This document shows, in pieces, positions 1 to 64,000 of a DNA stretch of 64,000 nucleotides. A program made the translations under genes and the position numbers. How positions within the stretch are numbered: the stretch's first letter is position 1; each line of letters begins with the position of its first letter. The DNA comes from Liolophura sinensis (Eukaryota; Mollusca; Polyplacophora; Chitonida; Chitonidae), in NCBI RefSeq assembly GCF_032854445.1, contig NC_088302.1, forward strand, positions 43,748,645-43,812,644, in the 5' to 3' direction. Under the pieces are notes generated by a model. That model was not told the origin of the DNA. It made no database searches and saw only the letters and a program-made list of their open reading frames with translations.

Positions 1-331
1 GTTCATAGTATAAATATTAGGCCTACAGTAGTCTATGTACGCGTAGCTACGGCTAAACACATGTAAACAGTCTGAGGTTCAGGGCTGGACGTATGCAGAT
101 GTATCTATAAATGTTTCAACTGGTCAGGGTTTAGGAATATCGTCTGATATCATCACACCGTCACGAGCAGTCACGACTAAGCACAGTGACTCACCACGCT
201 AACCTAAATGCAGTGCAATACTCAACTACACGAAGCCTTCATGTAGCTGTCACTTTCTGTTTACAAAAGCCGTTTGCAATGACCTCAAATAGAGTCTGAA
301 AAATTGGATATCCCATCAATTAAAATCTTAC
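1..331. other. Unassigned left edge
   Basis: I see no coding exon, RNA gene or clear repeat here. If the candidate minus-strand exon at 332-595 is real, this would be the start of its first intron, because the GTAAGA donor lies directly at its lower border. Confidence 0.3.
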
Positions 332-595
332 CTGATTAGAAAATGCTTCCAGGTGGCGTTCCTTTGGCTGCGGGTTGAGGTGGGGAAAACACAACAGAAA
401 CGGAGTTTGACAAAAGCTTGGGTTCCGCCCCGCAGTGGTCACTCGACTCCCAGCAAGATGTGGTGAACTGTAATAGAGGCCTTGAGCAACCACAACAACA
501 ACAACTCTGTTCTCGGTCCAACTGGTTGTGGAAATAAAGCCTCTGATAGCCCGATTACTGCACATCCAAGTCTGATCACACAGTCTCAAGGCCAT
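332..595 (-). CDS. Possible first exon of a divergent minus-strand gene
   Basis: The minus strand is open from an ATG at 595 down to a good 5' splice site (CAG|GTAAGA, exon end at 332), giving about 88 codons. The peptide has a run of six valines and no motif I recognise. The open frame could equally be 5' UTR or chance. The exon would point away from the PGK gene, so the two could share the 0.3-1.6 kb interval as a divergent promoter region. The gene, if real, runs off the left end and cannot be named. Confidence 0.2.
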
Positions 596-918
596 GGACT
601 AGAAAACCGGGGGAGTTGACGCAGATTCGTCACTGACAAACACAAGCCTTCGTGGAAATCCTCGGGGCTTTCCCGGCAGTATTCCAGCCAAACATTATCA
701 GTGGTCCGCCGCTCAACGCAAGCCACGCCCACCACTCTAACATAACCGCCAATGTTCACGTCTAGCCAGTTCTTGTGATATACCAAAACAATTCGGATTT
801 ATGTTTGTGTTTCAAAAGTGTATTGTACATTTTAAGGTCAATGAAGAAAAACTTTTTAAAAAATCACTTGCCTTGTTGACAGTATATTAATTAAAAATAA
901 TTCCATAGGTGACCAGAT

Positions 919-990
919 GGTTCTATGGTGTAATGGTTAGCACTCTGGACTCTGAATCCAGCGATCCGAGTTCAAATCTCGGTAGAACCT
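919..990 (+). tRNA. tRNA-Gln (anticodon CTG)
   Basis: This is a 72-nt cloverleaf. The acceptor stem GGTTCTA pairs with TAGAACC, followed by discriminator T. The D arm carries the A box TGGTGTAATGG. The anticodon loop CTCTGAA has CTG in the centre and is closed by a 5-bp TCTGG/CCAGC-type stem. The T arm contains the B box GTTCAAATCTC. There is no intron and CCA is not encoded, as expected for a eukaryotic nuclear tRNA. It decodes CAG codons in the cytosol. The arms are undamaged, so it looks functional rather than a SINE head. Confidence 0.96.
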
Positions 991-998
991 AGTATTTC

Positions 999-1012
999 TT
1001 TTCTGTCTTTTT
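999..1012 (+). terminator. RNA polymerase III terminator of tRNA-Gln
   Basis: A T4 run at 999-1002 lies 9 bases after the tRNA, with a T5 run at 1008-1012 as a likely backup. Runs of four or more T on the non-template strand are the known Pol III stop signal. Confidence 0.75.
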
Positions 1013-1654
1013 CCTCCCCGCCTTTTTTTTTCTTATAGTAGTTGGCCTGTTTTTTTACTTGACCATGCATCATCTAACATCATCCCTGTGTCTACAGCAA
1101 GACAAATTAAAAGAAACATTACTGAAGGTAACGTGAAAAGATGAAATCTCCAAAAAGTTAATGTCACAAAGTTGAAATAAAAAAATAACTTGAAAAATAA
1201 AAAAAGAAATGAAAATGTGGGTAAAAGCATGATTCTGAATAAAGTATAGAAAAGTGTAATTTATAAGAGTTGTGTAATAGAATTTTCATGGATGTCCACA
1301 GTTAACATCTGCGTGACAGGGTTAATTGCTAATTAGTGGATAATCAAACCAGACATTCATTAGTGCCTGGAATTAATAATGTAAAATAGTTCTACGATGG
1401 AGACAAATACGTATCTAAAAATAGAATATTGTACCCACTTGCTTGGCACAGCTAGTCTGAAAACAGGTCTACATGCACAATGCAAATGTTGTATTGTCTC
1501 CATCAGGCACCTTGTCTACCAAGGGAGACAATGCGATGGTCATGGATTATCCCCCTTACTCTACATTTCTGTTCCCGGCATAAGCACCCTCGGACTCAAT
1601 TGTCACCGTCGTAAAGGAAATAATCTGTCGTTGTGCGTCACTCCAACTTTCCAA
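1013..1654. other. tRNA-PGK intergenic region and PGK 5' flank
   Basis: This AT-rich interval holds the presumed promoter and 5' UTR of the PGK gene. I see no TATA box at a convincing distance. The sequence directly before the start codon is CCAA with G at +4, a moderate initiation context. A plus-strand open frame at 1397-1810 runs across exon 1 in another frame and is not supported as coding. Confidence 0.35.
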
Positions 1655-1716
1655 ATGGCACTCAACAAACTTGCAATCGATTCCGTGGACCTCTCAAACA
1701 AGCGAGTTCTAATCAG
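1655..1716 (+). CDS. PGK1: PGK exon 1 (residues 1-20 and part of 21)
   Basis: It starts with [20 protein letters not shown], the usual N-terminus leading into the substrate-binding strand. The ATG is the first one in frame and gives the family's normal N-terminal length. It ends at AATCAG|GTACTT and splits Arg21 as AG|G. Confidence 0.93.
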
Positions 1717-2716
1717 GTACTTGATGTTGACTATATTGTTGTTGTTGCACATGTACGACCTTGAAACTGAGACAGACGCCGTTGACATGAACTTGTTAAC
1801 TGTGTTGTAATAGGACAAGGTCATTCGATTCCTGCACTGTGGCTTGTCTTGCAGCAGAAAAACGTTTGAGCTTGTTGTGGATAAAATATATCCCCTTACC
1901 CTTCTTCGTGTGTGACCGAATAATGACGTAACACGCACAACATGTAGGCCTAATACTACACAATGCCGGTAGCAAAATACAGCGTAATTTTAATACAGGC
2001 AACATTACATATTACATCGGATTTTGAAAGCCTTACAGTCAGCAGGTTGTCAATCATCAGTGGCAATATCGCAAGGCTGTCAGCCTTTGCTCTCACAGGT
2101 GAAAGACATATACAAAATATACAATGAACTTCATTTCCTTCCATGTGGAATCTGGATGGGCGCTACATGTTTAAGAAAGAAACTTCGGCTTCATCTACTT
2201 CAACTAGCACAGCAAACAAACAAGATTCTGGTATCAGCATACTCTTAAATGGAAAAGATTGAGTTTTCTTTTTGTTATACACCTTGAAAATGTTTTTGTC
2301 AGCCGTCTAGGCATAATTTGCAACCCTCGCCATCGATTCAGGAATCCATCAAATAGATATGAATGTGACATGGTAAACAAAATATATATACATATGGCCC
2401 TTTGATCATAGGAGGAGATTGAGAGAACGATTGAATAATTTGTAGTCACTATGGACATTGTATTATTATATTTTCAGGGTGGATTTTAATGTTCCCTTAA
2501 AGGAAAAAGAAATTACCAACAATCAAAGGTATGCAAGTTTGATTTTATAATTCGTGTCCAAACTATAATCTATGAAAGATTACTTTAGAATTGAAATGAT
2601 ATATATTTGTGACAAATTTACTGTTGCCATTATTCAGTCAAAGGATAAGCATCTTGCTGTGGGGTACAATGGACTTCCACTGGATTTAATTCTCTATGAC
2701 GTTTGTGTACTTAACT

Positions 2717-2760
<44 letters not shown>

Positions 2761-5700
2761 TTTTCAGAATTGTCTTTTAAAATGCAGTGCTACATATGTA
2801 AGACAGTGTGTATAATGCAATGTTCTGTGTGTTACACAAGACCAGATGTAATAGCCAAACAGTAAAACCATTAAATTATATTTTTGTATAATTCCTTGTT
2901 TGGTGTCTGATAATGTCATACCTAGATGATTAATGTAAACTTCAAATGTTTTCATGCATAAGACAAACATTGTTCTGTACAAATCAAAAGATGAAAACAA
3001 TGTTCCATATGCATGCAGGGCCATACATATGTGTTATGTAGTAAAAAAAAATGAATGTAGTGACATTAAACTTTAAACATTGTGACTGTAGTTTGTGCAG
3101 AAACTGCTCTACAAAATGCAGTTCAGATTGATGCCTTCTGAAAACTTTAATGTTAGTCTCAGAATGAAATTGCATATATATTTACATTTAAATCACTTGT
3201 TACTTTTAATACAGATTGATTAGTTGGTTAAAACAGTTGTAGATACTATCCTGACATGTCTCCTTCTGTAATTCTATAAATGTTTAATTCTACATTTGAT
3301 CCTTTTCAGTGATGTATCTTTTTTCTGAATGGTTTGATTCCTGCAGGAGTCGGGGGCTGGGTTGGGGGTCGGGGAGCAGGACAGTAGTGTCAGTTTTGCT
3401 TTATATCCTTCATCCAGTGTTTAACAAGGCGAGAAGAGTAAAATGTCTCTAAAAGTGTGTATTACTTCCATACTGTGTGATTGGTATGTTATTTCCCACA
3501 CCCAGAATCACTGCTGCACTGCCTACAATTAAGTATGCTCTGGAGAAAGGGGCCAAGTCAGTTGTGTTGATGAGTCATCTTGGAAGACCAGATGGACAGA
3601 GAAATGACAAATATTCTCTACAACCTGTGGCACAGGAGCTTGAAAAGCTTCTTGGAAAGTAAGTATTCTATGAGCTATGTCCAGCTCAAAGTGTAATAAA
3701 CTTATTACATTTACACAGTCTTTTCTTTCATTGTTTGTGCAGGCTATTAGGTAACAGGGCATTCATTAGGTGAAAGAACTAACAACCTCTTGCAGAACTC
3801 CACTAGCTTGTGGTACATGGCATGTATGAAGTCCAAACCAAGCTGCTTCGTTTATCTGTAACAGGGCTCTCTTTACCCATAAACTTAAGCACGGTCATGT
3901 AAAGGAAGTATTCTTGAGTATAAGTAAAAAAAAAACAAAAAATCACCAATAACTAAATAGATAGAAGAGAACATTCATGATCTGTGTAAGACAGAACAAG
4001 ACGCCCGTGTACATGTACATGTGTGTATGTCTAAATCCCAGACAGCATTGAGGATCTGATGATATATTTGCATAGTGTGTTTGTTATGTTCATGTTACAA
4101 GATGAGATAATAATTCCACTCTGTGTTTGTTGTGCGGACTGTCAGACCTATCAAGTTCCTGTCAGATTGTGTAGGCCCTGATGTGGAGGCAGCATGTGCA
4201 GACCCGGCCCCTGGTTCTATCATTCTCCTGGAAAACCTTCGCTTCCACTTGGAGGAAGAAGGGAAAGGATTGGACAGCGAAGGCAAAAAGGTTGACTATT
4301 GTCACTGTATTTCTTTTAAATGTAATAATGCACTTACAGGAGCGCATAAAGGCTGTAAAATGATAGTATTGATGCTAACACATATGTTTTTTTCTTTCCT
4401 TAGTTAATTTTCACAAAAAAAACACCTGAAGTAGCTCTAAGTGGATGAAGACATCAGAATCAAGCAAGATGCCTGAGTTAAAAATTGCCAAACTTTACGT
4501 GAAATACAGTTTGTGAAGAAATTTGTTGAGGCAAAAGTAAAAGTATGAATTGTATATTATTCTGTTTTGGGTGCAAATACCCAATGGATACAGAGATGTT
4601 TTTACATGTTGTGTCACTTTGATGGTTAGGGGACTCTGACTCATTGAAGAGTTTTAAAATTGGGTGAGAATTATTTGATATATGGATATTCTAGAATGAT
4701 ACTGAAAGCACACCTGAGTAGCTGTTTCACTTTCTGTTTGATTATGAAAAGGTTAAGGCAGAGAAGGCAGACATAGAGAAGTTCCGGAAGTCGTTGTCCT
4801 CACTGGGTGATGTGTACGTCAATGATGCCTTCGGAACAGCTCACCGGGCCCACAGGTTATTCTCATGATATTTCACTTCTTACTCAACTGTAAATGCTAA
4901 CTGTAGTTATGTAAGAAAAAAAATCTCCATGACAGGCATTAAATTCACAACCTGTGCATAGTATGCTATTCTACTAAAAAACAAGCAAAATCCTAAGAGA
5001 TGTTGTTTTCTTTGTATTTTTTAATAATTCCATGAAATTTGAGAGCTTGTACATGTATGTGTATTTCAGTGTGGTTTAACTTTTTTTCCTTCATTGGGTA
5101 AAACATAACCCCAGATGTATCATACATGTTTTCAGCTCTATGGTGGGCTGTCAACATGCTCAGCGGGCCTCTGGTTTTCTGCTGAAGAAGGAGCTACAGT
5201 ACTTTGCTAAGGCCCTTGATAATCCAGTCAGGCCCTTCCTGGCTATTCTTGGAGGGTAGGAACATATGTAGTGTGGCTGTTATGAGTGTGTGATGTGTGC
5301 TGCATGTGAAACACTACGAGAGATGATACATCTATTATAATATTGTCATGAATGTTGCTGGAGTACTAACTAAAGCATGTTCTAAAGATTTTTGTAAGTT
5401 TGGTGATGTGAAGAGTATTACCTTTCCTTTGTAACAAGTATGTAATGTCTACAGGTGCACAAACTTTACAAGTGAAGATGCTACACTTGCTAAGATCTAG
5501 GGCTATGTGTTTTTAGCTCACCACCCTCTCCAGCTTACACACACTGTTTTGAACATTGCCTTCTTTGTACATTTTTCATTAAAGAAATATTTGAGCTTTT
5601 CTGATGAACTGTTAGGCTCCTGGGCAGGAATGTGTTACATAGCTTCACAAGAGACACTGTTTTAGGTTTGGATGATTAAGCCATTTGGGAAGAATGGATA

Positions 5701-8700
5701 GACTGGAGATCTATAAACTCTCCAAACCTACATGTGGCAAATGACTTTATGAAATTACACCCCAAAAGTGCATATTTACAGGCAGATAAATGCCATGAAA
5801 TAATACTTTTGGTGCTGAAGCTCACATTTCTCTAGTAGCATATCGGCCTACCTTCCAGTCAAACCTCAGCAGTCCTTTATAACAACAGAATCCAGCAGAA
5901 TTTACCATGCTTCTAGTGAAACAAACAGGTCCAGATACATTGGGAGATGTAAAGAATCAATCCCTAGAGATGCATATCTTGCTTTTCAGTTACCTTTCTG
6001 TTGAGATGGGAAAATAAATGTTCTGTTATGTTTTGTACATTTTAATGTTTTTAAATCTGATAATTAGAGATGGGTGTGTTTGTAGTTTACTAAATTGCAC
6101 CTAGAAATGACAAATTGCACCTAGAAATGACAAATTGCACCTAGAAATGACAAATTGCTAATATGCTTTACTTTTCTTCTTTTCTTTTAAGGTAAAGGAA
6201 AGCTAAAATGTGAAGGAAGGTTCATCGTACAGACAACTGAAAACTAAGCGTAAAAATACTTTCATTTATTTTTTCAGATTTTTTAAAAAGTGTTGAAAGG
6301 CTTTCAAATGTTTGAATACTATGGTGAGCTTTATGAGCCACACTGACGATATCTTTTCCGGATGGTCATGAGAAGAAATGAATTTTGGGAAATAGTTTAT
6401 CAGTAATCTTTTACTCATGGGTAAAAGAGTTATTCCAACATTCAGTGTCGTGGTTAGAGTTGAAAAAAAATTTTTGGTCCATAAAGCCCAAATTAGAATT
6501 CAAGTGTTTGAATGCCTTTATCAGTCTTCACAAAAATCTAAAAAAAAGTAAATGAAAGTATATTTATGCATAGTTTTAAGCATTCTGTTTAGTGATACCT
6601 ACTTCAATTTTTAGAGATCTTTTCTTTTAAACACTGTATGTATTAACTTACAGTGCAAAGGTTGCGGACAAGATTCAGCTGATCGAGAACATGTTGGATA
6701 AAGTGAATGAGATGATCATTGGAGGAGGAATGGCATTTACCTTCCTGAAGAAACTCAAAGGAATGGAGGTATAAATCAGAAAATAACAGTACAATTTAAA
6801 CAGTGAAGGCCCAAAGAATCCTTTACAACTTGTGTTCTCAGATATTTCTATTCTAGGTTATTTACTGTACTCCTCCATCTGTCCAAGTGGACAGGTGAAA
6901 TATTAAATTATTGCTGTAAAAAAATGGTCATTTGGCCACCTTATTTGACATTTCTGCCTACCTGCATAGAATTACAAATCAGCTATTTTGGAGACTATGT
7001 ACAACATGCCACATATCTGAATTACTCTTAGAGTAAAGTCCTTTATAAATGTGTCTGGTTTTGTAATTGCAGATAGGAAATTCCCTGTTTGACGAGGAAG
7101 GCTCTAACATAGTGGGCAAACTGATGGAGAAAGCAGAGAAGAATGGGGTAAAAATTCACCTGCCTACAGACTTCGTGACTGGCAGCAAGTTTGGGGAAGA
7201 CGCTGATGTGGGAACTGCCACTGTGGAAGCAGGCATCCCTGCAGGATGGATGGTGAGTATTATGCAGAGTTATCCCCCCTTACGTGAATCAAGTTATCCA
7301 GTTATCAGTTTCTAAGAAAGCTTACACATGTCTCCTCCAGTTGCCAACAGATACAGTACATATAGCACCTCAGATTCCTGTGGGCTCTTTTTCTATTATT
7401 ATGCTGGCCTTCCTAGTATAAATGAAATATTCTTGAGTACAGCATAAAAGACCTTTGCAAATAAATAAATAGATAATATCTCAGATCAGGTTACATATGA
7501 GACCCGTAGCTAGAAATCAGTATACATGTGGGCAGGATGCAAAGATATATTCTCTCTAAAAAAAAAAGGACAGGATGGCACTACTGCCATACTCAAATGG
7601 CACTACTGCCTACTCAAATAACATAGTGCCAGACAGAGAAAGGTACAATGTACACGTTGTAGGACAGGATTCAGCAGACTTATAAAAAGCCTAGCCAGGG
7701 GATTAAATATTTCTGGTGGATGAAAAATCAGACAAGCATCACTTAGCTAGAAACATTCAGGTGATTTTTCTTCCTTTTGGAGAAATTGTTGTCAGAAATG
7801 TTATGGAATAAACTTTGAAATGCTTAAATTAACAAAAGTATAGGATGTAATTTATTTTGCATGAAATTATCGGTCTGAATACTGAGGAAAGATGTCAGGC
7901 AATTCAGTGTGCATGTCCATCTATTAATCTAACTGATTATGTTTGAATGAAGGTCATTAGCCAGCTTATAAAACCAAAACTCAAAAAACCTGACCAAAAA
8001 TGAATCTCGATGCTTATGTTTCTCATATACTGATGCCCATAGAACTTTATACTGTCTAAAGTCACCAACAAATATTTACCAGTGAATCATTGTTTTTAGA
8101 GGAAAAAGTCTATTGTTCACGATCATCACTGTTAGGTAATTCTTACCCAGTTTTGTTCAGTAATTCTTGAAATGACTTTGAAATGTTCCAAACTCTCATC
8201 CTTTCTCCTGTCTGCTGTGTTCCAGGGATTGGACATCGGTCCAGCATCTACAGCCAAATTTGCTGAGGTGGTGGGTAGGGCCAAGACCATAGTGTGGAAT
8301 GGGTAAGTCATTAGTGACCATAGTGTGGAATGGGTAAGGCAATAGTGACCATAGTGTGCAGTGGGTAAGTCAGTAGTGACCATAGTGTGCAGTGGGTAAG
8401 TCATTAGTGACCATAGTGTGGAATGGGTAAGGCAATAGTGACCATAGTGTGCAGTGGGTAAGTCATTAGTGACCATAGTGTGGAATGGGTAAGTCAGTAG
8501 TGACCATAGTGTGGAATGGATTAGTCAATAGTGACCATAGTGTGGAATGGGTAATCAGTAGTGACCATAGTGTGGAATGGATTAGTCAATAGTGACCATA
8601 GTGTGGAATGGGAAAGTCAGTAGTGACCATAGTGTGGAATGGATTAGTCAATAGTGACCATAGTGTGGAATGGGAAAGTCAGTAGTGACCATAGTGTGGA

Positions 8701-11700
8701 ATGGATTAGTCAATAGTGACCATAGTGTGGAATGGGAAAGTCAGTAGTGACCATAGTGTGGAATGGATGAGTCAGTCACAGTGGACTGACATTGGCCCAG
8801 CATCTACAGCCAAATTTGCTAAGGTGGTGGGTAGGGCCAAGACCATAGTCTGGAATGGGTGAGTCAGTGGGCTAGTTTCCTTGGTTGATAGTGTGGAATG
8901 GATGAGCTATTAGGCTAGCTTCCAGAGTTCATAGTGTGCCATGGAACACAGTGGCTAGATCCCAGGATTGATAGTGTGGAATGGGTGAGTCACACTGGAC
9001 TGGCTCCCTGAGTCATAGTGTGGAATGGGTGAGTCAGTCACAGTGGACTGGCTCCCTGGGTTCATGGTGTGGCATGGGTGATACATTGGGCTAGCTCCCT
9101 GGGTCATAGTATGGAATGGGTGAGTCAGTGGACTGGCTCCCTGGGTTCATGGTGTGGAATGGGTGAGTCAGTGGGCTAGCTCCCTGGGTCATAGTGTGGA
9201 ATGGGTGAGTCAGTCACAGTGGGCCAGCTCCCTGGGTTCATGGTGTGGAATGGGTGAGTCAGTGGGCTATCTCCCTGGGTCATAGTATGGAATGGGTGAG
9301 TCAGTGGACTGGCTCCCTGGGTTCATGGTGTGGAATGGGTGAGTCAGTGGGCTAGCTCCCTGGGTCATAGTATGGAATGGGTGAGTCAGTCACACTGGAC
9401 TGGCTCCCTGGGTTCATGGTGTGGAATGGGTGATACATTGGGCTAGCTCCCTGGGTCATAGTATGGAATGGGTGAGTCAGTCACAGTGGACTGGCTCCCT
9501 GGGTTCATGGTGTGAAATGGGTGATACATTGGGCTATCTCCCTGGGTCATAGTATGGAATGGGTGAGTCAGTGGACTGGCTCCCTGGGTTCATAGTATGG
9601 AATGGGTGAGTCAGTGGGCTAGCTCCCTGGGTCATAGTATGGAATGGGTGAGTCAGTCGCAGTGGACTGGCTCCCTGGGTTCATGGTGTGGAATGGGTGA
9701 GACATTGGGCTAGCTCCATGGGTCATAGTATGGAATGGGTGAGTCAGTGGACTGGCTCCCTGGGTTTATGGTGTGGAATGGGTGAGACATTGGGCTAGCT
9801 CCCTTGGTCGTAGTGTGGAATAGGTGATTCAGTGGACTAGATCCCAGGGTTCTTAGTCAGGAACGGGTGAGTCAGTGGGCTAGCTCCCTGGGTGATAATG
9901 TGGAATGGGTGAGTCAGTGGACTGGCTCCTTGGGTTCATGGTGTGGAATAGGTGTCATTTGGCAAGCTCTTAGGATTCATGGCATGGAATGGGTGAGACA
10001 TTGGGCTAGCTCCATGGGTCATAGTATGGAATGGGTGAGTCAGTGGACTGGCTCCCTGGGTTTATGGTGTGGAATGGGTGAGACATTGGGCTAGCTCCCT
10101 TGGTCGTAGTGTGGAATAGGTGATTCAGTGGACTAGATCCCAGGGTTCTTAGTCAGGAACGGGTGAGTCAGTGGGCTAGCTCCCTGGGTGATAATGTGGA
10201 ATGGGTGAGTCAGTGGACTGGCTCCTTGGGTTCATGGTGTGGAATAGGTGTCATTCGGCAAGCTCTTAGGATTCATGGCATGGAATGGGTGAGTTATTGG
10301 GCTGGCTTCCTTGGTCCATAGTGTGGAATTGGTGACTCAGTAGGATAGCTTCCTGGGTTCATGGTTTGGAATGGGTGAGATATTGGGCTAGCTCCCTGGG
10401 TCACAGTGTGGAATGGTTGAGTCAGTGGACTAGCTCTCTGGGTTCATGGTATGGAATAGGTAAGTCAGCAAGCTCTCAGGGTTCATAGTGTGAAATAGTT
10501 GAGTCATTGGGTTAGCTTTCAGGGTTTGTGGTGTGTAATGAGTCATTGGGCTAGCTCCCTGGGTCATAATGTGGAATGGGTGAGATATTGGGCTAACTAC
10601 CTGGGTCACAGTGTGGAATGGTCGAGTCAGTGGACTAGCTCCCTGGGTTCATGGTATGGAATAGGTAAGTCAGCTAGCTCTCAGGGTTCATAGTGTGAAA
10701 TAGTTGAGTCAGTGGGTTAGCTTTCAGGGGTTGTGGTGTGTAATGAGTCATTGGGCTAGCTCCCTGGGTCATAATGTGGAATGGGTGAGATATTGGGCTA
10801 ACTACCTGGGTCACAGTGTGGAATGGTCGAGTCAGTGGACTAGCTCCCTGGGTTCATGGTATGGAATAGGTAAGTCAGCTAGCTCTCAGGGTTCATAGTG
10901 TGAAATAGTTGAGTCAGTGGGTTAGCTTTCAGGGGTTGTGGTGTGTAATGAGTCATTGGGCTAGCTCCCTGGGTCATAGTGTGAAATGGGTGAGTCATTG
11001 GACTAGCTTGTTGGGTTTATAGTGTGGCATGGGTGAATTAGTGTGCCTGCTTTCTGTGAACGTGGTGTGGAATGGATGAGTCAGTGGCCTAGCTTCCTGG
11101 GTTCATAGTATTGAATGGGTGAGTCAGTGGGCTGGGTTCATGGTGTGGAATGGGTGAGTTAGTGAGCTCGCTTCCCGGGTTCATAGTGTGGAATGGATGA
11201 GTCAGTGGCCTAGCTTCCTGGGTTCATAGTATTGAATGGGTAAGTCAGTGGGCTGGGTTCATGGTGTGGAATGGGTGAGTTAGTGAGCTCGCTTCCCGGG
11301 TTCATAGTGTGGAATGGATGAGTCATTGGCCTAGCTTCCTGGGTTCATAGTATTGAATGGGTGAGTCAATGGGCTCGCTATTTGGTGTCCTTGTATAAAA
11401 TGGGTGTCAGTGGGCTAGCTCTCCAAGTTCATAGTGTGGAATGGGTGAGTCAGTGGGCTCGCTTTTTGGTGTCCTTGTATGTCCCTGGTGTCCTTCCACA
11501 TAGTGTGGAATGGTGAGTCATTGGACTGGCTTTCTGTGTTCATAGTGTGGAATGGGTGAGTCATTGGACTGGCTTTCTGTGTTCATAGTGTGGAATGGGT
11601 GAGTCATTGGGCTTTCTTTTTGTATTCATAGCGTGGAATGGGTGAGTCATTGGGCTAGCCATCTGTGTTCATAGTGTGGAATGGGTGAGTCATTGGACTG

Positions 11701-14700
11701 GCTTTCTGTGTTCATAGTGTGGAATGGGTGAGTCATTGGGCTAGCCATCTGTGTTCATAGTGTGGAGTGGGTGAGTCATTGGGCTAGCCATCTGTGTTCA
11801 TAGTGTGGAATGGGTGAGTCATTGGGCTTTCTTTCTGTATTCATAGCGTGGAATGGGTGAGTCATTGGGCTAGCCACCTGTGTTCATAGTGTGGAATGGG
11901 TGAGTCATTGGACTGGCTTTCTGTGTTCATAGTGTGGAATGGGTGAGTCATTGGGCTAGCCTTCTGTGTTCATAGTGTGGAATGGGTGAGTCATTGGGCT
12001 AGCCATCTGTGTTCATAGTGTGGAATGAGTGAGTCATTGGACTGGCTTTCTGTGTTCATAGTGTGGAATGGGTGAGTCATTGGACTGGCTTTCTGTGTTC
12101 ATAGTGTGGAATGGATGAGTCATTGGACTGGCTTTCTGTGTTCATAGTGTGGAATGGTGAGTCATTGGACTGGCTTTCTGTGTTCATAGTGTGGAATGGG
12201 TGAGTCATTGGACTGGCTTTCTGTGTTCATAGTGTGGAATGGGTGAGTCATTGGGCTAGCCATCTGTGTTCATAGTGTGGAATGGGTGAGTCATTGGACT
12301 GGCTTTCTGTGTTCATAGTGTGGAATGGGTGAGTCATTGGGCTAGCCATCTGTGTTCATAGTGTGGAATGGGTGAGTCATTGGGCTAGCCATCTGTGTTC
12401 ATAGTGTGGAATGGGTGAGTCATTGGACTGGCTTTCTGTGTTCATAGTGTGGAATGGGTGAGTCATTGGACTGGCTTTCTGTGTTCATAATGTGGAATGG
12501 GTGAGTCATTGGGCTAGCCATCTGTGTTCATAGTGTGGAATGGGTGAGTCATTGGACTGGCTTTCTGTGTTCATAGTGTGGAATGGGTGAGTCATTGGGC
12601 TAGCCATCTGTGTTCATAGTGTGGAATGGGTGAGTCATTGGACTGGCTTTCTGTGTTCATAGTGTGGAATGGGTGAGTCATTGGGCTAGCCATCTGTGTT
12701 CATAGTGTGGAATGGGTGAGTCATTGGGCTAGCCATCTGTGTTCATAGTGTGGAATGGGTGAGTCATTGGGCTAGCCTTCTGTGTTCATAGTGTGGAATG
12801 GGTGAGTCATTGGACTGGCTTTCTGTGTTCATAGTGTGGAATGGGTGAGTCATTGGGCTAGCCATCTGTGTTCATAGTGTGGAATGGGTGAGTCATTGGG
12901 CTAGCCTTCTGTGTTCATAGTGTGGAATGGGTGAGTCATTGGGCTAGCCTTCTGTGTTCATAGTGTGGAATGGATGAGTCATTGGACTGGCTTTCTGTGT
13001 TCATAGTGTGGAATGGGTATGTAACAAGAAGCTTCTCTTGCATGGTGAGTAGTACTACGTTCTCAAGGGAGATACTGTACAGGCTCATCCTAACTCACAT
13101 CCTCAGAAAAGAAAGGCCAGTGGTAAGAGGAGAGGGGGAGAGGAGAGTGGTCAGAATGTGTTACCCTCCACTGCTGATTGCTGATTGTCCTGTCTTAGTA
13201 GGTTAGCTGGACACTATCAGCAGTCCAATTTTCACCACCCATAAACCTGACTGTTTTCATATAAGCGAAACACGTTCTTGCACACAACATTAAACATCAA
13301 CCAGATAACCAAACACTGAGAAGGCTGGTTCTGTTCCAGTTTTTGTTTGCATAATACTTGTCTTGGTAAATAAAACAATATGAAAATAAAAAAACGCATC
13401 AGTACATTCATGTGGGTTTAAATTATATATCTTATGGCATATCATCTTCCAGTTTCGTACCAATAACTGATAATTTGAATATCTTTTGTAAATCTCAGCC
13501 CTCCAGGTGTGTTTGAGTTTGAAAAGTTTGCCAGTGGTACCAAAGGTGTCATGGATGCAGTTGTGGCTGCCACACAGGCTGGGGCAACTTCTATCATCGG
13601 TAAGTTGTGTACGAGAAATGATAGCCATCATTGTTGTTATTATATTAAATTGGTAGTATGATGTCGTAAAATGTAAGCATATATTGGCACTGAATTTCTT
13701 TGTAATTTTGTAACACATCTGCAATTTCATAGTGAGAAGTGGTTGATTTTGATGGACATCATATTCTGAATGGCATTTGTAGCACCACATGTTTGCTGGG
13801 CTGGTTTGTGAACCATGCATGCACATCAGGTTGGTTTGATTACTATACATGTAAAAGCCCCATACATATATCCACGGACAGGTAAAACATTATTCATGAA
13901 CACATCATCATTAAGGCACTGGACTGGTTTGAGCACTTTAAAATATACATATGCCCATTTAAAGCACTATAAATGTAGATTCAGTTTGTAAAGCACTATA
14001 AATGTAGACTCAGTTTGTAAAGTACTGTAAATATAGATTCAGTTTGTAAAGCACTATAAATTTAGATTCAGTTTGTAAAGCACTATAAAATGTAGATTCA
14101 AGTTGTAGAGTTATACATTTACATCTGGGGAGTTTATAGAGCAATGTAAATATATGCTGGTCTGAATTTAGCCCTTTACATGAACTTAAGCAATACACGT
14201 GTCACAGATCTGAGTGCATTTCTCACCTGTAGATTTTAACTTGCAGTCAGGGATCAGACAGCTCTGAGTGTGTTTTCTCACCTGTAAACTTTAGCTTGCA
14301 GTCAGGGATCAAACGGCTCTGTGGGTGTTTTCTCACCTGTAAACTTCAGCTTACAATCAGGGGGTCAAACAGCTCTAAGTGTGTTTTCTCACCTGTAAAC
14401 TTTATCTTACAATCAAGGATCAAACAGTCCTGGTTGTGTTTTCTCACCTGTAAACTTCAGCTTACTATCACAGGGGTAAACAGCTCTGAGTGTGTTTTCT
14501 CACCTGTAAACTTCAGCTTACAGTCAGGGGGTCAAACAGTTCTGAATGTATTTTCTCACTTGTAAACTTCAGCTTACATTCAGGGGTTCAAACTGGTCTG
14601 AATGTGTTTTCTCACCTGTAAACTTCAGCTTACATTCAGGGGGTCAAACTGGTCTGAGTGTGCTTTCTCACCTGTAAACTTTAGCTTACAGCCAGGGGTC

Positions 14701-16490
14701 AAACAGTCCTGGTTGTGTTTTCTCACCTGTAAACTTTAGCTTACAGTCAGGGGTCAAACAGCTCTGAGCATGTTTTCTCACCTTTAAACTTTAGCTTACA
14801 GTCAATCTGCACTGATTGAGTTTTATTACCTAAACTTGACCTTGCAGTCAGGGGTCGGGCAGCATTGAGTGTGTTTTATCACCTGTTAACCTTCCATTGC
14901 AGGTGGGGGCGACACAGCAACATGCTGTGCTAAGTACGAGACAGAGGACAAAGTGAGCCACGTCAGTACAGGAGGAGGAGCCAGTCTGGAGCTACTGGAG
15001 GGTGAGTCACACAGTGGGATAAATGTATATGGTTAAGACTTTAGAATAGACTATATGGTTAAGACTTTAGACAAGACTATATGGTTAAGACTTTAGACAA
15101 GACTATATGGTTAAGACTTTAGACAAGACTATATGGTGAAGACTTTAGACAAGACTATATGGTTAAGACTTTAGACAAGACTATATGGTTAAGACTTTAG
15201 ACAAGAATATATGGTGAAGACTTTAGACAAGAATATATGGTGAAGACTTTAGACAAGACTATATGGTTAAGACTTTAGACAAGACTATATGGTGAAGACT
15301 TTAGACAAGACTATATGGTTAAGACTTTAGACAAGAATATATAGTTAAGACTTTAGACAAGACTATATGGTTAAGACTTTAGACAAGAATACATGGTGAA
15401 GACTTGAGACAAGACTATATGGTTAAGACTTTAGACAAGACTATATGGTTAAGACTTTAGACAAGACTATATGGTTAAGACTTTAGACAAGACTATATGG
15501 TTAAGACTTTAGACAAGGCTATATGGTTAAGACTTTAGACAAGACTATATGGTTAAGACTTTAGACAAGACTATATGGTTAAGACTTTAGACAAGAATAT
15601 ATGGTTAAGACTTTAGACAAGACTATATGGTGAAGATTTTAGACAAGAATATATGGTGAAGACTTGAGACAAGACTTTTTCCGTTTTACCAAGCTCATCT
15701 ATATGTTAATTGCAATCCACCCAACACCTTTACGACCCTCAGAGGTATTTAGAACCCTATGAACATACTTGCAGACCATGCAGTATTAACATGGGAGACA
15801 TGTAATGCACCCTGGACTGTGGTGGCATGGTGATCGTGGATGGTATTATATATATATGTATGTTTAGATGTGCAATATCACGATTTCTTAGCTCAAGGTA
15901 GGTGATATCCCCATGTTGAGAGCTAAAAAATCATTATAGCACATACATAAACAGGCATTGTATGTGTCATTATACTGAGAAACAAAATGTGTTTGGTCTT
16001 TTGGTACTTAAGATGTATGTAACTAACTTGGGGAAATGAGTATCTGACTGTTAACAACTAAGTGGATGGTAGAGAGTGGAGAAAGGGAGATAACTATTGA
16101 TGAATTAATGCACAAGATTGTTGGCAGTTAGTGAATGTCACATAAATCGTGCTTATACAATAAAATCAAATTAGAGAATGTATTGGTTTGCATATGCATA
16201 ATGAACACAACTGTAACATATCCTCATTCTTCAACCCTGTCAGCCACCAGTGGAACCAATATTTTGAAACATTTTGAAAGAGCAGTTGGGGGATAGGGAA
16301 ATAATCAGTACAGTTTTATGAAGCTTGCATCTTTAGTGACTCAAACAGATCATTTGTGATGTCATTTTCATACTAATTGTATGCATAAAAGTGCTTGGAG
16401 GTCGAAAAGGTTGGAGATTTACAATAATAACCTTTAATCTGTTTTACAGGTAAAGTTTTGCCGGGTGTGGCCGCCCTATCTGACGCCTGA
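1655..16490 (+). CDS. PGK1: Phosphoglycerate kinase, complete 12-exon gene
   Basis: It encodes cytosolic phosphoglycerate kinase, which moves the phosphate of 1,3-bisphosphoglycerate to ADP in glycolysis. CDS join: 1655-1716, 2478-2528, 3506-3658, 4146-4290, 4752-4855, 5136-5255, 6654-6768, 7073-7252, 8226-8302, 13499-13599, 14903-15001, 16450-16490. The exons total 1248 nt and every junction keeps phase with GT-AG borders, giving 415 residues against 417 in vertebrate PGK1. Family motifs appear in order: VDFNVP (22-27), [57 protein letters not shown] and [14 protein letters not shown]. No signal or transit peptide is seen. No catalytic residue appears lost. Oddities are minisatellites in introns 9, 10 and 11 and a second copy of exon 9. 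Introns 1-8 are otherwise ordinary, with a TA microsatellite in intron 2, a 20-bp triplication in intron 6 and SINE fragments in introns 3 and 8. Confidence 0.97.
2478..2528 (+). CDS. PGK1: PGK exon 2 (VDFNVP loop)
   Basis: It is bordered by TTTTCAG and GTATGC. It encodes [16 protein letters not shown] (residues 22-37), the conserved 3-phosphoglycerate-binding segment. Arg38, split AG|A with the next exon, corresponds to the catalytic arginine (Arg39 in human PGK1, counting Met). Confidence 0.95.
2720..2757. repeat. (TA)n microsatellite in PGK intron 2
   Basis: An uninterrupted TA run of about 19 dinucleotides lies in the 977-bp intron 2. Confidence 0.95.
3506..3658 (+). CDS. PGK1: PGK exon 3 (SHLGRPDG motif)
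   Basis: Residues 39-88 include [20 protein letters not shown]. The HLGRP stretch supplies substrate-binding His and Arg of the N-terminal domain. Borders are CACCCAG and AA|GTAAGT; Lys89 is split. Confidence 0.95.
3825..3935 (+). repeat. Weak SINE-tail fragment in PGK intron 3
   Basis: The segment ends in AAGTATTCTTGAGTATAAGT, matching the 3' part of the SINE family that is complete at 49494-49758, but heavily diverged. Confidence 0.35.
4146..4290 (+). CDS. PGK1: PGK exon 4 (LLENLRFH segment)
   Basis: Residues 90-137 read [11 protein letters not shown], then [16 protein letters not shown], a conserved N-domain stretch. The acceptor CTGTCAG has a weak pyrimidine tract, but the frame and homology fix it. 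The exon ends in phase 0 before GTTGAC, a non-ideal donor. Confidence 0.92.
4752..4855 (+). CDS. PGK1: PGK exon 5 ([11 protein letters not shown])
   Basis: Residues 138-171 end in [16 protein letters not shown]. This holds the conserved Asp/Phe and the His-Arg pair that contact 3-phosphoglycerate. The donor is CACAG|GTTATT, and Ser172 is split AG|C. Confidence 0.94.
5136..5255 (+). CDS. PGK1: PGK exon 6
   Basis: Residues 173-211 begin [20 protein letters not shown] and finish with RPFLAILG. They cover the end of the N-domain and the start of the hinge. The acceptor is TTTTCAG and the donor GG|GTAGGA; Gly212 is split. Confidence 0.95.
6092..6158 (+). repeat. 20-bp triplication in PGK intron 6
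   Basis: AAATTGCACCTAGAAATGAC occurs three times in a row without a mismatch, plus a partial fourth unit. Perfect identity points to a recent expansion. Confidence 0.95.
6654..6768 (+). CDS. PGK1: PGK exon 7 (AKVADK and GGGMAF)
   Basis: Residues 213-250 include [10 protein letters not shown] and [12 protein letters not shown]. Lys214 and Lys218 match the conserved lysines that bind the transferred phosphate. The exon ends in phase 0 at GAG|GTATAA. Confidence 0.95.
7073..7252 (+). CDS. PGK1: PGK exon 8
   Basis: Sixty codons (251-310) run from [10 protein letters not shown] through [20 protein letters not shown] to IPAGWM. They build the middle of the nucleotide-binding domain. The exon ends in phase 0 at ATG|GTGAGT. 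Confidence 0.95.
7378..7476 (+). repeat. Diverged SINE 3' fragment in PGK intron 8
   Basis: ATGCTGGCC, then ATGAAATATTCTTGAGTACA, then an AAATAAATAAAT tail match the 3' half of the SINE family seen complete at 49494-49758. Confidence 0.65.
8226..8302 (+). CDS. PGK1: PGK exon 9 (GLDIGP to VWNG)
   Basis: Residues 311-335 start [15 protein letters not shown] and end AKTIVWN, with Gly336 split GG|C. The segment binds nucleotide. The acceptor is TGTTCCAG and the donor TGGAATGG|GTAAGT. The last 18 exon bases and the donor are the parent of the tandem array that follows. Read straight on, the intron gives an in-frame TAA at 8304-8306. Confidence 0.96.
8303..13017 (+). repeat. Intron 9 minisatellite built from a 5' splice junction
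   Basis: About 110 tandem units fill this stretch. The first block (8303-8781) has 31-bp units that repeat the last 18 bases of exon 9 plus GTAAGTCATTAGT. After a second exon 9 copy, later blocks use about 43-bp units containing TGGAATGG|GTGAGTCA. Units from about 11515 to 13017 are almost identical, differing mainly in GGACTGGC versus GGGCTAGC. Most units keep a full donor consensus. Larger duplications of 296 bp (near 9711 and 10007) and 205 bp (10499 and 10704) are nested inside. Confidence 0.97.
8782..8858 (+). pseudogene. Second copy of PGK exon 9 inside intron 9
   Basis: This 77-bp copy lies 556 bp downstream of exon 9 and has the same length. It has a CAG directly before it and TGGAATGG|GTGAGT at its end. 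In the same phase it reads [20 protein letters not shown], then TIVWNG, with no stop. An ungapped alignment to exon 9 shows about nine mismatches, five of them in the first six bases. Changes include GL to WT at the start and Glu to Lys. The upstream sequence lacks a pyrimidine tract, so splicing into it looks weak. It could be a dead duplicate or a rarely used mutually exclusive exon. Including both copies would shift the frame. Confidence 0.8.
13499..13599 (+). CDS. PGK1: PGK exon 10 (PPGVFEFE)
   Basis: Residues 337-369 read [20 protein letters not shown] to ATSIIG. With the end of exon 9 they form VWNGPPGVFE, the nucleotide-binding hallmark. The acceptor is AAATCTCAG and the donor ATCG|GTAAGT; Gly370 is split G|GT. 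Confidence 0.95.
13961..14106 (+). repeat. 29-bp minisatellite in PGK intron 10
   Basis: Five units of AAAGCACTATAAATGTAGAT plus TCAGTTTGT are present, with a few substitutions between them. Confidence 0.9.
14206..14890 (+). repeat. 56-bp minisatellite in PGK intron 10
   Basis: About twelve units are built around TTTTCTCACCTGTAAACTTC, AGCTTACAGTCAGGGGTC and AAACAGCTCTGAGTG. The array stops just before the exon 11 acceptor. It is unrelated in sequence to the intron 9 array. Confidence 0.92.
14903..15001 (+). CDS. PGK1: PGK exon 11 ([11 protein letters not shown])
   Basis: Residues 371-402 contain [20 protein letters not shown] and [12 protein letters not shown]. The GGGD loop binds the transferred phosphate and the Gly-rich STGGGA segment belongs to the hinge and active site. 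Borders are CATTGCAG and GAGG|GTGAGT; Gly403 is split. Confidence 0.96.
15027..15676 (+). repeat. 26-bp minisatellite in PGK intron 11
   Basis: About 25 units of ACTATATGGTTAAGACTTTA plus GACAAG begin some 25 bp after the exon 11 donor. Units differ at few positions (TTAAG/TGAAG, GACTAT/GAATAT), so the array looks young. Confidence 0.95.
16450..16490 (+). CDS. PGK1: PGK exon 12 and stop
   Basis: It encodes [12 protein letters not shown] followed by TGA at 16488-16490, the standard PGK C-terminus. The acceptor is GTTTTACAG. Confidence 0.95.
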
Positions 16491-17110
16491 ATCCTGGGGC
16501 CAGGCTTGGGAGGGAGAAGCAAGACGTGCCATATGTGTCGACTCTAGACTACACATTTACTAACACTACTGTCCTGTTCAGTTCTCGGGACTGTAGAAAA
16601 GCAGCAGGAATGGCCTTGCTCTAAAGCATACACAGGTGATCATGATTTTGATATGATCACCATTTCTGTTAGCGCCTAGTTCTTAGGGAGCAAGACAGTT
16701 GTGGCCTGTGTAATTTTTACTCTCTGTGTTCTGTGTTGTAGAACTATTTCATTCCTTGTGCTTTCGCCATAAGAAGTGGTTGTTTATTTATTTATGATGT
16801 AGAAAGATGCTGCCAGATAAATTCCAAAAGTTTGATGTTTGGCTCAATGAACAGGTACCCCTAGATCATCCTGAATGTGGTAAAAAGTTAATCTATTTAC
16901 AATACATTTAATTCAGAATTTATGGTAAAAACTGGAAAGTCAACCAATGGAAATGTTTATAATACAACAGCTCAGTATTACTCTATACAAAGTTGAACAA
17001 ACAGCACACTGCAAACTTAACATTTGTAGATGTTTGTGTATTCTTAAAGGCATACATTTTATTAACATTTCTGGTTTATTAATAAACTATTTGCTCTTTC
17101 CAATTTATTG
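16491..17110 (+). promoter_or_regulatory. PGK 3' UTR with likely poly(A) signal
   Basis: The sequence after the stop has no competing long frame. An AATAAA hexamer at 17081-17086 is followed by a T-rich stretch, a plausible cleavage and polyadenylation site about 590 bases past the stop. The actual end cannot be fixed from sequence alone. Confidence 0.4.
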
Positions 17111-17698
17111 CTGTAAAAAGCTATTGTTTTGCACTAAATTTTTATTATTGTAATTGGTAGTGATAGTTTAGATGGCATATTTATGACAGGATTTAACACC
17201 ATGATAATATCCCAAGATGCAGAGGAAAGAAATTGTGAATGCTCATTATGCATCAGACAGACCAATATATTTGTTGGTACAAAGTGCTCTCCCTTTAAAG
17301 GAGAAGTGCCCCGCCCCTCCCAACCACCCCCCACCCCTCCCCCCACCCCCCATCCCACTCAGTCTCAGTACAGTCTCATCATGTTGATGTGAAGGCAGCT
17401 GTGCTACAGTCGAGTGTTAAGTAGACCAGTTAACAACTGGGGCTGTTTGTTTATGATCAGTAGTGCTATACATAATTACATTGTACTTGTTATTTTCTTG
17501 TCCAATGAAAACAAGGGCTCATCTGTCACCTTTTTGTCCGTCATTTTCTATTATGTTATCAAGTTTTGCTGGCTGGTTGATTACATATTAATGCTGGGTA
17601 GTCGTGTCAAGCGTGCCTATGTATACTAGTCAACCAGATGTCAGCATACAACATACTGATAAACTCGTATGTAATTGATGAAAAGAGTTCTTATCTCC
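17111..17698. other. PGK downstream intergenic DNA
   Basis: No gene is visible. A C-rich, purine-poor tract at about 17310-17355 is low complexity. Short open frames on both strands have no recognisable content. Confidence 0.4.
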
Positions 17699-17935
17699 AT
17701 GGCCTAGTTTTTAGTGCCGTTGCCCATTACCATGGCTCAGGACCGCTCAGTGCGGCTGCTGTGAGTTCAACTCGAGCTCCTGCTGGTATTCTCTCCGCTG
17801 GTAGGTAGAAGGTTTTGTGATCAACCTGGAGATGGCATTGGCTTGGCCCCTCCTCCCACTATAATGTTGGCTGCCATCTAATAAGTGAAATATTTATGAG
17901 AATGGCATAAAACTCAGTGAAATTAATAAATCTAA
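17699..17935 (+). repeat. SINE copy, diverged, near full length
   Basis: It has a tRNA-like head (CCATGGCTCAG, then GTGAGTTCAACTCGAGCTCC as B box), a central CCACTATAATGTTGGC stretch, and the AAGTGAAATATTT tail ending in AATTAATAAAT. It belongs to the family defined by 49494-49758. Confidence 0.75.
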
Positions 17936-19180
17936 TCTGGCGGCCTCTTTCACAGAGCCATGTTTGGCAAAAGTCCAAACCGTAATTGTTTGAAGTCGGA
18001 TGATCAAACTTGTACTACAACAACACATAATGAGCTGTAAAAGTTTTATTGATCTGATGCATATATTTAAGAGTTTATTTTGGATGTAAATCTAAAGCTA
18101 AAATGATGTCATACATCGGTTTGGGAATTTGTCAGCATGGTAATTAGCTTCCATCAGCCTGAAAGCTGAAGCACTGGCCAAATAGAGGGTAAATACCAAT
18201 CAAATGCGTGAAGTCCTCCAAAAAAGTTTACCATACATAGCAAGTGCTCACGGTTTCCTTCTGGAATGGCTTTCCCCCTCACTTTTCAACATGTGGCTTG
18301 CCCATCAAGCGAGTGCAGTGGTTTGATGGGTAAGATGAAGCATGTCCGTTATCAGTGAGGGTCACAACTAACACCCTACAATTAGGTTATGAAATGATCC
18401 CTTTTCCAGAGACACCAAGCTTGAATCTAACCCTTACTCCTCCAAGGCATGTCCATTTTACATGTACATCCATCATGATTTTTTTCTAACAGCTTCGCAA
18501 AATCGAAAAGGTGCAAAACAAAAATCGAAATTTACAAGTCAGATCATGCATTCATCCGAAAACAAACCCTTCAGCCTTGGAAGGGGAAAAATCTGAATAT
18601 TCCGAAAATATTGTTGAAAACAAACAAGCGAAATAAACATGTATTTTTAGTATGTGGTGAACATTGCCTAGCTCATAAATATAACATAGGGTCTATGAGA
18701 AACATTCCGGAAGGCAGTAGATTGAAAATAATCAGATATTTCAGTTTTTATGCTTCCTGAAGGCGGCTTCAAGGGTATGCCTTGTAATTTAATTAGCATG
18801 ACGCTGGATGTTTATCACGCCTTATACATGTAGCTGTTTTCTGTGAGAAGGTGCCCACGAATCTTGTCGCCCACAAAACATGACGCCCACGCAAAATTCA
18901 GACAAACAATGATGATCAAACATGTCGACATCCGAAAAATCCCACACCCGGATATATATGTATGGATTATCTAGCGAGAAACACTTTCTACACACAAGGC
19001 TATATTGCATTCAGGTCTTTCTTATACAGGTAATGTGGACAAGAGTAAATGTAACTTTTCTGCGTGTGGACACAGTAGAAAAAGATGATGAATAATGCTG
19101 ACCTCGCAGGTTTATAATGGTCATAACTCTACAGCACGACAATAAGTACTCGAGTACAGTGTTAACCCGGAAAAGGATTC
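17936..19180. other. Intergenic DNA without recognised content
   Basis: I see no coding exon, RNA or repeat that I can support. The minus-strand frame at 18822-19010 has no family likeness. Confidence 0.35.
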
Positions 19181-19231
19181 ATATTGACTCAATATTTAGG
19201 CACTTATTTCTCCAACCGATTGAGTCAATAT
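19181..19231. repeat. 13-bp perfect hairpin
   Basis: ATATTGACTCAAT at 19181-19193 pairs with ATTGAGTCAATAT at 19219-19231 across a 25-nt loop. A CT dinucleotide run follows at about 19239-19259. Confidence 0.8.
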
Positions 19232-19656
19232 TAAATCGTTCTCTCTCTCTCTCTCTCTCGATTAAACATCGATGTTCCGGTGAATTATGATTGAAATGGG
19301 TATCCAATGTTTAGGAAAACACAGAAACACCTGTGCTGTCACAAAGCTTGGTATCGTATACGGCGATGACTTGTCGGATATCATTGGTGCCAAAGAATAA
19401 TGGAGAAGTTAGTTTTTCCCGCTGAAAATAATTTGGACCCAAGCTATGTTGTCTACATGGTTGATTCTAGATTTTGTGTTGACATTTTTGGGATTACTGG
19501 TTACTTACTATATGTACAGATACTGGATGGAAACATTAGTCCATGCAGTTTGCTCCCGAGTTGTATTAAACTATCTAGAAACATATATTCCGCACACATG
19601 CACTCAAATTAAGACACATTGGAAATGGAAACAAGAATGAGTGGCCTAAAACCCAT

Positions 19657-19660
<4 letters not shown>

Positions 19661-19700
<40 letters not shown>
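19661..19700. repeat. (TA)n microsatellite
   Basis: About 19 TA units lie directly before a 5'-truncated SINE. Confidence 0.95.
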
Positions 19701-19701
<1 letters not shown>

Positions 19702-19880
19702 AGCTGTGAGTTCAAGTCTAGCTCATGCTGGCTTCCTCTCTGGTCGTACATGGGAAGGTCTCCTGCAACCTGCGGATGGTCGTGGGTTTCCTCCGGCCTC
19801 TGCCTTGTTTCCGCCCACCATAATGCTGGCCGCCGTCCTATAAGTGAAGTATTTTTGAGTACGGCGTAAACCGTAAGCCA
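19701..19880 (+). repeat. SINE copy, 5' truncated
   Basis: It starts at the B-box region (CTGTGAGTTCAAGTCTAGCT) and continues through CCACCATAATGCTGGCCGCC to GAGTACGGCGTAAACC. It is close to the family consensus. Confidence 0.9.
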
Positions 19881-20469
19881 CATCATTTTTAAACAAAATA
19901 ATGCACAGGTTGTTTAATTTCATTTCTAGTCGTCGAAAGGCATATGTGACTATATATCGTGATCAAATAAATGAGACTGCGTATGGAATTCAGGAAGTAT
20001 TTCCCCTGCCATAAACCTTTTCTTGCTTTTGTATATCTGGAGGTGTGCCTGGTCCCTCCATCCATAAGCTTGATATATGTATATGTATACTGTGCAATTT
20101 TTTTAATACGGTGTAAAATATCAATCAGGTAATCTGGAGGTATTGCATTCTTACGCAATACACGTCCCTTACACATCAGCGTTTTCGAAGTCCGCAAACA
20201 AAGATTGCGTGTCATAACTTTGTAGACAAAACGGTCCAAAACTCGAACTTGATGAGTAATTTATCATCGTGAGGACACTAACCAGTTTTCATTTCAGTCA
20301 GACATAGCGTTTTGAAAAGAAAAACTGAAAATAAAACTGTTAACGTCCGAAAGAGGACAAAAACAAGTGAAATATTTTTTTCTTCTTTAAATAACATTTC
20401 CAAGCAAGGAGTTGGAATTTTCCTCTGCACATATAGTGTAATGATAAAATTCATCCACTCCAAAAATTA

Positions 20470-20672
20470 ATCTTAAATTAACAGAAAGTTTTTGTCTGAG
20501 TGATGCTAGAATATATTCTGTTACTATAACACAATGTTGTGTCATTTTCAGCATAACATTCTATTACAGTGATACAATATGTGTGTTATATTTAACAGAA
20601 TAATCTTCTATAATAACAGGATACATTCTAGCGTCACTTAAACAACAGACTTTCTGCCAAATTTAACAGGTT
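20470..20672. mobile_element. Palindromic MITE-like element, copy 1
   Basis: The left arm (TTAACAGAAAGTTTTTGTCT, then GAGTGATGCTAGAATATATTCTG) is the inverse of the right arm (TAACAGGATACATTCTAGCG, then TCACTTAAACAACAGACTTTCTG) over about 55 bp with scattered mismatches. The middle is AT-rich. No coding capacity is seen. A related copy lies at 31398-31630. Confidence 0.8.
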
Positions 20673-21539
20673 ATTATTATTTTATTATTTTTTGAGAGTT
20701 CGCATAATGCATCCATACACATTCTGGATCAATGACAAACAGACCAATAATTAATGAGCATTTTCAATGGTTTATTTATAGTTTGGAATGCACACTTCAC
20801 AGTGGTCCATTTGATCAGAGAATATGAGCCATTCCCATACATCACGATATGTATTAGGGTAAAATAAACACACGTATGTATGTATATATGTATGTATATA
20901 TATATATATATTTATGTATTGATATATTGTTGTATTCAATATAACAATCCATTTACACGATAAAACAACATTTAACAAGGCTTTGGCCATAAACCTGTCT
21001 GACTTATCGTACCGGGTATACTTCGTTGAGATGACAGCAAAAATATACATGATATGAACAGTATTAAAACACATGTAATATAATAGGAAAAACTTTGGCA
21101 ATATTCTTGCGTTAAAAATGAAGTAGAGGCATCTGCACGTAAAGGTAAAATGTTTCACAAGCCTTCGACCCATTTGCTGGGATCTCTGTCAAGTGGCAAG
21201 TGGTTCGAAAGCTTGGGAAACCTTCTACATTTAAGTGGTGATGCCTCGACTTCGTTTTCCCCCACGGAACCGGTGTACGACTATGAGTCTAAAGCGGTAT
21301 ATAACGTTCTTGTGCTTAAGCAGCGACGTGAGTTGGCATCAAAACACTCCGTCAAATGCAGATTAGCTGAGGTTATAAACTCACGGTTACTGAAGTGGTA
21401 AAACTTAACCTTACCTCCAACATTCACCAAGGAATAAATGGTACTGTTGGCTACATGAACACATTCCCTGTCAAAATATCAAACATTGCTTTCACTTCAC
21501 CTTCAATTTCAGGACTTCCATTATCCCATAGGATCTGTC
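20673..21539. other. Intergenic DNA with TATG/TA microsatellite
   Basis: A TATG/TA-rich run lies at about 20875-20911. The plus-strand frame at 21150-21401 (83 codons) has no recognisable domain and no flanking splice evidence that I can defend. Confidence 0.35.
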
Positions 21540-22084
21540 ATGACACAGACTAGTCATACTTCATGGAAAACCATGACACAATGAAAGATGGACTTTCATT
21601 CATAGTGCAGTTTATCCATTCACGAGTAGAACTGTTACGACATTGTTCACGCCAACTGCTCATATTGAGATGACATTGTTCGGTAATGTTGCACGGACAA
21701 CCCCAACGCAACAAGAACTGTCAGGACACTGTTCATGGCAACCTGTCATATCATGGCTCATTCAACGCAAGTCATGTCAACTGCCGTGACATTTTTCAAG
21801 ACTGCTGCCTGATCACATCACGATTCATTCATACTTCGTGGAAAACCCCAACGCAAGTCAGAACTGCCGTGACATTATTCAAGACTGCTGCCTGATCACA
21901 TCACGATTCATTCATACTTCATGGAAAACCCCAACGCAAGTCAGAACTGCCGTGGTATAGTCCAAAACGATGCCATACTTTGTCCTTCCTTCGCGACCTG
22001 TCACTGCAATTCACGAAAAAACTCCAATCCCCAAACACATCGTTCATTCATGTTTCATGGAAAACATCAACTTCAGACAGAACT
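21540..22084 (+). repeat. 83-bp tandem repeat, old to young
   Basis: Two clean units starting at 21853 and 21936 have a period of 83 bp (GCAAGTCAGAACTGCCGTGA, then TTCATACTTCATGGAAAACC). Degenerate units extend to both sides, about six in all. A SINE interrupts the right edge. Confidence 0.75.
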
Positions 22085-22292
22085 CATTTATTTATTTATT
22101 TATTTGATTGGTGTTTTACGCCGTACTCAAGAATATTTCACTTATACGACGGCGGCCAGCATTATGGTGGGTGGAAACCGGGCAGAGCCCGGGGGAAACC
22201 CACGACCATCCGCAGGTTGCTGCCAGACCTTCCCACATACGGCCGGAGAGGAAGCCAGCATGACCTGGACTTGAACTCACAGCGACCGCACA
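22085..22292 (-). repeat. SINE copy, minus strand
   Basis: On the minus strand it runs from the B box (GCGGTCGCTGTGAGTTCAAG) to GAGTACGGCGTAAAACACCA and a TAAATAAATAAATAAATGAG tail. It is close to consensus and sits at the edge of the 83-bp tandem repeat. Confidence 0.92.
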
Positions 22293-22339
22293 GAGCTGTC
22301 ATGACGATGTCCACGTTTACGTTATGGTCAACCGCAATC

Positions 22340-22445
22340 TAGGAGAGAACATGCATGACACACTCTTTACATTACAAATATGTAACTACCATGGCGACGT
22401 CATGCGTACAAAGCTGGTTGCCATGGTAGCTATGTATACGTAACC
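22340..22445. mobile_element. Inverted-repeat element with ACCATGGC core
   Basis: TAACTACCATGGCGAC faces GTTGCCATGGTAGCTATG as an imperfect inverted repeat. Similar cores lie at 61850-61973 and 62308-62426, so this is probably a small foldback family. Confidence 0.5.
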
Positions 22446-23342
22446 CTAAGAAATAAGTGCATGTGGACATCATTAACTCAAAAACTGAAACTTAAACTTA
22501 AAAACAATTCTCACTTAAAGTGAGTACCATATTGTTCTAAAACATCGATTTGCATAACTTTCCCCAATGGTGTATAGCTGAGCAAACATTGCATGAAGCA
22601 TACGACAAGTTATCAAAATGCCATCCAGTACTTATCACTGGATACATATAATATAAAAGAGAGTAAAACCAGAGCAGTGACGACAGTGTGATAATTAGCA
22701 TGCCAATGATCACACGTTACGAGGAAAATACTACCTTGACTTTTCATGAATATGCTCAAAAAGTAGGAACGTATACGTCCCTATAGGATCATGGCTTAGG
22801 CAGAAGTAGGTAAAATCAATGCAAGCTGTTAACTGCAATTTACTTAAATCCACTGCTCTGGATTAACTCATAATGCTGAGTTGTCATTATATTTAATATA
22901 CATATACAGTCACACTAAAACAATGCAAATTGACCAGGCTCCGGGGATAAGACACGCGCCATATTGTGAGACCAACAGTAGTGTGTAGATAGGAATAACC
23001 CTTTGGCAAAGCATTAAAATGAACATTTCATCACAGTTTCGTTGGCAAGAACTGCATCCGTCCACAATATCTATATCAGACACCGTCATCTCAACTCGAA
23101 CAAGTTCAAGGCACGTGGTGCTTTTAGACACATCTTTCCACAGCTCGGGTGTTGACTTTGCATGCAGTTATTCTTAAAACAAGAGTATTCTGAAATAGTC
23201 ATAAAACACGTTCCTCCACACCTCAGGCTGCAGACTTAGGAAACCCTGCACTAGTAGGCCTATGTAGTCGTATCCTTGACGGAATTTCCGATTGCCATGT
23301 AAAATAGAAAGATTATTAGTTACTCAAACTATGACAAGGAGG
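22446..23342. other. 3' flank of the membrane-mucin gene
   Basis: It presumably holds the 3' UTR of the minus-strand gene that ends at 23343. I found no convincing minus-strand AATAAA close to the stop. No other feature is seen. Confidence 0.35.
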
Positions 23343-26125
23343 TCACATGTTCGCATGACTAGTGTCTGTGTATGGAGGAGGGTCGGAGGATACACTGGCT
23401 GTGCCTTCAGTGTCGTCTCCCGAGTAGATGGGATTCACCGAGCCGTGGAGAGTAGAGCCACCTAGACCCGGGACTAAATTCTCCGTGGATCGGTCGTGTG
23501 TGGAGCTGCTGCTATCCATGCTGGTGGATGGAAGCGCGCATTCTCCGTCACCTTTGGCAGATAAATGGCTGCCACTGGGTGAGAAGTCAAACGTCCGAGT
23601 GGTGGTGCCGAAGGAAGAGTGTTTGTTTCCATCTAACCTGATATCCCCAAGATCCACCGACCGCTCTAAAGTCGAATCTAAGTCTGAAGACTGATTGTGG
23701 CCATTGTAGTTATGCGGAGGAAGCAAAGCTTGTCCGTTAGTTTGGTAGTGTGAGTATGACTGTACCTGAATACCGTCCTCTCCATAACTCCGACGTGGCA
23801 GAGGAAACTGTGTCAGGGTATAATCATCCATTTTGAGATTAGCATGCCTCGTGTCCATCAGGTTAAAAGACTGTGCGTATTTTTTACTGTACATATGTCG
23901 GGCACATATAACGATGCCAATAATGACTAAAACTGTGCAGATAACACAAGCAAGGACAATGAGAACGATGTCTTTGTCTCCTAGATGATGCTCCTGCTCT
24001 TCTCCCTGAGTCACGGTCTCCCCTGAGTCCGCAAAGTCCGCTTCTTCTACCTTGTACGCGCGGAATGTCGAGGACGTATTTGTCTCTGAAAAGGCCATTT
24101 CAACGAGAAATGCGCCTGATGACACTAAACTGGCCAAGTTGGACGAATAATTCTGAGTAGCATTGTAAAAGATAACGTGTGATTCCACAGATCCGCAAGC
24201 AAGGCGATCCATATAAACGGAGTCTTGATCTATGACCAGGTAGCTCACAAGGACCTCTTTTACCTTGCTTTGGAATTCTCGCGCTTTCTCCACATTAGAA
24301 ACCAGCGGTTGACAATCCCCGTTAAAAGTGAGGATGTATTTCTGATTGATGTACTCTGGTGTATCGGGAGCAGTCGTCACGTAAGGCGCCTGACTCGACG
24401 TTTGTATAATCATCGAAGAAATGGGTAGAGTAGTGTGCACTGAGGAAGACATTATCCTTAGAGTAGGGCTTAGAGGGACCACAGTTTCACCTCGGTCTTC
24501 CGTTGACGTATAATCCTGTTCTGTTCCAGACGTTTCGATCCACCCAACGCTTGGGGGAAGACTTCTGGTGGAGCTCAGAGGGAAATCGGGAGTATACTCA
24601 GTCTGCTCAGGAATATAACCTGTAATGGACGTGTCCTCGTAATAATATTCATCCGTATAGTAAGACTCCGTTGGAAAGTCGGACCAAGATGTCAGCAATT
24701 CATCGTACTCGCGGATAGTTTCAGATGACTTTATGAATGCCACCTCCGTTGCTGGATAAATAATCATAGGTGAAGGTAGATAGGTCTCGTTGTGAGCGGC
24801 AGAGTGCTCTGTAGAAGGGAAGGGCACTGACAAACTGGGCTTAATGGTTGTATGCACAAAGGACACTGATGGGGACACCACAGGAAACGGGTATAGTAAA
24901 GATGCAGTCGTTACATCTAATGAATACGACACAGACTCGTTCAGTCCAACCGAGGGAAGAGGTAAGGGCGGGGCGCTGTGTGAACTGTGCGTTGTGTAAT
25001 CAGAGTTGGAGTCTCCCAACCAATCCGGGATAGATGTACTTAAAACTGGAGTAGGGATAGCACTACTATGGGCCTGGGTGTAGTATGGTGCCCTTGATGG
25101 ACTTTGTGTTTCTGATGTGAGTAAATGATCCGTGACGAATCCAGCCGAGTGCAACGGCATATTGGTAATAATCCGTGAAACAGACAATATATCCGAACTC
25201 GAATAGTTGATATGAAGTGAATGGGAAGATGCAACTGTGGTAAACAGTTGCTTAACAGAAATTAAAGACTCTTCGATGCGCTGTGTCGAAGGTACATCCG
25301 AGAAATTAAACACAGGGCTAGGTGATAAAAACAAGGCAGGTGTATTAATGTCCCCGGTGGTATGACTAACAGAGGGGTTCACTAAACCGACCGGTGGAGA
25401 GACAGACATGGCCACGGTTGGATTGGCTGTTAAAGATGGCATTATATTGCTCGGGGGGAATGAGGAAGTTGACATAGGGTACCGAGTGGAATGAACAGAC
25501 GAACTTATTACACTTATACTGTCATGGATATAGTAATGCGATGGGAAAATCGCTCCAGTTTTAAATTCTGTCTTGGCGAAAGACTGGATATGTCTAGTTG
25601 CCCAGCCGATGAAATCGTCTGGCGAATGCTGTGAGCTAGATAGGGTTGCAGGCTCGTATAACTCGGGTTTAATCGAAGGCGTAGGTTCTATTGTCAAGCT
25701 TTTCATAGGGGCTGTTCCGGACTGCATTTCTTCACCCAGAAACACTGAACTCACTGGCTCTGCGAAGAAGTCTTTTGAAACCGTCTCTGTTTCAACTTTG
25801 TAAACACTTGCCAGTTTGTATAATTCTGACGTAGGAGTCAGAACAAATGATGAATCACTTTCATATTGAGGCATGTCTGATGAGAATAGTGGCGAATGCT
25901 CAGGAATAATTTTACGGTCATATACTGATGCAGATTCTTTCATGGCCGCGTCCACAGTTTTGGTAGGCAACGGAGTATTTGTCTCAGTTGGCATGAATGA
26001 GGTTGTAGGCATTCTTGCGGTAACACTGCTGTAATTGTTTTTGGGAAGGCTCGTATAGTCAGCTGTCTGGTTACTTTCCGTGATGTTTAAAGGGCTGAAA
26101 GATGTGCTGACGTTTTGGCATGAAA
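23343..26125 (-). CDS. Membrane mucin exon 2 (stalk, domain, helix, tail)
   Basis: The acceptor is CTTTTTGTTTCAG with a strong pyrimidine tract. The exon begins SCQNVSTSFS and runs open for 2783 bp to TGA at 23343-23345. An open frame of this length among otherwise short frames, with helix and glycosylation sites in a sensible order, is strong coding evidence. Confidence 0.9.
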
Positions 26126-28716
26126 CTGAAACAAAAAGAAGCTTTATGTTGGTACATTTATATTATTTTAGATATATAAGTGTAGCGGTAAATTACATTT
26201 TAATGAGAGAGAAAAGGGGATTGATTAGCAATCTTTAATGAGCGCGTTCGAGTTACAATAAATAACAGGTGACTGGCTGGGTGGCCATATTTATTCATTC
26301 ATTCACTGATTTTACAATTCTCTATGATGAACGTATGAAGACATGAACACTGTTATAAAATATATGATTCAGATGAAGAGAAAAGTACAAAAAGAAACCA
26401 CTTGCTGAAAACGGTTTGATATAATCACTTACAGGAGGGGTTGAGATACGAATTAATTTCGATAAAAGTATCGTGAAGGATGCAACGTTTAAACAGTAAA
26501 GGACAAGTTTTGCTTTCCTTGACGTCAGTTGGGTGGATTATTTTTGGAAAGTTACTAAATGGGATTCTGTCATTTGGAAACCAACACTGAGTGTCACACA
26601 TTCATGATCAATGGTAGAAAATCGACACAATAAAAGTTTTGGTTATTTAAGGGCTGACAATGGAAGACAACTGCGATTGCACTTTGCAATCTATATAGGT
26701 TATTTCAAGGCCGATCATGAGAGGCAGTCAAACATACTAGAGAATGGATAGTAACAGCATGATACAGTACGAGTAGTAAAACTATAGCAGCGATCACAGT
26801 GTGATACGGGCAGATCATCCTAAAAGCTACAAGTTCAAAAATGGCAGGTGACTGTCATTCTAAAAGCTGCATGTTACTTCCAGGTCGTCTATGGCAGGCA
26901 ACTGGCATCCTGTATAAGCTACAGGTGTTTGCAAGGCCAATGATCGCAAACGGTTGCCACTTTAAACGCCACAGGTTGTTTCAGGGCTGACGTAATTTGT
27001 TATATTTAGCTTCTCATCCTAAAAATTGATGCCTGTGTTGCCGTCGGCTGAGGACAGTTGCGTTAAGACTGATATTCCTTAGCTGGGCGTGTGTGTATAT
27101 ATAGCGAATATTGATCGGCAGTATAGACTAGATTACATGTTCATCTGTACTCACGGGATCTAACCAGCATCACCTGCTGGGCAGTTGATCAGATATGTAC
27201 ATACTAATAGTCAACTACCACAGAAAGGCGAGGCGTCCGGATTCTCTAACAACGATAAAACGATGTTGATATTTGGAGCAGATAGATATATTTCAAACAG
27301 GGCTAACATCTTTTTTTCAGGGAAAGTAACGAATGTATGATGGTTCAACAAAACAGATACGGGATTCTTTCAACTCAAAGTAAGGAAAACGTAGAACGCT
27401 AGGAAGTAGAATGTCGGAATATTATGCCTACTGTACACGGACGCCGGTCCTTAGAGCTATTAAACAAGATGGTGTTAGTTATAGGCTCGTGTTACGCTGG
27501 CAATCGGTACACATGGATCCACTGGTGTTTGTCTGTAACTGGACACAAGGGTCACATAGCCGGCAATGTAAGAGTTGACAAGAGTAACTCTATCGGTCCA
27601 TCTGTGTCAGATTTCCTTCATCTAACCTTGATGATTAATGGTACCGGCGGTACACATGTGTAACGACATAACAGCCGTGTGGTGAGCACGGAAATGCCAA
27701 TAACATCACCGGCCTCGTTTTGTTTATGGTACTTTTGGAGAACAAGTTAATTTAAACAGATAATGGTGGAGAGTATAGAAGGACGCGTCATTGTATGGTC
27801 TCAACTATTCGTGAAAGCTCAACTAAAGCAAATAGCACATCTCCTCATGTGTCCAGTTTAGTGTAATTGGAGGAGTTTCGGAGAACCACGGAGTTTCGGC
27901 ACATGATTAGCATGTCTAAATCACAACATGCACGTTTGCTTTGATGATGGCATGTGATGAATCAAATCGTTAATTATTTATGCTCGAGACATACGAGAAA
28001 ATTAAGAGTAGGAATTAAAGAGAAAATTCACATATAAGCTGTATTTACGTGATGCATTCGATGGACTAAGCATTTACATCAGCTATGTACACTTTCAGAA
28101 ATAGAACGATATAATTATTATAGAACATGCGTTAAAGCATTTATACCGAAGCATAATGAATATTCATGGCAAAAAATAAACAGGTAATAAATATCAAGGT
28201 GTTTAGTCGTTGATATACCATCCACTTACATGGAGGTAGGTCAGTGCAAAGACGAGCATAATATTCGAACCATAATGTAGTTGTTTACTGGTGCATTAGT
28301 GATAGCACAAGAGCAAAAAGAGTTCTGGTGACAATGGCCACACACATTAGCGATATTTGAAGTAACCGTGGTTACTCGTGACCATGTAGACCGGCCCGAC
28401 AAACACCGTAGTTGTACACAGTATTAAACTTTTCATAATAATATTAATATGATGATGATGATTGAGCCGCGATTACGGACATGTAAAACTGTACGTTCCA
28501 CCATATTGTACACCTCAGGCTCCATCAACAATTAGTTTAAACGTGGATATGAGGGTTAGGCTAGTTAACATGAATAACAAGGAGCATAGCTTATAATTAG
28601 CATCTTATCATCTATAAGACAAACTTACCAGTTGTAATTAGACAGGACAGAGCGAGGAACAGCCCGGTACTACCCAGTCTCTCCAGTCCGAGCCGTGCAG
28701 TGAAAAGAGCTGCCAT
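23343..28716 (-). CDS. Single-pass membrane mucin with PPPY tail
   Basis: The two-exon CDS is complement(23343-26125, 28629-28716). It is in phase and encodes 956 residues. Residues 1 to about 32 form a signal peptide (hydrophobic stretch near TGLFLALSCLITT). Residues of about 33-620 are Ser/Thr/Pro-rich and mucin-like, with N-glycosylation sequons at 34, 43 and 48. Residues of about 622-730 form a compact domain with LTFNGDC (Cys634) and LACGSVESHV (Cys673), then a spacer. Residues 749-771 are the membrane helix, followed by ARHMYSKKY as stop-transfer. The 185-residue cytoplasmic tail ends with PPPY (945-948), a WW-domain ligand. The layout of mucin stalk, juxtamembrane module, helix and terminal PPPY recalls dystroglycan and other SEA/S72-type surface proteins. 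I cannot show homology by eye, so no gene name is given. It is a cell-surface adhesion or signalling protein by inference. Confidence 0.85.
26126..28628 (-). other. Intron of the membrane-mucin gene
   Basis: This is a 2503-bp intron with GTAAGT and TTTCAG borders. A plus-strand frame at 27424-27663 has no recognisable domain. A vague tandem repeat occupies 26640-26995. Confidence 0.7.
26640..26995. repeat. Degenerate tandem repeat of about 60 bp
   Basis: Recurrent pieces such as CTAAAAGCT, CAGGT, TTTCAAGGCC and ATGGCAGGCAACTG appear in the same order several times with many changes. It looks like an old, decayed minisatellite. Confidence 0.4.
28629..28716 (-). CDS. Membrane mucin exon 1 (signal peptide)
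   Basis: It starts at the ATG at 28716 and reads MAALFTARLGLERLGSTGLF, then LALSCLITT, a typical signal sequence. The donor is ACTG|GTAAGT, and the split codon makes Val30. It joins in phase to the large exon after a 2503-bp intron. Confidence 0.8.
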
Positions 28717-29160
28717 GTTGTTTGTTACTTTCACATGTGGAATTCGAGAGACTCCCAAAAAATCAATATGAGCATCAATAAATCACTGGCGGTCTTTTGA
28801 GCGTCGACTTAGCAGGACTCCGGGTGAAGCCTGTTTTAACTGGACCAGTGTCCAGATTACACTCACTTCACACGTAATATCCACTTTCTACACGCAGCTG
28901 GCAGGCTTTGTCTTCAGAGGGGAAGTATAAACAGGTTGTAAGGCCAACGCAAGAATTGGTACGTGGAATTCCTTTCGCTTGATCCGACAACTGTCTTCAG
29001 CGTTGCTCACAAGCGGCAGTGAGTCGTGGGCCCGTCTGTGACTCGATTGGCCTTCGTTACGACTGGGAGCGCCCCCTCTCTGTCTCCTGACCTGCAGGGT
29101 TGAGATCGTGAGTCTGGTACCGCGCAACGTAATCAGCAGTTGTAATTCCCCCTCCTATAA
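28717..29160 (-). promoter_or_regulatory. 5' UTR and promoter area of the membrane-mucin gene
   Basis: The sequence upstream of the ATG is GC-richer than its surroundings. A minus-strand frame at 28888-29127 does not join the signal-peptide frame and is probably 5' UTR or chance. No TATA box is evident on the minus strand. Confidence 0.3.
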
Positions 29161-30134
29161 AACGGTGGGTGATCGAGGAAGCGGAGCTGATGATGTCTGA
29201 TTATCTACATAGCAATAACCTGACCCAAGAGACGTTACGATATAACCTGACTCTATAGGTTGCCAAGGGAATTCCGTGTGTCTGAAAAAAATATCAAAGC
29301 ATACATTTATCTTCAGTTCAAGATATACACCAGTCTTTTCCATGCACTGTCTATTAGGCGTATGCAAGGGGGTGTAGAATATAGGAAAGAGCCTCGTGTG
29401 TAAACACGGGACTAATACATACTTAAATAAGGACATTCATATGCGCAAACATGTTACCATGGTAACTGGTTCTTTGTTACTTTATTATCAATGGCTGTGA
29501 CGAGCGCACGAGATGTGTGTTATTAGGTCAGTCTGGGTTCGTTGAATCGTCACAATATGATTTTTGTTTAGAGAACCCGTCAGTCCGGCTAATGGATTTT
29601 TGTATCGACATAAACTGTACAATCATGACTCAGTATATGGTATGAATACCTTACGGGGAAGAAATATAGGCAGTAAAAACAACACCTCCTGCTACTATGG
29701 CATTCAAAACCCCATCATCGTTGAGAAAGCAATACAGAAAATATTTTTTGATCATCGATGTGTGAAGAAAGCGTTGACCGAAAATAAGGTAATTCAAATG
29801 CTGTATGCAGGAGGATATATTGCAAATGGTGTTTACACTTAACAATATGTACTAAGCTAGGAAGTACTGCGCCTATTACTATAAATCCAGCGAAACATTA
29901 GGAATACGGATTATACAGATGGAGAATTGCTGGAAGTTCGCCATTCAGTTCAGACGAGCGTTCCATCAACTGTAGCACGCGCCCGTCCGAGACTTACCCA
30001 TGGCACGGAGATCCGGACAGGCCTATATAGACAAAACGTATATCTCAGCAAAGAGTAGACAAATATGGGAGTTGGTGAACACAGATTCGTCGCCTTCTCT
30101 CTGATCAGATTAAGGCAACGTCGTTCGTAATTAA
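29161..30134. other. Intergenic DNA
   Basis: A 14-bp palindrome GTTACCATGGTAAC lies at about 29452-29466 and resembles the core of the ACCATGGC foldback family. The plus-strand frame at 29564-29842 (92 codons) has no recognised domain. Confidence 0.35.
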
Positions 30135-30315
30135 TTTATTCATTGAGTATATATATATAATGGTGTTTACCTCAACCCTTGCTCAAGAATACCACACCTT
30201 AGGCTCCCCCGATCAAAGCTTATGGGTGGCGGAATAAAGCAGAGACCAGAGAAAGGCACCACCCTTCACACGCTGAACCAGCGAGAACTAGACTCGAACA
30301 CGCTAGGACACATGC
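30135..30315 (-). repeat. SINE-like copy, strongly diverged
   Basis: The minus strand carries a B-box-like AGCGTGTTCGAGTCTAGTTC followed by a degraded body and a TGAGCAAGG-type tail region. Its assignment to the main SINE family is tentative. Confidence 0.5.
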
Positions 30316-30799
30316 AGGGGTCAATTAATTAGAAAATGTTGGTTATAGGTTTTACGTGGAAACCCCCCTTTTAAGAGTGTATGGTTAAATAGATGTTTGA
30401 GATGACGGAGCGGACGGTACACAGATTAAGCGCACGGTAATTCATGTACCAAATACGATAATCATAGAGCCCAAGTGAGAAGCGAGAGATCGCAGAGGTC
30501 TAGAGGAAGCCCTTCCTGACCACCACACCTGGTCGTCGTTTTACCCAGGTAAGCTTACAGCCTGCACACGAACTATAAATAACAGCAGGTGTTTTCCGGA
30601 AGCGCTCGGTGAGGGATGAGTCGAGTTATTTACGGTTTACCATGTCACGCGTCTCCTCTGGAGGCATTTTTCAGATGTATCTGTTAATGACTTGTAACGC
30701 AGGTAATAATGCAGGGTTTTGGGGGGGATGGGAGAAATGAATGTTTGTCGTGCATGTCTTTGCATCTTTTATATGGTTGTTTGGTCGAAAAATAGTAAA
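30316..30799. other. Intergenic DNA
   Basis: Nothing that I can support is present. Confidence 0.3.
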
Positions 30800-30985
30800 T
30801 TTTAGCCGCTCTGGGTTCAAGTCTCGGTTATGTTGGCTTACTGTCCGGTCTGCCGACAACACGCGGGTGATTTTGGGTTCCCCCAGACTCTGCCCCATTC
30901 CTCTCATTATATTGCTGGATGCCGTCGTATAAGTCAAATATTATTGAGTATGCGGCATAAAACACCGATAAAATAAAAAAATAAA
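30800..30985 (+). repeat. SINE copy, diverged
   Basis: It starts CTCTGGGTTCAAGTCTCGGT (B box), then TTTTGGGTTCCCCCAGACTC, then GCCGTCGTATAAGTCAAATA, and ends GCGGCATAAAACACCGATAA. All parts are in family order. Confidence 0.85.
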
Positions 30986-31397
30986 TTAAATTATGAATAT
31001 TTTTGTGTGAATTTGGTGCATCGCAAACTTCTGTCATCAGTCACTTAAAACCAGCATCCACTCATGTATCAGTTTCCGTTTAATTACAAACTGTGTCATG
31101 TAGGCCTATACCTGATAATTAATGTTTGTAAAACGATTTGTAACTATCCTGAAATGTGCTAAAAGTGACAGTTTTTTTGCTGTATCATATACAGGCCACA
31201 TGTGTCGAAGCACATAGTCTCATTTACCTTCATCATTTTTACATCACCAGCTCAGCTGCTGCGCCAGAATAAGCGTTCATTTCAACATGTGTGTTGGTAT
31301 TTTGCACACCCTTATGACTAACATTGCTTGTGGTCTGTTTCGCGCCCATACAATCACAACGCACAAATACGGCGTAAACGAAATGGCACTTTCAATA
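30986..31397. other. Intergenic DNA
   Basis: Nothing that I can support is present. Confidence 0.3.
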
Positions 31398-31630
31398 AAT
31401 AGTCTGTTGAATTTAACCGAAAATCTGTTCTCTAAGAGATTCTAGAATGTATTCTGCCATTGCAGCAGAATATTCCGTTAAATGAAACACACAATTCATT
31501 TTTATTTATTTTTTTAATTCAACAGAGAGATTTATTGAATGTGACACAGTACTACGTTACAATAACAGAATGCACTATAGCATCAATCAGACAACAGATT
31601 TTCTATTAAAATTAACATGTTATCTTTTTG
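31398..31630. mobile_element. Palindromic MITE-like element, copy 2
   Basis: The left arm (CTGTTGAATTTAACCGAAAA, then GATTCTAGAATGTATTCTG) is the inverse of the right arm (AACAGAATGCACTATAGCAT, then CAGACAACAGATTTTCTATT). It shares arms with the element at 20470-20672 but has a different middle. Confidence 0.75.
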
Positions 31631-34251
31631 AATCAAAATGAAAAAGAATCTTAAGCGCCTTATGATGATTCGAATAACTGATCTACGATAAAACATGATT
31701 ATCGGATGGTCTGAACTGTCACGGAAGGTCATGCGCACTCCATCCCATATTTTCTGCAAGTCGGGTCATCTGGGCACACCTATATAAATGCCCAGTTTCC
31801 ACTAGCAGACAATAGACAATATCTGGGGAGAGTGGGTTAGTCGAGGTCAGATCGGCTATGCCAGATATCCCTCACAATCCACCCTCACAACAGCTTTCTG
31901 TTCTTCACCTTCCCGATCGTTAGGGACTGACCCCGCCGTGTTTAGATAGAGATACAGGGGTCCGCTATCAGACTACGGCCTCATCTGTATCGCACGGGTG
32001 GGTCGTGAGAATACCAAACGTCACACAGAACGATGTCCATGTTGGCCTTTTGGACAACTGTATGTTGATATTACTGGATGTAAACCGTTATACTTGTCAA
32101 ACGGGTAGAAATGGTCTCAGTATTTTACCAGATCATAATAATTGATCATTACTGATCTGCATGCTTTAAAGACACAAAGAAAATTGCCTGCATCATGACA
32201 GAGGAGTCTAGACATGAAAAGATTAGAAACTAATATTTTTTATGCAACGATAATATGTGTACAAAAAATTTAATGATACATATGTCACCAGATATGGTGC
32301 TACTATGCACAAAACGAATTCATCCACAAAACGAATGGATGTAGAAACTATTTCTACATCCATATCATAATCGGACGGTGTTCTCAAACTGCTAAAAGCC
32401 ACGAATGATCCAAGCACAAACGTAAAACAAATATATATCCTTCTGCCCTAAGGAAGCAGAATATAAAATTAAACAGCCTCCCTGGTGCCGAGGGTCCGCT
32501 TTCCCTAAACACTGCGTACCTAACTTTCGTGAAAACTTTTGCAGTATATGTACCCTGGGGGTATCACTCATGCAATATAAAACAGATATGTCAAGCTTAG
32601 TGAAAAACAAATCTCCAGTGCTTCAAACAGACAGGTCGGCACTTCAGATAATAAAAAAGCTCCCAAGCATACATAATGTACATGTAGCTTAGATGGTTTC
32701 AGTAGCATTTGCTGCGTGGATATATTTTTAGACCTCTCCTAAAGGTGTCCCAATGCCTCCAGCACAGAAAAAGGCCTATTTGGATAACACGAAAAAACAT
32801 TACGCATGGGATTCGTGCTGCTAAAACTACTTATCTAGAATTACTTCCTGAACAGTTTTGTAAGTTTGTGTGACACTGTGATAAAGTTTTTCACCCCTCA
32901 GTATGATCTGCATGTAAATTCTAAAACAATTACTACTGTCAACTCTATTATGTTTGAACGACTGGGGAGAATATGATTGGAAATCTAAATGGGATGACGG
33001 GTGATGTAATTTGCATTTGAAAACGCTCGTTCTACTTCATCCCGTCAAAATAACGGTATGTTATTGATCATCAAAAATCACCAAAGCGGAACGGAGAGTT
33101 TAAAATTTCTTCTTAAAATCACAATGCACACGGTCATTACTCCAATAAAAGTTGTGTATAGGCCCCTACAGACCTATGGATATTAGCAATGTATCAAATA
33201 AGAGTACAGATCTGCTAGTTTTAAGAAAAACGTTTTTTTTTGTAACCATTGTGGTATTTATAAATACAGACCTTTTCAGTATCGATTATAAAACTCACCT
33301 ATACCTCGGAGGACTTTCGCAAAATGTTCTGTTCCACTCACCAGACTGTATTACAGTAAAAGGAAATCAGGACAGATGCACCAATCAGACGCCAGTGTAT
33401 ACCACAGAAATGTACGAGTCTAAGGATCAATATGGGAGGTGCTGGTTTGGATTACACGCTTAATTAACCAGTAAATAACATACTAAAGACAAATGAACCT
33501 GAGTGCCACAAACAATTACAATATTACAATGGTTTGAGGCCGTTGTACACATGCATACCTAGAGTAATTAACATGTCTGTGAACAATCCCACCTGTTATT
33601 TTATATTGTGGTGGGGTGGTAAAGGGTATAACAGAGCTCCCCCCCCCCCCCCAACCACCTCCAACACCCACCCACCAACCCACCTTCCTCCACCAAGCAG
33701 AGTGAGTGATCCCGTCAGAGAAAGACGTCCCTACGCAGATTAGATTCCGCTAACCCGTCGGGCTTTTACCACGATCGCAAGATGAGAATTTATGGAGAGC
33801 AAATTAATTATAAACGACGAGACTGATTGATGAGAGTAGTAAGCTGAAACAAACCATGCACTGACCCCGTGGGCAACTCTTCATTTGTTATAACACAGCT
33901 CTATACTTGATGTGCTCATATATGGTTAAACGATCTAGACGCCAATTTAGTGTCCCAATTTAAACTTCATTACTATCGGATTTTTTTCCCAGTCTATTTC
34001 CAGCACAGATATTATAGGCCTCTTTAGAACTGGTGTCGGAAATGGTTTGTAAATTGACAAGTCTGCTAGCAAAGCTTAATATTCGGCCTGCTGTTTGTAG
34101 GACTTTTTACCGAAATCCACTTGCTGCGACATTTGTCGTAGATATGTACATTCCGGTGTACACAGCAGTATGTTTTATAGTACACCATGTACACATTTAA
34201 TGTGTAGCTAATTTAGTAGCTGAAATTATGATTTCAAGCTGAGTAAAAACG
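31631..34251. other. Gene-poor DNA
   Basis: No exon, RNA gene or repeat family is supported. A C14 run lies at 33639-33652. The plus-strand frame at 33152-33463 (103 codons) has low-complexity hydrophobic stretches and no recognisable domain. Confidence 0.35.
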
Positions 34252-35425
34252 ATTTAACACACCGGCGCTGGTTTAACACGGGCCTAAGCCAGACACAGGG
34301 GTCCATTAACACGGAACTAAGCCAAACATAGGGCTGGATTAACACGGAACTAAGTTAGACACAGGGGTCCGTTAACACGGAACTAAGCCAAACATAGGAC
34401 TGGATTAACACGGAACAAAGTTAGACACAAGGGTCCGTTAACACGGAACTAAGCCAAACATAGGGCTGGATTAACACGGAACTAAGTTAGACACAGGACT
34501 GGTTTAACACGGATATACGCCTGACAAAGGGCTGGTTTAACGCGGACCTAAGCCAGACACAGAGCTGGTTTAGCACGGACCTACGTCAGACACGGAGCTG
34601 GTTTCACACGGACCTAGGCCAGATACAGGGCTAGTTTAACAAAAAGCTGAGACAGGCAAAGGACTGGTTTAACACGGACCTAAGTTAGACACAGGGCCTG
34701 TTTAACACGGACCTAAGTCAGACACAGGGCTAGTTTAACACGCACCTGAACCAGACACCCGGCTGGTTTAACACTGAACTAATTAAGTCAGATACAGGGC
34801 TGGTTGAACATGGACCTAATTAAGTCAGACAGAGCTGGATTAACACGGACCTAAGCCAGACACAGGGCCGATTTAACACGGACCTAAGCCACAGAGCTGA
34901 TTTAACACGGAAATAAGCCGGACATAGAGCTGGTTAACACAGACCTAAGCCAGATACAGGGCTGGATTAACACAGACCTAAGCCAGACACGGGGGCTGGT
35001 TTAACACTGGCCTAATTAAGCCAGATACAGGCCTGGTTTAACGCAGACCTAATTAAGTCAGACACAGGGCTGGATTAATACGGACCTAAGACAGGCACGG
35101 AGCTGGTTTAACGCTGAACTAAGCCAGATATTGACCAGGTTAAGACAGACCACAGTCAGATACAGGGATGGTTTAACATGAACCTATTTAAGCCAGACAC
35201 AGGGCTGGTTTAACACAGACCTAAGTCAGACATAGAGCTTATTTAACAAGGAACTAAGCCAGACACAGAAATGGTTAACACAGACCTAAGTCAGATACAG
35301 GGTTGGCTTAACACGGGCCTAAGGAAGACACAAGGCTGTTTTAAAACAAACCTAATTCAGGCACACGCCCGGGCTGTTTTAACACGAACCTAAGCCATTA
35401 GAGGGCTGGTTTAACACGGACTCGC
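34252..35425 (+). repeat. 33-bp minisatellite
   Basis: About 35 units of GGCTGGTTTAACACGGACCT plus AAGCCAGACACAG are present. Early units form a higher-order pair (GGGTCC..., then GGGCTGGATT...). Some units carry an AATT insertion (CTAATTAAGCC). Divergence is moderate. Confidence 0.93.
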
Positions 35426-36084
35426 ATGATATGTTGGGCATGTCTATGCGCGATAGGCGGGAAAGTTCATCAGTAACTTGCAAAAGGTGTGTGTTTTACC
35501 CCGGGCACTTGAGTTTTCTTCATCCATAAACTGCCCGTCACTGTATAATATTATCGCCAAAGAGGTGATCCCGTCGTAAAGATTGCTCTATATTACAAGA
35601 CATGAAGAAAGTTTCACTTACGCTTTCTGGTAATTATGTCGGGGGCTCATCGTATGCAAGATAAGGGCAGCAGTGTTTTTTGCTGTCGTGGAAATCAATT
35701 CCGCTTAAACGTGAACAAAATGTCAAGCGATGAATGAGAGTGCCCTCCACCCCATTCCTCCGGGCTCGAGCCCCCTTGTGTTAACCTGACAATCTTTGTC
35801 GCCAGAATTAGTCTCCCGCACGTAGGGGAGGTGTCGCAGTTATGTCAGTCTAAGTGTTAATCACCTCCAGTTAATTACATCCCGTAAGGTTTCAGATTTC
35901 TAATGAAGCTTACCCGGCCGGACACAGTCTGGGACCTGCCGTAGAAAGTTAGACTGACTTCACTTTTATGTTCGTGTACTTCACTTTGAACAAGGCTGCA
36001 ACTCATGAAGTTCATTTTCTTATTTGAACGAACCAAGTTGGCTCATGACGACTGTGAGTGCCGACAAGGTGACATTGTGTTTAT
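35426..36084. other. Gene-poor DNA
   Basis: Nothing that I can support is present. Confidence 0.3.
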
Positions 36085-36320
36085 TTATTCAAACATTTCA
36101 TCTGTGTTTGACGTCGTGTTCTCAAGAGTTTTTCACTTTCATGATGGTGTTCAGGTTTCCGTATGGAGGGCACCGGAGTGGACCACTGCCCTTTGCGAGG
36201 TATCTAGCAAACATATGTAGCACACTGGCTGCCACTTTCTCGACAGCGGGATTCGAACACCCGACCTCACTGGTCAAAGGTCTAACAGTCCAGCACTCCA
36301 GTGCTTTGATGGCCTGAGTC
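36085..36320 (-). repeat. tRNA-derived SINE with intact B box
   Basis: On the minus strand the head ends in GGTCGGGTGTTCGAATCCCG, a perfect B box. GTGGCAGCCAGTGTGC follows, and the tail is AACTCTTGAGAACACGACGT. The head differs from the main family, but the tail is related, so it is a sister subfamily. Confidence 0.75.
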
Positions 36321-36982
36321 TGCTATAAGGACATCTTACAAAACTATAAACTAAAACTATACGCTAAAATAACCCGCTAAACTTCCAGCAAACTATACGT
36401 TCGAAGTACCACAACAAGTTGGTTATATAATAAACTCAAAACACACTGTACACATGCCCAAGCCTCTGATTTTCTCAAGTGCCTGTATCTTAACTGTTTC
36501 AGGAATGTTAACAGATAAGCAGGGAAATTAATTATGAGATTTGTGCAAGTGAGTCACATCAACAACGACGACAGAGTATATTTAAACGACTAACACGTTT
36601 CGGAATCTTCGTATCGTTCGTTGAATTACACCAGGTTTTACAAAACTGAGCGACATGTTCAGACCAGAATGGATGCAAGTTTTTGGAATATTCCTGAAAA
36701 AGGTTTTTCCGTTGTTCGCTACATTATGAGTTACCACAATTGGGAGAAATTTTTGTATGTTAAAACTAAAATGGAAGCATATTTTTGATACGGTATCCCT
36801 AAATATCAGGTATTTTCTTTCAAATTGTTTCGCTTTTCGAAAATTCTCTGTATTACAAAAATTGTTACTTCAAAATTGTGCCAAGATCAAACTTTCTAAT
36901 CACAAACTGTCCATAACAAACTGTCGACAAGGCTTCTTATATTTAGCATGCAGCACTCTGCAGGACTTCCTCTTTTGACCTC
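36321..36982. other. Gene-poor DNA
   Basis: Nothing that I can support is present. Confidence 0.3.
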
Positions 36983-37315
36983 GTCGGGGCCGGTAGATCC
37001 AGGATCAATCCTTGATCGAGTCACATCTAAGACTTTAAAAGAGGAAGTTGTAACTTCCTCGCTTGGTGTTCAGCATGAAGGGGATAGTGCAACCACTGGT
37101 TGACCCGTATCAGTATAATGGCTCTGGCTTTGCGAATTACTTGCCTTCAGTAAGTCGTCTCAGTGAAGCAGCACTAAACAAAAGGGCGGTGGAAATCCGT
37201 CCTGCAACGAGGAGGCATATTGCACGTACATGCACCCTAAGGATTCCTTCGTCGTCATATGACTGAACAATTGTTGAGTACGACGTTAAAACACAAGCGC
37301 TCACTCACTCACTTT
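36983..37315 (+). repeat. SINE of the CTCACTCAC-tail family
   Basis: The head (GGGGCCGGTAGATCCAGGAT, then CGAGTCACATCTAAGAC) is shared with 48322-48560. The 3' end reads TTGTTGAGTACGACGTTAAA, then AAGCGCTCACTCACTCAC. This tail type is common in molluscan genomes as far as I know. Confidence 0.8.
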
Positions 37316-40300
37316 TAACCTCGCAAATGGTAGACTTGATTCTGTTAACATCAAAGTATTTAATATACGACACCCTTGCCGGCTTCGGAGAGAATTAATT
37401 GCCCAATTTGTGATGCAAATCTACGCAATTCCTGAAGTCAACTCTAGCTAACGGATGAACTTGGGGAAAAAAGACAAACAGAAGAACTACGTCTAAAGTT
37501 GGGCAAGAATTCTTTTGTATGAATCCGTAATAATTTTGTACTGTATGCACTTCCTTAGTTCTTTGGTGGTTTGTGTTGAACGTTGGTTTGGCAACTGACC
37601 TTACGAGTATTGACCTGGAACGTCCTTTTTCATTCACGTCAGATATACGAATGCATGGCTTTTTACGCTTATATTTGTCAGAACATTTGTTTCCAAGGTT
37701 GAGAATAGATGAACTCAGAAAAACAGTAGAAATACTCCTAAAGTTTAGGCACGTAGTCATTATACTGATAGTTTACCTATCCAATCTTTCATTTGTACAA
37801 GTATGCCAAGTATACTAGTATTAAGGGCACAGAATTTACATATTCAGTCATTTTAACATGTGTTAATTTCAACCAGCTTTCAGACACGTGTTCAGAATGG
37901 TGTTATAGCTAGGGTTATCCGACAAAGTGTTTATATCTGTTCCAGAAGATGTGGTAGAAAGTTTGAATTGGCTCGGCTAAATATAACTGACTGTACCTTA
38001 TTTAAAAGCCTTAACAGATTGGCACTGGTAAAACAGTCTGATATAGGGTAAAGTGATAATCCTACATGAAACATTCCACATCTTGGCCTTTGGGTACTAC
38101 TTTAATTAAACTACAAATACATCTCTTTACCGCTCTTGCTAGTTAAGCCTTGAAAACCTACATCACCAAATAAAATGGTTGGCTTTATAAATTTTTGGTG
38201 GGATACCATTTCGATGCATGTATATATACTTCCGGTGAATATATTTCTTTTACGATTCGATATACATGCCACCAGTTACTTCAGCCTATATCGCCATTAT
38301 GCGGCACAGGCCGTGGTCTATCGTGGTTTAAGATGCTTCCATTCCAAATGCTAGGGAACACGAAGCGTTGGTTCAAACCCGACGTTTGACAACTCTCACT
38401 GTTTATTGGTCCTTGGTAACAGTAGGCATTATTTCTCATTCTGTCAACATTGCTTTTGGAAGAATTTCCGTACGTTTGAGGCAACCACAGGGTTAAACTT
38501 ATAATCAATTCATGAATCAAAGAGAATATTAATCTATGTAAATGGATTTCCAGGTGTATGTATATATTATTTTGGCCTGGAGTTGTCGGGGTCAACAGTC
38601 ACTTCAGCTGATCGCTGGGTCACAGCCGTGCAAATGGTCACAGCGGGTATGGTGTCAGATTGCAGGAGGACTAGGGGATGAAGTGTGGGTGGGGGGTGGG
38701 GACAATGAAGTAACAATGGAAAGTGTGTGCGATAAATAGAGGCTCAAGGGTTTGGGGGTGTACGACGTAGAGGGTACAAGTCTTCACAGACACGCCGATA
38801 TCTGCGTCATGCACATCTTTATTGTCAAACAAAGCGACATTCTTTATATTGTTATATGTGGAAATACGAAGCCCCAGGCAAACAGGAATTTTTGGCTGAT
38901 GTGACATTGTTAACCAGACCAAACCTTTATAAAACTTAAATACAGAGTGTTTCGTGTCAACATTGCCGCATCTTAAATCAACATGTCAAAATCCATAAAT
39001 CGCTCCAGAGCTGTGAGTGAAATCGTATTGTATAACCTTGGCTAAAAACCACAAGAGCGGCGATTCACTTGGCATTCTAAGAATATAATAGCCGGAACAG
39101 TGAGTGCTTATGTGACGGCCTTTCGCACAAGTTCTCTGCAAAGCCGTCCTCGGTTATACAGGCGAATCAGAAAGGAGATTCACCACGTTTCTTCTATACA
39201 TATATACACACCTTTATACTTTTTATAGCCATGCTTCACCGTGTCTAATTGTATCATTTCATCACCTGGTATATCACAATAACACACTTCAACGAAAACG
39301 ACCAATAATTCGATCTAAGCTCTAATCGCAGCCGTAACAGTGACAAAACAAAACAAAAGGAAAATAAATAAAATAGCCTACATGTATTAAAGGTTTTTCA
39401 CGCATGTTTTTTCCCCGTTAAATTTTGTCCCACGCGCGTTATAAATTGAACGATAGAAATGCAGATTTATGTTTATTAGATTTTCATGAAGTCATGCACA
39501 CAAGATGTTTTGATATCGTGAGAACGAGACCTCAACGCGATTTCTTCACTAAGTTATGCACACGACATAACTCATTTCGTTTCCCTTTCGTCCATTTCGA
39601 CAATGAGCAAATTATGACCTCTTTTTTAGCCTGTTTCTGTTCTTTACATTCTACCAAACGGTTTGTCGGACTTTGTATGTGGATTCAGATCGAGCTGAAG
39701 TTCTGCGGTGTTCTGTTTCTTTTCAACGAAATTATGTCCGGTTTGTCCCTTTAAGGACACTTTTCCGGCATTTTGTTCATAATGGTTATTTATTCTGAAT
39801 TGAAAGGTACATGATTTCATGGAGATAAGTTAAAGACCAGGTTTGTCTTGGGTAGTTTTCAACAAAATCATGGCGATTTTTTGTTTTGTAGGCTTTGACA
39901 CAACTTTATTATTCTGTCGCCTCAAACTGGTAGACACGCGTTGCGAAATTTTGCAACACTTCAGTTCACGGTTCCGTAGAGATTTCAGGAAATCAAGGAT
40001 ACTTTTTATCACCGAGCACTTTAGAATTTGGAATAATTTTCTGATAGCTCAGATGTGTGCTGTGTGGAAAGTTTTCAGACATGACGACGATTACAAGTGG
40101 TGTAATTTGCAATTACTACATTGATTAATACTTTACAGGTAAAACCCATCATGCTTTCGAGACAAATGAAACAATTACCACAGGCTGACAGCCTGTCAAT
40201 TAATGGCCGCGGATGAATGCACGCGTACATTATAAATGCATTCACTGTGCTTTCAACTTTATTTCTTTGCGATGACTGTCCGTGACCCCGGTAAGTAACA

Positions 40301-40604
40301 TTCCTCGCGCATCACAGCCATTGTTGATATATATCGATCGGACCTTTGCTTCGTAATGGCCATATACAGTGAAATTTAACGCGAATTCATGAAATGTTGT
40401 GAGTATCTTCACATGAACGTATCGCCATTGCTGCATGAAGTGGAGAATTTTCTGAAAACTATATATCACACAGTTATGTTTTCTAAGTTATACAGGCATT
40501 GTCATGTATAAGCTATGGTGAAAATTCTGTCCGTATTTTTTCTGTAAGGACAAAGTGCGAAATCCGCCAAAATGTGAGACCACTAATATCATACATACAG
40601 TGAA
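37316..40604. other. Gene-poor DNA
   Basis: Short open frames at 37395-37760 (minus), 38281-38595 (minus) and 39425-39754 (plus) have no recognisable domains or splice context. No repeat family is clear. Confidence 0.35.
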
Positions 40605-40885
40605 ATGGCACATAGCATATTTCCTTATTTCATTACCTCACGGTAAATCCACTTGGGATTTGTCTTATTACACGGTGAATCCACATAGCATATTTCCTTA
40701 TTTCTCGGTGAATCCCCATAGCATTTTAATTATTTCACGGTGAGTCCACACAGCATTTTCCCCATTTCGTTATTTCATGGTGAATCCACATAGCATTTGA
40801 TTTATTTCCTTATTTCATAATGAATCCACATAGCATTTTCTTCATTTCCTTATTTCATTCTTTCTTGGTGAATCCATAGCGAATT
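40605..40885 (+). repeat. Degenerate minisatellite of about 40 bp
   Basis: About seven units combine CACGGTGAATCCACATAGCA with TTTCCTTATTT. Unit lengths vary. Confidence 0.8.
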
Positions 40886-42639
40886 TCCATACTTATTATA
40901 TACCTGTTTCATGCCACATTAAAATGTACTCGTATGCTGACAGCGGCATGTAGGAAACGACCGCTCCTCGTCAGGTTTGACAAAATACTGACTTTAGGCT
41001 GTACCTTAAAGAGACATCTGATAGAACAGGCGATGGAACCCACTATACCTCTCCGCCAACGATTGGAAATTCGTTAGAAAGAAAGGTTTTAAAACCCAGA
41101 ATAACACGAGAAATAACGGTAGACAGATAATTGGAAACCTAATTAAACAATAATAATCTGCCCATTGCCTATTCTAATCTGGCAACATACAACAATTAGC
41201 GCGGCACTAGCAACGGTTTTCAGTTCCAGTAACGTTACAGTCTACCATGCAGTCGGGATTTTCTCCTCACGCCCAGTTGAGGTGTCAGAGATTGATTATC
41301 CCTGCATTTTCTGAACGATTATTACTCTGGTCTGACGCTCAATGAGCTTGCATGGGTGTCTATATGGTGAATGTTGAATACCAGTTATACTACATGGCAG
41401 TCGAGATCGAGAAAATCATGCAGATGTGCGTGATCATTTTACAGACAAAACATACCCACAAACATATGTCAGGATTGTGTCATAACATGGGGTGTAGCTG
41501 ATACTGTTACCAGCATCATATCAAAAAGCTTAACATAGCAATCCAGGCATTCCTAAACTATTATAGTGATAGGATTTAGGTCATGGCATTTTCTCACAAT
41601 GGTTACCTCAATTGTTAGCACTAGGCAGGTTGGGGGCGGGACTAAGTCTGGGGAGTGGAGAAGTTGAAGCCTCAGAATGTCAGTCTGGAAAGGGGGTGGG
41701 GTGAGGTGGGTAAGTGATAAGGATTTGCAAAAACACACAATATACTATCATGCATCAAAATCGATACATACTAACTTCACTCACCTGTGTATGGCTACGA
41801 GCCATTCACTGCTACTGTTCCGCTTCTGATCTTGCAGATACACGAATTTGCACAGATTTCGAATTAAACAAGTGCGTGAGTAACACTTAAGCCCTTTCCA
41901 TACCTTACACATGCTCAAAAAAGCTCTTGGGTTTGAGTCTGTATACCTTGTAGGTTTGAGTCGCCATCCCTACATGGCGTAGCTGACTTTGTGGGGATGA
42001 AAAGCGCAGACCGCCAGAAACTTGGGCATGAGTTTCTCAACCTCCACCCTGGTCAAACGTTCACAGCTGGGCAAAACTGAAGGTTCAGTAAACAAGAACA
42101 GCGGCTGGAGCTAGCTGTTTACCTCACCTCTCTCAATCCTTTGGATTACCTGCCCAGCTGATCGAACACGATGGCTACTTCAGGGCAATGCCCTCCGGAC
42201 TGGGCTCACCGAGAATCACAAAGCCCGACCCACGCCTGCTGATTGTCTCTGTCAAACCAATCAAGCTTTCGTCGTTCACACCAAAGGAACGGCAAATTAC
42301 GCTGGGGGTTGTTCGATAAGTAGACTGCCGTGGATTAGCGTAGAGCACGTCACGTATGACCACGTATGTTCATGTGTTCTCTGATATGAGATCAGCCGAT
42401 GTCGATCGACGCGGATTGATGAGGGCACTGGTCAATGACTTGGAATTACAAAAAAGTTCTTATATGAGATTATACAGCGCACATAGCATAATGAGACTGG
42501 CTGTGAATAGATTATGGCCTTAACCTCTATTGAAAAGAGATACATTGGATTGTGCGCCCAGAGGAAGTGGATTTACTCTGAAAAAAAAAACAGCGTAAAC
42601 AGTAAGCTATATAACGCTATATAAATATATGCAAGTTTA
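40886..42639. other. Gene-poor DNA
   Basis: A minus-strand frame at 42175-42363 (62 codons) has balanced, protein-like composition but no domain that I recognise; it could be a piece of a decayed element. Nothing else is supported. Confidence 0.35.
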
Positions 42640-43660
42640 TACCGGTGATACATGGTTTGTATAAGGGAACATAGACGTCTGTTTTGTATAAGGTGATACA
42701 TGAGTGGTTTGTATAAGGTGACACAAGCATTGTTTGTATAGGGTGACACAAGCGTGGTTTGTATAAGCGATACAAGCGTGGTTTGGATAAGGGGATACAA
42801 GCCATGGTTTGTATAAGGTGATACATGTGTGGTTTGTATAAGGTGACGAAAGCGTGGTTTGTATAAGGTGATACACGCATGGTTTGGATAAGGGGATACA
42901 AGCCATGGTTTGTATACGGGGATACAAGCGCGGTTTGTGTAAGGTGATATAGGCGTGGTTTGTATAAGGTGACGCATGCGTGGTTTTGGATAATGTGATA
43001 CGTGCGTGGTTTGTAAAGGGTGATACACGCGTGCTCTGTATAAGGTAATACAGGTGTAGTTTGTATAAAGTGATACAAGTATGATTTGTATAAGGTGATA
43101 CAAGCGTGGTTTGTATAAGGTGATACAAGCATGGTTTGGATAAGGGAATACAAGCCATGGTTTGTATACGGGGATATAAGCGTGGTTTGTATAAGATGAT
43201 ATAGGCGTGGTTTGTATAAGGTGACGCATGTGTGGTTTTGCATAATGTGATACATGCTTTGTTTGTAAAGGGTAATACATGCGTGCTCTGTATAAGGTAA
43301 TATAGGCGAGTATTGTATAAGGTGATACAAGTATGGTTTGTATAAGGTGACACATCCATGGTTTGTATAAGGTGACACAAGCCTGATTTGTGTAAGAAGA
43401 TACATGCATGATTTGTATAAGGTGATACGAGTGTGGCTTGTATCACCTCATATATGCGTGGTTTGTATAGGGCGACGCATGCGTAAGTTGGTCACAGTAA
43501 GTATAGGGTTGACGAGGTGATACAAACCTATCCGGTTTCTATAAGGTGATATACAGGCGTGGTTTGTATAAGGTGATACTGGTGTGGTTTATGGAATGAG
43601 TATGGTTTGTATAAAATGACACAGATATGGTCTGTCTAAAATGATATAGGTATGTTCTGA
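42640..43660 (-). repeat. 25-bp minisatellite, open in all minus-strand frames
   Basis: About 40 units of GTTTGTATAAGGTGATACAA plus GCATG are present. No stop codon falls in any minus-strand frame of the unit, so three overlapping frames of 262-278 codons arise. They share a 25-residue period, which follows from a 25-bp unit. They are repeat artefacts, not genes. Confidence 0.95.
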
Positions 43661-44549
43661 ATAATGTGATATGGAGATGGCCTGTATAAGGTGCTGCAGT
43701 ATTGTATTCTGCTCAAGATGATGGCGCGTGGCCGCTTTGTCAGGTGTAGCCTGGTAAGGTCTTGGGTATGCTCTCTAAAACATCTAAAGGCTTTTAATTT
43801 ACATTTTAAAAGCTCTCTAAAGTTGCGCATGCGGAGAGACAAAGACGTGTAGTCAGGTGGAGTAAATGTCAGCTGAATGTTACCTAACTCTCTCTCTCTC
43901 CCCATAAAAACACGTGTTGTCTATCCCTGAGGAAATTTGCAGCCAGTGAAGGGAATGGGCCGATCGTAATCCTTGCTCACATAAGCAGAGCGTGATTCTG
44001 TCCGACAACCTCAATAGTGCGCTTGTTTGATCTGCAGGCGTGTATATCGCACATTCAGCTAGGTTAGGAACTGTTTTGTGCCCTTGAATCCCTCTTAACG
44101 CAGCGTCACTCGGAGTCGACCAGGTAAAACAAGCTTTTATCCTTGGATTATAGCGTTAACAAAGGCTTCTCTCGTCAAACCTGGACACCTTGCCCGTTAA
44201 CAATGGGACAGTGTGTATTCAGTAAACTCCATAACAATCGTTGATATTTACACATTGAACATACCAGTTCTCACCAGAAGTCAACCCTATCGCTCCCGGT
44301 GTGCTTTCTTAGAAAGTCACCTTGTGTACAGGGTAAGCACTTTCAACACTAAGCAATCTGCCGCGAATTCCTGTCTCTCATATTTAAGTTCTGTATTTAG
44401 TTTTAGCTGTATTGCTTATTTAGCCTTGCTTTTTCTTTAAACTGTCAGGATTCACATTCTATTTGACAGCTATTGAAAATTCGGACATGTCATTAAGAAA
44501 GACTGAGAACATATATTATGCATTCATTCGTTGGCTGACACGATAGGGC
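43661..44549. other. Gene-poor DNA
   Basis: Nothing that I can support is present apart from a short CT run at about 43889-43902. Confidence 0.3.
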
Positions 44550-45450
44550 ATTGTGTGACACAACTGCGACATCAGTGTTGACTGCACAGACACAAGTGCG
44601 ACATCAGTGTCGACTGCACAGACATAACTGCCGCGTCAGAGTCGACTGTATAGACATAACTTCGACATCAGTGTCGTCTGCGCAGAAACAACTGCGACAT
44701 CAGAGTCGACTGCACAAACACAACTGCGACATTAGTGTCGTCTGCACAGACACAACTGCTAAATCAATGTCAGCTGCCCAGACATCAACGGTAACATCAG
44801 TGTTAGCTGCACAGACATATTTGCGACATCAGTGTCGACTGCACGGACACAACTGTGGCATCAGTGTCGACTACACAGACACAGCTGCGACATCATTGTC
44901 GACTGCACAGACACAAATGCGACATCAGTGTCGACTGTATAGACAAAACTGCGACATCAGTGTCGACTACACGGACACAGCTGCAACATCAGTCTCGACT
45001 GCATAGACACAGCTGCGAAATAGTGTCGACTGTACATACACAACGGCAACATCAGTGTCGACTGCACAGACACAACTGCGACATCAGTGTCGACTACACA
45101 GTCACAACTGCGACATCAGTGTCGACTGCACAGAAACAACTGCGACATCAGTGTCGTCTGCACAGACACAACTGCGACATCAGTGTCGTCTGCACAGACA
45201 CAATAGCGACATCAGAGTCGACTGACAGACACAGCTGCGACGTCAGTTTCGTCTGCGCAGACACAACTGGGACAGCAATGTCAGCTGCACGGACACAGCG
45301 GCGACATCAGTGTCGACTAAACAGACACAACTGCGACATCAGTGTCGATTGCACAGACACAACTGCAACATCAATCTCGACAGGCACAACTGCGACATCA
45401 GTGTCGACTGTATAGACACAACTGCAACATCAGTGTCGAGTACAAAGACT
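44550..45450 (+). repeat. 32-bp minisatellite
   Basis: About 28 units of CACAGACACAACTGCGACAT plus CAGTGTCGACTG are present. The period of 32 bp rotates the reading frame, and none of the three plus frames has a stop, so frames of 151 and 186 codons with a 32-residue period appear. They are repeat artefacts. Confidence 0.94.
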
Positions 45451-46084
45451 AGACATCATGAAGAACAAATGGATCATTACTGGCCAAAGTGTCGAATGGA
45501 TTGTCTCACCAAACAATTAGCTCTTCACCATTGAGTCCTGCACCCGCGCTGGTTTGGATGTGGTTTTATTTATTTATTAGACTATATGGTTAAAATCGTT
45601 CTCACAATTACATCACCAAAATGAGGACAGTCAGCTATCTGTTCGGATAAAACAAAACACCGCCCTTCACCAGCTACCGCACTTGACAAAGTTCCTGACG
45701 TAAAGCCACATGCTATTCAGTGGCTGCTGGATCAAGTACATGGTTCAGTGGCCAAGAGCCAATCAGCTGCGGTGAGATCGAGGGCTGTGTCTTCAAGGTT
45801 GAGGTTTAGCCATGTATCTATGCGTCGAAACAACCAGTCGTCAACCAAAATGAACGTTATGAGTCAATAATCTCAAGGCCAATTGAGGTCTACCTGACGC
45901 GACACAATGGGCTCCTCCGGGCCCTGTAAGGTTTCTACACTCATTAACCCGACCGCTGTGAAGTGTAATTTACAAAGCCATTTACCAGGATCGGAGTTAA
46001 CAGCAGAAAATGGATAAAAATATGTAATTATTAAAACCAAACGGCCAAAACGTTCATAAAGGAATTGGTTTCACAGATTCAACG
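45451..46084. other. Gene-poor DNA
   Basis: TTTATTTATTTATTAG at about 45567 could be the tail of a minus-strand SINE too decayed to prove. Nothing else is supported. Confidence 0.3.
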
Positions 46085-46465
46085 AATTGTCTACGCACTA
46101 CCACTGACCCATACTCTATATCGTGTGACCCGCACACTGTATCGTGTGACCCTCACACTATATCGTGTGATCCATATTCTGAAACGTATAATCCTTACCC
46201 TATGCGGTCTGATTCGGACACTAAACCGCATGGTGCGTATCCTACACCGCTCAATACGTCCACCAAAGTGTGCGATCAGTACACTATGTACCGTGCGATC
46301 GGTACCCTATAAGCCTGATCAGTACACTGTAGCGTGTGATCTTTACCCTATAAGCGTGATCCGTGCCCTATAAGCGTGATCTGTACACAATAGCGTGTGA
46401 TCCGTATCCTATAGGGTCTATTCGTACGCTATACCGCATGGTGCGTATCCTATACCGCCCAATAC
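46085..46465 (+). repeat. Degenerate tandem repeat of about 20-25 bp
   Basis: Units such as CACTATATCGTGTGATCC and CCTATAAGCGTGATC recur about 15 times with many changes. Confidence 0.75.
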
Positions 46466-47699
46466 ATCTTCTGAAACAAGCACTATTTTATGTTCAGAGA
46501 CTGTGAATGTGCAGATGTACTGGCTATTCTCTGGCACACGAAATACATGTTGACATACGATCATCTGGTTCACAAGCACACACGTGCACACTTTCCATAT
46601 TTAGCATATACGTTGTGTAAAACTGTTCGCTAACAATACCTGTCATATCGACATTAAGTATAATCTTCAAACTGACAGAATTTATATGCAGACCCACAAG
46701 AACGCAATATTTAAAAACCAGCTGCGAAAGGCGATCCGCGTCAAACCAGTGTGGTCGTCAAGCGAACATACTGAAGTGATATTAACGCCCTCGAGGTAAA
46801 TTTGAATAGTAAGAGCGTTACATAATATGCTAAGCTTGACCATCACATTGGGTCAGTTCGTCAACTTACTACAACAGTGGAATCGCGAGGAAATCAGACT
46901 TTGTTGAGGACATCAAATATTTATGGATTGCCACAGGAAAATCACCACAACCTCAACACTGGCAGAACAATTATCTCCGTCGTCAGACCCAATTTTGTAG
47001 CCTCATACACATCGTATTCACCATTACAAAACTGTTTATACAACTCATCCATTACTCTATTGCTCTCTCCTACCCTCCACGCAACATTTTCATCATCCAG
47101 CTGCACTTTCTTTTGTTGTTATACAGGTCTGTGACTGACAGTCACATTTTAACATGGCTATGTTCTAAATGAGAACAAGATTTTAGTTTTAAGCAGCCGG
47201 TGTACTTGTGATTCATATGTGTGCGTGTGTGGATTCTCTGTATACACAATGAAACTGTGTGAATCTGTGGCTGCATCTTAGCGGTAGGTTTGTCGTTGTG
47301 CGACTGCAGCGAAACAACGCTCGCAAATTGCTAAACGAAAGAAAAGAGAATTATATCATTCTTAACTTACAAATCCGATAAAAAAGTAAGAGGCACTTAC
47401 CAAATTTCCAGCATAAAACGTGTAAAAGCGCTGAATGATTTTAATTCCCAGCTATGGGACCCCAAATCAGACATTCCTCATCTGGATATACAACTCCAGC
47501 CACGGCTTGAATCTTAAACAGTGACACAGTTCCCCTAGCCATGCGTCAACAAATAAGGGTCCGATTTGCTGAGGATATTGTCATTGGCTACACTCCGATA
47601 AAACCAGTAAACATTTAAACGTACCGAGGGCACCCATTCTCTCAAACAAGCCAGTGAATTCTCAATTCTAAAGCGGTCAGTTCGCATGCAAAAGAAACA
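46466..47699. other. Gene-poor DNA
   Basis: Nothing that I can support is present. Confidence 0.3.
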
Positions 47700-47990
47700 G
47701 CGGACCATCCGATGGGAATGCTTGTGAGTGACATGACATTGAACTTGTATAGTGTAAGCTGTCTTATACACTAGCGCTTGTGACATAACACTCGATGAAC
47801 TCTGCAATGTGGACTCTATGTGCACAATCGTGTACAGCATAACACTGACCAATTACAAAGTGAGTTCTCTATACACTATCGTGTAACATTGAACTGTACA
47901 AGGTGAGCTCTCTATAATCGGCAATGTGTGACATAAGTTTAGAGTGTGTGAGCTATCTACACAGTGCCGCTCGTGATATCATATTAAAGA
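47700..47990. repeat. Decayed tandem repeat of about 55 bp
   Basis: The order GTGAGCTCTCTATACAC, then GTGACATAACA, then TTGAACTGTA recurs about five times with strong divergence. Confidence 0.45.
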
Positions 47991-48044
47991 GTATCAGCCG
48001 AGCATCCTATACAAAACCGTGTTAAATCCCTTCGGACGTACTTG

Positions 48045-48170
48045 CGAAGGTCAGACAGCAACCTGCGGATGATCGTGGGTTTCAAACCATAATACTGGCC
48101 ACCGTCGTATAAGTGAAATATTCTTGAGTACGGCGTAAAACATCAATCAGATAAATAAATAAATAAAGTA
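48045..48170 (+). repeat. SINE copy, 5' truncated and internally deleted
   Basis: CAACCTGCGGATGATCGTGG joins directly to AAACCATAATACTGGCC, then continues CGTCGTATAAGTGAAATATT to a four-unit AAATA tail. About 30 bp of the family body is missing. Confidence 0.88.
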
Positions 48171-48321
48171 ATGATAACTTCCAGAGGCTATATAGTTTTT
48201 CATAGCTTTTCAAAGTTTATAATCATTTTTTAAATAGTACAGGCCAGTACGGGTCTGATTTTTATTCACTTTTTTAGCTTATTTTTGGTAAATTCAGAAT
48301 TTTTTTGGTCTAAATCTCAGG

Positions 48322-48560
48322 GACTGGCCCCGATGGCTCAGCTGGTAGAGGGGGGGGGGGGGGGTGCTGTCGATCCAGGTTCAGTCCTAGGGCGGGTCAC
48401 ACCTAAGACCGTATAAGAGGGAATTGTAACTTTCTCGGTTCTGCTTTAAGGGCTGGCGTACGAGTCCATCCACTTCTTCAGACTAATGGATATGCATATG
48501 ATGACGTTGCCCTTTTACGAGTGTGGATGGCCACGCTTTTTACATCGGATTCTTCGAAGT
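48322..48560 (+). repeat. SINE of the second family with G15 run in its head
   Basis: The tRNA-like head GGCCCCGATGGCTCAGCTGG (A box) leads into a G15 homopolymer at 48350-48364 and the B box CCAGGTTCAGTCC. The body matches the element at 36983-37315 (GGGTCACACCTAAGACC, then GAATTGTAACTTTCTCGGTT). Confidence 0.7.
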
Positions 48561-49480
48561 GGGTCTAAAACACCGGTCCCCGCGACAGGAACATCGTTAA
48601 AAGTTCACGTTGGTGGTCGCAAATCAACAGGACGGCTCAGATATATACGCTCATAAAAGGACTTTTCCTAGATTCTAAATGCATTAAAAGACGACACGCG
48701 TGTTGTTGTTGTGTGACTGTAATGATGTGTTTTGTTAGTATAGGAATACACATCCTGAAATAATCGTTACTTTTCTTTAAATCGGACTATCCACAACAAC
48801 TAAGCCATCAAAATAGCCCTTAGCTAGAGAACATAGAATTTACAGCACGCCAAGACTTTACATCAATTAAATTCTTAGTAACTGCATCTTTCATCTTGTA
48901 AGACAAAACAGAATCGTCATGATTTTCTAGAACATGCAAAATCTTGTGCCACGTAGCGATTTCTGTTAAAAATTTATCGTTGAAATTTATGTACATGTAC
49001 ATGTCTTTAAAAAGCTGTTCCTTGGTCTATAACCATGATATTTAGGGGATAAAGCTCTAGACAGGCACGTGATGAAGATTGTTGTACATGGTAGTTGATT
49101 CATATACTAGTATAGGGGAGACTGGGGTAAGTTGAGCCAGGGGGTAAGATGAGTCATCCCTTCATAAAAACAACGTAAAACAAAAGCACCATATATATTG
49201 TCAAAAACATCTGCTCACCTAGTTACCTAGTAGCACCTGTTAACATCACGCAAAATAAACAACAAAATCAATGTTTTGTGACAAAAAGTGAATACTGTTG
49301 AAACAATTTGCAACTGTTAGCTTGGAACAAAAGTCACATTTTAGACCTTTTAATAATTTGGTTTGTGATGTAAAATCAGTTCTAGCATTACTTGATTTGT
49401 AGCTGCCAAGAAAAAAGTAGTTGTGCCGCTAGGTCGGGTGTGAAGAGCCATGGATCAACTTACCCCCATAGGCTATTGTT
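48561..49480. other. Gene-poor DNA
   Basis: Nothing that I can support is present. Confidence 0.3.
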
Positions 49481-49493
49481 GATATGTTTTGAT

Positions 49494-49758
49494 TTATTTA
49501 TTTATGTGATTGGTGTTTTACGCCGTACTCAAGAATATTTCACTTATACGACGGCGGCCAGCATTATGGTGGGTGGAAACTGGGCACAGCCCGAGGGAAA
49601 CCCACGACCATCCACAGGTTGTTGGCAGACCTTCCCACTTACGGCCGGAGAGGAAGCCAGCATGAGCTGGACTTGAACTCACAGTGACCGCATTGGTGAG
49701 AGACTCCTGGGTCATTACGCTGCGCTAGCGCGCTAACCAACTGAGCCACGGAGGCCCC
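49494..49758 (-). mobile_element. Full-length tRNA-derived SINE with target-site duplication
   Basis: It spans 265 bp on the minus strand. The 5' head is GGGGCCTCCGTGGCTCAGTT (A box TGGCTCAGTTGG), followed by a B box in CTGTGAGTTCAAGTCCAGCT. The body includes CCACCATAATGCTGGCCGCC and GAGTACGGCGTAAAACACCA, and the tail is AAATAAATAAATC-like. A perfect 13-bp duplication GATATGTTTTGAT flanks it at 49481-49493 and 49759-49771. A complete head, short tail and intact duplication show LINE-mediated insertion and set the reference for the other copies. Confidence 0.95.
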
Positions 49759-49771
49759 GATATGTTTTGAT

Positions 49772-50039
49772 ATTGATATCTCATTTATTTGTGCAATATG
49801 TTCATACAGCTTCATTTTTATCTTCTGCACTCACACATTTCTCATGTTATCAATCATATAGGTCTACAACTGTCCTAGTTAGTCATTGCTCGAGTTTAGA
49901 GTGAATAGGTATGATTTCAGATCTACCCCGGTTAGTAAGTTAAGTTAAGAGAAAAGGTGCTTATGAATTTGTATTCTTTCGGAACCAAATAAACATGCTT
50001 TTCTATGTCAACAAGAAAACTGTTTCATAAATGATATAT
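49772..50039. other. Gene-poor DNA
   Basis: Nothing that I can support is present. Confidence 0.3.
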
Positions 50040-51205
50040 TTAAATGTTGCCATCCACTTCTCCAGAATATCTCTATTCCCTGTTTGTGGCCACCCACTTC
50101 TCCATAATATCACTACTCCCTGTCTGTGTAGCCATCCACTTCTCCATAATATCACTACTCCCTGTCTGTGTAGCCATCCACTTCTCCATAGTATCGCCAC
50201 TCCGTGTCTGTTTGGCCAACCACTTCTCCATAGTATCGCCACTCCGTGTCTGTTTGGCCAACCACTTCTCCATAAATATCACTACTCCCTGTCTGTGTTG
50301 CCATCCACTTCTCCAAAATATCACTGCTCCCTGTCTGTGTAGCCATCCACTTCTCCAGAATATCACTACTCCTTGTCTGTGTGGCCATCCACTTCTCCAA
50401 AATATCACCATTCCCTGTCTGTGTAGCCATCCACTTCTCCATAAATATCACTACTCCCTGTCTGTGTGGCCATCCACTTCTCCATAGTATCACCACTCCC
50501 TGTCTTTGTGGCCATCCACTTCTCCACAAATATCACTACTCCCTGTCTGTGTTGCCATCCACTTCTCCATAAATATCACTACTGCCTGTCTGTGAGGCCA
50601 TCCACTTCTCCATAGTATCGCCACTCCGTGTCTGTTTGGCCAACCACTTCTCCATAATATCACTACTCCGTGTCTGTTTGGCCAACCACTTCTCCATAAT
50701 ATCACTACTCCCCGTTTATGTGGCCAACCACTTCTCCAGAATATCACTACTCCGTGTCTGTTTGGCCAACCACTTCTCCATAATATCACTACTCCCTGTT
50801 TATGTGGCCATCCACTTCTCCAGAATATCACTACTCCTTGTCTGTGTGGCCATCCACTTCTCCATAGTATCACCACTTTCTGTCTGTGTGGCCATCCACT
50901 TCTCCACAATGTCACTAAAACCTGTCTGTGAGGCTACCCACTTCTCCACAATGTCACTACTACCTGTCTATGTGGCCACCCACATCTCCACAATGTCACT
51001 ACTGCCTATCTGTGAGACTATCCACTTCTCCACAATGTCACTACTGCCTGTTTATGTGACGATTCACTTCTCCACAATGTCACGACTACCTGTTTGTGTG
51101 GCCATCCACTTCTGCACAATGTCACTACTACCTGTCTATATGGCAACCCACTTCTCCAGGATGGCACTGTTACGTGTGTATGTGGCCATCCACTTCTCCA
51201 GCGTC
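50040..51205 (+). repeat. 42-bp minisatellite
   Basis: About 27 units of TTCTCCATAATATCACTACT plus CCCTGTCTGTGTGGCCATCC and AC are present. The unit length is divisible by three, so periodic open frames (up to 206 codons plus, 141 minus) appear on both strands with a 14-residue period. They are repeat artefacts. Units after about 50890 switch to CCACAATGTCACTACT. Confidence 0.95.
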
Positions 51206-51736
51206 AGCCGTTCTGGGGGTGGCATAGAACTTGATGCACAAAGGCCTTGGGTTTGAAAACTCGCAGAGATATTAACTAGCCTTATGGCGTTTTCTCATAT
51301 ATAACACAGGCGGGAAGAGGCCATGTTTTAACAATCAGAGGGTGTGGTCTTTCGATTACTACAGAACATCCTATGTGCTGGGTCAAACTCGGCCTGGGAC
51401 AGAGAAGATTTGTAGATCTCTATTCTTGTGGGTCCTTGGTGACGATAAGGCGTGTTGCTTATGCGGCAAAAATAGAAAAAGTACAGAAAACTAGTCCTGG
51501 TATTTTAATTTTTACACTGACGTAAATATATTCCTGCAATGACCATTGCTGCATGTTGATCTGAAGAAATAAACCGCAGAACAGAGTAACAGGACAATCT
51601 ACAGCTGTAGGGCCGCATGTATGGAACCCCCAAAAAGGCGTATCGCAAGCCGCAACCGCTACAGCACGTATGACTACACCGATCAAGCAGATACTCAGAC
51701 TTAGCTCCCGCTATCTCGACTGCAGACGTAAGTCAG
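51206..51736. other. Gene-poor DNA
   Basis: Nothing that I can support is present. Confidence 0.3.
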
Positions 51737-51804
51737 AACATAAGATATATATGGATCACAACTTCTTTGTATTCCAGATCTGATCCATATATATATCTTA
51801 TGTT
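51737..51804. repeat. 68-nt hairpin
   Basis: AACATAAGATATATATGGAT plus CA at 51737-51758 pairs with 51781-51804, apart from one extra TA in the right arm, across a 22-nt loop. Its size is like a microRNA precursor, but the AT-rich stem also fits a tiny foldback repeat. Confidence 0.75.
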
Positions 51805-51884
51805 ATCCAACCCAGCTTCTAAATACAACTGAAAGAAGTAAGTCAGGAGTTTGTACCGGAACGATTCCTAATGAAAGGCTGATG

Positions 51885-52005
51885 AAAGGCGGTGGTTTGC
51901 TACGCGGCTATTCTGGTTCCTTCCACCTATTCACCTGCCCGCACTATGAGTGAAAAATTCTTAAAGAGTACATTAAATGCCTATAAATTACTAAATAAAT
52001 AAATA
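51885..52005 (+). repeat. Diverged SINE 3' fragment
   Basis: TTCCTTCCACCTATTC, then ATGAGTGAAAAATTCTTAAA, then TAAATAAATAAAT follow the order of the main SINE family's 3' half. Confidence 0.55.
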
Positions 52006-53164
52006 TTCGCCATATATAAGTCACATGAGACCACTAAAAAGAAACGTTTTCGACAATAACAAAAGGAAGACATTAACAACAAAACCGATGGAATTTCAAC
52101 TGAAAGTAAATATTAAATCCAACAGTAGTTTATTTTACAAAACTGTACAATGGTTTGAATGTGTACAAGGAAATGCTAAGGCAATAAGCATGATAGTAAA
52201 AGAGTAAAAACCCTATCAACGCTATAAGTGTTGCTTATGGTAGGGTCAGTTGTCCAACTTTCAGTTTCTGGCTAAAGTTTAATTACCTTCACGATGTTAG
52301 GAGTGATTTATTATCTTCGACGTCAGAATATTCTTTGTGACTGAGCTTGATGCTATGCTTCGTAACATATCGTGAGATATAACGGGTTCTGCGAGTTTCA
52401 TCCTACACGAAGACTTCTTCATTTCATCTAGTTTACATTTACTTTCTTGACCCAACAGCCAGAATCAACCGATTCGCACGACTCGATAGTTGATGAATAT
52501 TGATTAGTATCCAAGTATCCAATCAGATGGTAATGTCCTTAATGAGAGACAGTAAAGGTGAAACAACAACAACATGCATAAGTTGTAAACTTTCACGACC
52601 GATGTTACGTAAAGTTTGACTTGTAACCAAAGCACTCACTCCATCTATACGATTACATGGAACAAAAAAGTTAGAAAAATATAGTCTAGTCACTGGTTTC
52701 CTGTCATAAACCCCATAGTTAAAGGTCAAAATTAATCGGCTTGGATAACGATGACAGTTTTGTTAAGTTCCTGCTGGAACACTTCCGCTCAGCAGTCAGA
52801 TGGAGGTAGCAAACGGAGTGATATTCATATGTATTGCAGCGATGTCATAGTGCCCTCAGCCAATCATCAGTACACTTTTATGTCGAGTGGTTAGAGTACT
52901 TGGGGTGAAAACAATGCAAATTCAACCCAGGTGATAGAGGCATTGGAGAAGATTTTAGCATAAAAAATGAAAAATATAGGTTTTAGGCAAGAAATTCTTT
53001 CTGTCAAAGTAATCAGAATGTGTCTAGTTCTCAGATATAATAGTGTCAGTGCCCTGTAGTACTTTAAACTCTAGGAATCGGTAAAAATGAGCATTTTTGC
53101 CCATGTAGCTCCGGTTTATTTGTCACCCCCCGCTCCTTGCGAGAAATCCAGTTGTTCGAAAGTA
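52006..53164. other. Gene-poor DNA
   Basis: Nothing that I can support is present. Confidence 0.3.
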
Positions 53165-53242
53165 TAAATTATAGAGTGAGTGAGTGAGTGCTTGGGGTTC
53201 TATGTCGTACTTAACAATTTTTCAGTCAAATGACAACGATGA
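53165..53242 (-). repeat. 3' fragment of the CTCACTCAC-tail SINE
   Basis: On the minus strand it ends GTTAAGTACGACATAGAACC, then CAAGCACTCACTCACTCAC, matching the tail of the element at 36983-37315. Confidence 0.8.
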
Positions 53243-55854
53243 ATTATAGAGTTGCGACATACATAGTGTCTAGTTTGATATAAAAGCATAGCAGTATATC
53301 TATTTATTTTATGGGTGTTTTACGTGTAGCAATATACGCAGCCTCTGACTTTATATAGAGACCTAGCTATAAGGGTAATGTCTGGTTTGACTTAATGAAG
53401 ATGACAAATAGGCTGTTCACCACAAAATGTTTAATGTCAACATTGCTGCTTTTTTCTATCTTCTGATGCTTAACTGAACTAAATGCCATCAATATGAAAG
53501 ACAACATGTTTAATGCCAGTGATAAGGTTCAAATGGGTCGATTTGCTTTTGTTTTGCTTTTTGAACAATGACTAATGCCAGCATTGACACATGAAGATTC
53601 ATGTTGAAGTACCAGAAGAGTTGTGTCCCTTCCTTCGAAAAAGGCAGAGCTGGCTCCAAATCCTCGCTATAAATACTCCCCACCCCGTCTGTTCTGTTCA
53701 AATCATACTGCACTTACATCAGTATGATGATTGGCAACGTCTACCTCAAGTTTTTTCAGAGCTTTTCCAAAGAATCAATCATGATCAAATGTTTTTTTTT
53801 CATACCACTGATTTATGAAGTATATTGGCAGTCATTGAAGTTACTCCAAAGCATAAGTACGAAAAGGTGCAGGCGTATGCCATACCCTTGCAGACATGGT
53901 AGGACCAAACGTTTAAAAGATAATTCAAACGTTTATAACATCATTCAAACGTTTGACTGAATTTAGCTGTATGGGAAATCGTGCTTCATTTGAATTTCTC
54001 ACCTTAGTTATTCTCGTTACTCTATGATGCAAGTTTGACTTGCCTGGTGTTTAACTGCATCGTTTGTCACGGCGTTTAGTGCAATTTCAACACTTCCGGT
54101 TTTACGACGATATTATGCCAAAGGTTTTCTGTTGTAGTACATGCATGGAAGTACGTATAGTATATAACCTTTCTCGGTCTTTTAATGTGATTGTATGTTA
54201 AATGTGAATACAACACAGCATTTTGAGTAATTCCAGACCAGTGACGTGTGATATATTGCAATTAAAGTGAAAGACAGCACCTGACTAATGTTCATTTCCA
54301 CTGAAAGACTACCATTCAAATATCTTAAACCGGTGTTAAATACTTTTTTTTAGATTTTTTCAACCCAGAAAAGGTTTAGTGAAACTTCGTCTTGACACAG
54401 CTTCAACGCATCTCCATTATGGGCAGCAAAGTGACGTCACAGCAGTAGCCTATGACAGATAAACGTGGCAGATGGGCATACTGGAAGGATATTTCTTCCA
54501 CTATTTGAACTGTTGATACAGTAAGTCTGCTATATCATTTACAGTTTAAGTTGCCTGCAGATGCACGGCCAGGGTATTCCTAGTTCAGGTCGTAGCCTCC
54601 GGAGGTGTTGTGTTGGTGATTTTGACCCCTATTAAATATTTACAAAATTACAGCTGTAAATGTTCATTTCTGAAACAAATGGAAATAAATCTCAGCACTG
54701 CTGAGCCTCATCTATATATTCGTCTGTCGCTGAATTTTATGCCTCAGTTTTGTGGTGGTGTTTCAAAGATGAGAGCACTGCTGACCTAGTTATAGCGGAC
54801 TCCAGAGAACACCTCGGCTTATACACGGCGTTCCAATAATATAACTGTATTTTACAAAAGAAAATAGAAAAAAATCATCCTTTGTGTGCAAGAAAGACAA
54901 AGGAGCACAAATGAAATCCCTCAATGTTCATAAACTTAAAGACAAAATTTATATCATAAGATTTAATTAATTTTAAGAATTTTTCGGTGTGAAGCCGTCT
55001 TGTCATTCCCATCAACCTTCGGCACTCCTCATGAATTTTTGACGGACTCTGATATTTGTTATTTAGAAACGCCAAAATGAACGATAAAAATTGTATTTGT
55101 ATAGTTTGAAAAGCGTGTCTAAGTAGGTCTAGGGTTTACTGAGGAGATGAATGTGGTTTGGGCCGAGACGGTATGCTACTCTCTGACACCGTCGTTGAAT
55201 ATTACATGGCTTGTAAATCAACTAATTTTACGTCTGTGGTGGCCCGTAAATGACACAGACCTGTCCCACAACACTGTGAAATGGTCCCTCGGCTATACGT
55301 AACTAAATCGTTGTAAACGATGTCAAAATGATGTCTTATGCAGCATTTCTGTTTTATCATATGTCACTTCATGGAGTGAATGGGTAAAGGCTACGTCACA
55401 GCTTAGGCCGCATAATCTGATAGCAACATGTTTGATTGGATAAAATCTCAAGATGTCTTTCCCGATTCATACCAGCCATTTATGCAATATTGACATTTTG
55501 TTCTACATGTTATTCGGTGAAATCTCATTAAAATAATAAAGTATGACACTTCTTATAGGGCTTGAGAATCCTGAAATCGATTGAAATATGTTTTAGCCAA
55601 GTGCTGTCTTGTCCCTTAATATCAATGCATTTTTTTAACCTAATTCTGCTTAAGTCATGGCGCTAGGAGGCCTATAAATCGCTACTATTTATGCATTTAG
55701 AACAGTTAGAAAAAAAAAACAGAATGGGGTAAATTGTCAAGAGGGCGTATTTCACCGGTTACGTGTGACCATTTGCCAGCTATCACATTGTCGTTGCTGC
55801 TATTTTTACACTTCCTGTACTTTTGTATTTTGAGAAAACAACATGTACCCGTCA
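53243..55854. other. Gene-poor DNA
   Basis: Nothing that I can support is present. Short open frames on both strands have no recognisable domains. Confidence 0.3.
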
Positions 55855-56130
55855 AACAACCACGCTGTGAGATGAAACAATTTTTCATCTGCGGTACTTC
55901 CATGTTGTGAGAAAATAGATTTTGTACACTTCAAACATTTCCATGTTGTAAGAAGAAAACACTTTGCACATTTCAAACACAGCCGTATTGACAAACAACA
56001 GTTAGTCCAATCTTCCATACAGTGAGATGAAAACAGTTTGTCCACTTTGCACACCTCCATAGTCTTATACGAAAACATATTGTACACTTCAAACACTTCC
56101 ATGTTGTAAGATGAAAACAGGGTGCTGGGT
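55855..56130. repeat. Minisatellite of about 45 bp
   Basis: About six units combine CTTCCATGTTGTAAGATGAA, AACA and TTGTACACTTCAAACA, moderately diverged. Confidence 0.85.
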
Positions 56131-57263
56131 TCAGTGTTATGCGAGATGTCAAAACAGTGTTGTGTTATACTATACGCTGCATTGAGACAAAAGTTACGCG
56201 CCAAATATAATGACAATGCTCCGTTACTTTACAAAAGACGCAAAATGGAAGATCACAGTTCTTGTACTGATGATGGCTAATCACAACACGCATCTTCGCT
56301 ATAGGATAGTATAATGAAGTCCCACCATTTCTCGTGAAGTCTCGTGTGTGTTGTGTGAATTAAAGGCAAAGATCACTCGAAAATGAAGTGTGTAAAAGAC
56401 CATTAAAAACTGTGCAGGAAAATAGTTAGATCCAGTTAAGTCACTTTAGGTTTTTGTGACTTAACACAAATTAGACCGCAACATTTCATCATTCAAAGTG
56501 CATATACATAGGCCCTATAGATATATGTATGCATTCGCCGATTTGACCTTGAAGCAAATTATTTCAGGCAAAAAGTATAGATGTGACGTAACCGATACCC
56601 TCTAGGTCACAATATACCAGCGTAGTATCTGATCTTTAACACAATTTTAACGGAGTTAGAAAAAATCCCTGCAAAAAATAAATCCAACTATTTTCCTGGA
56701 CAGTTTTTAAATGGCCTTTCATCTGATAAACACTTCATTATACAGTGGCATTTGCCTGGCAGGCTATGGTAATGTCCAATCTCATCCCAACTGCATGTCT
56801 AGTGCTATATATGTGTTTATAACTTTTCACTCGCGGTAGCATAGTTACATGCGCATTCGGTATAGGATAATCTTGAGTCTTGGCGCAATTCTTTAGCTTT
56901 ACACTTACGTATTTATGTCTTAGAGTTTACGCTTTCGACCACACAGCAGCCTCGTTACAAGGTGCATCTACTCTAAGATAATATTGATCGACCGTATTAT
57001 CACAACTCTTGTGGGCTACACTGTCAATATAAGGCACGATTACAGACAGATTCTATGCCGTACGTCTCCCGTATAGACAAAATGGGTACTGGTTGTAGTT
57101 TCGCAAAGCGACGTCATGTACGAACAGAAAATTCATCTAAGTTTTCTTGAAATATTTCTTAGTATTTGTGATTTTGCCCATTCATTCCAGTTTCAAACCG
57201 GATCATCTTCGATCTGTTTTGCATATATATATGAGAACATGGAGACCCCCCATAGTTTTCTAG
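56131..57263. other. 3' flank of the channel gene
   Basis: It presumably contains the 3' UTR of the minus-strand channel gene. No clear poly(A) signal was located. Confidence 0.3.
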
Positions 57264-57437
57264 TCATGCAGAGTACCCTACAGTTATCCAGTACAACGCT
57301 GTGAACACCACGAACATGCTAGGGAAGACAACTCTAGCAGTTCTGTCCACTTTCACAGCGATTTTCCGCCCGTCCTCAAACTCCTCCTCGTCTTCCTTCA
57401 CTAACTTGTCCTTGTCCTTTTCCATCAGCGGCTTTAG
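57264..57437 (-). CDS. Channel exon: cytoplasmic loop end and M4
   Basis: The acceptor is TTTCTTTCAAG. It reads LKPLMEKDKDKLVKEDEEEF, then KVDRTARVVFPSMFVVF and LYWITVGYSA, then TGA at 57264-57266. The VDRTARVVFP stretch matches the conserved M4 entry of the family. Confidence 0.93.
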   Translation of the reverse strand, partial: LKPLMEKDKDKLVKEDEEEFEDGRKIAVKVDRTARVVFPSMFVVFTALYWITVGYSA

Positions 57438-60400
57438 CTTGAAAGAAACGAAGAGAACAGTATGATTATCGATTCATGCTCAGTTTTTTATTTTGTTTCT
57501 TTTACCCTGTCACAAGAATGGATTCTAGCACACCTGTTGATTCTTTAGCCTAGAAAACATTGGAAAAAGACATGCACCATATAACATGTCGTAATGTCCA
57601 TGTTGGCAACTTGCCAAGATTTTCAGCCAAGATGGACTCTTCCAAATGAAGAGTGAATAGGTTACACTCTTACAAGTAACTGTTGCCCGTTTCACTCAAA
57701 CAATAAAGAACTCACACCCAGATCTCAAATGGATCATGTATTAAATGGGTAAAGATCATGTCAAGTTTAATGGAAAAGTACAGTTCTGATATTTAAATAA
57801 AACATTCTCTTTAGTCGAAAACCTGGCCCACAGATGCTAGGCTACAGCATTATGGCAATAGCTCTCTATGGATTGACTACGGTTAATTAGAGCAGCCTAA
57901 ATCCCTGAAACACATCTTACTGCCTTGGTGCAAATCATTCCATGGAATGGAGTCGCCATGTAAACTAATGTGTGTATGTATGTCGAAAACCTGGCTTCGC
58001 CTGTCGTCTTTACATTAAAATCGCTCACTTCTACACAGCCAACTGGAGTATGCTTGTGAGAGTAAAAATGTAATAAATTAATAAGATTTAGTAATATCCA
58101 AGTGAGTTAGAACAGAGATAAGGTTTTGCTTCTTGGAGTAAACTGCCTCAAATATATGCCGGAAAAATGGACATACCCACTATTTGAGGCCAAGTCCGTT
58201 TTTGCGGCTGGCAGTTTGCCGCAAAAAGCGAACCTTCTTTTCTTAAACCTAAGAAATAATGGACATAATGGACGCTCCACGATGGTGAAATAATTATTCG
58301 ATAATTTAATTGATCGTCGTTAAACACTTGGTTAAAAATTGTTTTCAGTTAAAGTATGGCGGTCAGTTTTATGGGTGGAAGAAACCAGAGTTCATGAACC
58401 AAACCACCGACTTTACTAATGAACTCTTCCACGTATGGCGTTGAGATACATACTCCTTTCAGCGCATGCGTCGCTCTCAACACCTGGGGCCGCTTGCACA
58501 AGGCGATCGTGGACTAAGGTCATTGTAATTACCATGACCACAAGTGTTAGAAACATACTTTGCCATGGTAGTTACAAGCCAACCTTGGCTACGACAGCTA
58601 TGTACAAGAGGTTTCTGAACCATTTTTATCCATGGATCCTGATTGAATAGTTCCGCACGAGGACGCCAGTGGCGAGGCCAAGCCTAAACAAAGACAACGT
58701 GGGTCACACAGGCTCCAAGGCCAAGTTTATCCAGTGGTGGCAGTGATGTCTAGCGAGCGTAGAGATCGGCACGTGCGCTGTAAGGAGTATAGTACAGATA
58801 TGGGCCTATGCACATCATACTAGAGGGCAAGTGATCTTCAACGAACGTTAGACTGCACAAACGGCTCGAAGGCGTCGTCGACCGCTTATTGTCACCAAGG
58901 CTTCACAAACTGTCAAAGAATCTACAAATTCACTGTCCCAGGCCAGTTTTGAACCCATACTTTGTCTTATAGCGATTGGAAAGCAAGAACCTTAACCACC
59001 ATCAAGCCACAGCCCGCTTGCAAATGAAATATTTAGTTAAAAACTTTTCGATTGATCGATTACCCATTCCCCTAGACTGGGGAGTTTACCACTTTTTCGA
59101 TAAATCGTTTGATTTATTGTTTATTTATATTCTTACTGATATATTTTATATATAATATAAGACAGTGCTTTACTACTTTGTTATTTTTTGTAATCGTTGC
59201 TATTTAACTTACCCCATATACAAACAGCTGCTTTTCTCCGAGGGCGTCGACTGTCTTAGCAATCTTATGTTTGCGGCCTCTTTTTGGTAGTTTAGTTCTC
59301 ATTAAGACGCTCACCAGGGCATATTCCACAAGGGCTAGGAAAGTAAAGGTCAAGCAGTTTATCACCCACACATCAATCGCTGTGACGTAGGAGATCCGTG
59401 GTAATGAGTCGCGTGCTTTCGACGTTTGTGTCGTCATGGTGAGAAGTGTGAGAACACCCAACGAGACTCTAGCAGGCGTGGCCTCCACGTTTAGCCAAAA
59501 GGAAACCCAGGAGACGGTGACGATCATGATGCTCGGGATGTAAATCTGTAGAGTGTAGTAACCACTCCAGCGAACAAACTCCACACAGATAAGTAGACAG
59601 GTGAAATTCTCTGCAAAAAAAAACCATATACCATTGTTTCTTCTCTAAAATGGATACAGAAACGATTCTGATTGGCTGCTGTGAGAAACAGGCAAGTCCA
59701 GGTTATGCCTTGCCTAAGCTGAATTTTATGTATGGTATATTTTTTCAAGCGTGATCAAGGCTGCAAGATTTAACCCAGGAAAGCCAACAGGCGTCGACAG
59801 TGTATCCCTTTGAATGGTGTTTCACAAAAAACTCAACTTTGTACCCCGTTTATAACCGCAGTCAAGTTTATGGCGGAGGACGCCATTCCCCTTCGCCGGT
59901 TACTTCAAAATTCTCCTGTTAAAAAGCCACAGCCATATCGGTAGGCCCAGGATTCGAACACGCAACCTCATGGAACCCCACAGAAGAGATATGTCATATT
60001 GTCTTAATCAACTTTCGCATACCAGAAAAACAAGATGTTCAAAATGCATAATAGTAAAATGGTAACACCAATTATCACTGCGAGAAGACAACAGACACAT
60101 TTATTGTGAGAATGCCATAAAAAAACTTAGTAATATTCCAGTGACGAAACTGTCAGTTATTTCCTTCCTTCCGTTCCACTCAAGCTACCAATTCCGAACT
60201 CAGGTAACCTTTTCACAAAGCCATTTGGCCTAAAATTGTAATCCAAATATACAAAATTTTGGCCCCCGATTTTATATTGCCGTTTAAAAATCAAGCTTGT
60301 TCTGTAAAGACGATTCGATTCTTGGACATCGTGTGTTTGTAAATCAGGCCTAAGAAAATGTATTTGACAATGTGATATGCACGACCACAGCTGACACCTG

Positions 60401-62280
60401 TAACAAGTGGAATGACCAAGTTCCTAAGGTTCCAAGGAATGACCCTAATGGCCTCCTCTCAAATGACCTTTAAACAGTCAGTAATTTCTGACCTTATTCA
60501 CGGTATCAACACACGTGTACCACGGATTGATATGGGTTGCTAACGCAGTTTTAATAATGACAATAGTCATGCAGTCACTGGCCGTTAATTCCACACTTGG
60601 TCAGAGGTTGTTAGTAAGCGTTACTTATACACTATATAGGTCAGTGATCGTTACTTATACACTGTGTAGGTCAGTGATCGTTACTTATACACTGTGTAGG
60701 TCAGTAGTCGTTACTTATACACAATATATGTCAGTAGTCGTTAATTACACACTATATAGTGGTCATTTGCCCTTACTTATATTCTATATAGGTCAGTTGT
60801 CGTTACTTGTACAATATATAGGTCAAATGTCGTTAGTTGTACATTTTATAGATCAGTCATCGTTACTTGTACACTACATCAGTCAGCTGTCGTTACTTGT
60901 ACACTATATAAACCTATAGGTCAGTTGTTACTTGTTCACTATATAAGTCAGTTGTCAATACTTGTACACTATATAGGTCAGTTGTCGTTGCTTGTACACT
61001 ATATAGGCCTAAAGGTCAGTGGTCGTTACTTATACACTATATCGGTCAGTGGTCGTTACTTATACCTGAAATTGGCCAACGGTCGGTAATGTCGCATTAA
61101 CTCAGTGGTCGTTATTTCGACACCGTGCCAACTATTGTTAATTATACACAAATTAAGGCAGTGATCGGTAATTTCACATTGAGTGAGTTGTTTAAGGGTT
61201 TAACACCGTCGGAGCGGTGTTTGTTGTGTAACACGATACCGCTGAACCATGTTTCGTACCGATCGAGTCAAATCCTTTCGATGGATTTGATGAGGTACGA
61301 AACAAAGGTACCGGCCGAAGTGTCGCGTGACACGCTCGATGTTTTTGTCAGATCATCTACGTTTAATATGTACATTTGCCCACGGACCGCAACGAACAGC
61401 GGGGTAGAACGTTTATTAGACACTTGAAGTGAAGTGCACTTAGCTTCAGCGGTGTCGGGTTATACCAACACAGCTACGGCGGTGTTAAACCCTTATTTAG
61501 ACACTTTATCAGCGGTCGTTTATTAGGCACTTGGTCAGTGATCTTTAACTCGGAACTTGGTCGATTTCACGTTTGGTTATTGGTCATTAGTTCTATACTC
61601 TTCAGTCAAGTCCAGCTCATGCTGTATGTCCTCTCCGGCCGTATGTGGGAAGGTCTGCCATCAACCTGCGGATGGTCGTGGGTTTCCCCCGGGCTCTGCC
61701 CTGTTTCCTCCCACCATAATGCTGGCCGCCGTCGTATAAGTGAAATATTCTTGAGTACGGTGTAAAACACCAATGAAATAGATAAATAAATATACTCTGA
61801 GAAGCAGACATTAATACGACGTTTGGTCAGTTTTCGATATTCTAGACATGGGTCCAGTTTCACGAAGCTCTCTTACGAGCTCGCCACTAGCATGACGACC
61901 TAATGTCTACAGTACTGGTTGCCGTGGTAGTTAAGTGATTGTAACGTTAAAAGTGCTTCGAGAAACCGGGCCCACGTCGGTAATTCCCCACTTAATCACT
62001 GATCGTTAATTTCACACTTTGTCAGCGGTGGTTAATTTGACGCTTGATCGGCGGCTGGTAATTCTACAGTTGATCACTGGTCGTTGGCTCCACTCTTATT
62101 TAGTGGCCGTTAACTGGACATTTGGTCAGTGGTAAAGCTTACCTCCTGTTATCGATGTTTCTACACATTCCTTTATAAACGTCCTGTTGATCCGGAACTG
62201 TGGCAGTTTGATGGCCTTGCTGATCTCTATTGGGTTGTCCTTCTTCCATTCAAACTGTAACTGGGAGGTAGTGTGAGTAA
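57264..62280 (-). CDS. Anion-type Cys-loop ligand-gated channel, 3' part
   Basis: Three in-phase exons, complement(57264-57437, 59213-59610, 62143-62280), encode the C-terminal 236 residues or so. The family is the glycine/GABA/glutamate-gated chloride channels of the plasma membrane. In order: end of the ligand domain (FEWKKDNPIEI, IKLPQF), loop C with a Cys pair (ECVETSITGENFTC), M1 (GYYTLQIYIPSIMIVTVSWV), M2 with PAR selectivity filter (EATPARVSLGVLTLLTMTTQ), the SLPRISYVTAIDVW linker, M3, a short M3-M4 loop of about 70 residues with an acidic KEDEEEFED stretch, and M4 ending WITVGYSA-stop. PAR before M2 is the known mark of anion selectivity. The loop C Cys pair resembles glycine and histamine-type receptors. 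The ligand cannot be told. Exons for the signal peptide and Cys-loop were not found before the window's end, so the gene is partial here. Confidence 0.93.
57438..59212 (-). other. Last intron of the channel gene
   Basis: This 1775-bp intron holds a diverged SINE-like fragment at about 58340-58440 and a decayed inverted-repeat element at about 58485-58605 (GGGGCCGCTTGCACAAGG, then ATGGTAGTTACAAGCC). No further exon is seen. Confidence 0.7.
59213..59610 (-). CDS. Channel exon: M1, M2 and M3
   Basis: The acceptor is TTTTTTTGCAG and the donor TATGGG|GTAAGT. It completes loop C (ENFTC) and carries M1-M3 with WVSFWLN, the PAR filter and VEYALVSVL. It ends in phase 0 after KQLFVYG in the cytoplasmic loop. 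Confidence 0.96.
60600..61090 (+). repeat. 30-bp minisatellite in channel intron
   Basis: About 16 units of GGTCAGTGGTCGTTACTTAT plus ACACTATATA are present. Degenerate relatives (TTGGTCAGTGGTCGTTAATT) recur at about 61505-61560 and 61980-62135, so the original array was longer and was split by insertions. Confidence 0.92.
61193..61495. mobile_element. 303-bp foldback element inside the minisatellite
   Basis: Long imperfect terminal inverted repeats of about 50 bp start TAAGGGTTTAACACCGTCGG on the left and TAAGGGTTTAACACCGCCGT on the inverse of the right end. Each finishes near ACCGCTGAA. The middle holds a further inverted repeat, GTTTCGTACC against GGTACGAAAC. No transposase is encoded; the 100-codon frame across it is not convincing. 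Confidence 0.8.
61609..61795 (+). repeat. SINE copy, 5' truncated
   Basis: It runs from TCCAGCTCATGCTG through GGTTTCCCCCGGGCTCTGCC and CACCATAATGCTGGCCGCCG to GAGTACGGTGTAAAACACCA and an AAATA tail. It is very near the family consensus and is inserted in the decayed 30-bp array. Confidence 0.93.
61850..61973. mobile_element. MITE-like element with GGGTCC/GGGCCC ends
   Basis: The 19-bp ends GGGTCCAGTTTCACGAAGC and (inverse of right) GGGCCCGGTTTCTCGAAGC match at 16 positions. The core TACAGTACTGGTTGCCGTGG is shared with 62308-62426. Confidence 0.75.
62143..62280 (-). CDS. Channel exon: end of ligand domain, loop C start
   Basis: The acceptor is GTCTTCACAG and the donor GGAG|GTAAGC. Forty-five full codons read THTTSQLQFEWKKDNPIEIS, then KAIKLPQFRINRTFIKEC, then VETSITG. 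The exon starts with two bases of a split codon, so another exon lies upstream. Confidence 0.92.
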
Positions 62281-62307
62281 CTGTGAAGACAAAATGGTTA
62301 CAGTGCA

Positions 62308-62426
62308 GGCGCGCGTATCACAAAGCAGACGTAGCGCTACGTCCTCGTAACTACCATGGCGACGTAATAACTACAGTACTGGTCGCCGTAACGTAACGTT
62401 ACGTGCGCGTTGTGATACGGGCCCCA
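62308..62426. mobile_element. MITE-like element next to the loop C exon
   Basis: The ends GCGCGCGTATCACAAAGC and (inverse of right) GGGCCCGTATCACAACGC form terminal inverted repeats. The centre has ACTACCATGGCGACGTAA and ACAGTACTGGTCGCCG. It lies about 28 bp outside the exon acceptor. Confidence 0.75.
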
Positions 62427-63041
62427 GGAACGACATCCATATTCATGTGTAAAGATGAAAGTTCAACGTACAAACTGGCTGTCGCGTTACCATGTGTTCA
62501 CGTAGCACATAAAGATAACACAGTACAGTTGACTTTTGTAAGATGTGCGTTTACTGCCATGCCATGTCGTTTGGCTCAGATAATGACCCATCATGCAATG
62601 CGTCACATATCATACGTATACTTGCACTTACATATTACATGTACACATGCACTAAACACTGCATCTCCCTTTCTTAGGTTTCAACGAAGCCTCTAAGACC
62701 ACGAATTTGTGAAAATCAATCTCTACGGCAACATCAGACTTTCATGACGGATTCAACTGCAAAGAACAATTCTTAAACATAATGTTAAAAGAACCTTTTC
62801 CAATTAAGTATTCAAGTTCAAACAGCTGATTTGGTTTCTTCCAATCGTTTTCTAACAAAAATTAGCAGTTTCTCTGGGTCTAAAAGTAAACTCTTTTTAA
62901 CTTAGAAAGAACTGTCTTCCTTTTCACAAAACTTGTTATGTATTTACCGTTACAGTTCAAAAATCATGGCGAACTGGCCTTCTCACTCGACGACCTCAAC
63001 GTATCGTTTTGCAGTCACTTGGTAGGCTACTGCACGATGGA
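62427..63041. other. Upstream intron DNA of the channel gene
   Basis: No Cys-loop exon could be found on the minus strand. Nothing else is supported. Confidence 0.35.
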
Positions 63042-64000
63042 TCACAGATTATTCACTGAATAATGAAATTCCACTCTAGTGGTTTCACACTCAAGTAACG
63101 TACACATTTCCTTATGGTGACTTGCCTTTACTGTTACGGTTGGCTCTCTAACAACAAGTTGTGCACGATTGCGTGGTTTGATGCCTTTTGAAGTCTTTAC
63201 TGTGTAAGACCGTTTTCTTGCTGTGCAACACAGTAGCTTCCGTCTGTTCTGGTAAAAGTATTTGATGTAAGCGTCATTTAACACTAGCTCCCAAAGACAA
63301 AGGCATGTAGGAAATTATACAAATAGGAAATAAAGCCGGTAACACACAAGAGAAGTGGTCATCAGTTTTCAATGACGCCGGGCAGAAGCTGTTTCACTTT
63401 ATGTAACTGATCAAAAAGTTACGTTTCTGTATCTCCCTTTGCTTTTGGTTTTCAGACTTTATGTTGTTAAAATCAGTCCACTGTGGAATGAGACTAGACG
63501 GCAACACGGGTATCCCGTTTCTGAGCCTCCGTCCCATTAATAACTCAGAAGAGGTTTATGTATTCTGCAACGGAGTGGTGGGGTAACAAAGCGAGGTAAG
63601 GATCGCCTGCTTACTTAAGACGTCATTTCATTGTCTGCACTGCAGACTGTCTGCACTCTCTGCTTCTCCATTACCTTCAGGCTAATACGGACTACTGGTT
63701 ATGTACCGAAATCTGTAAGAGTCGGCAAACTCATATGAGGCAAACTGTGGACCGTTATCCCATATAACAGTCTCTGGTATACCGTGTCTCGAAAAGATGG
63801 GCTTCACACGTTCTATTACTCTGTGGGGCTCTGATGTGGTGCTCCTGAGATGAGCAATCTCAATGAACTTCGAATAATAATCCACAGTTATAAGGTAGGT
63901 GTTACTCTTCCATTCGAACAGGTTCATCTCGACTTTCTGCCAAGGATAATCCGGCATCATCAAAGGAAGTAGTGGTTCCGGTCGCTGTCTTCTCACTTGT
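63042..64000 (-). mobile_element. Decayed Ty3/gypsy integrase region
   Basis: The minus strand encodes a retroelement integrase core from the window's right edge: LITVDYYSKFIEIAHLRSTT, then HGIPETVIWDNGPQFASYEF and TSSPY. After this come GNGEAES, TSSELLMGRRLRNGIPVLPS and, near the 3' end, SYTVKTSKGIKPRNR, as in gypsy-type integrase C-termini. The copy is dead: an in-frame TAG at 63682-63684 cuts the core, more stops follow, and the first catalytic Asp position reads Asn (MNLFEW instead of the usual DLF). No LTR was recognised. The 5' part lies beyond the window. Confidence 0.88.

Follow-up and report, generated by a model that had tools for sequence, protein, structure and literature searches.

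The closest described systems are the "mirages" of amphioxus, tandem repeats spanning exon-intron boundaries in the genes for Adh3, troponin C, the globins BflGb6 and BflGb9, and PGBD5 (PMC3087553, PMC3902484; like the other papers below, cited here from excerpts). According to these excerpts, mirages seem not to disturb normal splicing, and both length and somatic instability are reported (PMC3087553, PMC3902484); the repeated sites could act as cryptic ones (PMC3087553). In human, a minisatellite of the IFI6 (6-16) gene is a source of multiple splice donors (Turri et al., 1995, cited in PMC4526556); two of its downstream repeat units serve as donors, giving rise to three mRNA species (excerpted in PMC4526556). 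A potato RdRp gene is described, in the excerpted account, as having gained an intron by tandem genomic duplication (PMC4974935). Given the amphioxus and human cases, and further genes of the same genome discussed below, the statement of the first-pass annotation that it knew of no comparable amplified exon-intron junction was wrong in kind. What appears to be new here is the phylum and the scale.

The array considered here occupies most of intron 9 (8303-13498) of the gene for phosphoglycerate kinase (PGK) in the chiton Liolophura japonica, within a 64,000-nt stretch of DNA that was analysed as a whole (the window; Table 1). A starfish as host was rejected, since AAA codons stand at expected Lys positions in cox1. 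Like the amphioxus mirages, as far as the excerpts describe them, it consists of tandem units of minisatellite length (31 and 43 bp here, tens of bp in amphioxus, e.g., 10-72 bp in Adh3) that run from the end of an exon across its splice site into the start of the intron of their own gene, with the authentic site at the edge of the array. It differs in that the host is a mollusc, in whose genome several genes bear such arrays among the 39 sampled; in its size, 109 unit cores over 4.7 kb, as against the 6 and 3 units given in the excerpts for two BflGb6 haplotypes; and in having a second exon copy inside it. The IFI6 minisatellite, located at an exon 3′ boundary, likewise has units with splice donors, a role that in PGK is predicted from sequence; its repeat donors yield mRNAs, whereas each downstream PGK donor would lead to an immediate in-frame TAA and a predicted truncation. 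As in the potato gene (again from the excerpt), the tandem duplication included splice-site sequence. Unlike it, the PGK array ends at 13019, with 479 nt of other sequence between it and the acceptor at 13497-13498, and the two splice sites of intron 9 do not both come from copies of one duplicated segment. Because the acceptor at 13498 is no array copy, the array enlarged an existing intron rather than made one.

Table 1. Features of the PGK exon 9 to exon 10 region (positions in the window).
Feature	Position	Strand	Description
PGK exon 9	8226..8302	+	77 nt; phase 0 start, phase 2 end; acceptor TCCTGTCTGCTGTGTTCCAG; supported by the reading frame and its continuation into exon 10
Authentic 5′ splice site of intron 9	8303..8308	+	GTAAGT; authentic by reading frame
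Block A	8285..8776	+	31-bp units of 18 exon and 13 intron bases; 15 units beyond the authentic junction
Second copy of exon 9	8782..8858	+	68/77 bases; open frame; own donor GTGAGT; Pfam PGK E 4.4e-05
Block B1	8859..11498	+	units diverged, for the most part spaced 42-43 and 49 bp apart; longer periods, e.g., 86 bp
Block B2	11499..13019	+	uniform 43-bp units; nearly all with donor GTGAGT
PGK exon 10	13499..13599	+	101 nt; splice target of intron 9; based on joined reading frame

Exon 9 joins exon 10 in frame. Its peptide matches the Pfam PGK family (E value 4.8e-06) with 26.2 bits, narrowly short of the curated cut-off of 27. Exon 9 is flanked by seven further matches to PGK exons. Matches to PGK exons in the chiton genome are confined to one locus (Pfam, with seven of ten candidates scored, exons 9 and 10 not among the seven); a second or pseudogene PGK was rejected on this basis as the source of the array. 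Translation continuing beyond the exon 9 donor meets a TAA at 8304-8306, and longer PGK isoforms from the array were rejected for this reason. Since choice of any downstream donor places this TAA in frame, misuse should destroy the message.

A core scan allowing up to 7 substitutions finds 109 cores of the exon 9 end plus donor over 8285-13019: one in exon 9 itself (8288), one in its copy (8844), and 15, 56, and 36 in the 31-bp, diverged 43-bp, and uniform 43-bp units, respectively. Tandem Repeats Finder, proposed as a check in the first-pass annotation, returns one 31-bp block (8285-8776, 15.9 copies, 88% matches) and two 43-bp blocks, at 8844-11464 (73% matches) and, cleaner, at 11499-13018 (92% matches), which thus differ in divergence. 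Together with the unit table it confirms the annotated unit, exon 9 end plus donor. The exact copying of 18 exon bases into the first 31-bp units, right up to the donor, is borne out as well, as is the persistence of the same core in the later 43-bp units, where the scan places the 56 and 36 cores. The PGK junction word of 18 + 8 bases recurs downstream at 100% identity, compared with at most 58% for four control words. Because the copied core codes for part of PGK (Pfam PGK), copying most sensibly ran from exon to array, in support of the proposal that the authentic exon 9/intron 9 junction gave rise to the array. The donor itself is unevenly kept: the GT is lost in 8 of the 15 units of block A, GTRAGT stands at the aligned place in 30 of the 56 block B1 cores, and GTGAGT does so in 31 of 36 in block B2, with 2 more one base off. 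Most block B2 units also have an acceptor-like tract such as TTTCTGTGTTCATAG, ending ten bases ahead of the donor.

GTRAGT occurs 69 times in 8303-13019, including the authentic donor, leaving 68 decoys; the background is 0.75 per kb (window + strand, from 13020 on). The estimate of roughly a hundred near-perfect donors in the first-pass annotation is thus too high: the full GTRAGT is kept in only 68 decoys. The splice-site scoring it had also proposed, done with general donor frequencies rather than ones computed for this species, shows 67 of 603 array GTs that differ from the authentic donor by no more than 0.5 bit, and 12 that equal or exceed its score. The exact 23-mer CATAGTGTGGAATGGGTRAGTCA has 31 copies in the 609-Mb genome, the real junction included, all of them in the PGK array; the reversed 23-mer pattern has zero exact matches in the same 609 Mb. 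Chance is excluded by the low GTRAGT background and the confinement of all 31 exact copies to the array, and this confinement also led to rejection of a dispersed satellite carrying a donor by accident.

Like arrays occur at other genes of this genome. A donor set of 39 arrays on one chromosome was picked only by repeated GGTRAGT, regardless of exons, from at least 19 and at least 23 listed clusters (19 and 20 taken; three omitted before flanks were viewed). For four of these (L008, L014, L028, and L041) Tandem Repeats Finder gave no array with the donor in its consensus, so their edge was placed by motif. For a control set selected with the reversed motif, 16 of at least 22 listed clusters were taken, omitting two already in the donor set, two extra copies of a duplicated segment, and two that adjoin another cluster. 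The Pfam searches used the longest 5′-edge frame of 36 of the 39 donor-set arrays (the other three have no frame; an extra frame was used for L013 and L023) and covered 13 of the 16 controls; PDB searches were confined to six donor-set peptides.

Nine of the 39 donor-bearing arrays begin where an exon with protein homology in Pfam or PDB ends, among them arrays in OGDH, RNA polymerase III RPC1, and, twice, one helicase-like gene. These nine copy 8 to 32 exon bases exactly; the minimum is that of L025, whose longer junction word does no better than control words. Three of the eight Pfam matches (L020, L025, L041) fall under the curated cut-off and depend on PDB matches. The PDB match of L040 and L041 is a helicase-like protein, which we take to be BTAF1/Mot1; L011, with a Pfam match to DUF4457, is presumably KATNIP. 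Among the 13 of 16 control arrays searched there was no Pfam match below 0.05 (nearest 0.072). The comparison of 8/39 with 0/16 (Fisher p 0.089) is not significant alone, and one control array, L059, which also holds GGTGAGT, is likely itself a mirage.

Three further donor-set arrays, L021 (presumably SMARCC), L023, and L032, have open frames ending at the first donor and almost no exon sequence in the unit, and were not counted as mirages; the L021 peptide found no match in PDB. Another five outside the nine (L013, L018, L019, L035, L043) have open frames and junction words recurring at 0.77 to 1.0, with no Pfam match below 0.05. The idea that such arrays are generally seeded by a G-rich strand or an R-loop was rejected: GC skew is 0.42 in the PGK array, -0.22 to 0.59 in 14 other candidate mirages, and -0.32 to 0.79 in the 16 controls.

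Over the whole genome there is little overall excess of donor-motif hits (5630, vs. 5252 for the reversed motif). A genome-wide excess of donor-motif arrays was rejected, weakly, these being hits rather than arrays; by first donor the counts are 3598 vs. 2383 reversed for GTGAGT and 2032 vs. 2869 for GTAAGT. The window has 25 tandem arrays covering 12.2 kb (Tandem Repeats Finder rows merged by hand). Both observations are expected if seeding is passive.

We consider it quite probable that the PGK array is a donor-type mirage, a minisatellite that grew passively from a seed on the donor and is tolerated as long as the first donor is used. It would have begun with a short tandem duplication across the exon 9/intron 9 junction, tolerated because the first copy keeps exon and donor intact and the remainder lands in the intron. 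Enlargement within the intron, presumably by slippage or unequal exchange, would have involved at least two rounds of growth, of 31-bp and 43-bp units, and one larger duplication that may have brought 71 bp of exon 9 along. Splicing would have to favour the first donor, the presumed partner of the exon 9 acceptor lying 77 nt before it, since any later one at once gives an in-frame TAA. Such arrays would have no function of their own, and in this genome the type is probably common and harmless, common because the chiton genome makes many minisatellites.

A functional array is the main competitor to passive growth. The 68 donors and the acceptor-like sites might bind U1 and U2 snRNPs, slow or redirect splicing of intron 9, and lower PGK output via nonsense-mediated decay, perhaps under regulation. 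Pairing with U1 is as strong for the decoys as for the real donor (TGGGTGAGT, -10.4, vs. TGGGTAAGT, -10.3 kcal/mol; 55 copies), the TAA is in frame from any later donor, and the uniform 43-bp units have acceptor-like tracts, with 48 such AGs in the array (10.2 per kb, vs. 4.2 downstream in the window). This reading is nonetheless unlikely: unrelated genes carry like arrays with unrelated sequences, the amphioxus mirages are reported in the excerpts without splicing disturbance (PMC3087553, PMC3902484), and the GT is often gone from just those units nearest exon 9. The same GT loss might also point away from neutrality, to selection against decoys. The persistence of 68 full GTRAGT decoys in PGK would be surprising if decoys were costly. 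It is still less probable that the array's copy number has been inflated or collapsed in assembly, the least credible of the alternatives. Tandem arrays do assemble poorly, and the mitochondrial contig of the same assembly is a concatemer; however, the L. japonica assembly was made, according to the excerpted report, from PacBio HiFi reads averaging 8,347 bp at 14x (PMC11068029), long enough to span 4.7 kb, and the array, which is placed nowhere else, contains internal landmarks in the exon copy and the diverged units. No second haplotype was found, the exon 9 query matching two places in the assembly, both inside the window.

The second of these places is the exon 9 copy between the 31-bp and 43-bp blocks, which was missed in the first-pass annotation. 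Its clear homology covers 8788-8858 (67/71 bases, 94% identical); of the four changes, one turns E into K and the others are synonymous. It could be read as a nascent alternative exon, mutually exclusive with exon 9 because 8-9′-10 stays in frame and 9-9′-10 runs into a stop; its frame is open, and 3 of its 4 differences are synonymous. We think this very doubtful. Array sequence lies upstream of the copy, making its acceptor poor (5 of 12 pyrimidines, vs. 8 for exon 9), its first two residues are changed from GL to WT, and selection can hardly be read from only four differences, for which constraint on exon 9 itself could account.

On balance, though with considerable reserve, passive growth at donors may be seen as a genome-wide process in the chiton: donor-seeded minisatellites would form a class that, roughly extrapolated, extends to a few hundred genes, some of them for core enzymes, with many near-identical decoys behind a real donor that is still the one picked. 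If so, the genome would be a natural collection of multi-donor choice experiments, and the amphioxus phenomenon would extend to another phylum. As dozens of donors are near-identical, splice-site strength cannot explain the choice, so position, not sequence, must decide; position here would mean pairing with the upstream acceptor across the 77-nt exon, transcription order, or distance to the branch point. PGK, where misuse would bring an immediate stop codon, OGDH, the RNA polymerase III subunit, and the helicase-like gene offer test cases for donor choice. The arrays also illustrate one route by which introns may lengthen, and by which pieces of exons, once a nearly whole exon, may be carried into introns.

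Phosphoglycerate kinase (PGK) appears to be single copy in this chiton, since all seven exon matches obtained in a search of the assembly (609,464,459 bases in 632 contigs; 632 scaffolds and 609.5 Mb are reported for Liolophura japonica, PMC11068029) fall at the window locus. This set of seven includes neither exon 9 nor exon 10; the exon 9 peptide matches the Pfam PGK family at E 4.8e-06, slightly short of the curated cut-off. Of the 5.2 kb of intron 9, the stretch 8303-13019 is occupied by a minisatellite array. The first-pass annotation had described its unit as the exon 9 end plus donor, and this is borne out: the 31-bp unit of the first block (block A) consists of the 18 terminal exon bases and 13 intron bases. 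A core scan allowing up to 7 substitutions counts 109 cores, including exon 9 and its copy.

Features of the window, and exon homology at donor-motif arrays elsewhere in the genome (L numbers; E-values in the last column)
Feature	Position	Strand	Evidence
PGK exon 9	8226-8302	+	reading frame, joins exon 10 in frame
PGK exon 10	13499-13599	+	joined reading frame
Block A	8285-8776		TRF 31 bp, 88% matches; begins within exon 9
Exon 9 copy	8788-8858		67/71 bases identical to exon 9; frame open
Block B, diverged part, ~43-bp units	8844-11464		TRF 73% matches
Block B, uniform part, ~43-bp units	11499-13018		TRF 92% matches
939-aa open frame	23346-26162	-	no Pfam match at 0.01
Neurotransmitter-gated ion channel exon	59207-59644	-	Pfam 3.7e-32
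Retroelement integrase fragment	63685-63999	-	Pfam rve 3.7e-07, below curated cut-off
L011			Pfam DUF4457 2.2e-16
L015			Pfam Core-2/I-Branching 1.7e-06
L020			Pfam E1 dehydrogenase 0.017, below curated cut-off; PDB 2-oxoglutarate dehydrogenase 1.6e-14
L024			PDB RNA polymerase III RPC1 1.8e-07
L025			Pfam DHDPS family 0.04, below curated cut-off; PDB N-acetylneuraminate lyase 8.4e-04
L027			Pfam glycosyl hydrolase 31 6.3e-14
L030			Pfam ankyrin 9.8e-12
L040			Pfam SNF2 5.2e-06; PDB 6g7e helicase-like protein 4.1e-15
L041			Pfam HEAT 0.0018, below curated cut-off; PDB 6g7e helicase-like protein 8.4e-11

Genome-wide, there are 31 exact matches to a 23-base core including the donor, every one within the PGK array, and none to the reversed pattern. 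Because the unit core codes for part of a conserved enzyme, we take the array to derive from the exon. Most of exon 9 recurs between blocks A and B in a copy whose differences are one E to K change and three synonymous ones. Array sequence precedes the copy, which therefore lacks a pyrimidine tract like that at the true exon 9 acceptor (5 of 12 pyrimidines, vs. 8 of 12). Joined to exon 10 the copy is in frame; exon 9, copy and exon 10 in series meet a stop.

Elsewhere in the genome, three GGTRAGT motifs at gaps of 18-48 bases were sought. The GTGAGT-first pattern gave 1720 and 1878 matches on the two strands (reversed control, 1221 and 1162), and the GTAAGT-first pattern 957 and 1075 (reversed, 1387 and 1482). 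With the reversed motif giving similar totals, there is no clear excess of donor motifs in themselves; the counts reflect a genome that is rich in minisatellites. The 5′ side was taken for 39 of 42 arrays among the matches listed, and the longest 5′-edge frame of 36 was compared with Pfam: eight arrays matched below E 0.05. A PDB search with six peptides of the donor set (L020, L021, L024, L025, L040, L041) supported all four Pfam-matched arrays tried (L020, L025, L040, L041), found no match for L021, and added L024, giving protein homology at the exon end in 9 of 39. In these nine, 8 to 32 bases of the exon end are copied exactly before a downstream GTR, and the 26-base word across the junction is found again downstream with 85-100% identity in eight (L025, 65%); for control words taken further upstream the maximum is 65%. 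Sixteen control arrays were picked by the reversed motif, and none of the 13 run against Pfam fell below 0.05 (nearest, 0.072 and 0.16). The contrast of 8/39 with 0/16 is not significant (p 0.089; the PDB search covered donor-set peptides only), and one control, L059, looks like a mirage (a minisatellite spanning an exon-intron boundary) that also contains GGTGAGT: its open frame ends at GTCAGAG/GTGAGT, and its junction word is repeated with 100% identity. The weight of the evidence is in the junction alignments.

Arrays L040 and L041 match the same PDB protein, which we take to be Mot1, the BTAF1 orthologue. Both are on the minus strand of contig C1, near 4.18 and 4.19 Mb, and 12 kb separates them; their order is that expected of a single gene. 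One helicase-like gene thus seems to contain two independent arrays, which differ from each other.

The 100 matches listed per pattern group into 19 and 23 arrays (counted by hand); scaling gives roughly 1,150 donor-motif arrays (with some double counting) and, at a rate of 9/39, perhaps 260 mirages of this one motif. The arrays listed lie in the initial 5 and 26 Mb of a single chromosome, where arrays may be denser than in the rest; requiring homology and choosing this motif, on the other hand, lead to undercounting. Twelve of the 23 clusters of GTAAGT-first arrays listed fall in the first 5.2 Mb of C1 and the others in the next 21 Mb, which suggests a concentration of minisatellites towards the end of the chromosome. 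The window itself holds 25 separate tandem arrays (TRF rows merged by hand; 12.2 kb, 19%), eight of them 400 bp or longer, and from these too the genome seems rich in minisatellites. In the same assembly, the mitochondrial contig (C99) has cox1 seven times, at intervals of about 15.5 kb; it is a head-to-tail concatemer, hence an assembly artefact. It has a long alternating TA-rich stretch ahead of cox3, and cox1 (table 5) has AAA at an expected Lys and AGA at an expected Ser, consistent with a mollusc and arguing against an echinoderm.

The first-pass annotation knew of no described case, which does not hold: amphioxus mirages are reported to include troponin C and PGBD5 (PMC3902484), repeat units of a human IFI6 minisatellite act as donors (PMC4526556), and tandem repeats at exon-intron boundaries are reported for recent human duplicates (PMC2812944). 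Minisatellites in an abalone kinase gene (PMC6905558) and tandem repeats in earthworm metallothionein genes (PMC12783039) are intronic, and the passages concerned do not state that they span a splice site. Among the papers listed, no mollusc or chiton counterpart was found by title or abstract start; subscription journals are poorly covered, so absence from print is not implied.

The array was also said to hold roughly a hundred near-perfect donors. GTRAGT, however, occurs only 69 times in 8303-13019, authentic site included (background 0.75 per kb, + strand, window from 13020 on), and GT is lost in 8 of 15 block A units. Of the array's 603 GTs, 67 come within 0.5 bit of the authentic donor's score (with generic donor frequencies), and the common decoy TGGGTGAGT has a computed U1 pairing energy of -10.4 vs. 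-10.3 kcal/mol for the authentic donor. Decoys can even be nearer consensus than the real site: the first donors of L024 and L027, taken as authentic by frame and homology, are GTAAAT and GTATGT, and the decoys following are GTAAGT. At 39 bp the L027 unit is divisible by three, and its frame stays open through one unit or more; longer in-frame products of this glycosyl hydrolase 31-like gene are conceivable. Pseudo-exons from the PGK array are likewise conceivable, since an acceptor-like tract ends 10 bases ahead of most donors in the uniform 43-bp units (48 such AGs across the whole array).

Mechanistically, the tandem duplication of a short segment spanning a donor would leave the working exon and donor in front and drop the copy into the intron; with the spliceosome keeping to the first donor, the copy would be neutral and could grow like any minisatellite. 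The PGK array may have been built in repeated rounds of local amplification, with which its differing block divergences, its two types of unit and its exon copy are consistent. Passive growth of a donor-seeded minisatellite, tolerated while the spliceosome keeps to the first donor, is in our judgment quite probable.

A reading frame continued beyond the authentic donor meets TAA at 8304, so no downstream donor could yield a longer PGK; under the usual decay rule, messages from such donors would be expected to be unstable. This stop codon, with the amphioxus reports, suggests that the first donor is the one used. When strong donors are duplicated in vitro, however, the donor nearest the acceptor is often preferred, which in PGK would be fatal; that preference would need to be overridden, by exon definition across 77 nt or by the order of splicing. 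This conflict makes the PGK case worth testing.
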